A stretch of DNA of 56,880 nt from Falsigemmobacter faecalis (lineage in GTDB: Bacteria; Pseudomonadota; Alphaproteobacteria; Rhodobacterales; Rhodobacteraceae). The DNA lies in assembly GCF_003863335.1 (NCBI RefSeq), contig NZ_RRAZ01000023.1:1-56880 (forward strand), written 5' to 3'. The notes below the pieces were generated by a model. The model saw nothing but the letters and a program-made list of their open reading frames with translations. It did not search any database and was not told the DNA's origin. The position numbers were made by a program, and so were the translations under genes. Every line of letters starts with the position of its first letter. The stretch's first letter is position 1. This document shows positions 1 through 56,880 of the stretch, piece by piece.

Positions 1-113
1 CGAACAGTCATCAGGGCGCGTGGGACGCCCCACAGATCAGACGCCGAATCCATGGCCGCACCCGACCAGATGCCGAAATCACAAACCCCTTGTCACGCGG
101 GCGCCATCCATAC

Positions 114-129
114 ATGGTCCGTGGACCAT
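114..129. repeat. 7-bp-arm perfect palindrome
   Basis: ATGGTCC and its reverse complement GGACCAT are separated by two bases, giving a 16-bp palindrome downstream of the nuclease gene. It has no T-run, so it is not an obvious terminator. It could be a chance palindrome or a protein-binding site. The rest of bases 1-203 shows no recognisable gene. Confidence 0.3.
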
Positions 130-203
130 AGCGAGCGCGACGCCTGAAGCTGTCATGCCTGCGCTATTGCGCCTTATGCCTTGTTGCCACTTCGCCCTTG
201 CGC

Positions 204-830
204 TCACCCCTGCGGCTGGCGAACGCCCTTGCGCCAATCAGAGGGCACAATGAACTCACCCGCCCAGATGCCACGCCGGGCCGCCTGTGCGCGCGCTTCA
301 TGCGCAATGTAGTCTTTGCCGTATTGCGGCGCAGCAACAGCATGGCCTTCCTCGACCAGCCAGGCATTCAGGTTGGTTTCACCGAGAAAGCAGCGCGCCA
401 CGATGCGGCCATAGCGGTCGCGGTTGATCTGTTCGCAGCGGACCGGATGGCGGTCGATTTTATTTTTCAAAGCAAGGGTTGCGGTTTGCCCGCAGCGCCA
501 CTCAGAGGCGCCTTTCCAGCAGCGCTGCGCGGATTCGGGCGCATCAATGGCATGCAGACGAATGCGTTGCTTCTGAATGTCGATGGTATCGCCGTCGATC
601 ACCGTGGCGATACCCTGCAATCCTGACGATGCCGGCTGAAGGGCCTCAGGAAGGTGCTTCTGCAACTCCTGAGCGGCGCGGCTTTGCAGCGCGGCGATAG
701 CCTTGTCGAGGTCTGCGGATATTTTGAGATCGGGAAGGGCAAAGAAGAGCCCGGCGGCCCCAAATGCAGCCGCCCATATCAGCGGTCCGGCCCGAAGGCG
801 GCGGTTCAGGAAACGTTTAAGCTTTTTCAT
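204..830 (-). CDS. Membrane-anchored thermonuclease-family (SNase-like) protein
   Basis: This 208-residue protein has a basic N-terminus, one hydrophobic segment at about residues 17-33, a short helical linker and then a staphylococcal-nuclease fold domain. The domain shows the calcium/active-site signature VIDGDTIDI, then RLHAIDAPE and later DRYGRIVAR, which correspond to the Asp, Glu and Arg active-site positions of the SNase family. Two further Cys (CW and CG) flank the middle strand, as in many secreted SNase proteins. The predicted topology is inner-membrane anchored with the nuclease domain outside the cytoplasm. It stands alone, with a gene-free AT-rich region upstream. The substrate (DNA or RNA) cannot be told from sequence. 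Confidence 0.88.
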   Translation of the reverse strand: MKKLKRFLNRRLRAGPLIWAAAFGAAGLFFALPDLKISADLDKAIAALQSRAAQELQKHLPEALQPASSGLQGIATVIDGDTIDIQKQRIRLHAIDAPESAQRCWKGASEWRCGQTATLALKNKIDRHPVRCEQINRDRYGRIVARCFLGETNLNAWLVEEGHAVAAPQYGKDYIAHEARAQAARRGIWAGEFIVPSDWRKGVRQPQG

Positions 831-965
831 GCCCCCGCTTATCGCGCGGCAAGAGGCCGAGGCCAGTCAAAGGACTGATAATACTTAATAAATTTCCAAC
901 TCATGACGTCTGAGTGTGTTTGTCACGTCGCGAAATATCACTTATTTGTAAAGATGAATTTCATT

Positions 966-997
966 ATGTAGTCATAAATTATGATTTATGACTACAT
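966..997. repeat. Perfect 14-bp inverted repeat, 4-nt spacer
   Basis: The arms at 966-979 (ATGTAGTCATAAAT) and 984-997 are exact reverse complements, with TATG between them. The arms are AT-rich and no run of T follows, so this is not a typical intrinsic terminator. It lies in the gene-free region about 135 bases upstream of the nuclease start and could be a regulator-binding site or a remnant of a mobile element end. Confidence 0.75.
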
Positions 998-1240
998 GGT
1001 ATGCGCTCCTGTAAGTGCTTCCATCAGAGATAAACTCGCGCATGTCCCGGGTTGGGCATAGAGCTATCTCTAATCGGCTCTTTGGAAAAGCACAGCATTT
1101 CAATGCCAAAGCTGCGTCGCGCCTTTTCTCAATTCTCCAAAACCGGCTTTGACAGGACGATGAGTTGAGCAGGCCACGACCAAGGGTCGGCGGCCCAATA
1201 TATCGGCCGATCTCCACGACAATCGCCCCATTAGATGCCC

Positions 1241-1266
1241 GTTGAGGCTGTCACGTCTGCCTCAAC
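1241..1266. repeat. 8-bp inverted repeat
   Basis: GTTGAGGC at 1241-1248 pairs with GCCTCAAC at 1259-1266 across a 10-nt loop. It lies in the gene-free region and its role is unknown. Confidence 0.35.
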
Positions 1267-1516
1267 AAACTGAGGACGTTGGTGGGATTAAAGCGTCCCT
1301 TCAGACCCTCACTTATCTGGGCCAAAGCGCTGCAATTTTCAGCTAAACCCTCAACAGAACCCTATACTTAGAATCCAATTAAATAATCAAAAACAATAAA
1401 TTATGACCATAAAAATAAAACATACCTTTTCTGACTGAGGGATTCACATTTGTTTTTAGGAAGCATTGCCCGCTTTTCAGCCAAAATCAGCGAAGATCGC
1501 GCAGGGCAGAAACGAC

Positions 1517-1547
1517 AAAAGCCGCAGCGATAACGCTGCGGCTTTTT
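1517..1547 (-). terminator. Intrinsic terminator of tRNA-Lys copy 1
   Basis: A 9-bp stem (GCCGCAGCG / CGCTGCGGC, 1521-1542) with a 4-nt loop sits just downstream of the tRNA on the minus strand and is followed by a short T-run (complement of 1517-1520). T-runs on both sides could make it bidirectional. Confidence 0.8.
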
Positions 1548-1553
1548 GTAAAG

Positions 1554-1629
1554 TGGTGAGCCCGACAGGATTCGAACCTGTGACCCACTGATTAAAAGTC
1601 AGTTGCTCTACCAACTGAGCTACGGGCCC
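1554..1629 (-). tRNA. tRNA-Lys (anticodon TTT), copy 1
   Basis: The minus strand reads GGGCCCGTAGCTCAGTTGG at the 5' end, a CTTTTAA anticodon loop (anticodon TTT, lysine), the TTCGAATC T-loop and an encoded 3' CCA. Length is 76 nt. The acceptor stem GGGCCCG pairs with CGGGCTC with one G-U pair. It matches the second copy base for base as far as I can read, and it has its own promoter-like sequence and terminator. Confidence 0.96.
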
Positions 1630-1645
1630 ACTTTGTAAGTATTGA

Positions 1646-1672
1646 TCTACAGCTTGTGTCAGCTAAGGTCAA
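1646..1672 (-). promoter_or_regulatory. Probable promoter of tRNA-Lys copy 1
   Basis: On the minus strand TTGACC (complement of 1667-1672) is followed after 15 nt by TGTAGA (1646-1651), ending 16 nt before the tRNA 5' end. The same arrangement precedes the other copy, which supports the call. The 15-nt spacing is shorter than the usual 16-18. Confidence 0.45.
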
Positions 1673-1736
1673 GTACTGCTTCAACTTTTTCCCTGCGACA
1701 AACGTGCAGGCCGGAAAAAAGGTTCCACGTAAAATG

Positions 1737-1769
1737 ACAAAAGCCGCAGCAAAAATGCTGCGGCTTTTT
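1737..1769 (-). terminator. Intrinsic terminator of tRNA-Lys copy 2
   Basis: The stem GCCGCAGCA / TGCTGCGGC (1743-1751 with 1756-1764) has an AAAA loop and short A/T runs on both sides. It is nearly the same as the terminator of copy 1, so the whole tRNA-plus-terminator unit is duplicated. Confidence 0.8.
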
Positions 1770-1777
1770 GTATTAAG

Positions 1778-1853
1778 TGGTGAGCCCGACAGGATTCGAA
1801 CCTGTGACCCACTGATTAAAAGTCAGTTGCTCTACCAACTGAGCTACGGGCCC
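1778..1853 (-). tRNA. tRNA-Lys (anticodon TTT), copy 2
   Basis: Same 76-nt sequence as the copy at 1554-1629, including anticodon TTT and encoded CCA. The two copies start 224 bases apart. The spacer between them differs, apart from the terminator and promoter-like parts, so the two genes have probably been kept alike by gene conversion or were duplicated fairly recently. Confidence 0.96.
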
Positions 1854-1873
1854 ACCGTTTCGGTGAGGGGTGA

Positions 1874-1900
1874 TCTATAGTCGGGGTCAGGTGGGGTCAA
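1874..1900 (-). promoter_or_regulatory. Probable promoter of tRNA-Lys copy 2
   Basis: On the minus strand TTGACC (complement of 1895-1900) precedes TATAGA (1874-1879) with a 15-nt spacer, 20 nt before the tRNA start. It lies inside the upstream region of the divergent dapF gene. Confidence 0.45.
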
Positions 1901-1962
1901 CCCGCAAAAAGGAAAATTCCTCACCACTGGTGAAAAAAATGCGATGGCCCTATATGCGCCCC

Positions 1963-2790
1963 ATGGAAAACAGCGCACCCGCCCCCTTCACCTTCATGAA
2001 GATGCACGGACTCGGCAACGATTTCGTGGTGATTGACCGCCGTCAGGGCGGCCCTGAGCTGACGACCGCCCTGGTTCGGGCGATCGGCGACCGTCATACC
2101 GGCGTGGGCTTTGACCAGCTGGCCACCATCGATCCCGATGAGGAGGCTCTGGCCCGTCTGACCTTCTGGAACTACGACGGCTCTCTCTCCGGGGCCTGCG
2201 GCAATGCCACCCGCTGCATCGCGCGCCATCTTCTGAATGAAACCGGCCTCAAAAGCTTCAACCTGCGGACCGAGCGCGGCTTTCTCGCCTGCGAGGACGC
2301 CGGGGGCGGGCTGACCCGTGTTAATATGGGCGCTCCCCTCACTGAGTGGCAGGAGATCCCTCTCAGTCAGGCCATGGACACGCTGCACCTCGATATTCCC
2401 GGCGATCCCGTCGCCACCGGCATGGGCAATCCGCATCTGACCTTTTTTGTGGATGATGCGGAAGCCGTCGATCTCGCCACCCGGGGCGCGCAGTTTGAGC
2501 ATCATCCCTTCTACCCGCAGCGCACCAATGTCGAATTCGTGCAGATTCTCAGCCGCGATGCGATCCGCCTGAAGATCTGGGAGCGCGGCGCGGGCATCAC
2601 CCTGGCCTCCGGGACCTGTTCCTGCGCGGCGGCCGTGGCTGCGGCACGACGTGGCCTTACGGAGCGGCGCGTAACCGTTTATGTCGATGGCGGTCAGATC
2701 GGCATCGACTGGCGCGACGACGGGGTCTGGATGACAGCCCCTACGGCACATGTCTTTACCGCAACCTTTACTCCGGACTTTCTGTCATGA
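1963..2790 (+). CDS. dapF: Diaminopimelate epimerase
   Basis: DapF interconverts LL- and meso-diaminopimelate without a cofactor, feeding lysine and peptidoglycan synthesis. The protein begins with the family's KMHGLGNDFVVID segment and has both catalytic cysteines, in GACGNATRC and in ASGTCSCA. The start at 1963 gives 275 residues, the normal family length. An open frame continues upstream to 1870 but overlaps the tRNA promoter and adds unrelated residues, and a third ATG lies at 1996. No strong ribosome site is seen before 1963. The stop codon overlaps the mtaB start by four bases, so the two are translationally coupled. dapB of the same pathway lies at 54.3 kb in this window. Confidence 0.97.
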   Translation: MENSAPAPFTFMKMHGLGNDFVVIDRRQGGPELTTALVRAIGDRHTGVGFDQLATIDPDEEALARLTFWNYDGSLSGACGNATRCIARHLLNETGLKSFNLRTERGFLACEDAGGGLTRVNMGAPLTEWQEIPLSQAMDTLHLDIPGDPVATGMGNPHLTFFVDDAEAVDLATRGAQFEHHPFYPQRTNVEFVQILSRDAIRLKIWERGAGITLASGTCSCAAAVAAARRGLTERRVTVYVDGGQIGIDWRDDGVWMTAPTAHVFTATFTPDFLS

Positions 2791-4040
2791 GCGTTCCTGT
2801 CTTTCATACCCTTGGCTGCCGGCTGAACGCCTATGAGTCTGAGGCGATGAAAGAGCTCGCCGAACAGGCCGGGGTTAAAGGCGCGCATGTGGTCAATACC
2901 TGCGCCGTGACCGCCGAGGCCGTGCGTAAAGCCCGCCAGGAAATTCGCCGCATCCGCCGCGAGAACCCCGACGCGCCGATCATCGTCACCGGCTGCGCCG
3001 CCCAGACAGAGCCTGAGACCTTCGCGAATATGCCAGAGGTCACCCGCGTCATCGGCAATACCGAAAAGATGCAGGCCTCGACCTGGAACGCCATGGTCCC
3101 CGATCTGATCGGCGAGACCGAGCGGGTTCAGGTCGATGACATCATGTCCGTGAAAGAAACCGCAGGCCATTTGATCGACGGCTTTGGCCGTCACCGTGCC
3201 TATGTCCAGGTCCAGAACGGCTGCGATCACCGCTGCACCTTCTGCATCATCCCCTTTGGTCGTGGCAATTCCCGCTCGGTCCCGGCAGGCGTGGTCATTG
3301 ATCAGATCAAACGCCTGGTCGACCGCGGCTTCCTTGAAGTCGTCCTCACCGGCGTCGATCTCACCTCCTGGGGTGCCGATCTGCCGGGCGAGCCGCGCCT
3401 TGGCGATCTGGTCATGCGCATCCTGAAGTTGATCCCCGATCTGCCGCGGCTGCGCATCTCCTCCATCGACTCGATTGAGGCGGATGAGAACCTCATGCAG
3501 GCCATCGCCACCGAGCCGCGGCTGATGCCCCACCTGCATCTCTCGCTCCAGCACGGCGATAACATGATTTTGAAGCGCATGAAGCGCCGCCACCTGCGCG
3601 ACGATGCGATCCGCTTTTGCCAAGAGGCCCGCCTGCTCCGCCCGGACATCGTTTTCGGCGCCGATATCATCGCCGGCTTCCCGACAGAGACGGAGGAGAT
3701 GTTCGAAAATTCGCTCCGCCTCGTCGATGACTGCGGGCTGACCTTCCTGCATGTCTTCCCCTACAGCCCGCGCAAAGGCACGCCCGCCGCGCGGATGCCC
3801 CAGGTCAAAGGCCCCTTCATCAAGGACCGCGCCGCCCGCCTGCGTGCCAAAGGCGATCAGGCGCTTGCGATGCATCTTGCGTCTCAGCAGGGCGTCACCC
3901 ACCAGATCCTGATGGAATCCCCGCTGCTTGGCCGTACCGGGCAATTCACCGAAGTGCGCTTCACAACCCCTCAGCCCGAGGGGCAGATCGTCACCTCTGT
4001 GATCACCGGGCGCTCGGACACCACCCTCACCGCCGGCTGA
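2787..4040 (+). CDS. mtaB: tRNA t6A37 methylthiotransferase (MtaB)
   Basis: MtaB is a radical-SAM enzyme that turns t6A into ms2t6A at position 37 of ANN-decoding tRNAs, which include tRNA-Lys. The 417-residue protein has the N-terminal MTTase domain with cysteines in GCRLNAYES, NTCAVT and TGCAAQ for the auxiliary cluster. The radical-SAM CxxxCxxC motif follows (C146, C150, C153 in CDHRCTFC), and a TRAM-like C-terminal part ends the protein. The start overlaps the dapF stop (ATGA). A GC hairpin that belongs to the intergenic repeat at 4041-4093 follows directly and may end transcription. Confidence 0.95.
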   Translation: MSVPVFHTLGCRLNAYESEAMKELAEQAGVKGAHVVNTCAVTAEAVRKARQEIRRIRRENPDAPIIVTGCAAQTEPETFANMPEVTRVIGNTEKMQASTWNAMVPDLIGETERVQVDDIMSVKETAGHLIDGFGRHRAYVQVQNGCDHRCTFCIIPFGRGNSRSVPAGVVIDQIKRLVDRGFLEVVLTGVDLTSWGADLPGEPRLGDLVMRILKLIPDLPRLRISSIDSIEADENLMQAIATEPRLMPHLHLSLQHGDNMILKRMKRRHLRDDAIRFCQEARLLRPDIVFGADIIAGFPTETEEMFENSLRLVDDCGLTFLHVFPYSPRKGTPAARMPQVKGPFIKDRAARLRAKGDQALAMHLASQQGVTHQILMESPLLGRTGQFTEVRFTTPQPEGQIVTSVITGRSDTTLTAG

Positions 4041-4093
4041 GCTTTGGCTTTTTCGAAATACTCTGCGGGGGTCCGGGGGCGCAAAGCCCCCGG
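4041..4093 (+). repeat. Intergenic repeat, copy A (GCTTTGGCTTTTT core plus hairpin)
   Basis: Starts directly after the mtaB stop. The core reads GCTTTGGCTTTTTCGAAATA, followed by CTC and a G-rich stretch, then a hairpin with arms CCGGGGGC (4073-4080) and GCCCCCGG (4086-4093). Similar cores next to GC hairpins occur at 26840 and, inverted, at 28863-28927. Confidence 0.75.
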
Positions 4094-4130
4094 GGCTGAA
4101 AACTAAAACCTCACCGGCCCGGGGTTTCCC

Positions 4131-4159
4131 TTGCAATAAAGGCTGCGAGCCTCTATATC
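4131..4159 (+). promoter_or_regulatory. Probable sigma-70 promoter of the rimP-nusA-infB operon
   Basis: A -35-like TTGCAA (4131-4136) and a -10-like TATATC (4154-4159) are separated by exactly 17 nt. Transcription would start near 4166, leaving a leader of about 90 nt before rimP that contains a terminator-like hairpin. Confidence 0.6.
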
Positions 4160-4215
4160 CCCTTCAACAGCGGCGTCATCGGGGTCCAAACCTGATGGCC
4201 CACCGGAATATGCAC

Positions 4216-4239
4216 ACGGGCCGCTATGGCCCGTTTTTT
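4216..4239 (+). terminator. Terminator-like hairpin in the rimP leader (probable attenuator)
   Basis: A 7-bp stem (ACGGGCC / GGCCCGT, 4216-4222 with 4228-4234) with a 5-nt loop is followed by a run of six T. It ends 17 nt before the rimP start and downstream of the predicted promoter, so it can stop transcription before the operon. Because the operon encodes NusA, feedback control at this site is plausible but is inference. Confidence 0.75.
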
Positions 4240-4256
4240 GTTTTTGGGGGTTCCCC

Positions 4257-4886
4257 ATGTCTGACCTGATTGCCAAGACCACCATTGACCAGCGCCTCGC
4301 CGCCCTGGTGACCCCAGCCATTGAGGATCTGGGGTATGAGCTGGTGCGCATCCGCCTTATGGGCGGCAAGACGCGTATCCTGCAGATTATGGCGGACCGC
4401 CCGGAAGGCGGCATTAACGTGGATGACTGCGCGAAGATCTCGACCGCAGTCTCGGCGGTTCTCGATGTCGACGATCCGATTGAAGATAACTACACCCTTG
4501 AGGTCTCTTCGCCCGGCATCGACCGGCCGCTGACGCGCCTGAAGGACTTTGATATGTGGAACGGCTATGAGGCCCGGGTGGAAACCACGGAACTCATCGA
4601 TGGCCGCCGCCGCTTCAAAGGCAACATCGCCGGCACGGAGGGCGATGAAGTTCTCATCACCCTCGATGAGGGTGGTGAAGAGGTCACCATTGGCCTGCAG
4701 TTTGAATGGCTCTCCGATGCGAAACTCATCCTCACCGATGAGCTGATCGCAGAGATGCTGCGCCAGCGTAAAGAATCCGGTGCCTTCGATGGCGCGGACG
4801 TCGACGAATCCGGCTTCGAAGATATCGAGACGGAAGATCACGAAGATGATGACGGGGAAGAAACCCCGGCACCGACCCGGCACTGA
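4257..4886 (+). CDS. rimP: Ribosome maturation factor RimP
   Basis: RimP binds the 30S subunit and is needed for its late assembly. The 209-residue protein has the family's N-terminal alpha/beta domain ([28 protein letters not shown]) and a C-terminal SH3-like domain (about residues 95-165). An acidic tail rich in Asp and Glu makes it a little longer than the typical 150-200 residues. It is first in the rimP-nusA-ylxR-infB order that is conserved in bacteria. The start follows GGGGGTTCCCC. Confidence 0.96.
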
Positions 4887-4898
4887 CAGGAGCCCGCA

Positions 4899-6509
4899 AT
4901 GGCCATTACCTCTGCCAACCAGCTTGAACTTCTGCAAACCGCTGAGGCGGTCGCGCGTGAGAAGATGATCGACCCGGACCTGGTGATCCAGGCCATGGAA
5001 GACAGTCTCGCCCGTGCGGCCAAGTCGCGGTATGGCGCGGATATGGATATCCGTGTGAAGATCGACCGCAAAACCGGTCGCGCCACTTTCGCACGTATCC
5101 GCACCGTGGTCGAAGATGACGCGGTCGAGAACTATCACGCACAGCTGACCGTCAAGCAGGCGAAGTCCTATCTGGCAGATCCGCAGTTCGGTGACGAAGT
5201 TATCGACGAAGTGCCGCCGGTTGAACTCGGTCGCATCGCCGCGCAGTCGGCGAAGCAGGTGATCCTTCAGAAGGTCCGCGAAGCAGAGCGCGACCGTCAG
5301 TATGAAGAGTTCAAAGACCGCCAGGGCACCATCATCAACGGCACCGTCAAGCGCGAAGAATACGGCAATGTCATCGTCGACATCGGCCGTGGCGAAGGCA
5401 TCCTGCGCCGCAACGACAAGATCGGCCGCGAAAGCTACCGGATTGGCGACCGCATCCGTGCTTTCGTCAAAGACGTGCGCCGCGAAGCCCGTGGCCCGCA
5501 GGTCTTCCTGTCGCGGACCGCACCGGAGTTCATGTCGGCGCTCTTCAAAATGGAAGTGCCGGAAATCTACGACGGCATTATTGAGATCAAAGCTGTGGCC
5601 CGTGATCCGGGTTCGCGCGCCAAGATCGCTGTGATCTCCTATGACAACTCGATCGATCCGGTCGGCGCCTGCGTTGGTATGCGCGGCTCGCGCGTTCAGG
5701 CCGTGGTGAACGAGCTTCAGGGCGAGAAAATCGACATTATTCCGTGGAACGCAGATGTTGCCACCTTCCTGGTGAACGCGCTGCAACCGGCGGAAGTGTC
5801 GAAAGTGGTCTTTGACGAAGACGCCCAGAAAATCGAAGTCGTGGTGCCCGATGAGCAGCTCTCGCTCGCCATCGGCCGTCGTGGTCAGAACGTGCGTCTG
5901 GCCTCGCAGCTGACCGCGCTCGACATCGACATCATGACCGAAGCCGATGAATCGGCCCGTCGTCAGGCTGAGTTCGCAGAACGCACCAAACTCTTCATGG
6001 ACACGCTGGATGTCGATGAGATGATGGCGCAGCTGCTGGTCTCGGAAGGCTTCACCAACCTCGAAGAAGTCGCCTATGTCGATCTCGATGAGCTGGTTGG
6101 TATTGACGGCTTTGACGAAGGCACCGCAGGTGAGCTGCAGGCCCGTGCCCGCGACTACATCGAAGAGCAGGCCCGCAAGGCACTTGAAACCGCGCGTAAC
6201 GCCGGCGTCGAAGACAGCCTGATCAACTTCGAAGGCCTGACGCCCCAGATGCTGGAAGCGCTTGGCAACGACGGCATCAAGTCGCTCGAAGACTTCGCGA
6301 CCTGTGCTGACTGGGAACTGGCCGGTGGCTGGACCATGGAAAATGGCCAGCGCAAAAAAGACGTGGGCATCCTTGAGCAGTTCGACATGAACCTTGAGGA
6401 AGCGCAGACCCTCATCATGACCGCACGCGTCATGCTGGGCTGGGTGGATCCGACTGAGCTGGAAACTGCCGACGAAGACGTAGAAGAAACCGAAGAGGAC
6501 GAAGCCTGA
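4899..6509 (+). CDS. nusA: Transcription termination/antitermination factor NusA
   Basis: NusA binds RNA polymerase and nascent RNA and controls pausing, termination and antitermination. The 536-residue protein has the N-terminal polymerase-binding domain, an S1 domain (about residues 135-200, with GTVKREEYGNVIVDIGRGEG), two KH domains (GACVGMRGSRVQAVV and LAIGRRGQNVRLAS) and C-terminal helix-hairpin-helix repeats before a Glu/Asp-rich tail. It lies 12 bases after rimP behind the ribosome site AGGAG. Confidence 0.98.
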   Translation: MAITSANQLELLQTAEAVAREKMIDPDLVIQAMEDSLARAAKSRYGADMDIRVKIDRKTGRATFARIRTVVEDDAVENYHAQLTVKQAKSYLADPQFGDEVIDEVPPVELGRIAAQSAKQVILQKVREAERDRQYEEFKDRQGTIINGTVKREEYGNVIVDIGRGEGILRRNDKIGRESYRIGDRIRAFVKDVRREARGPQVFLSRTAPEFMSALFKMEVPEIYDGIIEIKAVARDPGSRAKIAVISYDNSIDPVGACVGMRGSRVQAVVNELQGEKIDIIPWNADVATFLVNALQPAEVSKVVFDEDAQKIEVVVPDEQLSLAIGRRGQNVRLASQLTALDIDIMTEADESARRQAEFAERTKLFMDTLDVDEMMAQLLVSEGFTNLEEVAYVDLDELVGIDGFDEGTAGELQARARDYIEEQARKALETARNAGVEDSLINFEGLTPQMLEALGNDGIKSLEDFATCADWELAGGWTMENGQRKKDVGILEQFDMNLEEAQTLIMTARVMLGWVDPTELETADEDVEETEEDEA

Positions 6510-6520
6510 TTTCAGGCTTC
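6501..6520 (+). repeat. Inverted repeat across the nusA stop codon
   Basis: GAAGCCTGA (6501-6509) and TCAGGCTTC (6512-6520) form a perfect 9-bp inverted repeat, or 8 bp with a 4-nt loop. It covers the nusA stop and has no T-run. It may be an mRNA-processing or stabilising structure inside the operon. Confidence 0.5.
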
Positions 6521-6535
6521 GCTATGTGACGTAAA

Positions 6536-7180
6536 ATGACCCGTGGTGGTAAAGAGAAGATGCAGGACGACCCCGAGCGCAAATGTATTGCGACGGGGGA
6601 GGTCCAGCCGAAGGCCGGATTGATCCGTTTTGTGGCGGGTCCCGGCGGTGAGCTGTGCCCGGATCTGCTCGGAAAACTGCCTGGTCGCGGATTTTATGTC
6701 GCATCTGAGCGTGCAGCTCTTGAAAAAGCGATCAGCAAGGGCCTTTTCTCCCGTGCTGCCCGCACTCAGGTCACTGTTCCTGCCGATCTCATCGATCTGA
6801 TTGAACAGGGCCTGGCACGACGAGTGGCAGATCTCCTCGCAATGGCGCGCAAAGCGGGCCATGCGGTGGCGGGGCTGTCAAAGGTGAAGGACTGGCTGGA
6901 AAAAGGGCAGGCTGAAATCCTGATCCAGGCCAGTGACGGGTCGGAGCGTGAGAAATCCCGCCTTCGTCCCCCGAGCGGAATGGATGCCTATATCGGCTGT
7001 CTGACCGCAGATGAATTGGGTTTGGCTTTCGGCCGTGAACGTGTCATACACGGCGCGCTTGCGGCTGGTGGACTCAACGAACGTGTTGTAGACGAAGCGG
7101 CAAGGCTTGCGGGGCTGCGAAATGTGCAGCCGCAGGCAGGTCGGCGGCGGGACCGCCGGGAAGGAAACGAAGACGCATGA
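6536..7180 (+). CDS. RNA-binding protein: YlxR (DUF448) plus L7Ae-like domain
   Basis: The 214-residue protein joins an N-terminal YlxR domain ([11 protein letters not shown], then PGRGFYVA; about residues 12-90) to an L7Ae/L30e-type domain (about residues 95-190). This is the usual alphaproteobacterial form of the gene between nusA and infB. A basic C-terminal tail follows. Its role is not well defined. YlxR-type proteins are associated with RNA or translation because of this operon. The start could be 6536 or the ATG at 6560, which has AAGAGAAG upstream. The stop overlaps infB by four bases (ATGA). Confidence 0.9.
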
Positions 7181-9717
7181 GCGATACTGACGGCAAAAAA
7201 CCCCTCGGGCTGGGTGGCGGGACGCGTGGTCCGGGCCAGGTGAAGCAAAGCTTCAGCCACGGCCGCACGAAGTCCGTTGCTGTGGAGGTCAAACGCAAAC
7301 GCGTTGTGGTCCCCCAAAAGCCTGGTGGTGCCGGTGGTGCCGGCGGCTCCTCGCAATCTTTCGGGGATCCCTCGAAGCGCCCGGCCGGCATCTCCGATGC
7401 TGAGATGGAGCGTCGTCTCACGGCTCTGCGCGCTGCAAAAGCGCGCGAGGCGGATGAGGCTCTGCAGCGCGCTGCCGATGAGAAGGCACGCGACGAAGAA
7501 CGCCAGCGCAAGCGTGATGAGCTTGAAGCCCGCGAACGCGAAGAGCGTGAGCGCGTGGAAGCTGCTGCGCGCAAGCTGGAAGAAGAAGCCCGCCTGAAAG
7601 CGGAAGAGGAAGCAAAAGCGAAGCGCGAGGCAGAGATTGCCCGTCGCGCCGCCAATGCCCCCGCGCGTGTTGCTGCTGCAACCGCGACCCCCGGTTCGCC
7701 GGCGGATGAACAGCGCCCGACCCCGAACCGCACCGCACCGGCAAACACCGTGCAGCGCAAGGCCGAGCGTGAACGCGAAGAGCGTGGCAACAACCGTGCC
7801 CGTACCGGTGACGAAGGTCGCCGTGCAGGCAAGCTGACCCTGTCGAACGCAACCTCGGAAGACAGCGGCCGTCAGCGCTCGCTGGCTGCGATGAAGCGGA
7901 AGCAGGAAAAAGCCCGTCAGAAAGCCCTGGGTTTCGGCCAGAAAGCTGAAAAACAGGTCCGTGACGTGCAGCTTCCGGAAACCATCGTCGTTCAGGAACT
8001 GGCAAACCGGATGGCCGAACGCGCCGCCGATGTCGTCAAGTCCCTGATGAAGATGGGCATGATGGTCAGCATGAACCAGCCCATCGACGCGGATACCGCA
8101 GAGCTTGTGATCGAAGAATTCGGCCACAAAGCCGTGCGCGTCTCGGATTCGGACGTGGAACAGGTCATCGACACCGTTGTTGACGGTGAAGAAAACCTGC
8201 AGCCGCGCGCTCCGGTTGTCACCATCATGGGTCACGTTGACCATGGTAAAACCTCGCTGCTGGACCGTATCCGCAAAGCCAACGTCGTCACCGGCGAGGC
8301 AGGCGGCATCACCCAGCACATCGGTGCTTACCAGGTGAAAACGCCTTCGGGTCAGCTGGTGACCTTCCTCGACACCCCTGGTCACGCGGCGTTTACGTCG
8401 ATGCGGGCCCGTGGTGCGAATGTCACCGACATCGTGATCCTGGTTGTTGCAGCGGATGATGCGGTCATGCCGCAGACCATCGAAGCGATCCACCACGCGA
8501 AAGCGGCGGGCGTTCCGATCATCGTGGCCATCAACAAGATGGACAAGCATTCGGCCAATGCGACCAAGGTCCGCACGGACCTTCTGCAGCACGAGATCGT
8601 TGTGGAAGCCATGTCCGGTGACGTTCAGGACGTCGAAGTCTCGGCGCATACCGGCATGGGCATCGACAAGCTGCTCGAAGCCGTTTCGCTGCAGGCTGAG
8701 ATCCTTGAGCTGAAAGCCAACCCGAACCGTGACGGTATGGGTGCTGTGGTCGAAGCCAAACTCGACGTCGGCCGTGGCCCGGTTGCCACCGTTCTGGTTC
8801 AGAACGGCACCCTGCGCAAAGGCGACATCTTCGTCGTCGGCCACAAGTGGGGCAAGGTTCGTGCGCTGCTGAACGACAAAGGCGAAACCATCACCGAAGC
8901 CGGTCCCTCGACCCCGGTTGAAGTGCTGGGTCTCAATGGCACGCCCTCGGCGGGTGACGTTCTCAACGTTGTTCCGACCGAAGCGCAGGCCCGTGAGATT
9001 GCTGACTACCGTGAGCAGACCACCAAGGACAAACGCGCCGCTGCCGGTGCTGCAACCACGCTGGAACAGCTGATGGCGAAAGCCAAAGCCGATCTGAACG
9101 TGGCTGAGCTTCCGGTCATCGTGAAGGCAGACGTTCAGGGTTCGGCAGAAGCCATCGTTCAGGCGCTGGAAAAAGTCGGCAACGACGAAGTCCGCGTTCG
9201 CATCCTGCACTACGGTGTCGGCGCGATCACCGACTCGGATGTTGGTCTGGCAGATGCCTCCAAAGCTCCGATCCTGGCGTTCAACGTGCGTGCAAACGCA
9301 ATGGCCCGGTCCTCGGCGCAGCAGAAGGGTGTCGAGATCCGTTACTACTCGATCATCTACGATCTGCTCGACGACATCAAAAAGGCAGCCTCGGGCCTGC
9401 TCAAAGCCGAAGTGCGCGAGCATTTCATCGGCTATGCGCAGATCAAGGAAGTCTTCAAGATCACCGGCGCCGGCAATGTTGCAGGCTGTCTGGTGACCGA
9501 GGGCGTGGCCCGTCGTTCGGCAGGCGTCCGCCTTCTGCGCGACAACGTGGTTATCCACGAAGGCACGCTCAAGACCCTCAAGCGCTTCAAAGACGAAGTC
9601 AAAGAAGTGCAGTCGGGCCAGGAATGCGGCATGGCGTTCGAGCGTTACGAAGACATTCGTGCCGGCGACGTCATCGAGATCTTCGAGCGCGAGACTGTGG
9701 AACGCAGCCTCGCCTGA
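7177..9717 (+). CDS. infB: Translation initiation factor IF-2
   Basis: IF-2 is the GTPase that brings initiator fMet-tRNA to the ribosome and promotes subunit joining. The 846-residue protein has an IF2-associated N-terminal segment and a long charged coiled-coil stretch (Arg/Glu/Ala-rich, about residues 70-150). The G domain follows, with G1 GHVDHGKT at 352-359, then DTPGHAAF and NKMD, and then the beta-barrel and C-terminal fMet-binding domains. The terminator right after it closes the operon. rbfA, the usual next gene, is instead at 53.8 kb. Confidence 0.98.
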
Positions 9718-9740
9718 TCGCAGGATCAGCGAAATTGAAA

Positions 9741-9766
9741 AGGCGGGTCTTCGGACCCGCCTTTTT
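9741..9766 (+). terminator. Intrinsic terminator of the rimP-infB operon
   Basis: The stem AGGCGGGTC / GACCCGCCT (9741-9749 with 9754-9762) has a TTCG tetraloop and is followed by TTTTT. Confidence 0.93.
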
Positions 9767-9771
9767 CTGTT

Positions 9772-10488
9772 TTAAACGGCGTCCTGGCGGGTGACCTCTG
9801 CCACCAGGGCAACCAGGGCTGAGGTCACCCCCTCGGGCTGTTCCATCGGGGTCATATGGCCCGCGTCTTTCACCCGCAGGAACCTGGCGTGGGGGATCAG
9901 CCGCGCCATCTCTTCATGCAGCGCCATCGGCGTGATGCGGTCTTCCTCGCCACAAAGAATAAGCGTCGGGCAGGTCACGGTTTTCAGCAGGTCCCGGTTG
10001 TCGGGGCGATCGAGCCGGCTCTGGCGGATGAAAACCTCTGCTCCAAGGCGTAGCGTCATCTCCTGGATCCTCGCGCCGATGTCGCCGCGCGCCAGGTTCT
10101 GCGGCGCAAGATAGCCCGCCAGCAGGCGCTCTCCCATGCCAATGAAGCGCGCGCCTGAGGAGGCGGCTTTGATCATGGCATCGCGCTTTGCCTGTCCCGC
10201 GGGGGTATCGGGCAGCATGGTGGTATCGAGAAGCCCAAGCCCCAGGACGCGGTCTGGCGCGCGGCGGAAGACCTCCTGCGCGACGAGACCGCCGAGCGAA
10301 AATCCCGCCACAAGGAAGGGGCCGCTGTGCAGGGCCAGGACCTGGCGGGCCAGGGCCTCCAGGCTCTCGCCTTTGGTGATATCGGCGACGCTGACATCCG
10401 CGACCAGCGACAGCGGCGCCAGTTGATCGCGCCAGAGCCCTTCGTCATTCAGGGTGCCGGGGATCAGGATCAGGCGGGGGCGCGGCAT
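9772..10488 (-). CDS. Alpha/beta-fold hydrolase
   Basis: This protein of 238 residues has the alpha/beta hydrolase core: an N-terminal LILIPGT strand-loop, the nucleophile elbow GFSLGG with Ser64, a DTTMLP region after strand 6, a late EDRIT segment with the acid, and the catalytic His in DAGHMT. I chose the ATG at 10488 because GAGGA lies just upstream and the family-like sequence begins there; an open frame continues to 10545. It is third on the minus strand after the acyl-CoA dehydrogenase and CoA transferase, so an ester or thioester substrate is possible, but the substrate is unknown. Confidence 0.88.
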   Translation of the reverse strand: MPRPRLILIPGTLNDEGLWRDQLAPLSLVADVSVADITKGESLEALARQVLALHSGPFLVAGFSLGGLVAQEVFRRAPDRVLGLGLLDTTMLPDTPAGQAKRDAMIKAASSGARFIGMGERLLAGYLAPQNLARGDIGARIQEMTLRLGAEVFIRQSRLDRPDNRDLLKTVTCPTLILCGEEDRITPMALHEEMARLIPHARFLRVKDAGHMTPMEQPEGVTSALVALVAEVTRQDAV

Positions 10489-10578
10489 GGGATCGTCCTC
10501 AGGAAGGGGGTCGCGCAGAAGATAAGCTCTGCGGCCGGGTGCCACCAGCCGGTGTCGGCGCGCGGCGAACCTGGCGGT

Positions 10579-11670
10579 TCAGCGGACGGGCAGGGCAGGG
10601 ACCGGGCCGTAGCGGCGCTCTTCGCCGGTGACACGGGGCGCGGGCGCGGGATAGCTGACCGGGCCTGCGGGTGTTTCAACCGTGATCCGGCGCAGATGCG
10701 GATGGCGCGAGAGGGCTGCCATATCATTCACCCCCGCAAAGGCCACATCGGCGCGCGCCAGGACCTCTGCGGCCTCTTCGGCGCTCAGGGCGGCCAGGGC
10801 CAGGGCGACCTGGCGGTCGGTCCCGGCCCGGTTCTCCACCCGCGCCAGGTTCGTCGCAAAGCGCGCGTCCTGGCCCAGGGCAGCATCGCCCAGAAGCTCC
10901 CGCGCCAGGTTGCGCCATTCGCGGTCGTTTTGCACTGACAGCAGGATCTGCCCGCCGCAGCGGCACTCAAACACCCCATAGGGCGCGATGGAGGGGTGGC
11001 GCAGCCCGTTGCGCCTCGGCACCTGGCCCGCCTCAGCGTTCAGAAGCGGCACGGTCAGCCAGTCCGCCATCACGTCAAACATCGAGATGGTGATTGCGCT
11101 GCCCTGTCCGGTGAGGCCGCGCCGGATCAGCGCCTCAAGGATCGCGGCATGGGCGGTGGCCCCGGTGGCAATATCCACCACCGAGATGCCCACCCTGGCC
11201 GGAGCCTCCGGCCCCCCGGTCAGAGAGGCCAGGCCGGATTCGGCCTGGATCAGCAGGTCATAGGCCTTGCGCGAGGCCATGGGACCGCTGTCGCCATAGC
11301 CGCTGATCGCGCAGGAAATCAGCCGCGGATTGAGCCTGGCCAGCTCCTCCGCAGTGAACCCCAGACGGCCAAGCGCGCCAGGTTTCAGGTTCTGCACCAG
11401 GACATCGGCGGTGCGCAGCAGGTCGCGCAGAACCTGGCGGTCGGCCTCTTTGGTCAGATCGGCGATCACCACCTCTTTGCCGCGGTTCAGCCAGACGAAA
11501 TAGCTCGACTGCCCTTTTGCTGCGCGGTCATAGCCACGGGCGAAGTCGCCCTCAGGCCGCTCAATGCGGATCACCCGCGCCCCGGCATCGGCCAGCCGCG
11601 AGGTGGCAAAGGGGGCCGCTACCGCCTGCTCAATCGCAACGACCGTCAGCCCTTCAAGCGGCAGCACCAT
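10579..11670 (-). CDS. CaiB/BaiF family CoA transferase (class III)
   Basis: Class III CoA transferases move CoA between carboxylic acids through an aspartyl-CoA anhydride. The 363-residue protein starts with the family's LPLEGLTVVAIEQAVAAP segment and has the RIERPEGDFAR nucleotide-binding part. A conserved Asp (D166 in GISVVDIATG) sits at the usual nucleophile position. Its ATG overlaps the stop of the upstream acyl-CoA dehydrogenase by one base (TGATG), so they are made together. The pair suggests degradation of a carboxylic acid by CoA activation and dehydrogenation. The acid itself cannot be named from sequence. Confidence 0.93.
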   Translation of the reverse strand: MVLPLEGLTVVAIEQAVAAPFATSRLADAGARVIRIERPEGDFARGYDRAAKGQSSYFVWLNRGKEVVIADLTKEADRQVLRDLLRTADVLVQNLKPGALGRLGFTAEELARLNPRLISCAISGYGDSGPMASRKAYDLLIQAESGLASLTGGPEAPARVGISVVDIATGATAHAAILEALIRRGLTGQGSAITISMFDVMADWLTVPLLNAEAGQVPRRNGLRHPSIAPYGVFECRCGGQILLSVQNDREWRNLARELLGDAALGQDARFATNLARVENRAGTDRQVALALAALSAEEAAEVLARADVAFAGVNDMAALSRHPHLRRITVETPAGPVSYPAPAPRVTGEERRYGPVPALPVR

Positions 11671-12833
11671 CAGAAGCTCCTTGGCAGGCCCAGGATATGT
11701 TCGGCCACATAGGACAGGATGAGGTTGGTGGAAATCGGCGCGACCTGGTACAGCCGGGTCTCGCGGAATTTGCGCTCGACGTCATATTCGCAGGCAAAGC
11801 CGAAACCGCCGTGGAACTGGATGCAGGCATTCGCCGCCTCCCAGGAGGCTTTGGCGGCCAGATACTTCGCCATATTGGCCTGGGCCCCGCAGTCGAGACC
11901 GGCATCATAGCGGCGGCAGGCCTCATAGCGCATGAGGTTGGCGGCCTCGATCTCGATGAAGGCTTCGGCGATGGGGAACTGCACGCCCTGGTTCTGGCCG
12001 ATGGGGCGGCCAAAGACCACGCGCTCTTTCGCGTAGCCCGTGACTTTATCGGTGAACCAATAGCCGTCCCCGATGCATTCCGCCGCGATCAGCGTGCGCT
12101 CGGCGTTCAACCCGGTGAGGATATATTTAAAGCCCTGGCCCTCTTCGCCGATCAGATTGTCGGCGGGGATTTCCAGCTCATCAAAGAAGACCTCATTGGT
12201 CTCATGATTGACCATATTGAGGATGGGCCGGATCACCATGCCCGACTTCATCGCCTCTTTCACATCGACCAGAAAGATCGACAGGCCCTCAGATTTCTTC
12301 TTCACCTCCGCCAGCGGCGTGGTCCGCGCCAGCAGGATCATCAGATCGGAATGCTGAATGCGGCTGATGAAAACCTTCTGCCCGTTAATCACGTAGCGGT
12401 CGCCACGTCTGACGGCGGTGGTTTTGATTTTGGTGGTATCGGTGCCGGTGGTGGGCTCGGTCACCGCCATGCTTTGCAGGCGCAACTCACCGCTGGCGAT
12501 TTTCGGCAGATAGTGCTGGCGCTGCGCCTCTGATCCGTGGCGGATCAGGGTGTTCATATTATACATCTGCCCGTGGCAGGCACCGGAATTGCCGCCCGCG
12601 CGGTTGATCTCTTCCATGATGACCGAGGCTTCGGTCAGCCCAAGGCCCGAGCCGCCATAAGCCTCAGGGATCAGGGCGGCCATCCAGCCGGCTTTGGTCA
12701 GGGCTGCAACGAAATCCTCGGGGTAGCCCCGCGCCTCATCCACTTTGCGGTGATATTCGGCCGGAAATTCCGCGCAGAGCGCGCGAACGGCATCGCGGAT
12801 GTCCTGGAAGGTTTCGTCAGCAGCGCGGGTCAT
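11670..12833 (-). CDS. Acyl-CoA dehydrogenase
   Basis: This FAD enzyme puts a double bond between C2 and C3 of an acyl-CoA. The 387-residue protein has the N-terminal helical domain, the FAD-binding segment MAVTEPTTGTD, the VINGQKVFIS strand and the C-terminal helical domain with QFHGGFGFACEYDVER. The usual MCAD-type catalytic Glu (YxGT loop) is replaced: the sequence there is YQVAPIST. A Glu is present instead at the alternative helix-G position used by isovaleryl- and long-chain-type enzymes (E245 in GLNAERT). The start at 12833 follows AAGAGAG; an in-frame codon at 12893 is unlikely. It is coupled to the CoA transferase gene. Confidence 0.93.
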   Translation of the reverse strand: MTRAADETFQDIRDAVRALCAEFPAEYHRKVDEARGYPEDFVAALTKAGWMAALIPEAYGGSGLGLTEASVIMEEINRAGGNSGACHGQMYNMNTLIRHGSEAQRQHYLPKIASGELRLQSMAVTEPTTGTDTTKIKTTAVRRGDRYVINGQKVFISRIQHSDLMILLARTTPLAEVKKKSEGLSIFLVDVKEAMKSGMVIRPILNMVNHETNEVFFDELEIPADNLIGEEGQGFKYILTGLNAERTLIAAECIGDGYWFTDKVTGYAKERVVFGRPIGQNQGVQFPIAEAFIEIEAANLMRYEACRRYDAGLDCGAQANMAKYLAAKASWEAANACIQFHGGFGFACEYDVERKFRETRLYQVAPISTNLILSYVAEHILGLPRSF

Positions 12834-12953
12834 TGATCTCTCTTGGCAGCTCAGTCTGCCGAGAGAGTGGGCGGGGGGGGCGCTATAAGTCAAATAGCTG
12901 TATCTTCTGACAGATATCGCCTGAAGTTATGGCACCCTTCGCAACCTGGCCGA

Positions 12954-13763
12954 TCAGAAATTCAGCTCAAACCCGGGCAGGCGCAGCTCTTTCATCAGAT
13001 CGCGCAGCTCCTGGCGGGCGGCGACGTTGGAGATGCTGAGGCTTTCGACGCCGACATCCTTCAGATCCAGCAGCGTCAGCCCGCGCGGGAAAAGTTCGCG
13101 GAAAATCACCCGCTCGGAGAAGCCCGGGATCACCCGGAAGCCGATGCGGCGCGAAAGATCCTCCAGCGCTTTGCCGACCTTCTTTTTGTTGTGCATCTGC
13201 TGCGCGCCAAGGCGGTTCCGGAGCACGATCCAGTCGATCGGCTTCAGCCCGGCCTGGGCACGCAGCTGCCGCGCCTGCCAGACCATCTCGGCATAGATCG
13301 AGGGGCCTTTGATCTTGCCGGTCTCCGGCTCAATCCGCGCCAGCAGATCGAAATCGACAAAGCTGTCGTTCATCGGGGTGATCAGCGTATCGGCCAGCGA
13401 ATGCGCCAGCTGACTCAGCCGGGTGTGGCTGCCGGGGCAGTCGATCAGGATGAAGTCACAAAGCTGGTCGAGTTCAGCCACCACCGACGACAGGCGGTGA
13501 TCGGTGGCATTCTCGCCCGGCTGCAATGCGCCTGCGGCCACTTCGGGCAGATCGCGCAGAATGGGGGTCGGCAGCTCCAGCCCGGTCTGCTGCAGATAGG
13601 CCATGCGGTTTTCGATATAGCGCCCGAAACTGCGCTGGCGCAGGTCGAGGTCCACCGCACCGACCCGAAAGCCTGCCCGCACCAGAGCCGTCGCCACATG
13701 CATACAGGTGGTGGATTTGCCCGAGCCGCCCTTTTCGTTGCCGACCGCGATGATATGCGCCAT
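12954..13763 (-). CDS. mipZ: Division-plane positioning ATPase MipZ (ParA family)
   Basis: MipZ forms a gradient from ParB-bound origins and blocks FtsZ assembly away from midcell, replacing MinCD in many alphaproteobacteria. The 269-residue protein has the deviant Walker A motif NEKGGSGKST (K11-S17), the DLDLRQRS segment characteristic of MipZ, and the Walker B-like FILIDCPG. It closes with a family-specific C-terminal region (GVESLSISNVAARQELR). It appears to be a single gene, starting 43 bases after the neighbouring glycosyltransferase stop on the same strand. Confidence 0.95.
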   Translation of the reverse strand: MAHIIAVGNEKGGSGKSTTCMHVATALVRAGFRVGAVDLDLRQRSFGRYIENRMAYLQQTGLELPTPILRDLPEVAAGALQPGENATDHRLSSVVAELDQLCDFILIDCPGSHTRLSQLAHSLADTLITPMNDSFVDFDLLARIEPETGKIKGPSIYAEMVWQARQLRAQAGLKPIDWIVLRNRLGAQQMHNKKKVGKALEDLSRRIGFRVIPGFSERVIFRELFPRGLTLLDLKDVGVESLSISNVAARQELRDLMKELRLPGFELNF

Positions 13764-13805
13764 GTGCCTCTCTCCGAAGTTCTTACATCGCGGCTAAAGC
13801 CTGCA

Positions 13806-15044
13806 TCACTTTTCCGCAAGCAGGCAGCTTTGATAAAGGCCCAGGACAGTGTCTATTTTGCTGTTCCAGTCGTAGTGACGCAGGGCATGGGCGCGGGCCG
13901 TCTTCCCGGTGGTCTCCGCCAGGGCCGGATCGTCGGCAAGCTGGTCCATCCGTTCGGCAAAGCCCTCGATCAGCGCTTCGGGCGAGGGGATGGGAACCAG
14001 CCAGCCGGTTCCGGGGACGATGTAATCTGCCGGACCGCCATGATCGGCCGCAATGGCAGGGCGCGCGCAGGCCATGGCCTCCATCACCACGGCGCCGCCG
14101 GCTTCCGCGAGGCTGGGCAGGATCAGCGCGCGGGCGCGGGCCAGGTGGGTGGAGCAGTCTGTCTGGCTGAGAAATCCGTAGAAGGTGATGCGCCCGGAGA
14201 CCCCAAGCTCTTTTGCCCGGGCGCGGATGGCCTCCTCCATTGGCCCGTCCCCGATGATGCCGATCCGGGCCGTGCGATTTTTCATCTGCGCCAGGATATC
14301 GGGCAGATATTGTGCGCCCTTAAAACTGACGAGCCGGCCCATGAACAGGAATTCGGCGGTGCCGCCGCTCATGGGGGCGGGCCGCCACAGCGATGTGTCT
14401 ATCCCGTTCTCGACGATCTCGACAATCCGGGCGCGGGTGCCGGTATCGGTCAGGGCGGTGGTGGTGCGGGCATTGGCACTCAGCAGCAGCGCGGCGCGGA
14501 GCTTGCCGGGGGCGAGGCGATGGATCAGCCCCCGCAGCGGGTGCCACAGAGCCATCATCAGGCTGTCTGGCGCCTCACGGCCTCCGGCCCGAAAGCCAGG
14601 GGCCCAGGATATATTGCCATTCATCGGCCCGATCACCACCGGAGCGCCCATATCATAAAGCAATGAGGGCTCACGCGGGGAGACGGGGATGGGCTGATGA
14701 ACCAGCACCGGACCTTCGGTCTGCGCGATCAGCGCCCGCGCCTTGCGGCGCGCGGCCCTCTGGGTCACATGGCGGCTGAGATAGCCCACCGAGAAATGGC
14801 CGATCCGCTGGGGCAGATGCTGCCCGATCTGCCGGCACAGCCGGTTCAGCGCGGTATCGGGCAGAAAATGTATCCGCGCGGTGTGATCGGGAAAAAGCGC
14901 CGCCAGTTCGTCACGGGTTCGGGCGTGGGTGACCATCTGCGTGTCGATGCCGCGCTCAGTCAGCCAGCGGAAGTAGTGTATCGGCAGCGCCGCCTCACCC
15001 CCCATGCGCAGCGAGGCGTGTTCTGCCACCAGGATGATCCGCAT
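13806..15044 (-). CDS. Glycosyltransferase family 4 (GT-B)
   Basis: The 412-residue protein has an N-terminal RIILVAEHASLRMGGEAA segment with the glycine-rich acceptor loop, a middle linker with GRLVSFKGAQYLPD, and the C-terminal donor-binding part. That part carries the EX7E-like region (LILPSLAEAGGAVVMEAMAC) typical of GT4 enzymes. The start at 15044 follows GGAAAGG; the frame runs on to 15173 but those residues are unrelated. Donor and acceptor are unknown. A role in surface polysaccharide or glycolipid synthesis is a guess from the family. Confidence 0.9.
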   Translation of the reverse strand: MRIILVAEHASLRMGGEAALPIHYFRWLTERGIDTQMVTHARTRDELAALFPDHTARIHFLPDTALNRLCRQIGQHLPQRIGHFSVGYLSRHVTQRAARRKARALIAQTEGPVLVHQPIPVSPREPSLLYDMGAPVVIGPMNGNISWAPGFRAGGREAPDSLMMALWHPLRGLIHRLAPGKLRAALLLSANARTTTALTDTGTRARIVEIVENGIDTSLWRPAPMSGGTAEFLFMGRLVSFKGAQYLPDILAQMKNRTARIGIIGDGPMEEAIRARAKELGVSGRITFYGFLSQTDCSTHLARARALILPSLAEAGGAVVMEAMACARPAIAADHGGPADYIVPGTGWLVPIPSPEALIEGFAERMDQLADDPALAETTGKTARAHALRHYDWNSKIDTVLGLYQSCLLAEK

Positions 15045-15175
15045 CGGGCGACCTTTCCGCCATAGTTCCCGCGCACGGTGGCGGAGGCCGGCCTGCCTTG
15101 TCAATCCGCGCACAGCGTATGCGCAGCGGCTGTGGCTTTCGTTCAACCCGGACAGTCCTGTGACCCCGCGCAAAC

Positions 15176-15200
15176 AAAAAGGCGCAGCAAAAGCTGCGCC
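15176..15200 (-). terminator. Intrinsic terminator of rplS-rpmE
   Basis: The stem GGCGCAGC / GCTGCGCC (15181-15200, AAAA loop) is followed on the minus strand by five T (complement of 15176-15180), 25 bases beyond the rpmE stop. Confidence 0.9.
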
Positions 15201-15225
15201 TTTCCGAAAACAACGGGTCTCAGGC

Positions 15226-15447
15226 TCAGAAGCCGAGGCCTGCGTATTTGTTTTTGAACTTCGACACGCGGCCGCCGGTGTCCATCAGACGCGAATTGCC
15301 GCCGGTCCATGCCGGGTGAGCAAGCGGGTCGATGTCGAGCGCGAGGGTGTCACCCTCTTTGCCGTAGGTCGAGAAGGTCTGATAGGTCGAACCATCGGTC
15401 ATTTTGATGGTGATCGAGTGGTAGTCGGGGTGGATACCGTCTTTCAT
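15226..15447 (-). CDS. rpmE: 50S ribosomal protein L31
   Basis: L31 sits at the subunit interface of the ribosome. The 73-residue protein matches the family throughout ([10 protein letters not shown], then HPAWTGG, and VSKFKNKY). It lacks the zinc-binding CxxC pair, so it is the Cys-free form of L31. It lies 11 bases after rplS and is followed by a strong terminator. Confidence 0.97.
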
Positions 15448-15458
15448 CTCTCAGATCC

Positions 15459-15827
15459 TTACTTCGCGCGGTTGGTGGTGATTTCAGCGATACGGGCCGA
15501 TTTGCCGCGACGCGAACGGAGGTAGTAGAGTTTCGCGCGACGGACGCGGCCACGACGGACAACTTCGATCGAGTCGATGTTGGTCGAGTAGAGCGGGAAT
15601 ACGCGCTCAACGCCTTCGCCGAACGAGATTTTACGCACGGTGAACGCAGCAGCGATGGTTGCGCCGCCTTTACGGGCGATGCAGACGCCTTCGTAGTTCT
15701 GAACGCGCGAGCGGCTGCCCTCGGTCACTTTGTAGCCGACACGGATGGTGTCGCCGGCTTTGAAATCCGGGATGGTCTTGCCGAGAGCGGCGATCTGTTC
15801 CGCCTCGAGCTGCGCAATAAGGTTCAT
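15459..15827 (-). CDS. rplS: 50S ribosomal protein L19
   Basis: L19 is at the 30S-50S interface. The 122-residue protein has the family's [10 protein letters not shown], the [13 protein letters not shown] segment, [12 protein letters not shown], and [16 protein letters not shown]. The usual rpsP-rimM-trmD partners are not in this window. Here rplS is first in a two-gene unit with rpmE and has a leader of about 220 nt with several hairpins. The start follows AGGAGACAGGCGC. Confidence 0.98.
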
Positions 15828-16050
15828 GCGCCTGTCTCCTGTGTTTGCCCGCGGTATTTCCGCGAAGGGATGTCGGGCCAGGAACTCCTGGTCTTCGTCC
15901 GGGTTCGCGATTTGAGAGGACCTCTCAAAGCGCCCGCCGGAGTGTGGCCGCGATACTGTTTGACCCGGCGCTTCGGCCGCTGTCTGAAGAAGAAGTCAGA
16001 CGGCATCGGCCATGCGTTCAGGATTCACTCGGGAGATTCCCCGGTGAACC
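15828..16050 (-). promoter_or_regulatory. Long structured 5' leader of rplS-rpmE
   Basis: Between the predicted promoter and the rplS start the minus-strand RNA can form several hairpins in series: GTCTGA/TCAGAC (15982-16001), TTTGAGAG/CTCTCAAA (15911-15929, nearly perfect palindrome), CCAGG/CCTGG (15878-15891) and GCGG/CCGC (15851-15863). There is no open frame of note. An untranslated leader of this length before a ribosomal protein gene suggests autoregulation by L19 or L31, which is inference. Confidence 0.5.
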
Positions 16051-16055
16051 CCGGG

Positions 16056-16084
16056 GCTATAGGCGCTATCCTGGCGCGGGTCAA
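16056..16084 (-). promoter_or_regulatory. Sigma-70 promoter of rplS-rpmE
   Basis: On the minus strand TTGACC (complement of 16079-16084) and TATAGC (16056-16061) are separated by exactly 17 nt. No other match of this quality lies between truB and rplS. It points away from truB, so the two units are divergent. Confidence 0.7.
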
Positions 16085-16205
16085 GCGAATGCGGTGCCCG
16101 CAGCGCCAGGAAAACAAGGGCGATCGCTCGCGCCGCAGCCCGCGCGCAGTTGACGTGCGGGGGGCGGGAAGTTATCGGGCGGGCTTGCGGAAAAAGGGGA
16201 ACGAC

Positions 16206-17120
16206 ATGGCACGCGGGCGCAAGGGCAATCCGATCTCGGGATGGCTGGTGGTGGATAAGCCTGCGGGCGTGACCTCAACCGCGGTGGTGGGCAAGGTGCG
16301 CTGGGCGCTGAATGCGCAAAAGGCGGGCCATGCGGGCACGCTGGATCCGGCGGCGACCGGGGTTCTGGCCATTGCGCTGGGTGAGGCCACGAAGACCGTG
16401 CCCTATATTACCGATGCCGCCAAATGCTACCGCTTTGTGGTGAACCTTGGCGCCGCCACCAATACCGATGATGCCGAAGGCGAAGTGATCGCTACCCGCG
16501 ACAGCCGCCCCTCGGATGCTGAGATTGAGGCGGCACTCGCGCAGTTCCGCGGTGATATCCAACAGGTTCCGCCGCAGTTCTCGGCGGTGCGTGTGGATGG
16601 CGAGCGCGCCTATGATCTGGCCCGCGAAGGCGAGCAGATGGAACTCGCGGCCCGCCCGCTCTTTGTTGAAAAGCTTGAAGTTATCTCGCGCCCCTCGGCC
16701 GATCAGGTTGAGCTTGAGATGATCTGCGGCAAGGGCGGCTATGTCCGCTCGATCGCGCGGGATCTGGGCGAAGTGCTGGGCTGCCTTGGCCACGTGGCCT
16801 GGCTGCGCCGGGTCTGGTCGGGCCCCTTCCGCGCCGAAGACGGCATCTCACCCGATGAGATTGAGCGTCTGTCGCGCACGCCCGAGCTTGAAGCCCGCCT
16901 GCTGCCGATTGAGGCGGGTCTGACGGGCCTGCCGCGCGTTGAGGCCACCCCCGAAGGGGCGGTGCGTCTGGGTCACGGCAATCCTGGCATGGTGCTGGCC
17001 AATCTGCCCTGGGGCACCGAGGCCTGGGCCGCCTTTGAGGGCCGCGCCATCGCGGTTGGCCGCTATCAAAGCGGCGAGCTGCACCCGGCCCGCGTTTTCG
17101 TGCTGCCGCCCGCGCGTTAA
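16206..17120 (+). CDS. truB: tRNA pseudouridine(55) synthase TruB
   Basis: TruB makes the pseudouridine at position 55 of nearly all tRNAs. The 304-residue protein has the catalytic Asp in [14 protein letters not shown], the [10 protein letters not shown] strand, and the [11 protein letters not shown] and [14 protein letters not shown] segments. I chose the ATG at 16206 because conserved sequence starts with [10 protein letters not shown] just after it and GGGGAACGAC lies upstream. The frame stays open to 15870. TruB usually follows rbfA, but rbfA is 37 kb away here. Confidence 0.96.
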
Positions 17121-17183
17121 AACGCTTCCCCCCGAAGCTTTGCCGCGCTTAACCTCAGCGCGGAGGATCTCAGGGGGGACATC

Positions 17184-18686
17184 ATGAATCCGGCACTCTG
17201 GCTGAAGCGGACGGCGGATCTGACGCCAGCCGCTCCGGCCCTGTTTCTGGGCCGCAACTGCCTTGCGGATTATGCGGCATTCCGCGATCAGGCGGCGGCC
17301 TTCGGCGAAGGGCTGACGCGGCGCGGCATCGCGCCGGGGGACCGGGTCGCGCTCTTTATGAAGAACTGCCCCGATTATCTGGTGGCCGAATTCGGCATCT
17401 GGTGGGCAGGGGCCGTGGCCGTGCCGGTCAACGCCAAGCTGCATGGCGCAGAGGCCGACTGGATCACGGAAAACGCGGGCGCAAAACTGGTGATCGCGCC
17501 GGAGACTGCGGGGCTGTCGCGGGGCCTGCCGCAGATTGCGCCGGGCGGCAGTGCCTGGGCAGAGATGCTCTCGCAGCCCGGCAGGCCTGAGCCGCATGAG
17601 ATGGGCCTCCAGGATCCCTGCTGGCTCTTTTACACCTCCGGCACCACCGGGCGGCCCAAGGGCGTGATCCTGACGGCCGCCAATCTGGTGGCGGCCACCT
17701 CGGATTATCTGGCGGATGTCGATCAGGTCTTCGCTGAGGATGTGGCGCTTTATGCCGCCCCCATGTCGCATGGTGCGGGCTTTTACTGCCTGCCGCATGT
17801 GGTGCGGGGGGCCGCGCATTGCGTGCCCGAAAGCGGCGGCTTTGAGCCTGCTGAGATCTTTGATCTGGCTGAGGCGCTGGGCCGGGTTCATATGTTCGCC
17901 GCCCCCACCATGGTCAAACGGATGACCGCTTATGCCCGCGCCAGCGGGCGCACAGGCCAGGGGCTGCGCAGTGTGATCTATGGCGGCGGGCCGATGTATC
18001 TGGCCGATATCACCGAGGCCGGAGAGGTTTTTGGCGAGATCTTCATTCAGATCTACGGCCAGGGCGAATGCCCGATGACCATCACCACCCTCAGCCGGGC
18101 AGAGGTGGCGGAGCGCGGTCACCCGGAGTGGGAAAAGCGCCTCGGCTCGGTCGGGCGGGCCTTTACCTCAGTTCAGGTGCGGATCGCGGATGAGGCGGGG
18201 CAGAGCCTGCCGCCGGGAGAGATCGGTGAGATCCTGGTGAAAGGCGCCCCCGTCATGGCGGGCTACTGGCAAAACGAGAAAGCCACCTCCGAGACAATCC
18301 GCGACGGCTGGCTGCGCACCGGCGATATGGGGGCCATGGATGGCGCGGGCTATCTGACGCTGCATGACCGCTCAAAAGACGTGATCATCACCGGCGGCAC
18401 CAATGTCTACCCGCGTGAGGTGGAGGAGGCGCTTCTCACCCATCCGCAGGTGGTTGAGGTCTCGGTCATCGGCAGGCCGGACCCGGAATGGGGCGAGAAT
18501 ATCGTCGCTTTCGTGGTGGCCGATGGTCCTGGCGCGGCAGAGCTGGACGCCCATCTTGCCGCCCGCATCGCGCGGTTTAAGCGGCCCAAGGAGTGGCATT
18601 TCGTGACGGAGCTGCCGAAGAACAACTACGGCAAGATCCTCAAGACCGAGCTGCGCGAGCGTCTGCAGAGCCTCTCTGCGCCGTGA
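17184..18686 (+). CDS. AMP-dependent acyl-CoA synthetase/ligase
   Basis: Enzymes of this family activate a carboxylic acid to the acyl-AMP and then the acyl-CoA. The 500-residue protein has the P-loop YTSGTTGRPKG, the A5-like YGQGE segment, the WLRTGDMG motif, the hinge DRSKDVIITGGTNVYPREVE, and the C-terminal catalytic Lys in PKNNYGKIL. It is close to the length of medium/long-chain and aryl-acid CoA ligases. It is alone on this strand and faces the aminopeptidase gene across a terminator. The substrate is unknown. Confidence 0.93.
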   Translation: MNPALWLKRTADLTPAAPALFLGRNCLADYAAFRDQAAAFGEGLTRRGIAPGDRVALFMKNCPDYLVAEFGIWWAGAVAVPVNAKLHGAEADWITENAGAKLVIAPETAGLSRGLPQIAPGGSAWAEMLSQPGRPEPHEMGLQDPCWLFYTSGTTGRPKGVILTAANLVAATSDYLADVDQVFAEDVALYAAPMSHGAGFYCLPHVVRGAAHCVPESGGFEPAEIFDLAEALGRVHMFAAPTMVKRMTAYARASGRTGQGLRSVIYGGGPMYLADITEAGEVFGEIFIQIYGQGECPMTITTLSRAEVAERGHPEWEKRLGSVGRAFTSVQVRIADEAGQSLPPGEIGEILVKGAPVMAGYWQNEKATSETIRDGWLRTGDMGAMDGAGYLTLHDRSKDVIITGGTNVYPREVEEALLTHPQVVEVSVIGRPDPEWGENIVAFVVADGPGAAELDAHLAARIARFKRPKEWHFVTELPKNNYGKILKTELRERLQSLSAP

Positions 18687-18826
18687 TCCTGGTTTGTTCC
18701 GGAACGGGTGTTCCCCCACCCGGAGCGGTTTCCCTTGTTTTATTGGGATTTGCCGCAGGACCAGGGGTCTCGCTTTGTTCTGATCCGGCAAAAGCGGCCC
18801 TGACCGAAAACAAAGGGAAATTTACG

Positions 18827-18855
18827 AAAAAGGGGCCGGATCACCGGCCCCTTTT
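18827..18855. terminator. Bidirectional terminator between convergent genes
   Basis: The stem GGGGCCGG / CCGGCCCC (18832-18839 with 18844-18851) has an ATCA loop, is preceded by AAAAA and followed by TTTT. It lies between the ligase (+) and the aminopeptidase (-), so it can serve both. Confidence 0.88.
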
Positions 18856-18873
18856 GTTCTTTCTCCGCAGATC

Positions 18874-20118
18874 TCAGGCCCATTCGCCCTTGCGCATCAC
18901 CGGAGTGCGGCTGCCATCGGCATTGATGCCATCCACATCCACCTGACCCGAGCCGATCATCCAGTCGACGTGGATGATTGACGAGTTGCCGCCCCGGGCT
19001 TTCACCTGATCCTCCGTCAGATCAGCCCCGCCGACGAAGCATTTCGAATAGCACTGGCCAAGCGCGATATGGCTGGCGGCGTTTTCGTCAAAGAGGGTGT
19101 TGTAGAACAAAAGCCCCGACTGCGAGATCGGCGAGGAATGCGGCACCAGCGCCACTTCGCCCAGACGCCGCGCGCCCTCATCGCTTTCGATCAGCTTTTG
19201 CAGCACGCCTTCGCCTTTGGTGGCATGGGCCTCTACGATCTTACCGTCTTCAAACTTCACGCGGATGCCGTCGATCAGGCTGCCCTGATGCGAGAGCGGC
19301 TTGGTGGCCGAGACCCAACCCTCGACCCGCATCGCATGGGGCGTGGTGAAGACCTCTTCGGTGGGGATATTGGCGTTGCACTCCGCGCCGTTCTTTGCGG
19401 TTGAGGCACCGCCGTGCCATTCGTGCCCATCGGCCAGACCGACCTTCAGATCGGTGCCGGGGCCGGTGAACTGCAGCGCCGAGAAGCGGTTGCCGTTCAG
19501 CCAGGCCGAGCGTTCCGCCAGGCGTGCGCTATGGGCGGTCCAGTCAGCGACCGGGTCCTCGCCATCAATGCGGCTCGCTTTAAAAATCGCATCGGCGAGA
19601 GCGGCCTGGGCTTCTTCGGGCGGCAGATCGGGGAAAACCTGCTGCGCCCAGGCCAGGCCCGGCCAGGCGACGATGGTCCAGTTGATGTCGAAGTTCACGA
19701 TGGGCGCCTGGGCCGGCTTATAGGCCAGGGCATTGGCGCGCGAGGCACGGGCCACTTTGGCCGGGTCCTGTTCGCTCAGCAGCATCGGGTTGTCGCCCAC
19801 GATCGCCATCCGCGCAGTGCCCGCCTTATAGGCCTGGGCCATACCGTCAAAGAGCCAGCCGGTGGCGCGGTCAAAGCTGTGGTCCTGACCATGCTGATAG
19901 CGCGCCAGAGTGACCTCTTCATCGCCGTAGATCGGCGTCACCAGACCCGCGCCCGCCTGATAGGCATGGGCGGCAATGCGGCGCACCAGGGGCGCGGCCG
20001 AGACCGGCGCGGTCAGGATCAGGTCCTGGCCCTGTTGCAGGTTCAGACCGACCTTCACGGCCACGCGGGCCAGGCGGTCAAGACGCTCTTCATTGAGAGA
20101 GGGAGGGGTGAGGCTCAT
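18874..20118 (-). CDS. M29 family aminopeptidase
   Basis: M29 (AmpS/PepS/AMPT) enzymes are two-metal exopeptidases that cut N-terminal residues from peptides. The 414-residue protein has the N-terminal LNLQQGQDLILTAPV domain and a C-terminal metal-binding domain. Family segments there include HEWHGG, RLGEVALVPHSSPIS, NAASHIALGQCY and IHVDWMIGSG, with the Glu/His/Asp metal ligands. The start at 20118 is set by AAAGGTG upstream; an open frame continues to 20553 across the start of the next gene and is spurious. Confidence 0.93.
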   Translation of the reverse strand: MSLTPPSLNEERLDRLARVAVKVGLNLQQGQDLILTAPVSAAPLVRRIAAHAYQAGAGLVTPIYGDEEVTLARYQHGQDHSFDRATGWLFDGMAQAYKAGTARMAIVGDNPMLLSEQDPAKVARASRANALAYKPAQAPIVNFDINWTIVAWPGLAWAQQVFPDLPPEEAQAALADAIFKASRIDGEDPVADWTAHSARLAERSAWLNGNRFSALQFTGPGTDLKVGLADGHEWHGGASTAKNGAECNANIPTEEVFTTPHAMRVEGWVSATKPLSHQGSLIDGIRVKFEDGKIVEAHATKGEGVLQKLIESDEGARRLGEVALVPHSSPISQSGLLFYNTLFDENAASHIALGQCYSKCFVGGADLTEDQVKARGGNSSIIHVDWMIGSGQVDVDGINADGSRTPVMRKGEWA

Positions 20119-20215
20119 GTCAGCACCTTTCTGTTTGCGCTGAAAGTGGCCCGCTTCGCGCCCTGTTGCAAGACGCGCCGCCCTCGCGCAGGCTGCACAA
20201 AGAACGGAGGACCCT

Positions 20216-21616
20216 ATGAGCCAGAGTGCCTTGACGATCTTTGATGCGCAGCGCCGCCTGGTGCCTGAGCGCCGCCTGAGCTTTGATGCCCCCGCACGGG
20301 CGCAGGCGCTTGAGGCGCTCAGGCGTGCAGTCCTGGACCATGAGGGGCAGATCATTGCGGCGCTGGCCGAGGATTTCGGCAAGCCTGAGGCTGAGGTGCT
20401 GCTCACGGAGATCCTGCCGGTGCTCAGCGAGATCCGTCTGGCGCAGCGCAAGGTGAAATCCTGGGCGCGGGACCGTCGGGTCGGGCCGACCCTCACGAGC
20501 TTTGGCACCTCCGCCCGGATCCGGCGTGAGCCGCGCGGGGTCTGTCTGATCATCGCGCCCTGGAACTACCCGCTGAACCTTGCGCTGGGGCCGCTGGTCT
20601 CCTGTCTGGCGGCGGGCAACAGCGCGGTGGTGAAACCCTCTGAGCTGACGCCCGCCACCTCAGGGGTGATCGCGAAGATCATCGCCGCGGCCTTTGATCC
20701 TGATCTGGTGGCGGTGATTGAGGGCGGGGTGGAGACGTCCACCGAACTGCTGGCGCTGCCCTTTGATCATATCTTCTTCACCGGCTCGCCCGAGGTGGGC
20801 CGTATCGTCATGACGGCAGCGGCAAAGCATCTGAGCACGGTCACGCTGGAACTTGGCGGCAAATCCCCGGTCATTGTGGGGCCAGGGGCGGATCTTGCGC
20901 AGGCTGCAGACTGGATCACCTTTGGCAAGCTGACCAATTCCGGGCAGACCTGCATCGCCCCCGACCATCTCTTTGTGCATGAGGCTGTGCGCGAGGCGTT
21001 CCTTCCGCTGTTGCGCGCGCGTATGGCCCGGGCGCTGGAGGGGGCACCCATGGCCCGCATCGTCTCGCCCCGCCATGCCGCGCGACTGGAGAGCCTGTTG
21101 CAGGAGGCAGAGGAGGGGGGCGCAAAGGTGCTGCGCCAGGGCAGCAGCGCGGGGACGCAGATGGCGCCTGCCCTGGTGAGTGCCCTGACCCCGCAGATGC
21201 GCCTTGAGCAGGAAGAGATCTTCGGCCCGATCCTGCCGGTCATCCCCTTCCGTGATCCTGCGGCGGTGCTGGCGCGCATCAATGCCCGCCCGAAGCCCCT
21301 GGCGCTTTATGTCTTTGAAAAGGATCGCGACTTCATCGATCAGGTCATCACCAGCACCTCCTCGGGCGGGGTGGGGGTGAACCTGACGGTGCTGCATTAC
21401 AGCCATGAGGGGCTGCCCTTCGGGGGGGTGAACCACTCGGGCCATGGGGCCGCGCATGGCGAATGGGGCTTTCTCGCCTTCTCGCACCAGCGGGCGATTT
21501 TGCAAAACCGCTTCTCGCCGCTGAGGATGATCTTTCCGCCCTGGACGGGGCAGAGGCTGCGGCTGATCCGCTGGGCAAAGCGACTGATCGGCGGCGGGGC
21601 TGCGACGAAGTCATAA
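20216..21616 (+). CDS. Aldehyde dehydrogenase, ALDH3-like, catalytically intact
   Basis: NAD(P)-dependent oxidation of an aldehyde to its acid. The 466-residue protein has all three core catalytic residues: Asn in IAPWNYPL, Glu in TLELGGKSP and Cys in NSGQTCIAPDH. The NSGQTCIAPD version and the short length place it in the ALDH3/coniferyl-aldehyde type group. It is first in a three-gene unit with deoC (19 bases later) and the ALDH16-type gene. Acetaldehyde from DeoC is a possible substrate, but that is inference from position. Confidence 0.92.
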   Translation: MSQSALTIFDAQRRLVPERRLSFDAPARAQALEALRRAVLDHEGQIIAALAEDFGKPEAEVLLTEILPVLSEIRLAQRKVKSWARDRRVGPTLTSFGTSARIRREPRGVCLIIAPWNYPLNLALGPLVSCLAAGNSAVVKPSELTPATSGVIAKIIAAAFDPDLVAVIEGGVETSTELLALPFDHIFFTGSPEVGRIVMTAAAKHLSTVTLELGGKSPVIVGPGADLAQAADWITFGKLTNSGQTCIAPDHLFVHEAVREAFLPLLRARMARALEGAPMARIVSPRHAARLESLLQEAEEGGAKVLRQGSSAGTQMAPALVSALTPQMRLEQEEIFGPILPVIPFRDPAAVLARINARPKPLALYVFEKDRDFIDQVITSTSSGGVGVNLTVLHYSHEGLPFGGVNHSGHGAAHGEWGFLAFSHQRAILQNRFSPLRMIFPPWTGQRLRLIRWAKRLIGGGAATKS

Positions 21617-21635
21617 GAGAGAACGGGGGGAGAGC

Positions 21636-22577
21636 ATGGCCGAGCGCAACCAGGGAATGGCCTTTGAGCCGTCACTTTTTCTTTCGCGCGAGATCAACCG
21701 CCCGGCGGCCGGGCGCGCGGGTGCGGCGATCCCATCGCGCCGCGCGCTGAAGGGCCTTCATCAGGCGGCCTGGCTTGTGAATGCGGTGCGCTGCCTGGAT
21801 CTGACGACCCTGGCGGGGGATGATACCGCAGGCCGGGTGCAGCGCCTTTGTGCCAAGGCGCGTGACCCCCTCGGCCCGGACCTCTCTGAGGCGCTGGGGG
21901 TTGCCGTGACGGTGGGGGCGGTCTGTGTCTTTCCCACCATGGTCCCCCATGCGGTGAAGGCGCTGGAGGGCTCGGGCATTCCGGTGGCCTCGGTCGCGAC
22001 GGGCTTTCCGGCGGGGCTGACGCCCTTGCCGCTGCGGCTGGCCGAGATCCGCTATGCGGTGGATCAGGGCGCGGCAGAGATCGATATCGTCATCACCCGC
22101 GAACTGGCGCTGACCGGCAACTGGGCGGCGCTCTACGACGAGATCGCACAGATGCGCGCGGCCTGCGGCGCGGCCCATCTGAAGGTCATCCTGGCAACCG
22201 GGGATCTGCGCTCTCTCACATCGGTCTATCACTCCTCTATGGTGGCGATGCAGGCGGGGGCGGATTTCATTAAAACCTCAACCGGTAAAGAAGAGGCCAA
22301 TGCCACCCTGCCGGTTTCGCTGGTCATGCTGCGGGCGATCAGGGATTACCAGGCGCAGACCGGGCAGATCGTCGGTTTCAAGCCTGCGGGCGGGCTGCGC
22401 ACGGCCAAAGATGCGCTGAACTGGCAGGTGCTGATGAAGGAAGAACTGGGCCTGCCCTGGCTGCGGCCCGATCTTTTCCGCATCGGAGCAAGCTCGCTTC
22501 TGGCCGATATAGAGCGCCAGCTTTCTCATTATGTGACAGGTCGTTACGCGGCCTTTCAGCACCATCAACCGGCCTGA
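21636..22577 (+). CDS. deoC: Deoxyribose-phosphate aldolase
   Basis: DeoC splits 2-deoxyribose 5-phosphate into glyceraldehyde 3-phosphate and acetaldehyde in deoxynucleoside breakdown. The 313-residue protein is of the longer form with an extra N-terminal segment. It shows CLDLTTLAGDDT, the ATGFPAG loop, EIDIVI, a KVILATGDL strand and the Schiff-base Lys213 in DFIKTSTGK, then VGFKPAGGLRT. The start follows GGGGGGAGAGC. It lies between two aldehyde dehydrogenase genes and no phosphorylase or deaminase of the deo pathway is nearby. Confidence 0.96.
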   Translation: MAERNQGMAFEPSLFLSREINRPAAGRAGAAIPSRRALKGLHQAAWLVNAVRCLDLTTLAGDDTAGRVQRLCAKARDPLGPDLSEALGVAVTVGAVCVFPTMVPHAVKALEGSGIPVASVATGFPAGLTPLPLRLAEIRYAVDQGAAEIDIVITRELALTGNWAALYDEIAQMRAACGAAHLKVILATGDLRSLTSVYHSSMVAMQAGADFIKTSTGKEEANATLPVSLVMLRAIRDYQAQTGQIVGFKPAGGLRTAKDALNWQVLMKEELGLPWLRPDLFRIGASSLLADIERQLSHYVTGRYAAFQHHQPA

Positions 22578-22586
22578 GGGGGCGCT

Positions 22587-24866
22587 ATGACGGGGATCTC
22601 TGAGATCATGGCGAAGATGGACTATGGCTCTGCGCGCGAAAGCCTTGCTGAGGGGACGGCATGGATCGAAAAGCGCGCCATTGCGCGTCATTTCATCGGT
22701 GGCGACTTTCCTGAAGGGGGCGATCTGCGCCCGGTCCTGAACCCCGCCACCACCCGGGAGATCGCCCGGGTTCCCCTGGCGCGCGCGGCTGAGGTTTCCG
22801 CAGCCCTTGCGGCAGCCCGGCAGGCTCAGCCGCTGTGGGAAGCGCTGGGCTGTGAGGCGCGGGCCCGCCATCTTTACGCCCTGGCGCGGGGGCTGCAAAA
22901 ACGCGAGCGTCTTTTTGCCGAGGTCGAAGTGCTGAACGGCGGCAGACCGATGCGTGAGCTGCGCGAGGGCGATATCCCTCTGGCAGCCCGGTGTTTTTAT
23001 CATCACGCCGGGTGGGCCATGCAGCGCGATGAGGCTTTTCCGACCCTGGTGCCCCATGGCATCTGCGCGGGGCTTATCCCCTGGCACGCGCCATTGTTGA
23101 CGGCGGTCCGGAAAATCGCGCCCGCGCTTGCGGCGGGGAGTGTGGTGGTGCTGAAACCCTCTCATCTGACGCCGCTGAGCGCGGTTCTGCTGGCGGAACT
23201 GACGCTGGAAATCGGCTTGCCGCCCGGCGTTCTGACCATCCTGCAGGGGGATGATGAGACGGGCGCCCTGCTCGTGGCTCAGCCCGGGGTGCGCATGGTG
23301 TCTGTCACGGGATCTGTCCCCACAGGCCGTAAAATCCGGGAGGCGACCGCAGGCCAGGGCAAGGCGGTGACGCTGTCGGTGAGCGGGACATCGACTTTTA
23401 TCGTGCTCGGGGATGCTGATCCCGATGCCGCCGTGGAGGGCGTGGTGGATGGCCTTTGGCTCAATCAGGGCGGGATGGGCTGCACCGGGGCCCGCCTGCT
23501 GGTTCAGGAAGGGCTGGCCGGGACCTTCACCGCGCGGCTGAAGGCGCGGATGGCGCGGCTGGTGACGGGCGATCCTTTGGAGAAAGGCACCGATCTGGGC
23601 GCGCTGGCCTCTGAGGCCTGTTGCACCAGGGCGCGTGACCAGATTGCCCGCGCGACAGCGGCGGGGGCCGATCTGCATCAGGGCAGCGCCCCTGAGGGGA
23701 ACTTCCTGGCACCAGGCCTGATCACAGGGGCCGCTGCGCAGGGCTGCTCTGGCCCGATCGCTGTTCTGACGACCTTCCGCACCGCAGATGAGGCCGTGCA
23801 GCTTGCCAGCCACAGCCGCAGGGCACAATCCGCCTCAATCTGGAGCGAAAATATCACCCGCGCCACGGATCTTGCGCTGCGGGTAAAGGCGGCAGTGGTC
23901 TGGGTGAATTGCACCCACCAGCTTGATGCGGGCGCGGCTTTCGATGGCCCCGGCCCGGCCCCCGAAGGGGGGCGCCGGGGAATGGAGACCTGGCTGACGC
24001 ATCCGTCCCCACCCGGCGCTCTGCGTGAAGAGCAGCCCTCTCACTGGTTGCCAGATCCGGTCGCACCCCCGCAGGGGCAGGCGCTTGATATGACCCTCAG
24101 GCATTGGATCGGAGGGAAATTTACGCGCGCAGACAATGGGTTGTCGGCGGCGATCGGGGGCGGCCCGCCGGTTGCCTCGGGCAGTCGCAAAGATATCCGC
24201 AACGCAGTTGAGGCGGCGGTGAAGGCCGCTGCCTGGTCTGCCATGAGCGGCCATCAGCGGGCACAGGTGCTCTGGTTCTTCGCGGAGAACCTGCAGCAGC
24301 GGCAGGCGGAATTTGCGGAGCTGACCTCCGATCAGGAAGTCAGGGCTGCCCTCAGCCGCATCCTGGCTGCCGCCTCTGCCGCGGATAAAGCTGCAGGCGC
24401 GGTTCGCGACACGAAGCCGGGGTTTCTTACCCTGGAGCGGGCAGAGCCGCAGGGCGTCCTGGCGATCCTCTGTCCGCCCGAGGCACCCCTTCTGGGGCTG
24501 ATCACCATGGTCGCCCCGGCGCTGGCAATGGGGAACCGCGTGATCTGCGTGCCCTCTGAAACCGCGCCGCATGTGGGGGCAAAACTGGCGCAGGTCTTTG
24601 CCGTTTCGGATCTGCCTGCGGGGGCGCTGAACATCGTGACCGGCCCGCATCTGCCGCTGTCAGAGGTGCTGGCCCTGCATGAAGAGGTCAGCGCGCTTTG
24701 GTATTGCGGCACCGCCGCCGGAAGCGCCCGTGTTGAAACGCTCGCCGCCGCAGGCCTGAAGCCGGTCGTCACCGATGGGGGTCACCCCGCCTTCTGGTCC
24801 GCACCCGCAGATCTGATGCGAAGGGCCAGCCGGACCCGAACGATCTGGCTGCCCTTCGGCGCTTAA
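22587..24866 (+). CDS. ALDH16-type double aldehyde dehydrogenase, probable pseudoenzyme
   Basis: The 759-residue protein has one full ALDH domain (about residues 30-480) and a second, incomplete ALDH domain (about 500-759). This is the architecture of the ALDH16 family, which is often next to deoC in Rhodobacterales. All three canonical catalytic residues of the first domain are changed. The oxyanion Asn of PWNFP is His167 (IPWHAP), the general base Glu of the LELGG motif is Ser264 (TLSVSG), and the nucleophile Cys is Gly298 (NQGGMGC), leaving only the following Cys299. The second domain stops before its own catalytic motifs. Reading frame and codon use look normal, so it is probably expressed. 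Its stop overlaps the fmt stop on the other strand by four bases. Confidence 0.88.
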
Positions 24867-25765
24867 GTCAGCCGCTCGGGCAGGGTCACCCCGCGCAGAG
24901 CCTCAACAGCGGGCAGGGCCTTCTTGCCCTCCCGCTGCACCTGGCCCAGGCGAACCGCACCGCGGCCGCAGGCGACGGTCAGACCCTCGCCGGGCAGGAT
25001 CTCCCCGGGGGCGCCCTGACCCTCAACCGCCACCGCGCGCAGCGCCTTCAGCCGCTCGCCCCCCATCTCGCACCAGGCGCCGGGAAAGGGCGAGAGGCCG
25101 CGAATGCGCCGCGCCACCACATCGGCAGAAAGCGACCAGTCAATGCGCGCCTCAGCTTTGTCGATCTTTCTGGCATAGGTAACGCCCTCATCAGGCTGCA
25201 CCTCTGCCACCAGATCCGGCAGCTGCGCCAGAGCGGTCACGATCATCTTAGCACCCAGCAGCGACAAATGGTCATGAAGATCCTGGGTCGTCTCCCCGCC
25301 GCCGATCTCCGTGGCCTGGCGCAGCAGAACCGGACCGGTATCAAGACCCGCCTCCATCTGCATGATGCAGATCCCGGTCTCAGCATCGCCCTCCATGATG
25401 GCGCGGTGGATCGGTGCCGCCCCGCGCCAGCGCGGCAAAAGCGAGGCATGGATGTTCAGACAGCCGAATTTCGGCGCATCCAGCACGGCCTGGGGCAACA
25501 AAAGCCCATAGGCCACCACAACCGCCACATCCGCACCAAGCGCTGCGAACTCTGCCTGGGCTTCCGCAGTTTTCAGCGAAACGGGATGGCGCACGGCAAT
25601 CCCAAGCGCCTCAGCGGCCGCCTGTACGGGCGAAGGGCGCAGCTGCTGCCCGCGCCCGGCAGGCCGCGGCGGCTGCGAATAGACCGCCACAATCTCATGC
25701 TCCGCCGCCAGGGCCTTCAGCGCCGGAACCGAGAACTCCGGCGTTCCCATGAAAACAACCCGCAT
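24863..25765 (-). CDS. fmt: Methionyl-tRNA formyltransferase
   Basis: Fmt adds the formyl group from 10-formyl-THF to Met-tRNA(fMet), giving the initiator tRNA used by IF-2. The 300-residue protein has the N-terminal Rossmann part ([15 protein letters not shown]), the folate-binding and catalytic region with [15 protein letters not shown], the LDTGP segment, and the C-terminal OB-fold domain. It is last in a minus-strand unit with three deformylase genes, with a 5-base gap to the one before it. Confidence 0.97.
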
Positions 25766-25770
25766 CGGAC

Positions 25771-26268
25771 TTACCTCCGGTTCAGCTTGGCCGCTTTCCC
25801 AAGCAGCATCTTCCGCTTCAACGGGCTCAGGCGGTCAAAATACAGCTTACCCTGCAGGTGATCGATCTGATGCTGCACCGAGGTGGCCCAGAGATGCACA
25901 AAATCGCGCTCCTCCACCTCACCTTTTTCGTTCAGAAACCGCACCGTCACCGCACGGGGACGCGAGATCACCGCCGCAACACCCGGCAGATTGGGGCTCG
26001 CTTCCTCATGCTCGCGCATCTGGCCCGAGGCATGCAGCACCTCCGGATTGGCCATCAGAACGGCCTGACCGCGCTCGTCTGAGCAGTCAACGACCGCCAG
26101 CTGCATCATCACCCCGATCTGCGGACCGGCCAGACCGACGCCCGGCATGGCATCCATGGTCTCAACCATATCGGCCCAGATGGCGCGGATCTCATCGGTG
26201 ATCTCCGTCACCGGCGCAGCGGCGGTTTTCAGGCGTTTATCGGGATAGGGCAGAAAGGGGCGGAGCAT
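25771..26268 (-). CDS. Peptide deformylase homologue lacking metal-ligand Cys and catalytic Glu
   Basis: The 165-residue protein keeps the deformylase fold and motif 1 ([10 protein letters not shown]). Motif 2, EGCLS, is EASPN here, so the metal-binding Cys is Ser91. Motif 3, HExxH, reads HQIDH (133-137), so the catalytic Glu is Gln134. Both His are kept. By family knowledge it should not work as a deformylase. It sits between the second deformylase gene (10-base gap) and fmt (5-base gap). The frame is intact, and it may be a regulatory or binding protein. Confidence 0.9.
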
Positions 26269-26278
26269 GAGCTCTCCT

Positions 26279-26782
26279 TCACAAAGTCATGGCCTGAAGC
26301 CGGGGGCTGGCCGCAAAGCGCGCGGGCTCAGACATCAGATCAATGCAGAGCCGGCCGTTCAGATGGTCAAATTCATGCTGCGCACAGACGGCTTCCAGGC
26401 CGCTCATGCGCTTTTGCTGCCGCTGGCCGTTCAGATCGGTCCAGGCCAGCACAATCTCCGCAGGCCGCGTCACCTCACCCGGCACCTCAGGGATCGACAG
26501 ACAGCCCTCCGTAAAGACGGCCGTCTCATCAGAAAACGCCAGGATCTCCGGATTAATGCAGACGAAGGGCCGGGCTTCGCCCTCCCGCCAGGTCACATCC
26601 ATCACAAAGATCCGCAAAAGCGCGCCGACCTGCGGCCCTGCCAGACCCCGGCCGGGTGCGTCATACATGGTCTCCAGCATATCCGCCGCAAGCCTGCGGA
26701 TCTCATCACTGATCTCCGGGACCGGCAGACAAATGCGACGCAGACGCGGATCGGGAAACTGCAGAATGTTCAGAATGGCCAT
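26279..26782 (-). CDS. def: Peptide deformylase (second paralogue, motifs intact)
   Basis: Removes the formyl group from the N-terminus of new proteins. The 167-residue protein has all three motifs: GRGLAGPQVG, EGCLSIP (Cys94) and HEFDH (136-140). It lacks the basic C-terminal extension of the third paralogue. I use the ATG at 26782, since residues before it (open to 26854) are low-complexity and unrelated. It is separated from the next deformylase gene by 152 bases that hold a copy of the intergenic repeat. Confidence 0.93.
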   Translation of the reverse strand: MAILNILQFPDPRLRRICLPVPEISDEIRRLAADMLETMYDAPGRGLAGPQVGALLRIFVMDVTWREGEARPFVCINPEILAFSDETAVFTEGCLSIPEVPGEVTRPAEIVLAWTDLNGQRQQKRMSGLEAVCAQHEFDHLNGRLCIDLMSEPARFAASPRLQAMTL

Positions 26783-26839
26783 GGCTTCGCATAGCACCGC
26801 CCCAGCCCTGCGTCGAGAGGAGCGTCCTGCCCCAGCCCG

Positions 26840-26884
26840 GCTTTGGCTTTTCAAAATACTCCGGGGTCCGGGGCAGCGCCCCGG
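26840..26884 (+). repeat. Intergenic repeat, copy B
   Basis: The core GCTTTGGCTTTTCAAAATAC is followed by TCCGGGGT and a hairpin with arms CCGGGGC (26868-26874) and GCCCCGG (26878-26884). It lies between two deformylase genes and has the same order of parts as copy A at 4041-4093. Confidence 0.75.
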
Positions 26885-26934
26885 CGCTGCCAGCCTGGGA
26901 CCAGGGCCGCCTGAAAAAGCGCCCGGATCCGCCC

Positions 26935-27453
26935 TCAGCCCCGCGCGATCTCGCGTTTCAGCTTTTCCATCCGCCGCGTGATCATCTGCCGCTTCATCGG
27001 CCCCAGATAATCGATAAAGAGCTTCCCGTTCAGATGGTCGATCTCATGCTGCACGCAGGTCGCCCAGAGCCCCTCAAAGGTCTCTTCCTGAACGGCTCCG
27101 CTCACATCCTGCCAGCGCACGGTCACGACCGCCGGGCGGGTGACTTCGGCATATTGCTCGGGGATGGAGAGGCAGCCTTCCTCATAGGTGCTGGTCTCGT
27201 CGGAACTGGAAATCACTTCCGGGTTCACCAGGATCATCGGGCGGCGCGGCTCGGGATCTTTGGTGCAGTCCATGGTGATGATACGGCTCATCACGCCGAT
27301 CTGCGGGCCGGCAAGACCGACGCCGGGGGCGTCATACATGGTCTCGAGCATGTCCTGGCCAAGCTTTGCCAACTCCGCGTCAAAGCGGGTGACGGGGGCA
27401 CAGGGCTTTTTCAGCCGCGGATCGGGATGGATGAGGATGTTGCGAAGCGTCAT
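26935..27453 (-). CDS. def: Peptide deformylase (canonical copy)
   Basis: The 172-residue protein has the family motifs [18 protein letters not shown] (metal ligand Cys94) and QHEIDHLNG (His136, Glu137, His140), and ends with a basic helix. By sequence it is the most typical of the three copies and probably the main enzyme for co-translational deformylation. It is first in the unit that runs through two more deformylase-type genes to fmt. The upstream region of 212 bases is shared with the divergent lyase gene. Confidence 0.95.
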   Translation of the reverse strand: MTLRNILIHPDPRLKKPCAPVTRFDAELAKLGQDMLETMYDAPGVGLAGPQIGVMSRIITMDCTKDPEPRRPMILVNPEVISSSDETSTYEEGCLSIPEQYAEVTRPAVVTVRWQDVSGAVQEETFEGLWATCVQHEIDHLNGKLFIDYLGPMKRQMITRRMEKLKREIARG

Positions 27454-27665
27454 GCCGCTGATCTAGGCGATCACGGGCTTTCCTGCAAGATGAGGGCGAA
27501 TTTGCCGCGCCGCCCCCGTCCGGGGACTTGCCGAGGGAAGGACTGCCCGCTAACCTGCGGATCATGAGGATTGTCGTTCCGGCTGTATTTAATAATCCGG
27601 TAAACTTTCCTGATATGACACATTTTGCGCGGATATTGTTCCGGAGCAGCATCGGGTGAGACAGC

Positions 27666-28838
27666 ATGAGCTTTGATGAGATCATCGATCGTCGTGGCAC
27701 GCATTCCGTCAAATGGGATATGATGGATAAGATCTATCAGGTTCCGGCCGACAGTGGCATCGCCATGTGGGTGGCGGATATGGACTTCCGTCCCCCGGCC
27801 TGCGTGCAAAACGCGCTTGAAAACATGACGGGCCACGGCGTTTACGGCTATTACGGCGACGACAGCTCTTATCTTGCGGCGATCTGCTGGTGGATGAAAA
27901 CCCGCCATAACTGGGAGGTCGCGCCCGAGGCCATTCTGACCTCGCATGGTCTGGTCAATGGAACGGCCCTTTGCGTGCAGGCCTTCACCGAAAAAGGCGA
28001 CGGCGTGGCCGTGATGGCACCGGTCTATCATGCCTTCGGGCGGGTCATCAAAGCCTCTGACCGTCGCCTGGTGGAGCTGCCGCTTGCCACGGTCGATGGT
28101 CGCTATGAGATGGATTTTGACGCCTGGGAAGCCATGATGGACCCCGGCGTGAAGATGATGATCCTCTGCTCGCCGCATAACCCCGGCGGAAGGGTCTGGA
28201 GCCCGGACGACCTGACCCGGGTGGCAGAGTTCTGCAAACGCCACGACCTGGTGCTGGTTTCGGATGAGATCCACCATGATCTGGTCTTCGGCGGCGCCAA
28301 ACATACCGTCATGCCCAATGCCGCGCCGGAGATCCTTGATCGTCTGGTGATGATGACGGCCACCACCAAGACCTTCAATATCGCGGGCTCGCATACCGGC
28401 AATATCATTGTGCCGGATGCAAAGCTGCGGGCCAAAGTGCAGGGGGTGATGAATGCCCTTGGGATCTCCGGCAATACCTTTGGCTTTATGATGGCCGAAG
28501 CGGCCTACAGCCCTGAGGGGGCGGCCTGGGTGGATGAGCTGGTGGCCTATATCGACGGCAACCGGAAGCTCTTTGACGAGGGTGTCAATGCCATTCCGGG
28601 TCTGGCCTCAATGGCTCTGGAGGCGACTTATCTCGCCTGGGTCGATTTTTCGGGCACCGGCATGGCGCCTGCGGAGTTCAAAGCCCGCGTTGAAAAAGAG
28701 GCCGGGATTGCCGCCAACCATGGCGACAGCTTTGGTCTGGGCGGTGAGAGCTATCTGCGCTTTAACCTTGCCACGCCGCGCGCGCGGGTGGTTGAGGCGG
28801 TGGAGCGGCTGAAGAAAGCCTTTGCGGATCTGCAGTAA
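27666..28838 (+). CDS. MalY/PatB family PLP-dependent C-S lyase (aminotransferase fold)
   Basis: Members of this class I/II aminotransferase branch often cleave cystathionine or cysteine conjugates, giving pyruvate and ammonia. The 390-residue protein has the MalY-type start MSFDEIIDRRGTHSVKWD, then MWVADMDF, the YHAFGR segment, CSPHNPGGRVW, SDEIHHDL, and the PLP-binding Lys in TATTKTFNIAG. The exact substrate cannot be told from sequence. It is a single gene that faces ccrM across an inverted copy of the intergenic repeat. Confidence 0.92.
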   Translation: MSFDEIIDRRGTHSVKWDMMDKIYQVPADSGIAMWVADMDFRPPACVQNALENMTGHGVYGYYGDDSSYLAAICWWMKTRHNWEVAPEAILTSHGLVNGTALCVQAFTEKGDGVAVMAPVYHAFGRVIKASDRRLVELPLATVDGRYEMDFDAWEAMMDPGVKMMILCSPHNPGGRVWSPDDLTRVAEFCKRHDLVLVSDEIHHDLVFGGAKHTVMPNAAPEILDRLVMMTATTKTFNIAGSHTGNIIVPDAKLRAKVQGVMNALGISGNTFGFMMAEAAYSPEGAAWVDELVAYIDGNRKLFDEGVNAIPGLASMALEATYLAWVDFSGTGMAPAEFKARVEKEAGIAANHGDSFGLGGESYLRFNLATPRARVVEAVERLKKAFADLQ

Positions 28839-28862
28839 GCTCTGCTCTGGTGGGCAGGAAGA

Positions 28863-28927
28863 GGGGGCTCTGCCCCCGCTTTGGCCAGGGCCAAAGCCCC
28901 CCGGAGTATTTTGAAAAAGCCAAAGGC
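28863..28927 (-). repeat. Intergenic repeat, copy C (inverted) with two hairpins
   Basis: On the minus strand it reads GCCTTTGGCTTTTTCAAAAT then ACTCCGGGG, matching the core of copies A and B. It is followed by a hairpin GCTTTGGC/GCCAAAGC (28878-28897) and a second one GGGGGC/GCCCCC (28863-28877). It lies between the convergent lyase and ccrM genes and may also act as their terminator. Confidence 0.75.
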
Positions 28928-28966
28928 AAAACCCGCGCCAGGGTCAGGGGCGCGGGTATTTTCGTC

Positions 28967-30079
<1,113 letters not shown>

Positions 30080-30157
30080 TCAGGTTCGCGCATTTTTGCG
30101 CGTTATTGTGGGTCCAATTTCGGGCAAAGCAGGGGGGCGGTCAAATTGTTTTTTGAA

Positions 30158-30796
30158 TCAAGCCTTTGGGGATGGGGCTTGGCACAAGATATTGTGGACC
30201 GGCTTAAACGACCGCCTATGCGCGGGAGTCACCCCTAAGGAAAGCAGGGCGGCGAGGTGATCTTTTGTGGGATAACCTGCGTTCCGCTCCCATCCGTAGC
30301 CGGGAAACTGTTGCGAAAGTGACTCCATCAGGGCATCGCGGGCGACCTTGGCGACGATGGAGGCGGCGGCGATCGAAAGCACCCGGGCGTCGCCTTTGAC
30401 CACGGCTTCGGCGGTGCAGGTCAGCCCCTTTGGCAGGCGGTTGCCGTCGATCAGGGCGTGATCGGGGGCACGGGGCAGGGCTGCAATCGCGCGTTGCATG
30501 GCGAGATGTGAGGCCTGGAGGATATTGATCTCGTCAATCTCTTCAACACTGGCATGGGCGATGGCCACCTCGGCTGTGGCGTGGATCCGGGCGGCGAGGG
30601 CCAGGCGGCGCGCGGCGGTCAGGGTTTTGCTGTCGCCCAGACCCTCCGGGATGCAGGTCGGGTCAAGGATCACGGCGGCCGCCGTGACGGGGCCGCAGAG
30701 CGGGCCGCGGCCCACCTCATCGACGCCGCAGATCAGGCGGGCGCCGCGGGCGGCGGCAGCAGTTTCAAAGGAAAAATCGGGAGCAGGTTTTGTCAT
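30158..30796 (-). CDS. rnhB: Ribonuclease HII
   Basis: RNase HII cuts RNA in RNA-DNA hybrids and starts removal of misincorporated ribonucleotides. The 212-residue protein has the active-site Asp-Glu pair in [13 protein letters not shown], the ALIDGNRLP Asp, and the [15 protein letters not shown] segment with [11 protein letters not shown] later. It lies 87 bases upstream of ccrM on the same strand, so the two may be transcribed together. Confidence 0.96.
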
Positions 30797-30842
30797 GCCT
30801 CTGTGATGCCGCCCCGGATGCGGGGCGGCAAGAAAAATCCGA

Positions 30843-31229
30843 TCAGCGGATCAAAGCGCCGCGGGGCGGGCCGGAGTGACCCTGGCGGGGCGCGTGGTGC
30901 GGTGGGCGGTGATGCACCTGCGGGCGCGGCGGATGGGCGTGGTAGCGCGGCGGCGGCGGGGGCGCGCGGTAAACATGGCGCGGCGGGGCGGCCCGGTGGT
31001 GCCAGCGCGGCGGGGGCGGTGGCGGCGCGGCATAGCGGCGGCGGTCGTCGTGGCGGTCGGCTTTGTTGAGGGCCGTGCCGATGATGGCGACCGCCGCCAC
31101 GCCTGCCAGGAGGCGGGCAAAGTCATCATTGGCGCGCAGCGGCGTGGCTGTGGTGCCGGTCACGGCCAGCGCCAGGGCCAGCGTGCTGAAGAGGGCGGTG
31201 AGGCGTTTGGGAAAGCGCAGGTGTTTCAT
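30843..31229 (-). CDS. Secreted Pro/His/Arg-rich hypothetical protein
   Basis: The 128-residue protein has a signal peptide (basic start, hydrophobic [16 protein letters not shown], cleavage near TPLRAND). A short hydrophobic stretch ([15 protein letters not shown]) follows, and then a tail made of proline runs with His, Arg and Tyr. Similar proline/histidine tails occur in small periplasmic proteins of unknown role in this group, and metal binding is conceivable. I do not recognise a family. Confidence 0.65.
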
Positions 31230-31330
31230 GTCAGGCTCCGGTCAAAGGGCCGGTCTGCCAGGGGGCGGCAGATCCGGCCGGTGTCCCTGTGTGATGCCGG
31301 AGCGGCGGATGTCAGGCAAAATCAGCGGGC

Positions 31331-31345
31331 TGTTATGGGATGTCA
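31331..31345. promoter_or_regulatory. Operator-like half-conserved palindrome, site 1
   Basis: TGTTATGGGATGTCA matches the perfect site at 31364-31378 in the left arm and spacer and in 4 of 6 bases of the right arm. The two sites are 33 bp apart, about three turns of the helix, on the same face. Confidence 0.4.
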
Positions 31346-31363
31346 AAGCCCTGAAAGGCGGCG

Positions 31364-31378
31364 TGTTATGGGATAACA
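31364..31378. promoter_or_regulatory. Operator-like perfect palindrome TGTTAT-GGG-ATAACA, site 2
   Basis: A perfect 6-bp inverted repeat with a 3-bp centre, 90 bases upstream of the secreted-protein gene and between divergent genes. A third half-site-like GCATAAC lies near 31400. The obvious candidate protein is the winged-helix protein encoded in the unit downstream, but this is inference. Confidence 0.5.
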
Positions 31379-31467
31379 GGCCCGGGGAGCGCCGTGATAT
31401 TGCATAACTTTGCCGCGCCCTTCATGCTTTGGCGGACTGCTGCCCCGCCTCTCTGAGGGAGACCCCT

Positions 31468-31758
31468 ATGCCGCGCGCCGGACTGCTTTGCGCCTTTGTG
31501 GCGGCCCTGCTGATTGCCGGACCGGCGGCAGCGGGCTGCTTTGCCGATTATAAGGCCAAGCAGGATGATCCGCTGCGGCTGCATTACGGGGTGATGCAGC
31601 TGCCCGCTGCGGCCTGCCGGGGCGGCGCGGCCGAGGCTGAGATCCGCCGCCGTCTGAGCGGGGCGGGCTGGACATTGCTGCAGGTGATGTCTTTCTTCGA
31701 TGAGGGCGGACTTGCAGAAAGGAAGGCCAATGCCGGTGGATGGTTCCTCCGCTTCTGA
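31468..31758 (+). CDS. Small secreted protein of unknown function
   Basis: The 96-residue protein has a clear signal peptide (PRAGLLCAFVAALLIAGPAAA) followed by about 73 residues with two cysteines (one at the mature N-terminus in GCFADY, one in AACRGG), which could form a disulfide. The start at 31468 follows GAGGGAGACCCC; an upstream in-frame codon at 31429 would bury the signal peptide. I do not recognise the family. The next gene starts inside its end (29-base overlap), so the two products are probably made together. Confidence 0.72.
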   Translation: MPRAGLLCAFVAALLIAGPAAAGCFADYKAKQDDPLRLHYGVMQLPAAACRGGAAEAEIRRRLSGAGWTLLQVMSFFDEGGLAERKANAGGWFLRF

Positions 31759-32434
31759 GGCGCTGCGCCAGGGCTCACGGGTGGTGGTGGCGGGGGTCAT
31801 CGCCGTTGTGCTGATCCTGCTGACGGCGGCCGTGCTGCTGTTTTTGAACCTGCCCGATGCCAATGCCTTTAACGCCGGCGTTGAGCGGCTGTTTGTGGAG
31901 AATACCGCCCTGACGGGCGAGACCGAGATCCGGCTTCTGGAGATTCTGGCGCAGTCGGGCACCTCTTTTGCGGAGGTTCTGGTCAGCTACCGTGCGGTGA
32001 TCTTTGTGCTGCTGGTCTTTTCAGCGGCGCTGCTGGGGGTGGCTCTCGTGGCGCTGCTGAGCATCGTCTCGCTGAACCGGCGGCTGCGGGAGATGCGGCA
32101 GGCGGGGCTGCAGGTCTCGTCGCTGGTGATCTCGCGGGCCGAGCGGACGGTGACGCTGAATGCGATGGAATTTCCGCTGACCGAGGCGGCGATTGAGACG
32201 CTTGCGGTTCTGGCGGAGGCGCGGATGGATGATGAGATCCTGAGCGGCGCTGAGATTGAGGCGATGATCACCGGCAGAAATGCCGTGGATTGTGAGGAGG
32301 CCGCGGGGGCCACGCGGGTCAAGCGGCTGCGGGATGCGCTTGGCAATCAGCTGGTCAGTGAACTGCTGGTCAAAACGGTGACGCGCAAAGGTTATATGCT
32401 GAGTGCCGATCGCTCTGTGATCCGGATGCAATGA
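31730..32434 (+). CDS. Membrane protein with C-terminal OmpR-like winged helix
   Basis: The 234-residue protein has two predicted membrane helices (about residues 17-41 and 89-115) and a cytoplasmic C-terminal domain from about 131 to 225. That domain looks like an OmpR/PhoB-type winged helix: a short hairpin (LVISRAERTVTLN), FPLTEAAIETLAVLA, then KRLRDALG and the wing VKTVTRKGYML. ToxR-type regulators have the winged helix at the N-terminus before one membrane helix, so this order is reversed. I picked the start at 31730 because AAAGGAAGG precedes it; an ATG at 31700 is possible. Function is unknown, but a membrane-bound transcription regulator is the most direct reading. Confidence 0.75.
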   Translation: MPVDGSSASEALRQGSRVVVAGVIAVVLILLTAAVLLFLNLPDANAFNAGVERLFVENTALTGETEIRLLEILAQSGTSFAEVLVSYRAVIFVLLVFSAALLGVALVALLSIVSLNRRLREMRQAGLQVSSLVISRAERTVTLNAMEFPLTEAAIETLAVLAEARMDDEILSGAEIEAMITGRNAVDCEEAAGATRVKRLRDALGNQLVSELLVKTVTRKGYMLSADRSVIRMQ

Positions 32435-32458
32435 AAAAGCCGCCCCGGGGGGCGGCTT
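32434..32458. terminator. Terminator between convergent genes
   Basis: The stem AAGCCGCC / GGCGGCTT (32437-32444 with 32451-32458) follows the stop of the winged-helix gene directly. On the minus strand it is followed by a T-run, so it serves best for the FAH-family gene. Confidence 0.75.
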
Positions 32459-32476
32459 CTGAGGCAGAGGGCAGGA

Positions 32477-33160
32477 TCAGCCGACTTTGGTTTCCACTGC
32501 GCCCAGGCCCTCAATCTCCACCCGAACGGTTTCGCCCCGTGCCACGGCGCCTACGCCTGCGGGGGTGCCGGTGAAGATCAGATCGCCCGGCTGCAGTTCA
32601 ACCAGGGTCGAGAGATAAGCAATGACATGGGGCACATCCCAGATCATATCGGCCAGATCACCGTCCTGACGGATCTGACCGTCAACGGTGCACAGAATGC
32701 GGCCCTTTGACATCGCACCGCAGTCAGCGACGGGGGTGATGTCGCCGCAGACGGCCGAGCGGTCAAACCCCTTGCTCATATCCCAGGGGCGGCGCTGCTG
32801 CTTGGCCTGGGCCTGCATGTCGCGGCGGGTCAGATCATTGCCGGGGGCAAAGCCCCAGATCAGATCGGAGGCCGCTTCAACGCTGACATGGCTGCCGCCC
32901 TGCCCAAGTGCGACGACGAGTTCCGCTTCATGGTGCAGATCCGCGGTCGCAGAAGGATAGGGGATCGCGGCATTGCCGGTCACCAGGCTGTCGGCGGATT
33001 TGGTGAAGAAGAACGGCGGCTCTTTGGTATCCGCGCCCATCTCTTTGGCATGCTCTTCGTAATTGCGCCCCACGCAGAAGATGCGGCGGACCGGAAAGCG
33101 GTCAGCGCTGCCTTTGACGGGAACCGAAGCGGGGGCAGGGGGGGCAAATACGAAGGTCAT
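32477..33160 (-). CDS. Fumarylacetoacetate hydrolase (FAH) family protein
   Basis: FAH-fold proteins are metal-dependent hydrolases, decarboxylases or isomerases of beta-diketo acids. The 227-residue protein is the short single-domain type. It has RIFCVGRNYEEHAKEMG, PFFFTKSADSL, HHEAELVVALG with the metal-binding Glu residues, the GNDLTRRD segment, and the C-terminal GDLIFTGTPAGVG. This type is often annotated as oxaloacetate decarboxylase/fumarylpyruvate hydrolase. The start at 33160 follows GAGGAATTTG; the frame is open to 33190. Confidence 0.92.
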   Translation of the reverse strand: MTFVFAPPAPASVPVKGSADRFPVRRIFCVGRNYEEHAKEMGADTKEPPFFFTKSADSLVTGNAAIPYPSATADLHHEAELVVALGQGGSHVSVEAASDLIWGFAPGNDLTRRDMQAQAKQQRRPWDMSKGFDRSAVCGDITPVADCGAMSKGRILCTVDGQIRQDGDLADMIWDVPHVIAYLSTLVELQPGDLIFTGTPAGVGAVARGETVRVEIEGLGAVETKVG

Positions 33161-33168
33161 CAAATTCC

Positions 33169-35181
33169 TCACGGGCCAAGTGTGAAGCAATTGATGGCAC
33201 GGGCCTGGAGGCGGCGACAGGCCAGATCGGCCTGATCGCGTGTCAGCCCGGCAAATGTGGCCTCCCAGCCACCGCCTTTTTGGTTAATTTTACGCAAAGC
33301 GCCTTCCAGAGCGCGGGTTTCAGACAGCGCAGTCTGCAAAAGCGCGCGCTCGGCGGTGCCGCGGGTGTTGAATTTGCCTAAGGTAATTGCCCAGTGACGC
33401 CCGCCTGAGGTCGAGACGCGCGAGACGACTTCCCGGGTCTCAGTCGTGGCAGAGGTGCGCTGAACATTGGAGGGCAGCGCCTCGGTGGTCTCGGCCCGGG
33501 CCATGGTCATCACGATTTCACCGGGCCGGGCGCGGGGGCGTTCGCCGCTGAGGGCGGGAACCACAAGCTTGCCGGTAAAGCCCTGAGCCAGCGGGACATT
33601 GTCGTCATCTGCGGGCGGCACCGGCATATCTTCGGGCAGATCGGCCTCGGCCAGTTCGGCAACGCTGGCGGGCAGGGCTGCGGCGACAAGGCTGGCAGCC
33701 TGCGGGTCCTGCGGTGCGGGGCTGACTTCACGCCCCGCCTCATCCACCACCTGGAACGGCAGGGTGGTTGCTTCGGGGGCGGCTTCGGCCAGCTGAACCA
33801 CGGCCGGGGTGATCTCTGCGGGCGCGGCCTCAGGGAGGGGCGCGGCATTGGCCAGCGCGAGAGCCGCGGCCACGCCTTCAGGTGCCGGGGTCGGTGCGGG
33901 TGATGCTTCGGCAACCGCAGCCACATCGGGCGCCGCGGGGCGCGCGCGCGGCTGCGTCAGGGGAACATCGCTCAACATCGTCTCAACGGCTTGCGCGGCA
34001 TCTGCCACTTCGGTCACCGGAGTTTCCTGCGCGGGTTCCGCGGCCACGGCGTCAGGGCGCGGCGGCGGCGGTTCAAGATCTGCCACCGCGAAGGGCAGGG
34101 CAGCGGGGGCTGCGGCGGGTTCCGGTTCCGTCGTCAGCGCGGCCAGCACATCGGCCACACCGCTGGTCAGCTCTGCCAGCATTTCCGGAGCCGGGGTAAG
34201 TTCTGCAGGCCGCGGTGCCGGGCGCGGCGAGGTGGCGCGCGCCGTCTGCAGGCGGATCGTTTTTCCGGCCCCGCCTGGCGCATTGTCAGACTCATCGGCG
34301 ATCGCAGCCAGCGAGACGGGCGGCGGCGGCACGCTGCGCACCCGGTTCGGGGCCGCGCCGAAGCCCACATCCATCAGTTCGGCCATCTTTTTGTTGCGGT
34401 GCGCCGTCGAGACGCCGCCCATCACCGTGGCGACCAGACGCTTGCCGTTGCGCTCTGCCGAAGCCGTCAGGTTAAAGCCGGCCGCATTGGTATAGCCGGT
34501 TTTGATCCCGTCCGCGCCGCGATAGCCCTCAAGGAAGCGGCGGTTGGTGTTATTGACCCGCGCCACGCCCGCATCTTCCTGCAGCCGCGAGAACATCGGG
34601 TAATGCTGGGGGAAATCATAAAAAAGACGCCGGCCCAGCAGCGTCATATCCCTTGCCGTCGAGAGGTGGCCTTCCGCGGTCAGCCCGTGGGCGTTGCGAA
34701 AGCTGGAGCGGTGCATCCCGAGCGCTTTCGCCGTGCGGTTCATCCTTGCTGCGAAGGCGCGCTCATTGCCGCTGATGTGATCGCCGAGTGCAGAGGCCGC
34801 GTCATTGGCCGATTTAATCGCTGCCGCGCGGATCAGGTGACGCACCGAGATGCGCTGCCCTGAGCGCAGCCCCAGCCGCGAGGGTGGCTGCGAGGCGGCA
34901 TGAGAGGTGATGGTGACCATATCGTCCAGACGGATCTCGCCACGGCGGATCGCATCAAAGGTGATATAAAGCGTGAGCATCTTGGTCAGCGAGGCCGGAT
35001 GCACCCGGGTGTCGGCGTTTTGCTCATAGATCACCTGACCGGTGCGGGCATCCATGACAAGCGCGGCATAGGGCGCAGCAAAGGCAAAAAATGGCGCACA
35101 GAGAAGAGCCAGAAAGACCACCGCTGCGGCGGCGAATTTTCGGGCAAAAAAGCCCGGCCGGAGTGTCCCTGACCCGATCAC
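33169..35181 (-). CDS. D-alanyl-D-alanine carboxypeptidase (PBP5-like) with long linker and SPOR domain
   Basis: A secreted serine DD-carboxypeptidase that trims peptidoglycan stem peptides. The 670-residue protein starts with GTG and has a signal peptide ending near FAFAAP. The peptidase motifs are SLTK (Ser64, Lys67), SAN (in IKSANDAAS) and KTG (in GIKTGYTN). A very long Ala/Pro/Glu-rich linker (about residues 290-590) follows. It ends with a SPOR-type domain (HWAITLGKFNTRGTAERALL) that by family binds denuded glycan at the septum. The low-complexity linker makes it almost twice the length of E. coli PBP5. The stop lies 8 bases upstream of the FAH-family start codon. Confidence 0.93.
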   Translation of the reverse strand: MIGSGTLRPGFFARKFAAAAVVFLALLCAPFFAFAAPYAALVMDARTGQVIYEQNADTRVHPASLTKMLTLYITFDAIRRGEIRLDDMVTITSHAASQPPSRLGLRSGQRISVRHLIRAAAIKSANDAASALGDHISGNERAFAARMNRTAKALGMHRSSFRNAHGLTAEGHLSTARDMTLLGRRLFYDFPQHYPMFSRLQEDAGVARVNNTNRRFLEGYRGADGIKTGYTNAAGFNLTASAERNGKRLVATVMGGVSTAHRNKKMAELMDVGFGAAPNRVRSVPPPPVSLAAIADESDNAPGGAGKTIRLQTARATSPRPAPRPAELTPAPEMLAELTSGVADVLAALTTEPEPAAAPAALPFAVADLEPPPPRPDAVAAEPAQETPVTEVADAAQAVETMLSDVPLTQPRARPAAPDVAAVAEASPAPTPAPEGVAAALALANAAPLPEAAPAEITPAVVQLAEAAPEATTLPFQVVDEAGREVSPAPQDPQAASLVAAALPASVAELAEADLPEDMPVPPADDDNVPLAQGFTGKLVVPALSGERPRARPGEIVMTMARAETTEALPSNVQRTSATTETREVVSRVSTSGGRHWAITLGKFNTRGTAERALLQTALSETRALEGALRKINQKGGGWEATFAGLTRDQADLACRRLQARAINCFTLGP

Positions 35182-35393
35182 TGCACCTGTCCTTGTACTG
35201 CCTCGTCACCGGTCTTAGTGCCGGGTACTCCGAAAAGGCTAACACAGGGGTCGGCATTGTGGAAACCCCGGATTCACAATGGAAATCGGGTCGGCGGGGG
35301 ATTGCCAAAGCCTTATTTGGTAGGGATTTTTAACCCTGCTACCAGACCTGCGCCCCAGGCCAGGTGTCGCGCAATTTTACGTGATTCGCGCCT

Positions 35394-36092
35394 TCACAAT
35401 CGCAGATTGCAGATAAGTTCAGGAAGTCTATCTATACTTGCGATTTCGCGGTAACGCGGGTGTCCTTCGGGGGCCTCGGCATGTTCCAGCTCCCAGGGCG
35501 TGCCATGTGGCACAAAGACGCCCCAGGCCCCGGCTTCCAGCGCTGGCAGGACATCGGACTTCATCGAATTTCCGACCATCAGCGCCTGGCGCGGCGCGGC
35601 TCCGTGGCGCGCGAAAATCCGGGCATAGGCGGCGCTGTCCTTCTCAGAGAGGATCTCAACCCCGTCAAACAGCCCGGCCAGACCTGAGGCGGCCAGCTTG
35701 CGCTCCTGGTGGATCAGATCGCCCTTGGTGATCAGCAAAAGGCGGTGCGCTCCGGCCAGGCTCTCCAGGGTCTCGCGGACCTGAGGCAGCAGCTCCAGCG
35801 GATGGGCCAGCAGATCCCGCCCCGCCGCCATCACTTCGCCCAGCACCTGCGCCGGAACGCGCCCGTCGCTGAGCGTGATCGCCGTTTCCATCATCGACAG
35901 GGTAAATCCCTTCACCCCATAGCCATAAAGCGGAATGTTGCGCCGCTCGGCCGCCAGCAGCGCGAGCGCCAGATCCCCGCGCGGGACCCAGGGCTCAAGC
36001 AGGCGCAAAATCTCTTCTCCCGTGCGGCGAAAGAAGCTTTCATTGTGCCAAAGCGTGTCATCGGCATCAAAGCCAAGGGTGGTCAGGGTCAG
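35394..36092 (-). CDS. HAD-superfamily hydrolase, probably with a CTG start
   Basis: The 232-residue protein has HAD motif 1 as GFDADDTLW, the LLITKGD motif 2 with Thr, a Lys in motif 3 (LSEKD), and motif 4 in LMVGNSMKSDVLPALEAG. It has the helical cap of phosphatases. No ATG, GTG or TTG occurs in frame near the start of the homologous region. A CTG at 36092 has AAAGGAG placed 7 bases before it and gives a normal N-terminus. The nearest in-frame ATG (36209) would add 39 basic residues and would overlap the start of the divergent gene. The substrate is unknown. Confidence 0.85.
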   Translation of the reverse strand: MTLTTLGFDADDTLWHNESFFRRTGEEILRLLEPWVPRGDLALALLAAERRNIPLYGYGVKGFTLSMMETAITLSDGRVPAQVLGEVMAAGRDLLAHPLELLPQVRETLESLAGAHRLLLITKGDLIHQERKLAASGLAGLFDGVEILSEKDSAAYARIFARHGAAPRQALMVGNSMKSDVLPALEAGAWGVFVPHGTPWELEHAEAPEGHPRYREIASIDRLPELICNLRL

Positions 36093-36207
36093 GGTGCGCT
36101 CCTTTGCTGTCGCAGTGCTGCCCTGGCGGCGCAGCCTGCGCAAGGCCCGTTGCGGCTTGACCCGGCGGGCGGCTTCAGGACAGCTGCGCAGATCTGTGGA
36201 GACTGCC

Positions 36208-36633
36208 ATGAAACTGCTTTGTGCCGCCGCTCTGTTGTCTCTCTCCCTCACGCTTCCCGCCGGGGCAGAGGTGATCGTGGCAACGGATCCCGATTTCGCC
36301 CCCGTTGCCACCGAACTGGCGCAGCGGCTTGGCGCAGCCGATTTTCGCGTTCTCGCGCTGCAGCCTGCCGCGCTTGAGCGGGCAGAGGCCGATCTGATCC
36401 TCGGGCCCGATACCGCCCTGGCCGATCGCCTGATTGCCAGCGGCGCGGCGCTGGCCCCCGGTCGCGTGACCTATGCCATGGGCCGCAGCGGCACCGAGGA
36501 GGCGGTGAACCCGCGCGACGGTGTTTTGATGCAGCGCGCGGCGGAGAATGCGGCGGCCCGCGACTTCCTCGACTTTCTGCTGACGCCGGAGGCCTGGGAT
36601 GTGATCGTCGCGGCCGGTTTCGGGGCGCATTGA
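36208..36633 (+). CDS. Short ModA-like periplasmic protein
   Basis: The 141-residue protein has a signal peptide ([19 protein letters not shown]) and a C-terminal part that looks like the end of molybdate-binding proteins ([24 protein letters not shown]). The middle ([35 protein letters not shown]) also resembles ModA. It is only about half the length of ModA (around 250). The first lobe seems to be missing, so the usual oxyanion site cannot be complete. No ModB or ModC gene is next to it. It may be a binding-protein remnant with a new role. Confidence 0.68.
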
Positions 36634-36710
36634 GCCCCCCTGCTTTTGATTCGCTCTGGGCAGGCGGGCGGCTTTCTGGCATATCCCCGCCATCTCCCGG
36701 AGGCCCGAAA

Positions 36711-37601
36711 ATGCTGGACGAAACCCCAGACGACATCCATGCGCTGTTCAAAGGTGCGCCGAAATCGACGGAATTCCGCAAGCTGCGCAAGCGCCTTGTG
36801 CAGGAGGTCCGCACGGCGATTGAGACCTATGGGATGATCGAGCCGGGGGGCAAATGGCTGGTCTGCCTGTCGGGGGGCAAGGACAGCTATGCCATGCTGG
36901 CCATCCTGCATGAGCTGAAATGGCGCGGCCTTCTGCCGGTCGAGCTGCTGGCCTGCAACCTCGATCAGGGGCAGCCGGGCTTTCCCTCGACGGTGCTGCC
37001 GGAGTTTCTGGAAAAGATGGGTGTGCCGCACCGCGTTGAGTATAAGGACACCTATTCCATCGTGGTCGATAAGGTGCCCCAGGGGCGGACTTATTGCGCG
37101 CTCTGCTCGCGTCTGCGGCGCGGCAACCTGTACCGCATTGCCCGCGAAGAGGGCTGTACGGCCGTGGTCCTTGGCCATCATCGCGATGATATCCTTGAAA
37201 CTTTCTTCATGAACCTGTTCCACGGCGGGCGTCTGGCGACCATGCCGCCGAAGCTTCTGAACGAAGAGGGTGATCTCTTCGTCTACCGTCCGCTGGCTTT
37301 TGTGGCTGAGGCGGATTGCGAGAAGTTCTCGCGGCAGATGAACTATCCGATCATCCCCTGCGATCTTTGTGGCAGCCAGGACGGGCTTCAGCGGATGCAG
37401 GTGAAAAGTATCCTGAATGAGTGGGAGCGCCGCACCCCAGGCCGTCGCAACATCATGTTCAAAGCGCTGATGAACACGCGGCCCTCGCATCTGCCCGATC
37501 CGGCGCTCTTTGACTTCCTGGGTCTGGCGCGGCGTGAGGGGGAGACCGGGGAGATCGATCAGATTGATGATAATATCCCCGATCTGCGCGCCCGCGATTA
37601 A
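36711..37601 (+). CDS. ttcA: tRNA 2-thiocytidine(32) synthetase TtcA
   Basis: TtcA uses ATP and an iron-sulfur cluster to thiolate C32 of some tRNAs. The 296-residue protein has the PP-loop [12 protein letters not shown] and two CxxC motifs, CALC and CDLC, which hold the cluster. [19 protein letters not shown] lies between them. The start at 36711 follows CGGAGG; the frame is open to 36630. It lies 77 bases after the ModA-like gene. Confidence 0.96.
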
Positions 37602-37672
37602 GATTTGACTCAGGCTGTTACCCTAACGTTCCTGCTGCCCCGGATGGTCCGGCGCGCAGGGCGGAGGTGCGG

Positions 37673-39202
37673 ATGGCTGCGGGACTTTCCGGACAATGGC
37701 GGGACTGGATCAGGGCCCGCACGGGGGCACCCTTTCTGGTGATGGGGGGACCGGTCCTGGCACTGGCCGGGTTCTGGGTTGCGGGGGAACGCGGGCTGGT
37801 CGTGGCTGTGCTGGCGCTGTTGCTGCTGGCGGTGGCGACCGGCGCCTGGCGACAACCCGACAGTGCAAGGCAGTCTGACCCGGCGGAGCCCTATTCCCGG
37901 GACCGCTTTCTGGCGGAACTCGACAGCCGGCTGATGCAGGCGGAAAGCCAGGGCATGGGGACGGGCTGCATCGTGCTGCAGTTCGATGATGCAGGCACGC
38001 TTCTCGATCGCTATGGCCGCTCCACCCAGACAGAGGTGATCCGCAGCATGGGCGAACGGCTGGTCTCGGCGCTGCGTCAGGGGGACCGGGTTCTGCGCCT
38101 CGAAGGCGGCGGCTTTGCCATTTCGCTTTCCCCCTCACGGCGGCTGGATCTGGAGGCCATGGTACAGCTGTCGTCCCGGCTTCAGGCTCTGGTGGCGGAA
38201 CCTGTGACCTTTGGTGGCGCACGCATTCTGGCGACCTGCTCTGCCGGATTTTGCATGGGCGCCAGAGTGCAGCGTGGCAGCGGGGCGGAGCTGCTGGACT
38301 GCGCGCAGGTTTCCGCAGATGAGGCATTGCGCAATGGTCCCGGCGCGCTGCGCGCCTTCGCCCCCGGCATGGCCCGCAAAAGGGCCGAGCGTGACGCCCG
38401 CCGCGCAGAGCTTGAGGAAGCCCTTGATGCCGGACAGATCCGGGCCTGGTTCCAGCCGCAGATTTCCGCAGACACCGGCGAGATCACCGGCTTTGAGGCC
38501 CTGGCCCGCTGGCAGCACCCGGAGCGCGGGGTGATCCCGCCCGCGGAATTTTTGCCGGCCATCGGCGATTCCGGCCTGTCAGAGCGGCTGTCGGAAGTGA
38601 TGGTTTTCAACGCCCTGGTCGCGCTGTCCCGCTGGGATACCGCCGGGCTGCGGGTGCCGGGCGTGGGGGTGAACTTCTCGTCCGATGAATTGAGAAACCC
38701 CCGTCTTGCCGACAAGCTGAAGTGGGAGTTGGACCGCTTTGATCTGACCCCCGATCGCCTTTCAGTCGAAGTCCTTGAGACGGTGATGAGCATGGGTGAG
38801 GCCGATGTCATCGTGCGCAACATCACCGAGCTTGCCCGCCTGGGCTGTCGGATTGATCTGGACGATTTCGGCACCGGCCATGCCTCCATCACCAATATCC
38901 GCCGCTTCGGGGTTCACCGCCTGAAGATCGACCGCTCGTATATCTCACGGGTGGAGCAGGACCGCGAGGCGCAGCGGGTGCTGACCGCAATCCTGTCGAT
39001 GGCCGAACAACTCGGCCTCGATACCCTGGCTGAAGGAGTCGAGACGCCTTCAGAACTTGCGCTGCTGTCGCAACTCGGTTGCGGTCATGTCCAGGGCTTT
39101 GGTATCGCCCGCCCCATGCCCTTCGAAGCAACCTCGGATTGGATACGCAGCCATATGGCGCGCCCGAAGGTGACCTGGAAGGCGGGAAATGCACCTGGCT
39201 GA
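37673..39202 (+). CDS. Membrane EAL-domain protein with degenerate GGDEF domain
   Basis: A predicted cyclic-di-GMP phosphodiesterase of 509 residues. Two hydrophobic segments lie near the N-terminus (PFLVMGGPVLALAGFWVAG and LVVAVLALLLLAVATG). The GGDEF-like domain has LEGGGF in place of the catalytic motif, so it should not make c-di-GMP. The EAL domain keeps the metal and catalytic motifs FEALARW, EVLET, DDFGTGHAS and LAEGVET, and may be active. I chose the ATG at 37673, which has GGAGG upstream; a GTG two codons before it is also in frame. Confidence 0.92.
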   Translation: MAAGLSGQWRDWIRARTGAPFLVMGGPVLALAGFWVAGERGLVVAVLALLLLAVATGAWRQPDSARQSDPAEPYSRDRFLAELDSRLMQAESQGMGTGCIVLQFDDAGTLLDRYGRSTQTEVIRSMGERLVSALRQGDRVLRLEGGGFAISLSPSRRLDLEAMVQLSSRLQALVAEPVTFGGARILATCSAGFCMGARVQRGSGAELLDCAQVSADEALRNGPGALRAFAPGMARKRAERDARRAELEEALDAGQIRAWFQPQISADTGEITGFEALARWQHPERGVIPPAEFLPAIGDSGLSERLSEVMVFNALVALSRWDTAGLRVPGVGVNFSSDELRNPRLADKLKWELDRFDLTPDRLSVEVLETVMSMGEADVIVRNITELARLGCRIDLDDFGTGHASITNIRRFGVHRLKIDRSYISRVEQDREAQRVLTAILSMAEQLGLDTLAEGVETPSELALLSQLGCGHVQGFGIARPMPFEATSDWIRSHMARPKVTWKAGNAPG

Positions 39203-39295
39203 TGCTGCGGCAGATTATCGGGTCCGGTCGCTGCTATGGCCAAAGGCGGCGTCAGAGACTATCTAAGGGCCCAGGTAATCAGCCAGGCAGGACCG

Positions 39296-40120
39296 ATGGA
39301 CGAGACACGCGGCCGCGTCACACGCGAGGGAATCAGGATCTACGACAGCTCAGACTTTGCGGGGATGCGCGAAGCCGGTCGGGTTGCAGCCGAGATCCTG
39401 GATGAAGTCGGCCCGCTGGTAAAACCCGGCGTGACCACGCTGGAGCTGGACGATTTCATCGCCGGCCGCGTCACCGCAAAGGGCGCCAAAAGCGCGACCA
39501 TCGGTTATACCCCCCCGGGGCGTGCGCCCTATATGCATGCTTCCTGCATTTCGCTGAACCATGTGGTCTGCCACGGCGTTCCGGGTGCCAAGGTATTGAA
39601 GACAGGCGATATTCTGAATATCGACGTCACGGTGATTGTGGATGGCTGGTTCGGTGACACCAGCCGTATGTATGTCGCAGGCGATCTGTCGGTCAAAACC
39701 CGTCGCCTGATTGAGGTGACCCACTACAGCCTGATGGCGGGTATCGCTGCGGTCAAACCCGGCAATACTTTTGGCGACATCGGTCATGCAATCCAGGCCC
39801 TGGTCGAAAGCAAACGCATGAGTGTGGTGCGGGACTTTTGCGGCCATGGTCTGGGTCAGGTGTTCCACGCGCCGCCGAACGTGCTGCATTATGGCAAGGC
39901 CGGCAGCGGCCCTGTGCTGGAGCCGGGGATGTTCTTCACCATTGAGCCGATGGTGAACCTGGGCCGCCCGGAAACCAAAGAGCTGGCCGACGGCTGGACC
40001 GCTGTGACCCGCGATAAGTCGCTCTCGGCGCAATATGAGCATTCGGTGGGTGTGACGGAGACCGGCGTCGAGATCTTCACCCTTTCGCCGGCCGGGCTTT
40101 TTGCCCAGGCCTTCAGCTGA
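39296..40120 (+). CDS. map: Type I methionine aminopeptidase
   Basis: Map removes the initiator Met after deformylation. The 274-residue protein has the two-metal site with Asp in ILNIDVTVI and GDTSRM, His in CGHGLG, and Glu in FTIEPM and YEHSVG. The start at 39296 follows AGGCAGGA; an in-frame ATG at 39236 is possible. Its 3' end overlaps the EamA transporter gene on the other strand by 8 bases. Together with fmt and the deformylases, the window holds the whole initiator-Met processing route. Confidence 0.96.
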   Translation: MDETRGRVTREGIRIYDSSDFAGMREAGRVAAEILDEVGPLVKPGVTTLELDDFIAGRVTAKGAKSATIGYTPPGRAPYMHASCISLNHVVCHGVPGAKVLKTGDILNIDVTVIVDGWFGDTSRMYVAGDLSVKTRRLIEVTHYSLMAGIAAVKPGNTFGDIGHAIQALVESKRMSVVRDFCGHGLGQVFHAPPNVLHYGKAGSGPVLEPGMFFTIEPMVNLGRPETKELADGWTAVTRDKSLSAQYEHSVGVTETGVEIFTLSPAGLFAQAFS

Positions 40121-41003
40121 CGCGCTCGTCCTTCAGCAAAAGCAGCAATGCCAGAACGGTAATCGCAACGCCGCCCGCCACCAGGCCGGGCGGCGCTTCT
40201 GCTTTGAAGGCCAGCTCCCAGGCGATCACCCAGCCAGGCACCAGATAGGTATAGGCCATGACCTTGGCCCCTGGCAGCCGCTGGCTGGCATATTGCATCA
40301 GCGCCGCGGTGATGGCGGTGGTGCAGACCGCGGTATAGCCAAGCGTTGCCCAGACAATCCCCGGCATCGCGGCCCAGTCCGTTGCCAGCACCTTCGGCAG
40401 CGCCCAGGGCGTCAGGATCACCAGCCCGCCCAGCAGCATCATGGTGGTTGCCAGCATCGGCGGCTCACCGCGCGACATCCGCCGCATCAGGGCGGGAAGG
40501 GCAGCATGCATCAGGCAGCCCACGAAATAGATCGCTTCGCCGCGCCCGATCTCAAGCCGCAGGGCGGCCGCGATCTCGCCGCGAAAGATCACCCACAACG
40601 CACCGACCGCCCCAATAGCCAGAGCAAAACCCATACGCCCGGTCATGCGCTGGCGTAAAAGAACCCAGCCAAAGCCTGCCGACAGGATGGGAGACAGGGT
40701 AAAGACCGCCGCCGACGACAGCGGGGTTGCCGTCTTAAGTCCCTCAAACATCAGGACAAAATATCCGGCATAGATCGCGCCGGGCAAAAGCCAGCGCCAG
40801 CCGTTTTGCAGCGCACTGCGGAAGTCCGTTCGCGTCACCGCCAGCACAAGGCTGGTCACCACAAGGGCCAGCAGAAACCGCAGCAGCGTCAGAGCGGCGG
40901 GGTCAACCAGATTGGCCACCCGCGCCCCGAGGGTGAAGGAGCCTGCGACCAGGGCCGAAAAGGCCAGCATCGCAAGGTGGCCTCTCAGCGGTACGCTCAG
41001 CAT
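40113..41003 (-). CDS. EamA/DMT-family membrane transporter
   Basis: The 296-residue protein has about ten hydrophobic segments in two EamA repeats, with the typical LTLLRFLLA and LTPWALP regions, and GAKVMAYTYLVPGW near the end. Members export or import small metabolites; the substrate cannot be told. It begins one base after the stop of the LysR-type gene on the same strand, so the regulator and the transporter are probably one unit. Confidence 0.9.
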   Translation of the reverse strand: MLSVPLRGHLAMLAFSALVAGSFTLGARVANLVDPAALTLLRFLLALVVTSLVLAVTRTDFRSALQNGWRWLLPGAIYAGYFVLMFEGLKTATPLSSAAVFTLSPILSAGFGWVLLRQRMTGRMGFALAIGAVGALWVIFRGEIAAALRLEIGRGEAIYFVGCLMHAALPALMRRMSRGEPPMLATTMMLLGGLVILTPWALPKVLATDWAAMPGIVWATLGYTAVCTTAITAALMQYASQRLPGAKVMAYTYLVPGWVIAWELAFKAEAPPGLVAGGVAITVLALLLLLKDERVS

Positions 41004-41004
41004 G

Positions 41005-41904
41005 TCAGGCTTTGCTCCGGTCCTGCCAGTCGAGGGCGCAGGACTTCAAATGGCTGAGAAAGGCCTGCACTTTGGCGGTGCGGTGCAAATCGACATGGGT
41101 GACCAGCCAGAGCGGGGCGGCCCATTCGGGGCGCGCAGGCAGGATCTCAACCAGATCCGGCTCGCGCAGCGCCTCATTGACGATATAAAAGCCGATGCCC
41201 AGACCCGCGCGGACAGCCTCAGCGGTAACGGCAGGTTCGGTGCCGCGGAAGGTGATGGCCTGGGCCGGCACATTGGCATCGAGCCAGCGGAAAAAGGGCG
41301 CGCGCAGCTGATCGCCCTCGCCGCCGACAAAGCGGTGGCTGAGGTAATCCTCGGGGCTCCCGGGGCGGCCATAGGTCTCGACATAGCTGCGGCTGGCATA
41401 AAGCGCATAGGGCAGGCTGCCAAAGGGCTGGACGACATTATCGGGATCATCGGGAGCATTGCCCGCCCGGATCGCGACATGAGCCTCGCCATATTCCAGG
41501 CGGAAGAGCCGGTGATCCGTCAGGCAACGAATTGAAATCTGGGGATAAAGCCTCTGAAATGAGGTCAGGGCCGGGACCAGAAATTTCGCCATTCCGCCGA
41601 CGGATGTAATGACCAGCTCTCCGGCCACCGTCTCGCCCTGGCCGCGCAGACGGCCTGCGAGCTGGCTGAACTGATCGGCGGCGGTATCGGCGACCTTCAG
41701 CAGATCGCGTCCGGCTTCGGTCGGGGTATAGCCGCGGGCATGGCGCTGAAACAGCTTGGTGCCGAGCTGTTTTTCCAAAGCGTCGATATGGCGGATGACC
41801 GTGGCGTGGTGAACGCCTAAGATTTCAGCCGCGCCCGACACGGTGCCAAGGCGGGCCACCTGCCAGGCGGTGCGGATTTCGTCCCAGTTGCTCAGCCCGT
41901 TCAC
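41005..41904 (-). CDS. LysR-type transcriptional regulator
   Basis: The 299-residue protein has an N-terminal winged helix-turn-helix (TVSGAAEILGVHHATVIRHIDALEKQLG) and a C-terminal substrate-binding domain. The start is GTG at 41904 with AAGGAG 8 bases upstream. It lies directly before and in the same direction as the EamA transporter gene. This is unusual for LysR proteins, which are often divergent from their target. Confidence 0.92.
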   Translation of the reverse strand: MNGLSNWDEIRTAWQVARLGTVSGAAEILGVHHATVIRHIDALEKQLGTKLFQRHARGYTPTEAGRDLLKVADTAADQFSQLAGRLRGQGETVAGELVITSVGGMAKFLVPALTSFQRLYPQISIRCLTDHRLFRLEYGEAHVAIRAGNAPDDPDNVVQPFGSLPYALYASRSYVETYGRPGSPEDYLSHRFVGGEGDQLRAPFFRWLDANVPAQAITFRGTEPAVTAEAVRAGLGIGFYIVNEALREPDLVEILPARPEWAAPLWLVTHVDLHRTAKVQAFLSHLKSCALDWQDRSKA

Positions 41905-41923
41905 GCCCGTTGCTCCTTGATAC

Positions 41924-42532
41924 TCAGGATTTTTTACCGATTTTCGGCTCGGTGCCGCTCAGGATGCGGGAGATATTGGCCTTGTGCCGCTCGAGAATGA
42001 CCACGGCCAGCAGCACCATCAGGGCGACCATTTCGCCATGCCCGAAGCTCCAGGCCACCAGCGGCGAGAGCACCGCCGCCACCAGCGCCGAAAGCGAAGA
42101 GATCCGCGTGATCGCAGCCGTCAGAAGCCAGATCCCGCAGGCCGCAAGCCCCACCGGCCAGGCCAGCGCCAGCAGCGTGCCAAGGAAGGTGGCCACGCCT
42201 TTGCCGCCCTTAAAGCCCAGAAAGATCGGGAAAAGATGGCCGACAAAAGCCGCAAGCCCCGCCAGTTGCGCCGCATCTTCGCCCACCAGCGCCCGTGCGA
42301 TCAGCACCGCGATGCCTGCTTTTCCGGCATCAAACACCAGCGTCAGAAAAGCCGCGGGCTTATTGCCGGTGCGCAGCACATTGGTCGCGCCGATATTGCC
42401 CGAGCCGATTTTGCGCAGATCGCCCAGACCAAAAAGCCGCGCCATAACGATCCCGAAGGGCACCGAGCCCAGCAGATAGGCCAGGGCCGCCGTCAGCGCC
42501 AGCAGGGGGAAGGAGGTGATAATCTCAGGCAT
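41924..42532 (-). CDS. plsY: Glycerol-3-phosphate acyltransferase PlsY
   Basis: PlsY moves the acyl group from acyl-phosphate to glycerol 3-phosphate, the first step of phospholipid synthesis. The 202-residue membrane protein has the three loop motifs: GSVPFGIVMAR, GSGNIGATNVLR with the GNIGATN core, and GFKGGKGVATFLG. It overlaps the end of pyrC by 8 bases, so both are probably translated together. Confidence 0.95.
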   Translation of the reverse strand: MPEIITSFPLLALTAALAYLLGSVPFGIVMARLFGLGDLRKIGSGNIGATNVLRTGNKPAAFLTLVFDAGKAGIAVLIARALVGEDAAQLAGLAAFVGHLFPIFLGFKGGKGVATFLGTLLALAWPVGLAACGIWLLTAAITRISSLSALVAAVLSPLVAWSFGHGEMVALMVLLAVVILERHKANISRILSGTEPKIGKKS

Positions 42533-43802
42533 TCAGGTCCCCGAAGACGCAGGTGCCGCCAACCCAGGTGCCGAGCACCTTTCCCTCCATCCGCGCGCCG
42601 TCGAAGGGGGTGTTCTTGGATTTTGAGCGCAGTGTAAACCGATCGAGCACGAAAGGCGCATCCGGGTCAAACAGAACCAGATCCGCAGGCGCGCCAATGG
42701 CGATGGTCCCGGCCTCAAGGCCCAGGCGGCGGGCCGGGTTCAGCGCCATGGCGCGGAAGAGGCCCGGCAGATCCATCACGCCCGCATGATAAAGGCGCAG
42801 CGCGGCGGGCAGGAAGGTCTCCAGCGCGACGGCCCCGGCGGCGGCCTCCTCAAAGGGCAGGCGCTTGCTTTCTTCGTCCTGCGGCGTGTGCATTGAGCAG
42901 AGCACATCGATCAGGCCCGAGGACAGCGCATCGCAGACCGCCATGCGATCTTCCTCTGAGCGCAGCGGCGGGGTCAGTTTGAAGAAGGTGCGGTAGTCGC
43001 CGACGTCATATTCATTCAGCGTGACATGGTGGACTGAGACACCGGCCGTCACATTCAGGCCGTTTGCCTTGGCACGCTCCAGCGCGGGCAGGCTGAGGGC
43101 CGAAGTGATCTGATCGGCGTGATAGCGCACGCCCGTCATCTCCACGAGGGCGAGGTCGCGCTCCAGCCCCATGCGCTCGGCCTGGGGCGAGACCGCCGGA
43201 ATGCCGCGCAGCGAAGCGAATTTGCCCGAAGTGGCGGATGCGCCTTTCGAGAGCGCAGGCTCCTGCGGGTGGCTAACCACCAGCGCGCCGAGCGAGCGGG
43301 CATAGGTGAAGGCGCGCGACAGCACTTTGGCGTCGCTGATGACATGGTCGGTATCGGTGAAAGCCACCGCCCCGGCATCCTGCAGGAAGCCGATCTCGGT
43401 CATCTCGCGGCCCTGACGGCCCTTGGTCAGCGCGCCCATGTGACGGATGCGGACGGGGCTGGATTCGCGGGCACGGCGGGTCACGAACTCCAGCGTCTCG
43501 GGCGTGTCGATTGAGGCCTCGGTGTCCGGGCGCGCGATGATCGTGGTGACACCCCCCGCCGCAGCCGCCAGACCGGCGGAGCGGAAGCTTTCCTTGTGAC
43601 GCTCGCCTGGCTCGCCGATTTTCACGCCCCAGTCGACAATCCCCGGGCCGAGGCATTTGCCGCCGCAGTCGATAAGCTCGGCCCCCTCGGGTGCCTCGGC
43701 GTCGCGGGCGATGATGCGGCCATCCAGAACCGTCAGGCTGCCGATCCGGTCGGTGCCGCTTTCCGGGCAGATCAGGCGGGCGTTATGAAAATGCAGAGTC
43801 AT
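42525..43802 (-). CDS. pyrC: Dihydroorotase
   Basis: Dihydroorotase closes the ring of carbamoyl aspartate in pyrimidine synthesis. The 425-residue protein is of the class I/PyrC-PyrX type and keeps family segments PGIVDWGVKIGEPGE, TIIARPDTE, and the late CSMHTPQDEESK. The first motif reads DWGVKIGEPGE where the metal-binding form has DxHxH (DxHVHLREPG). The metal-binding His pair is therefore absent, as in the noncatalytic PyrC' proteins that pair with PyrB. Another dihydroorotase would then be expected elsewhere in the genome. It is 78 bases after the PH-domain gene and overlaps plsY. Confidence 0.88.
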   Translation of the reverse strand: MTLHFHNARLICPESGTDRIGSLTVLDGRIIARDAEAPEGAELIDCGGKCLGPGIVDWGVKIGEPGERHKESFRSAGLAAAAGGVTTIIARPDTEASIDTPETLEFVTRRARESSPVRIRHMGALTKGRQGREMTEIGFLQDAGAVAFTDTDHVISDAKVLSRAFTYARSLGALVVSHPQEPALSKGASATSGKFASLRGIPAVSPQAERMGLERDLALVEMTGVRYHADQITSALSLPALERAKANGLNVTAGVSVHHVTLNEYDVGDYRTFFKLTPPLRSEEDRMAVCDALSSGLIDVLCSMHTPQDEESKRLPFEEAAAGAVALETFLPAALRLYHAGVMDLPGLFRAMALNPARRLGLEAGTIAIGAPADLVLFDPDAPFVLDRFTLRSKSKNTPFDGARMEGKVLGTWVGGTCVFGDLNA

Positions 43803-43880
43803 TGCGAGCCTCTTTGGATGAAGCGCCAGAGCGCAGGGCCTCAGCCCACGGATATCTTAGGTCAGAGCCGGAGATCCGGC

Positions 43881-44324
43881 TCATGGGCGGCGGCCTGTGC
43901 GGGCGGTCTCAATCGCGGCGACCACAGCCCCCGCATCCGCCGGATAGCGGATCAGATGTTTGTCACCATCAAGCGTGATGATCTGAACATCGCTGAGAAA
44001 CTTCCGCACCTTCGTGATGCGGTTCAGCCGGAACACGCGGCCCCCGGGCAGGATCAGCCGCCTATCGGTCAGCGTCCAGGTCATGCCCAGCACCTCAGAC
44101 TGCAGATACCAGCCGCGCAGAGCCAGCGCCGCAAAGGCCGCAACCGGGCCGACCCAGGGGTCGGGGTTGGCCATAACGATCAGCACCAGACCCGCAATCA
44201 CGCCGCCTGCGACCGCAATCACCAGATGACTGCGCCAATAGGCGGCCTTATCGGGGCGAAATTCCGCCAGCACGCGCTCTCCCGCCTCGGGGTCGAGCCC
44301 GCGAAAGGGATCGGCCGCGCTCAT
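43881..44324 (-). CDS. Membrane protein with bacterial PH-like domain
   Basis: The 147-residue protein has two hydrophobic segments (about residues 34-52 and 58-75) followed by a beta-rich stretch (TWTLTDRRLILPGGRVFRLNRITKVRK) typical of bacterial PH domains. The function is unknown. Its ATG overlaps the stop of the 40-residue gene upstream (ATGA), so it is in one unit with pyrB and that small gene. Confidence 0.8.
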   Translation of the reverse strand: MSAADPFRGLDPEAGERVLAEFRPDKAAYWRSHLVIAVAGGVIAGLVLIVMANPDPWVGPVAAFAALALRGWYLQSEVLGMTWTLTDRRLILPGGRVFRLNRITKVRKFLSDVQIITLDGDKHLIRYPADAGAVVAAIETARTGRRP

Positions 44325-44443
44325 CCGCCGATCACCACGAAAACCACGGTCAGCAGCGCGATCACCACCAGGACCCCGGTGGCGACCATGCCCGACATGG
44401 CCGCGTCAGACTTTTTGCGCTTTGGCTTTTTGTCCTCAGGCAT
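44321..44443 (-). CDS. 40-residue single-span membrane protein
   Basis: A small open frame that starts 8 bases inside the end of pyrB and ends with ATGA over the start of the PH-domain gene. The protein has a very basic N-terminus ([12 protein letters not shown]) and one hydrophobic helix ([20 protein letters not shown]). The tight overlaps on both sides and the clear one-helix pattern support a real gene. I do not know a function. It could be a partner of the PH-domain membrane protein. Confidence 0.72.
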
Positions 44444-45401
44444 AGGTCTCGCCATTCAAAGCGCGGCCGCGTTCGGCGCGCAGGTTCTGCGCCAGCAGAT
44501 CCATACAGGCCATGCGGACCGCGACGCCCATTTCAACCTGCTCCTGGATGACCGAGCGGTTGATGTCGTCGGCGATCTCGCCGTCGATCTCAACGCCGCG
44601 GTTCATCGGGCCGGGGTGCATGACGATGGCATCGGGCCGGGCGTGCGACAGCTTCGCTGCATCAAGGCCGTAGCGGTGGAAATATTCGCGCTCTGACGGA
44701 ATGAAGCCGCCGTCCATACGCTCTTTCTGAAGGCGCAGCATCATGACGACATCGGCGTCTTTCAGACCCTCGTTCATGTCTTCATAGACTTCTGCGCCGA
44801 ATTCTTTGAAGCCCGCGGGCATCAGGGTCGGCGGGCCGATCAGACGGATGCGGTTTTCCATCTTGCCCAGCAGGATCAGGTTCGAGCGCGCCACGCGGCT
44901 ATGGGCGATGTCGCCGCAGATCGCCACGGTCAGGCGCTGAATGCGGCCCTTTTTGCGGCGGATCGTCAGCGCATCAAGCAGCGCCTGGGTCGGATGCTCA
45001 TGGCGGCCGTCTCCGGCGTTCAGCACCGCGCATTCCACTTTGGAAGCCAGCAGGTTCACCGCGCCGGAATTCGGGTGGCGCACGACCAGCAGATCCGGGT
45101 GCATGGCGTTCAGCGTCAGGGCGGTGTCGATCAGCGTCTCGCCCTTCTTCACGCTGGAGGTCTGCATCGACATATTCATGACATCCGCGCCAAGGCGCTT
45201 GCCCGCCAGCTCAAAGCTGCTTTGCGTGCGGGTGGAGTTCTCAAAGAACATATTGATCTGGGTCAGCCCTTCCAGGACATCCGTGCGCTTCACCGTGCGC
45301 CGGTTCAGATCGACGTAACGATCTGCAAGGTCCAGAATGGTCAGGATTTCCTGGGGTGACAGCGGCTCGATGCCGAGGAGATGGCGCTGACGGAACGACA
45401 T
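44436..45401 (-). CDS. pyrB: Aspartate carbamoyltransferase catalytic subunit
   Basis: PyrB joins carbamoyl phosphate and aspartate in the first committed step of pyrimidine synthesis. The 321-residue protein has the carbamoyl phosphate site [13 protein letters not shown], the KKGETL loop, the HPTQALLD motif and the [10 protein letters not shown] aspartate-loop segment. The start at 45401 follows AAGGAGG; the frame runs to 45527. There is no pyrI. The partner is probably the PyrC-like protein two genes downstream, since the latter looks noncatalytic. Confidence 0.97.
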
Positions 45402-45570
45402 CGGGGGCCTCCTTGTCCGGAATGGGCTGCTTATAGGGCGCGGCTTTGATCGCGGCAAGGCGGCGCAGGGTCTGATCGCGGCCTGGTGACAGAGATTTCT
45501 GCGCGATTTCTCAGCGCGCGACCGCAAAGCCCATGTTCCCCAGAGGGGGGATTTGTCATAGGGTCAGCGC

Positions 45571-46413
45571 ATGAGTTTTGATGCTGACCTCTCAACCCTT
45601 GATCCGCGGGTGATCGAAGCGCTGCTGGCCCTTCAGGCCGATGCAGGCGTCGATGAATGTATGGAAGAGGCACCGCTCGACCGTTTCGCCGCTTTTGAGG
45701 CGCAAAAGGAAGCCGCCGCCGCCCGCGCGGCAGAGGCCCCGGCTGCGCCCGCGGGGGCAGAGCGGCGCGGGGCAGCGCCTCTGCGGGCTGAGCCGCCGGT
45801 GGTGGTGAAGGTCGATCCTGAGGTTGAGGCCCGCCGCAGTGCCGCGGCAGCGCCCGATCTCGCGGCCCTCGCTGAGGCGATGCAGAATTTCCCGCATTCC
45901 GATCTGAAGCGCGGCGCGCGGAATTTCCTTTTCTCTGAGGGGGCTGCGGGCGCGCGGGTCATGTGGATCACCGATCCGCCCGGCTCGGCTGAGGATCGTG
46001 CGGGGCAGATTTTCGCCGGACCCTCGGCGGGGCTCTTTGCGAAAATGCTGGGGGCTATCGGGCTCAGCACGCAAAGCCCTGATCTGCAAAGCGCGGTCTA
46101 TGTGGCGCCCTTCATCCCCTGGCCGGTCCTTGGGGCGCGGGCGCAGGATCCGGGCGTATCGGCTATGATGGTGCCCTTTCTGCGCCGCCATATTGAGCTG
46201 GCTGCCCCGGATCTGGTCGTGCTGACCGGGCAGATGGTTGTTCAGGCTTTGCTTGGGAAATCCGGTCTGCTGAGCCTGCGGGGCAGCTGGACAGAGGTGA
46301 TGGGCCGCCCGGCGCTGGTCTCGCTGCCGCCTTTGATGCTGCTGCAGAACACATATCTCAAACGCGGATCCTGGGAGGATCTGCTGTCGCTGAAGGCAAG
46401 GTTGACCCCATGA
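45571..46413 (+). CDS. Uracil-DNA-glycosylase-fold protein with lost active-site motifs
   Basis: The 280-residue protein has an Ala/Pro-rich N-terminal part and a C-terminal domain (about residues 100-280) with the order of family 4/5 UDG: a DLKRGARNFLFSEG start, a first loop, FAGPSAGLFAKMLGAIG, LRGSW, and a last loop. In active members the first loop is GEAPG and the last HPxxLL. Here they are TDPPG (134-138) and PPLMLL (253-258). The four cluster cysteines of family 4 are absent; the only Cys is residue 30. It may be inactive. Its stop overlaps moaB by four bases (ATGA). Confidence 0.78.
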   Translation: MSFDADLSTLDPRVIEALLALQADAGVDECMEEAPLDRFAAFEAQKEAAAARAAEAPAAPAGAERRGAAPLRAEPPVVVKVDPEVEARRSAAAAPDLAALAEAMQNFPHSDLKRGARNFLFSEGAAGARVMWITDPPGSAEDRAGQIFAGPSAGLFAKMLGAIGLSTQSPDLQSAVYVAPFIPWPVLGARAQDPGVSAMMVPFLRRHIELAAPDLVVLTGQMVVQALLGKSGLLSLRGSWTEVMGRPALVSLPPLMLLQNTYLKRGSWEDLLSLKARLTP

Positions 46414-46937
46414 GCCGCGAATTTATCCCTGTCCGTATCGCCGTGCTGACCGTCTCGGACAGCCGCTCGCTGGCCGAAGACCGCTCGGGCGATACCCTGG
46501 TGGCGCGGATTGAAGCGGCGGGCCATCTGCTGGCCGCGCGCCATATCCTGCCCGATGACCGCACTGAGATCGCCGCACAGCTGCGCGCCTGGGTGGCCGA
46601 TCCGGAGATTGATGTGATTATCTCAACCGGCGGCACCGGGCTGACCGGGCGCGATGTGACGGTTGAGGCGCACCGCGATGTTTATGAAAAAGAGATCGAT
46701 GCCTTTGGCACGGTCTTTACCATTATTTCGATGCAGAAAATCGGCACCTCGGCGGTCCAGAGCCGCGCCTGTGGGGGTGTTGCAGGCGGGACCTATCTCT
46801 TCGCGCTGCCGGGAAGCCCGGGGGCCTGTCGCGATGCCTGGGATGAGATCCTGGTGAAGCAGCTCGACTACCGCCACATGCCCTGCAACTTCGTGGAAAT
46901 TTTCCCGCGCCTGGAAGAGCATAAGCGGCGGAAGTAA
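46410..46937 (+). CDS. moaB: Molybdenum cofactor biosynthesis protein B
   Basis: MoaB-type proteins adenylylate or bind molybdopterin in Moco synthesis. The 175-residue protein has RIAVLTVSDSR, the DRSGDTL segment, the binding loop STGGTGLTGRDVT, and FALPGSPGAC near the end. It overlaps the UDG-like gene by four bases. Moco users in this window include the MsrP protein at 55.2 kb. Confidence 0.95.
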   Translation: MSREFIPVRIAVLTVSDSRSLAEDRSGDTLVARIEAAGHLLAARHILPDDRTEIAAQLRAWVADPEIDVIISTGGTGLTGRDVTVEAHRDVYEKEIDAFGTVFTIISMQKIGTSAVQSRACGGVAGGTYLFALPGSPGACRDAWDEILVKQLDYRHMPCNFVEIFPRLEEHKRRK

Positions 46938-46940
46938 GCC

Positions 46941-47753
46941 TCAGCCGCCCTGACAGCCCCGCGCTTCAGCCGCTTTACCGCCTGCGAGAACCGTCACCCG
47001 CAGGCCCGAGCGATCAAAGCTGAGCGGGCGGCCATCAAGGCTTGCCAGATCGGCTTCGGCGTGAAGAACGCCGCCGCGCCGCTGGCTGCGCGCCTCTGAG
47101 ACCCAGGTATTGCCATCGCTGGTCTCGATGACCACGATTTCGTCAGCCCCCATCGGCGGCATGCTCAGATCAACCGCCAGTTTCATGCCGCGGCGCGTCG
47201 GCTCCAGGCGGCAGCGGGTGGCGCTGAGGCCAAGGGCCCGGGCGTTGACAGGCTGCGCGCCAAGCGCGCGGCGGATCGCCGGATCCGGTTTGCCCGCCCC
47301 GCTGAGCGTTGAGGCCAGATGCACCCGGGCGGGCACGCAGATGTCGCGGCAGACGCCCAGATCAAGCGCGGTCTCCAGATGCACCGGGCGCGAGGCATCG
47401 CGGGGGAAAATCTCCACCGGCAAAATCACCTCCCGGCTATAGCCGATGCTTTGCATGCCATTGAAGTGAAAGACTTCCGGCGTGGGCCACAACAGTTTCA
47501 CGCCCTGGAGGTTCTCTGAGCCGGTCCAGGAGATTTCGGGCGGGATGCCCGCATCACCGGGGCTGCGCCAATAGGTTTTCCACCCGGAGGCCAGGGTCAG
47601 CCGGATTGCGGCCATATGCGCACCGCTTTCCGTTTGCCAGCCGGGCAGCAGCTCTGCCTCAAGGATATCCCCAAGGCTTTGCGCCCTGGCGGGCAGGGCG
47701 GTGGACAGCGCCATCGCGGTCAGACAGATCAGGGTGCGGAGTTTGCGAAACAT
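46941..47753 (-). CDS. DsbD N-terminal-domain-like secreted protein
   Basis: The 270-residue protein has a signal peptide (LICLTAMALSTALPARA) and a DsbD-alpha-like immunoglobulin-type domain, with GWKTYWRSPGDAGIPPEI and the Cys pair in GVCRDICVP. In DsbD this domain passes electrons to periplasmic thiol proteins. Here it stands alone, without the membrane or thioredoxin parts. A role in periplasmic thiol chemistry, such as copper or cytochrome handling, is likely but unproven. Convergent with moaB, 3 bases apart. Confidence 0.85.
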   Translation of the reverse strand: MFRKLRTLICLTAMALSTALPARAQSLGDILEAELLPGWQTESGAHMAAIRLTLASGWKTYWRSPGDAGIPPEISWTGSENLQGVKLLWPTPEVFHFNGMQSIGYSREVILPVEIFPRDASRPVHLETALDLGVCRDICVPARVHLASTLSGAGKPDPAIRRALGAQPVNARALGLSATRCRLEPTRRGMKLAVDLSMPPMGADEIVVIETSDGNTWVSEARSQRRGGVLHAEADLASLDGRPLSFDRSGLRVTVLAGGKAAEARGCQGG

Positions 47754-47879
47754 CCTCCGCTTGTGACGCCGCTTTTTGCGAAATCAAAGTCACAATAAGG
47801 CGATGCCTGCGCGAGGGTGGCTTGCATGCAACGCCTGGCGGGGCCAACCTGTCGCAGGATCAGTCAAAGGACACCCGCT

Positions 47880-48434
47880 ATGGACCTGAGCGGCAAGATT
47901 TTAATTGCCATGCCTGCGATGGGGGACACGCGCTTTGAAAAAAGCGTGATCCTGATCTGCAGCCATTCTGCAGAGGGGGCCATGGGGCTGATTCTGAACA
48001 AGCCATTGCCGGGGCTGAAGTTTGCGGAGCTGCTCAAGCAGCTGAAGCTGTCTGACGGTGGCCCGGTTCGGCCGGTGCCGGTGCAGTTCGGCGGCCCCGT
48101 TGAGTCCGGACGCGGCTTCGTGCTGCACAGCGATGACTGGCGCGACCCGGATGGCACCATGATGGTGGCGGGCGGCTATGGGCTGACCACCACCCAGTCG
48201 GTTCTGAGTGAGCTGGCCGCAGGCGGGGGGCCGAAAGAGGCGCTGATGGTGCTGGGCTATGCCGGATGGGGAGAGGGTCAGCTGGAGGGCGAGATTGCCC
48301 GCAGCGACTGGCTGGTCGGAGACCCGGCGCCGGATCTGATCTTCAGCAGCGCGGATGCGGGAAAATGGACGCGGGCTCTGGCGGGCATGGGGATCGATCC
48401 TCTGGTGCTCTCCGCCTCTGCCGGGCGCGCCTGA
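47880..48434 (+). CDS. YqgE/AlgH family protein (UPF0301)
   Basis: The 184-residue protein has the family's start LSGKILIAMPAMGD, then SVILICSHSAEGAMGLILNKP and VQFGGPVESGRGFVLH, and ends with LGYAGWGEGQLEGEI. The molecular function of the family is unknown. The start at 47880 follows AAAGGA; an earlier in-frame codon at 47817 is unlikely. Confidence 0.93.
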   Translation: MDLSGKILIAMPAMGDTRFEKSVILICSHSAEGAMGLILNKPLPGLKFAELLKQLKLSDGGPVRPVPVQFGGPVESGRGFVLHSDDWRDPDGTMMVAGGYGLTTTQSVLSELAAGGGPKEALMVLGYAGWGEGQLEGEIARSDWLVGDPAPDLIFSSADAGKWTRALAGMGIDPLVLSASAGRA

Positions 48435-48442
48435 GGGGCGGA

Positions 48443-49195
48443 TCAGACCGCAGGGGCCACACGGGCGAGGGTCAGGGTGAAAACCTCTCCCGCGCCGCCA
48501 TTGCGCAGGCCCTTTGTCGCCTCTGCAAGGGTGGCACCGGTGGTCATCACATCATCGATCAGCAGGATTTTTGCCTCCGGGGCGCGGGAAATCTCTTTCA
48601 CCCGTGCGGGGTTGAGGGTGAAGGCGCCTTGCAGATTGTCGCGCCGCCCGCTTCGGCTGAGGCCGTCCTGAAGCTGCGTTGCGCGGCTGCGCAGCAGAAG
48701 ATCCGGGCACCAGGGCCAGTCGAGGCGCTGGCTGAGCGCCCGGGCCAGCAGGGCAGACTGATTATAGCGCCGCCTCAGAAAGCGCAGCCGGTGCAGCGGC
48801 ACCGGAACGATCAGCATCGGCCCCCGGGGTATCAGCGGACGCAGCGCATGATGAAGCCTTGCGGCCAGGGCTCGGGCCAGATCCGGACGGTCCCCATGTT
48901 TGAGCTGCAAAACCAGCTGCCGGGCCGCGCCCTCATAGAGAAAGGCCGCCCGCCCCGCCGTCCAGGGCGGGCGGCTGCGCAGGCAGTCGTCGCAGTCGGC
49001 CTCTGCCGCCCCCATTGCTCCGGGAAGCGGGGCGCCGCAAAGCCTGCAGCAGAGACCCGAGATCATCGGCAGATCGGGCCAGCAGGCGGGGCAGACGCCG
49101 CCGTCGCCATCAACGGCATCGCTGCAGACCAGGCATTGCGCCGGCCAGATCATGCGGATCGCCGCGCTGAGGGCCGGCAGGGCTTGAATTTTCAT
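48443..49195 (-). CDS. ComF family protein (phosphoribosyltransferase fold)
   Basis: The 250-residue protein has an N-terminal zinc ribbon with Cys pairs (CLVC, CPAC, CRLCG, CDDC) and a C-terminal PRTase-type domain with the PRPP-binding loop ILLIDDVMTTGATL. ComF proteins are linked to DNA uptake in competent bacteria but are also found in species where that is unknown. The start at 49195 is where the family-like sequence begins; the frame runs on to 49303 over the next gene. Confidence 0.9.
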   Translation of the reverse strand: MKIQALPALSAAIRMIWPAQCLVCSDAVDGDGGVCPACWPDLPMISGLCCRLCGAPLPGAMGAAEADCDDCLRSRPPWTAGRAAFLYEGAARQLVLQLKHGDRPDLARALAARLHHALRPLIPRGPMLIVPVPLHRLRFLRRRYNQSALLARALSQRLDWPWCPDLLLRSRATQLQDGLSRSGRRDNLQGAFTLNPARVKEISRAPEAKILLIDDVMTTGATLAEATKGLRNGGAGEVFTLTLARVAPAV

Positions 49196-49219
49196 GCCTC
49201 CCCCCCTTAGGTGCCCGCT

Positions 49220-50059
49220 ATGAGCGCCCCCATCCTGACCGACACCGCCGCCCTTGCCCGCAACCGTGCCCGCGCGACCCGCGACCCGGCGCTGTTTTTG
49301 CACGAGCTGGTGGCCGATGAAGTGCAGGATCGCCTCTCAGAGGTTAAAAGAACCTTTACGGATGTGACGATTGTTTCTCCCTGGCCCGAGGTCTGGGCCG
49401 GACGGATCGCAGGCGCGCGGGTCATCGCCGACAGCGAGATTCTGGATCTTGCGCCGGAAAGCCAGGATCTGGTGATTCATGCGCTGGCGCTGCATTGGTC
49501 GAATGATCCGGTGGGCCAGCTTATTCAATGCGCGCGGGCGCTCAGGCCGGACGGGCTGATGATGGCGGTGTTGTTTGGCGGCCAGACGCTGTCCGAACTG
49601 CGCGCCGTTCTGGCCCAGGCGGAAGCCGGGGTGCGGGGCGGTCTGGCGCCGCGGGTGCTGCCGATGGCTGAGATCCGCGATCTGGGCGGTCTTTTGCAGC
49701 GCTCAGGGCTTGCCCTTCCGGTGGCGGATTCGCAAAGCCAGCGCGTTGCCTATCGCGATCTCTTCCACCTGATGGGCGATCTGCGCGCCATGGGCGAGGC
49801 GAATGCGCTGAACGATCGCCTCCGCCGCTTCACCGGCCGGGAGATTTTCCTGCGTGCCGCTTCACTTTATGGCGAGCACTTCCCCGAAGGAGACCGCATC
49901 GCCGCGACCTTTGAGATGGTCTATCTGACCGGCTGGAAGCCGCATGAAAGCCAGCAGAAGCCGTTGCGGCCCGGATCAGCCGCGCATAGTCTTGCTGAGG
50001 CTCTGAATGCCGCGCCGCCCCGCCTGCCAGGGGCGATCGGTCGCAGCGACGATGATTGA
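49220..50059 (+). CDS. Methyltransferase-like protein (NDUFAF5/BioC type)
   Basis: The 279-residue protein resembles the alphaproteobacterial relatives of the mitochondrial complex I factor NDUFAF5: it starts RNRARATRDPALFLHELVADEVQDRL and has DLVIHALALHWSNDPVGQLIQ and LRPDGLMMAVLFGG. The glycine-rich SAM motif I that should lie after the first strand is not visible (IVSPWPEVWAG). Either SAM binding is unusual or it is lost. It is divergent from comF with 24 bases between them. A GTG three codons upstream (49211) is also in frame. Confidence 0.85.
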   Translation: MSAPILTDTAALARNRARATRDPALFLHELVADEVQDRLSEVKRTFTDVTIVSPWPEVWAGRIAGARVIADSEILDLAPESQDLVIHALALHWSNDPVGQLIQCARALRPDGLMMAVLFGGQTLSELRAVLAQAEAGVRGGLAPRVLPMAEIRDLGGLLQRSGLALPVADSQSQRVAYRDLFHLMGDLRAMGEANALNDRLRRFTGREIFLRAASLYGEHFPEGDRIAATFEMVYLTGWKPHESQQKPLRPGSAAHSLAEALNAAPPRLPGAIGRSDDD

Positions 50060-50153
50060 CCTGCGGTGATTTCGCCTTATTTGAAAGGGCAACTTTTGAC
50101 GGGCAATGCCTGATTGTCTGTCTGCTCAAGCTTTGCTGCCAGAGGAATTTTTC

Positions 50154-51218
50154 ATGTCTGATGCGTCCCTGACCGGCACTCTGCGCCCGGCTCATGCCCC
50201 CGCAGATCACCCCATGCTGAAACCTGCGAAGGTCGGCGTGCTGCTGGCCAATCTCGGAACGCCCGATCAGACCGATTACTGGTCGATGCGGCGCTATCTC
50301 AATGAGTTCCTCTCGGACCAGCGCGTCATCGATTATCCGAAGTGGAAATGGCAGCCGCTGCTGCAGCTGATTATCCTGACCAAACGGCCTTTCACCTCGG
50401 GCGCGAATTACAAACTCATCTGGAACAAAGAGAAAGATGAGAGCCCGCTGATGACCATCACCCGCGATCAGACCAGCGCGGTGGCTGAGGGGCTGAAGGC
50501 GCGCTACGGCGATACCGTCATGGTCGATTTCTGCATGCGCTACGGCAATCCTTCGACGAAATCGAAGGTGCGGGAAATGGTGGCGGCGGGCTGCGATAAG
50601 ATCGTCTTCTTTCCGCTTTATCCGCAATATGCAGGGGCCACGACCGCCACGGCCAATGACCAGTTCTTCCGCGCGCTGATGGAAGAAAAATGGCAGCCCG
50701 CCGCGCGCACCGTGCCGGATTACTTTGAGCATCCGACCTATATTGATGCGCTGGCGAAATCGGTTGAGCGGGCCTATGCCGCGCTGCCCAAACGCCCCGA
50801 CGTTCTGGTGGCCAGCTATCACGGGATGCCCAAACGCTATCTGATGGAGGGCGACCCCTACTTCTGCAAATGCCACAAGACCACGCGTCTGCTGCGCGAG
50901 CGTCTGGGCTGGGCGAAAGAGGATATCAACACCTCCTTCCAGTCGGTCTTCGGCACCGAAGAATGGCTGCGCCCCTATACGGTTGAGCATGTGGCCGAAC
51001 TCGCAAAGCAGGGCAAAAAGAACATCGCCGTGATCGCGCCGGCGTTTTCGTCCGACTGCATCGAGACGCTGGAAGAGATCCAGGGTGAGATCCGGGAGGC
51101 CTTCGTTCACGCCGGTGGCGAGAGCTTCACCTATATCCCCTGCCTCAACGATGATGCGGCCCATATCGAGGCGCTTCTGGCGGTGATCAGTGAGAACCTG
51201 CAGGGCTGGGTGGCCTGA
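50154..51218 (+). CDS. hemH: Ferrochelatase
   Basis: HemH puts iron into protoporphyrin IX, the last step of haem synthesis. The 354-residue protein has GVLLANLGTPD, the FFPLYPQYAGATTATA segment, the catalytic His in ASYHGMPKRY, and the acidic metal-path residues in FSSDCIETLEEI. Two Cys lie in YFCKCH in the middle. The start at 50154 follows AGAGGA; the frame is open to 50106. A terminator follows directly. Confidence 0.97.
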   Translation: MSDASLTGTLRPAHAPADHPMLKPAKVGVLLANLGTPDQTDYWSMRRYLNEFLSDQRVIDYPKWKWQPLLQLIILTKRPFTSGANYKLIWNKEKDESPLMTITRDQTSAVAEGLKARYGDTVMVDFCMRYGNPSTKSKVREMVAAGCDKIVFFPLYPQYAGATTATANDQFFRALMEEKWQPAARTVPDYFEHPTYIDALAKSVERAYAALPKRPDVLVASYHGMPKRYLMEGDPYFCKCHKTTRLLRERLGWAKEDINTSFQSVFGTEEWLRPYTVEHVAELAKQGKKNIAVIAPAFSSDCIETLEEIQGEIREAFVHAGGESFTYIPCLNDDAAHIEALLAVISENLQGWVA

Positions 51219-51227
51219 GACTGAAAC

Positions 51228-51251
51228 AGGCGCCCCGGGGGGCGCCTTTTT
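51228..51251 (+). terminator. Intrinsic terminator of hemH
   Basis: The stem AGGCGCCC / GGGCGCCT (51228-51235 with 51240-51247) is followed by TTTTT, 10 bases after the hemH stop. Confidence 0.93.
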
Positions 51252-51271
51252 CTTTACCCTTTCGGGCAAAC

Positions 51272-51297
51272 AAAAAGGGCGCCCCGAGGGACGCCCT
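51272..51297 (-). terminator. Intrinsic terminator of the small secreted-protein gene
   Basis: On the minus strand an AGGGCG-containing 9-10 bp stem (51276-51297) is followed by five T (complement of 51272-51276). It lies 18 bases past the stop of the 58-residue gene. Confidence 0.88.
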
Positions 51298-51315
51298 TTC
51301 CGTAATCCGGTCAGA

Positions 51316-51492
51316 TTACTTCGCAGCAGCAGCAGCGATCACGACCAGGAGCAGCAGCGGGACCAGGATGCCCGAGGACGACGAGGTCTGTGCTTTAACG
51401 ACTTCCGGCTCAACAACCGGAGCAACCAGGCCGCCAGCGAAGGCGGTCGAAGCTGCGAGCGACAGAGCTGCTGCGAGAGCGATTTTTTTCAT
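51316..51492 (-). CDS. 58-residue secreted/membrane small protein
   Basis: The open frame has a strong ribosome site (GGAGG, 6 bases before the ATG) and its own terminator. The protein has a signal peptide (KKIALAAALSLAASTAFA), a short Val/Pro/Glu segment (GLVAPVVEPEVV), a serine run, and a C-terminal hydrophobic helix (GILVPLLLLVVIAAAAA). A -10-like CATAAT lies at 51549-51554. Similar small proteins next to hemH are, as far as I recall, common in Rhodobacterales, but I know no function. Confidence 0.82.
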   Translation of the reverse strand: MKKIALAAALSLAASTAFAGGLVAPVVEPEVVKAQTSSSSGILVPLLLLVVIAAAAAK

Positions 51493-51636
51493 AGTAAACC
51501 TCCAGGTAAACCCGCCGCCCGGTGATTGAGGGGACGACGGACGCGAACATTATGCCTCGTATTACACTCCTAACCATCGGTGCTGAAAAAACGCAACGGT
51601 GGAAAGCTGTGCGGCTGTGGCATTACCGCCACGTTG

Positions 51637-52251
51637 TTAAATCAGCAACACCTGAGTGCCAACTTTGCAGAGGTCATAAAGCTCCAGCACATGCTCGTTG
51701 TAAAGGCCGATGCAACCGTTGGATGAGCGCCTGCCGATCTTGCGCGTGTCATGGGTGCCGTGGATCCGGTAGTAGGTCCAGCTCAGATGCATGGCGCGCA
51801 CGCCCATCGGGTTATCCGGATCGCCCGCTTTGATATGCGGCGGCCATTCCGGGTTGCGCTGGCGCATCGAAGGCGTCGGCGTCCAGCTTGGCGCGGGGTC
51901 TTTTTTGGTGATGGTGGTCCGGCCCGTGCGGGTCAGATCTGAGCTCAGCGGCACCGAGGTCGGATAGAGGCGGTAGACCGACTGATCCTCGGACCAGAAG
52001 TGCAGCGCCCGCGAGGTGAGATCCGCGAGGATCGCGCCGTTCCTCAGGTTCTCAAAATAGGGCTGCCACTGCAGGATCCGGAAGCTGGAGATATTGTGCC
52101 GGCGCGAGGCGCTGACGGCAGATTCCATCTCAGTGCTGTTGCCACCTGCAAACTGCGCCAGGGCCGGTGCAGCAAGGCCGGTCACAGCCGCGGCTGCTGC
52201 CGAGCCCAGGAACAGGCGACGGCCAGGATTGGGAAACAGATCGCGCGACAT
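51637..52251 (-). CDS. L,D-transpeptidase (YkuD domain), secreted
   Basis: L,D-transpeptidases make 3-3 cross-links in peptidoglycan or attach proteins to it, with a catalytic Cys. The 204-residue protein has an arginine-pair signal sequence (NPGRRLFLGSAAAAAVTG, ending near APALAQ) that may use Tat, and the YkuD motif HGTHDTRKIGRRSSNGCIGL with the His and Cys. The start at 52251 has GAAGGAG 5 bases upstream; the adjacent ATG (52254) is too close to it. It is divergent from the CAP-domain lipoprotein gene. Confidence 0.93.
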   Translation of the reverse strand: MSRDLFPNPGRRLFLGSAAAAAVTGLAAPALAQFAGGNSTEMESAVSASRRHNISSFRILQWQPYFENLRNGAILADLTSRALHFWSEDQSVYRLYPTSVPLSSDLTRTGRTTITKKDPAPSWTPTPSMRQRNPEWPPHIKAGDPDNPMGVRAMHLSWTYYRIHGTHDTRKIGRRSSNGCIGLYNEHVLELYDLCKVGTQVLLI

Positions 52252-52269
52252 CATCACTCCTTCGGGAGA

Positions 52270-52292
52270 TACATCGGTACATCGGAATGTAC
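52270..52292. promoter_or_regulatory. Direct repeat and palindrome in the leader of the L,D-transpeptidase gene
   Basis: TACATCGG occurs twice in tandem (52270-52277, 52278-52285), and GTACAT-CGGA-ATGTAC (52277-52292) is a perfect 16-bp inverted repeat. It lies 20-40 bases upstream of the transpeptidase start, between divergent genes. It could be an operator or an mRNA hairpin near a second ribosome-site-like GGAGG (52292-52296). Confidence 0.5.
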
Positions 52293-52460
52293 CTCCTTTA
52301 CGTCCGCCGCCCCGCCTGCGCAAATCAAACGGCTGTCAAACCGCCGCTCCAGGCAGGAAAAAGCCGGGTCGGACGGGGTGGAATTGACAGAAAGGGGCCG
52401 TTTCATGCTACTGGCCTGCAGCCTGTGCGCGTCCTGCGCCACTTTCAGAGGATGGTCTTC

Positions 52461-53012
52461 GTGCTAAAGCGTCGTCAACTGCTCGTCTCGCTTCTCTCCA
52501 CGCTTGCGCTTGCCGCCTGCGGTCAGACGATCGGCGGCGGCGGTGCCGGGCGTCTGGGCCCGGACGGAAAGCCGCTGCCGCAACTGCTGCGTCTGAGCCC
52601 CGCGGATGAGGGGCGTCTGCAGCTGCGGATGGTTGATTCGGTCAATGCTCTGCGCCAGGCGCGTGGCCAGGCCCCGGTGCAGCTGAGTGCAGAACTCAAT
52701 GCCGCAGCCGCCACCCATGCCCGCGATATGTCGGTGCAGAACCGGCCCTGGCACTTCGGCTCGGACGGCTCATCGCCGCTGCAGCGCGCGCAGCGCGTGG
52801 GCTATCGCGGCCAGGTTCTGGGCGAGCTGATCTCCGAGACCTATGAAAATGAGACCGAGACCCTGGCTGCCTGGATGGCCGATGCTGACACCCGCAACGT
52901 GCTGATGCAGGCGGATGTGCGCGAGATCGGCTTTTCGTTCTTCCAGGAAAGCAGCGGCAAAATCTGGTGGTGCCTCGTGACCGGCGCAGGCGCGGGCTAC
53001 GGCGTGGTCTGA
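52461..53012 (+). CDS. CAP-domain (SCP-like) lipoprotein
   Basis: The protein has a lipoprotein signal (LKRRQLLVSLLSTLALAACG, lipobox LAAC) and a CAP domain with VNALRQARG, LNAAAATHARDMS and the late WWCLVTGAG. In bacteria such proteins are extracellular and often of unknown function. I prefer the GTG at 52461 because AGAGG lies 9 bases upstream; the ATG at 52452 touches that site. It is divergent from the L,D-transpeptidase gene, so both might act on the cell envelope. Confidence 0.85.
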   Translation: MLKRRQLLVSLLSTLALAACGQTIGGGGAGRLGPDGKPLPQLLRLSPADEGRLQLRMVDSVNALRQARGQAPVQLSAELNAAAATHARDMSVQNRPWHFGSDGSSPLQRAQRVGYRGQVLGELISETYENETETLAAWMADADTRNVLMQADVREIGFSFFQESSGKIWWCLVTGAGAGYGVV

Positions 53013-53017
53013 GCCGC

Positions 53018-53776
53018 TCAGCGGCCGGGTTCCACCAGTCCGATCACCGGACCCATGGCAAAACCAAAGTCATTGCGCCCGAGATCGGGCGCATAGAGCC
53101 GCGAGATATTCCCGTCGAAGTAGAGCGCCTGTTGCAGCCCAAGCGCATCGCGGAAAAAGCGGGCAAACTGGTGAAAACTCACCCGCCCGCCGGAAATCAC
53201 GAAATATGCGCGACTGCCATCGGCGCTGACGCCCACCCCGTTGCGGGTATAGCGCGAGGTCGAATCAGGCAAAAAACGCGGGTGCAGCGCGCCCTCAATC
53301 AGCAGCAACGGCCCCGACTGGGTGGCAAAGCGGCAGTCGGGACGCTCTTTGGCAAAGCTGCGCGACTCCCGGATCTGAAAGCTGCCCTCAGGCGTCACGC
53401 AAAAGACCCCGTTCGGCGTCATGCCGAAATTCCCCGGGCCCGAGGCGGTGACGATGGGCGCAAGTTCGCGGCCGCCCTCAATATGCAGCCCCACCGGGCT
53501 GCGGTCGGAATGATACATCCCCGCGTTCATCGCAAAGCGCAAAGCCTGACCCTCAGGGGCCAGGATCTGATCGATTCGCGAGAAACTGCCTAAGGTCGCG
53601 CCGCTTTCGTCGCGCAGGAACAGCCGCAGATCGGCCCCCGCCCTCACTTCGCAGACGCTGTGCCGGATCCCCTCAAAGGGGATCTCACGGCAGGCGGGGG
53701 GCGCATCCATTGCAAACGCGCCCGTGGCCGACAGCAGCAAAGCCGCCGCCGCCCGGATCAGCTTTTCAGCGATCAT
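53018..53776 (-). CDS. Secreted phosphodiester-glycosidase-like (NAGPA/DUF2233) protein
   Basis: The 252-residue protein has a signal peptide ([20 protein letters not shown]) and a domain of the NAGPA family with [39 protein letters not shown] and [12 protein letters not shown]. Members cut phosphodiester-linked sugars; the target here is not known. I use the ATG at 53776, which overlaps the rbfA stop by 11 bases. ATGs at 53794 and 53803 are alternatives; the frame continues to 53920 inside rbfA. Confidence 0.85.
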
Positions 53777-54212
53777 TGTCCCCGGCAGGCGCATCGCCTG
53801 CATCCTCGTCGTCATCGCGGGCCACAAGGTCGCGCTGTACCCGCTCATCCGCGAAGAGGCGGCGGGTTTCATCCAGACGATCAAAGGTTTCGTCCAGACG
53901 GAAGCGCAGATCCGGCGCATATTTCAGCGTCAGTTTCTTGCCGATCAAATGGCGCAATTCGCCCTTGTTGCGCGCAAGCGCGGTGATCGCCGCCTGTGAG
54001 TCACTGCCGCCGAGCGTCATGACATAGGCCGTCGCCACCTTCAGATCGTTCGAGAGGCTGACCTCGCCCACGGTGATCGAGTGGCGGTTCAGGTCAGGAT
54101 CATGCACATCCGCGCGCGCAAGCACGTCCGACAGAGTGCGGCGGATCAGTTCGCCCACGCGAAGCTGACGTTGAGAGGGGCCGGCGCCCGAAGAGATGCT
54201 GTTCTTTGCCAT
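53766..54212 (-). CDS. rbfA: Ribosome-binding factor A
   Basis: RbfA helps mature the 5' end of 16S rRNA in the 30S subunit. The 148-residue protein has [17 protein letters not shown], the [12 protein letters not shown]-type strand ([17 protein letters not shown]), the [23 protein letters not shown] segment, and an acidic tail. In many bacteria it sits between infB and truB. Here it is divergent from dapB, 44 kb from infB and 37 kb from truB. Confidence 0.96.
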
Positions 54213-54323
54213 GCCTCTCAGATAGGCGCTTTGGGCCTCTGCCGCAACGGGCGGCTTTGCACCCCGGCCTGCGACGTTTAGAAGGGGCCCAGGTTAAAAG
54301 ACGCTGCCGAAGATGAGGGTGCC

Positions 54324-55133
54324 ATGTCGGATCTGCCGGGAATTGTAATCACAGGGGTTTCGGGCCGGATGGGCCGGATGCTGGTCGGTCTCGCGCTTGC
54401 CTCTGAGAAGCTGCGTCTGACGGGCTGCCTGGAGCGTGCGGGCCACCCCTGGGTCGGTCAGGATATCGGGGTCTGCCTGGGTGGTCAGCCTGCGGGCGTT
54501 CTGGTCAGCGACGATCCGGTTGAGGTGTTTGCCAAAGCCCAGGCGGTGATCGATTTCACGGCGCCTGCGGCGACGGTTGAATTTGCCGCCCTCGCCGCCC
54601 AGGCGCGGGCCGTGCATGTCATCGGCACCACCGGCCTTGAGGCAGAGCATCTGGAAAAGATCGCCGCCGCCGCGCGTCACGCCACCATCATTCGCGCCGG
54701 CAATATGAGCCTCGGGGTCAATCTTCTGGTGCAGCTGACGAAGAAGGTGGCTCAGGCGCTGGACACCGACTGGGATATCGAAGTGATCGAGGCGCACCAC
54801 CGCCACAAGGTCGATGCCCCCTCGGGCACCGCGCTGATGCTGGGCGAAGCGGCAGCAGAGGGCCGGGGCGTCGCTCTTGCAGATGTCTCGGACCGGGGCC
54901 GCGACGGCATCACCGGGGCGCGTGAGGCTGGTCACATCGGCTTTTCCGCCATCCGCGGCGGCGATATCGTGGGCGAGCATGATGTGCTGTTCGCCACCGA
55001 AGGCGAGCGGATCGTGCTTCGCCACCTGGCAACCGACCGCGCCGTCTTTGCGCGCGGCGCACTGAAAGCTGCGCTCTGGGGGCAGGGCAAAAAGCCCGGC
55101 GAATATAACATGCTCGACGTTCTGGGCCTCTGA
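54324..55133 (+). CDS. dapB: 4-hydroxy-tetrahydrodipicolinate reductase
   Basis: DapB makes tetrahydrodipicolinate in the lysine/DAP pathway using NAD(P)H. The 269-residue protein has the N-terminal nucleotide-binding [12 protein letters not shown], the VIGTTGL loop, [10 protein letters not shown]-type segment ([10 protein letters not shown]), and the substrate-site [16 protein letters not shown]. It works upstream of dapF at 1.96 kb. The 111-base gap to rbfA holds both divergent starts. Confidence 0.97.
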
Positions 55134-55207
55134 GGGCTGTTGCACTTGTGATTGGGCAGAGCGGCGCGGCTTTGGCACAGTGATCAGGTTCAAGCCTGAG
55201 GTTCGCC

Positions 55208-56104
55208 ATGCCCCGTCGCTCTCCCTCTGATCTGCGCTGGTCAGATGTGACGCCAAAATCACTCTTCCTGTCGCGCCGCCACTTTATTGGCGCGGCCGGA
55301 GCGCTGGCCTTTGCCTCCACAGCCCGCGCGGCTGAGCCCCCCGGTGATCTGACCCCGCGGGAGGCGATCACCACCTATAATAACTTCTACGAATTCGGCT
55401 TCGATAAAAGCGATCCGTCGAAATATGCAGGCAGCATGACCATTGACCCGTGGTCGGTGGAAATCGCGGGCCTTGTGGATCGTCCTGGCCGCTATGATCT
55501 GGCCGATGTGCTGAAAGACCAGCCGATCGGCGAGCATATCTACCGTCTGCGCTGTGTTGAGGGCTGGTCGATGGTGATCCCCTGGTTGGGCTTTCCGCTG
55601 GCGGGGCTTCTGAACCGCGTCGGTCCGCAGTCCGGTGCGACCTTCGTGGCCTTTGAGACCCTCGCGCGGCCTGAGGAAATGCCAGGCGTTAAACGCCGTC
55701 TGCTGGATTTCCCCTATGTCGAGGGGCTGCGCCTTGATGAGGCAATGAACCCGCTCACGCTTTTGGCGACCGGGCTCTATGGCGATCCGCTGGAAAAGCA
55801 GAACGGCGCGCCGCTGCGCCTGGTGGTGCCGTGGAAATATGGCTTCAAGTCGATCAAATCGGTGGTGAAGATCACCCTGACCTCCGGGCAGCCCCCCACC
55901 ACCTGGCAGCGCCTTCAGCCCTCAGAATACGGCTTTTACGCCAATGTGAATCCCGGTGTGGACCATCCCCGCTGGAGCCAGGCCAGCGAGCGCCGTATCG
56001 GAGAGGGCTTCTTTGCGCCCCGCCGCGACACGCTGATGTTCAATGGCTACGCCGGGGAAGTCGCAGGGCTCTATACCGGAATGGATCTTGCGGTGAACTA
56101 TTAA
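55208..56104 (+). CDS. msrP: Protein-methionine-sulfoxide reductase catalytic subunit MsrP
   Basis: MsrP is a periplasmic molybdopterin enzyme that repairs oxidised methionine in envelope proteins. The 298-residue protein has a Tat signal (SRRHFIG at 22-28, cleavage near ARAAE), and the molybdenum-binding Cys116 in YRLRCVEGW, followed by [11 protein letters not shown] late in the chain. It is followed directly by msrQ, with no gap between the stop and the next GTG start. Confidence 0.96.
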
Positions 56105-56722
56105 GTGACGCTGTCTTTTGCACCCCCGCTGAACGCTGCGCTGCGCCGCGTGCCGGTCTTTATGGTCTGGGCCCTTGGTCTGCTGCCCGGCCTCTGGCTG
56201 GTGGCGCAGCTTTTCATCGGCCGTCTTGGTGCAGATCCCCTTAAGGCGCTTGAGCATGGCTTTGGCCTTCATGCGCTGCAGTTTCTCATCGCAGCCCTGG
56301 CGGTAACGCCCCTTCTGCGGCTTGCGGGCGTAAACCTGATGCGCTGGCGCCGCGCCCTGGGCCTGCTGAGTTTTACCTATGCGCTCTGCCATCTGCTGAT
56401 CTGGCTGAGCCTTGATCTGCAGTTCCGCTGGGGAGAGATCGGCCGGGATCTGACAAAGCGTCCCTATATTATGATCGGAATGGCGGCCTTTGTGCTGCTC
56501 CTGCCGCTGGCCGTGACCAGTTCAGACCGCGCACTCCGTGCCATGGGGCCGCTGCGCTGGCGGCGGCTGCATCTTCTGACCTGGCCCGCGGCCTCTCTTG
56601 CGGTAGTGCATTTTCTCATGGTGGGCAAGGTCTGGGAAGCAGAGGCACTGATCTATGCGGGCCTGATTGCGGGTCTGGTCTTCCTCAGGCTCACGCGTCG
56701 CCGGAAAGGGGCCGCCTCCTGA
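56105..56722 (+). CDS. msrQ: MsrQ haem-binding membrane subunit
   Basis: MsrQ passes electrons from the quinone pool to MsrP. The 205-residue protein has about six membrane helices with the conserved His residues (HALQFLIAALAVTPL, LCHLLIWLSL, RRLHLLTWPAASLAVVHFL). The start is GTG placed directly after the msrP stop, which fits translational coupling. Confidence 0.95.
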   Translation: MTLSFAPPLNAALRRVPVFMVWALGLLPGLWLVAQLFIGRLGADPLKALEHGFGLHALQFLIAALAVTPLLRLAGVNLMRWRRALGLLSFTYALCHLLIWLSLDLQFRWGEIGRDLTKRPYIMIGMAAFVLLLPLAVTSSDRALRAMGPLRWRRLHLLTWPAASLAVVHFLMVGKVWEAEALIYAGLIAGLVFLRLTRRRKGAAS

Positions 56723-56880
56723 ACCGGCGCTCCATCATGAAAAGCCCGCCTTCCCCGACGGGTTCCGAAATAAAATCCAAAAAGTTAAAATTAATCCGTT
56801 TTCGCTCTTGCGGGCGGTGTGAGAAGGCCATAGATACCCCTTCACCGCAGCAGGGCAGCCGGGAACGGCAGCTGGTTGTG

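Follow-up and report, generated by a model that had tools for sequence, protein, structure and literature searches.

A putative ALDH16 pseudoenzyme behind deoC in Falsigemmobacter faecalis and the recurrent loss of catalytic residues from ALDH16 proteins of related bacteria

The window, i.e., the whole stretch of 56,880 nt that was analyzed, is from the single draft genome of Falsigemmobacter faecalis (G000), which consists of 103 contigs. It has a gene for an ALDH16-type protein at positions 22587–24866 on the plus strand. The gene encodes 759 aa, begins with ATG and has no internal stops, and the intact frame described in the original prediction stands. The protein is one chain that consists of a complete N-terminal ALDH domain and a C-terminal ALDH-like domain that is natively non-catalytic (approximately residues 501–759, positions 24087–24863, plus strand). 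This is the architecture of ALDH16 proteins. The protein is also placed inside the ALDH16 family on trees, in agreement with the family membership first proposed for it. No second ALDH16 was seen in the window genome; the other ALDH matches there are ordinary single-domain proteins, and the Cys motif is absent from the genome.

Immediately upstream is deoC (positions 21636–22577, plus strand), which encodes a deoxyribose-phosphate aldolase according to NCBIfam and ends 9 bp before the start of the ALDH16 gene. What we take to be the catalytic motifs of DeoC are intact. An ALDH3-like aldehyde dehydrogenase gene precedes deoC (positions 20216–21616, plus strand). Its product carries the Asn/Glu/Cys motifs in the form of APWN, LELGG and GQTC, as expected of an active enzyme; the ALDH3 class name is presumptive and follows the original prediction. 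Downstream of the ALDH16 gene are fmt and three def genes on the opposite strand, followed by patB (plus strand) and ccrM (minus strand). All gene names in the window other than deoC are our presumed assignments from sequence. The third tandem peptide deformylase gene (positions 25771–26268, minus strand) reads EASPNLPG for EGCLS and HQIDH for HExDH, which we take to be the metal-binding and catalytic motifs of this enzyme and which the two neighboring def genes keep. Gemmobacter nectariphilus (G395) shows the altered motifs as well, and another related species, G394, has a copy with 91.5% identity. A second gene with the features of a conserved pseudoenzyme is therefore present about 1 kb from the ALDH16 gene.

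Three catalytic residues are replaced in the first domain of the ALDH16 protein. By alignment, the oxyanion Asn is His at codon 167 (positions 23085–23087), the general base Glu is Ser at codon 264 (positions 23376–23378) and the nucleophile Cys is Gly at codon 298 (positions 23478–23480), all on the plus strand. These residues are found in IPWHAP, TLSVSG and NQGGMGC, respectively. The protein was aligned with bacterial ALDH16 proteins and with solved structures (PDB 6mvr and 6mvu); the three catalytic columns are gap-free and the window residues are H/S/G. PDB entries 6mvr, 6mvs, 6mvt and 6mvu presumably all represent the ALDH16 of Loktanella. The title of 6mvu is 'bacterial ALDH16 active site mutant C295A', and because the mutant Ala aligns with Gly298, the position of the nucleophile is independently identified. 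Asn, Glu and Cys (N/E/C) are present at the three positions in 111 of 113 aligned rows, the exceptions being the window protein and that of G394. N/E/C is found in 110 of 110 distinct relatives, which confirms that all three residues have been lost from the window protein.

The loop at residues 295–299 is the sole region of the window structure model, apart from the N-terminal tail, with a pLDDT below 50. The only Cys nearby is Cys299. It is the second Cys of the family, with C in 110 of 110 relatives, and was rejected as a relocated nucleophile. Positions 167 and 264 are without Asn or Glu, and refilling of the active site by other residues was also rejected.

There are further changes beyond those in the original prediction. 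The Glu/Asp of the family at codon 193 is His (Glu193 to His, positions 23163–23165), and the EIF of EIFGP is GCS (codons 386–388, positions 23742–23750), i.e., Glu386 is Gly and Phe388 is Ser; both are on the plus strand and were determined by alignment. We take positions 193, 386 and 388 to be the NAD-contacting residues E195 (a ribose contact), E399 and F401 in ALDH2 numbering. Lys190, Gly242 and Ser243 are retained in the alignment. Judged by its sequence, the window protein has neither the Asn/Glu/Cys triad nor the full set of NAD-binding residues expected of an active bacterial ALDH16. A conserved catalytic motif is gone from a protein that is otherwise intact and under selection (see below), which is characteristic of a pseudoenzyme, and we infer that this ALDH16 has no enzymatic activity.

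A second species carries an orthologue that is also dead, the term being used here for copies in which at least the Asn and Cys are gone. Five genomes represent the genus of the window; three have an N/E/C ALDH16 (G234, G395 and G396) and two a dead one (G000 and G394). G394 has the whole gene block of the window. Its ALDH16 is open throughout its length, is 63% identical to the G000 copy and has Gln, Ser and a deletion at positions 167, 264 and 298. It is on a long branch and is short of 60 residues relative to the window protein, all of them lost in-frame. Ser264 is common to both species, so the general base was most simply lost before they split. With a single draft genome in many contigs, a sequencing or assembly artefact at the three codons might be suspected, but G394 has its own dead orthologue that shares Ser264, and many other active-site residues are changed as well. 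An error of this type, which had been named as a possible objection, is thus excluded in practice, and an artefact has next to no probability.

The order deoC-ALDH16-fmt-def-def-def-patB-ccrM is also found in G. nectariphilus (G395), with an N/E/C copy and no ALDH3 before deoC. Since the gene order is common to both, the two ALDH16 genes are positional orthologues, and the G. nectariphilus enzyme is apparently active. Trees place the dead pair in different positions. In the ALDH16 tree, a quick tree with long branches, the pair is beside the N/E/C copies L039 and L040 with an SH-aLRT of 96; an 8-species FastTree has it beside G234 instead, and the codon-model fit is 5.4 lnL better when it is placed with G395/G396 than when it is beside G234. 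The deoC tree conflicts with the ALDH16 tree. Here G000 and G394 are weakly grouped with a trio of dead genomes from another genus, that of G297 (support for the join 88/48), near Paracoccus and not with G395/G396. This placement does not sit easily with simple vertical descent.

The family sample comprises 394 genomes from 393 genera, approximately one per genus, and dead copies in unsampled species are missed. The window protein matches 345 of the 394 genomes at 1e-60. A degenerate catalytic-Cys motif matches 317 genomes of the sample, and every one of these is also in the set of 345; each match is taken as ALDH16 by list comparison and not one by one, and as the screen consists of the Cys motif only, copies that keep the Cys and are without Asn or Glu (such as those of G779 and G781) are missed. 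Of the remaining 28 genomes, 16 were read as N/E/C, 4 are dead and 8 were set aside as being without ALDH16, as none of their matches to the C-terminal domain is better than those of ordinary ALDHs (best E 1.7e-17 to 3.7e-25). A 17th locus that was read (G147) is a contig-end fragment and was dropped from the 16. Dead copies are thus present in 4 of 337 genomes with ALDH16 (G000, G029, G046 and G297). A scan of the phylum matched 47 of 398 genomes, and the 30 loci read are all N/E/C; a scan of genome contigs with the window protein as the sole query found no relative.

In the genus of G297 the ALDH16 is dead in 3 of 3 genomes, with Asp, Arg and a deletion at positions 167, 264 and 298, and in that of G029 it is dead in 1 of 3 (Arg, Thr and Gly). 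The frame of the G029 copy opens after a stop just before the MEYG segment, so that the first residues are missing or the start has moved. The genus of G046 has 18 genomes, 16 with a match: 6 are dead, 2 have lost the Asn motif only and 8 are N/E/C. The dead copies read A/R/P (G046 and G785), D/S/P (G786), P/E/deleted (G791), Q/A/deleted (G778) and G/E/S (G780). Altogether 12 genomes from four genera lack at least the Asn and Cys, and G791 and G780 keep the Glu. In the two partial copies (G779 and G781, loci L340 and L341) PWN is changed to PAQ and the Glu and Cys are kept (Q/E/C), which may represent an intermediate stage. G783, from the same genus, and Sedimentimonas flavescens L083 have identical deoC genes.

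The original prediction was of an inactive bacterial ALDH16; the loss is real, but the window protein is not a single odd member, as dead copies are found in several lineages of the family. On the sequences compared, this recurrence in related bacteria is the unexpected part of the finding. Parsimony gives 5 losses on the deoC tree and 4 on the ALDH16 tree; a further tree with a midpoint root and long branches was left out of the counting. The data point to at least four to five losses, and these counts are uncertain, with long branches meeting in the ALDH16 tree. The replacement residues and deletions differ between the dead lineages, which suggests that there were more losses than this and that they were probably mostly separate.

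A pairwise comparison (NG86) of the ALDH16 genes of G000 and G394 gives a dN of 0.27, a dS of 1.05 and a dN/dS of 0.26. The same ratio is 0.12 in ALDH3, 0.14 in deoC, 0.10 in fmt and 0.03–0.20 in the other eight neighbors, and the 11 neighbors compared are 82–98% identical vs. the 63% of ALDH16. Region 394–480 of ALDH16 has a dN/dS of 0.51. Accelerated protein evolution of this type, together with the 60 residues missing from G394 and the stop before the MEYG segment in G029, is in keeping with a slow decay, in which the arrival of ALDH3 in the gene run, for example, made ALDH16 dispensable and left an ageing pseudogene still without a stop. However, both tips have dN/dS values far lower than 1. 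In a branch codon model of 8 species with the pair beside G234, the values are 0.117 for the dead tips, 0.087 for the background and 0.55 for the stem; the fit is worse by 147 lnL with the tips fixed at 1, and by 20 and 34 lnL with each tip fixed separately. With the pair beside G395/G396 the tips are at 0.122 and the stem at 0.54, and tips fixed at 1 are worse by 146 lnL. There is no clear difference between the dead tips and the background (1.2 lnL). The stem and background values are rough because dS is near saturation across the outgroups, and the stem estimate is loose: values of 0.3–2 are within 1.3 lnL of the best, 0.2 is 3.3 worse and a stem equal to the background is 11 worse. Rapid protein change during the loss of catalysis, followed by renewed constraint, would be expected to produce such a pattern.

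Also at odds with slow decay is that neither G000 nor G394 has a stop or frameshift in ALDH16 despite a dS of about 1, and that both keep a purine-rich Shine-Dalgarno-like sequence ahead of the start codon. In a neutral simulation (2000 runs) the frame is open in at most 1.2% of runs at 0.3–0.5 substitutions per site and in up to 3.4% at 0.2. Because Ser264 is shared by both species, selection acted in a lineage in which the general base was most simply gone before the species split. The G297 trio, with 735 aa in each copy and no indel, has dN/dS values of 0.13–0.22. In the light of these properties slow decay is an unlikely explanation.

Comparable dead pairs have dN/dS values of 0.13–0.26 overall, including 0.235 for G046/G785 and 0.21 for G791/G778, which also have no indel. 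Dead G780 gives 0.34 and 0.31 with its less degraded relatives G779 and G793, and the partial pair G779/G781 gives 0.36, with bootstrap values that reach 0.54, so constraint is weaker in this group. Four pairs of active ALDH16 genes have values of 0.06–0.15; a fifth pair, L324/L325, is saturated and gives no ratio. The dead copies are at about two to three times the values of active pairs, and their constraint is therefore relaxed. G029 has no comparable dead relative. By these ratios, the dead genes found outside the genus of the window are under purifying selection in the three groups with comparable dead relatives. The dN/dS comparison across related species, with values well below 1 in dead pairs, bears out the proposal that a function is retained at the protein level.

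Linkage to deoC is constant in the loci read. Every dead copy has deoC upstream, and so do all members of three further sets of complete ALDH16 loci (80 of 80, 30 of 30 and 16 of 16). In one set of dead loci that was measured the genes overlap or are at most 12 bases apart; the distance is 9 bases in G000 and G394 and approximately 110 in G029. The DeoC catalytic motifs are intact beside all dead copies; G029 reads GFKAAGG for GFKPAGG. In the deoC tree, three of the lineages whose ALDH16 is dead have long branches: the stem of G000/G394 measures 0.36, that of the G297 trio 0.6 and the end branch of G029 1.01, against a median end branch of 0.12. With the catalytic motifs of DeoC intact, this may reflect co-evolution or a relaxed use of the pathway. 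A fusion of deoC and ALDH16 was not found in one locus set read for both genes (19 loci counted, all N/E/C with deoC; L192 is G394 itself, was partly read and was left out). Loci L187–L191 of this set, chosen because their open frames are long, carry deoC in a different frame, and fusion was rejected as evidence of a complex.

ALDH3 is a different type of neighbor. It forms one tight gene run with deoC and ALDH16 in G000 and G394 and has its N/E/C motifs, and dead ALDH16 might be a structural or allosteric subunit of this active enzyme, as in pairs of active and inactive paralogues. Such a role would leave the recurrence unexplained, however, and the association is restricted: among ten relatives compared with G000, only G394 has ALDH3 beside deoC, and the 9 other loci are without it. 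No ALDH3 match of >35% identity is present in the 6-kb windows around the dead ALDH16 of G297, G046 and G029, and ALDH3 is beside deoC in 0 of 80 named loci at 1e-60, all of them N/E/C and some with short flanks. A subunit of ALDH3 is an improbable explanation in view of these data. ALDH3 was likewise rejected as a general replacement for ALDH16, and the ALDH3 neighbor on which the original prediction drew does not hold as a general pattern. Homologues of the ALDH3-like gene are present in 53 of 394 family genomes at 1e-80, that of the window included. They are located elsewhere in relatives, e.g., on another contig in G234 (67% identity), so it is possible that ALDH3 came to its place beside deoC by relocation in the ancestor that G000 and G394 share.

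A total of 211 positions are near-invariant in 149 N/E/C sequences, and these were checked in 8 dead representatives with 5000 permutations. All 8 keep 52 of the 211 positions (6.7 expected, permutation maximum 16) and all 8 have lost 10 of them (0.03 expected, permutation maximum 2), i.e., H136, Q162, N167, F168, W175, K268, F292, V297, C298 and F388. These shared losses and retentions reveal that loss is focused around the catalytic pocket and that a common core is kept. A similar result might be produced if the old pocket had been turned to another reaction or to the sensing of a ligand by means of new residues, e.g., the Arg at 264 that is present in both the G046 and G297 clades. But the replacements given above for each dead lineage, from H/S/G to G/E/S, differ, and the nucleophile loop is deleted in several lineages and has a low prediction confidence in that of the window. 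This does not resemble one new shared active site, and reuse of the pocket is a doubtful explanation.

All 8 dead representatives retain Trp26 and, in the N-terminal tail, Tyr13. Tyr13 is in a segment at residues 4–19 (positions 22596–22643, plus strand). Residues 10–14 of the window model have a pLDDT under 50, and structural alignments of the model to the crystals begin at residue 15–16. This tail, conserved but with little order, is a candidate site for docking. In the C-terminal domain, family-invariant residues are preferentially kept in G000, G394, G780 and the partial G779/G781. A general preference for keeping this domain was rejected; it fails in G297, G046, G786, G791 and G029.

The explanation that is somewhat favored is that the window ALDH16 is a pseudoenzyme derived from an active, deoC-linked ALDH16, with a retained non-catalytic role that is tied to DeoC. 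In the window lineage, the three catalytic residues and several NAD contacts would have disappeared, accompanied by rapid change of the protein on the stem, after which purifying selection would again have held what remained. The retained job may be to bind DeoC, or to take part in an aldehyde-handling assembly around DeoC, as a scaffold or regulator. As the conversions recurred, always behind an intact deoC, this job is most likely non-catalytic and one that active ALDH16 would also perform with DeoC. In the window lineage, aldehyde oxidation may have passed to the active ALDH3-type dehydrogenase encoded in this run of genes. The loss, synteny, recurrence, linkage and selection are seen in the sequences, whereas it is our inference that ALDH16 binds DeoC, that it acts as a scaffold or regulator and that ALDH3 replaced it in aldehyde oxidation. 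Counting against this explanation, G394 has lost 60 residues on a long branch, and adjacency can persist without a physical complex. A bolder proposal, and a tentative one, is that the main role of ALDH16 in bacteria is to bind DeoC as a scaffold or regulator, with the dehydrogenase activity dispensable, that the Tyr13 tail (MDYGPAPE-like) docks the partner and that lineages repeatedly drop catalysis but retain the DeoC-related role.

A comparison can be made with known ALDH16 proteins. Human ALDH16A1 is presumably of a distant lineage and not in an operon with deoC. One published description presents it as a pseudoenzyme without any triad residue that acts by protein binding, with an interaction with HPRT1 suggested and exact roles that are not fully understood (PMC10650815). 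Another description reports that the catalytic Cys is missing from human ALDH16A1 and gives Loktanella as the source of the active bacterial ALDH16 (PMC8160307). The window protein is like human ALDH16A1, as described, in that the whole catalytic triad is gone. Its inactive state is likely separate from the vertebrate loss, since the bacterial relatives around it are N/E/C. The crystals of active bacterial ALDH16 have N/E/C (Ala in the 6mvu mutant) and, in 6mvs, NAD, whereas the window protein is without all three residues and several of the expected NAD contacts. The dead copies in the genera of G297, G046 and G029 are like the window protein in that they are behind an intact deoC, have lost Asn and Cys and have a long open frame; unlike it, they have other replacements or deletions and no ALDH3 beside them in G297, G046 and G029. 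No report of a catalytically dead bacterial ALDH16 was found in the literature searched, the scope of which mostly excluded subscription papers.

The ALDH16 fold has, on these sequences, lost catalysis several times in bacteria, in a two-gene unit with an obvious candidate partner, DeoC. Given the recurrent losses, this candidate partner and the N/E/C sister species, the role of ALDH16 without catalysis is testable in simple organisms, and a graded series is present for comparison, i.e., intact, Asn lost only, dead, and dead with a deletion. If ALDH16 is indeed a scaffold or regulator for DeoC, there would be a parallel to the vertebrate protein ALDH16A1, for which a link to an enzyme of nucleotide salvage has been suggested.
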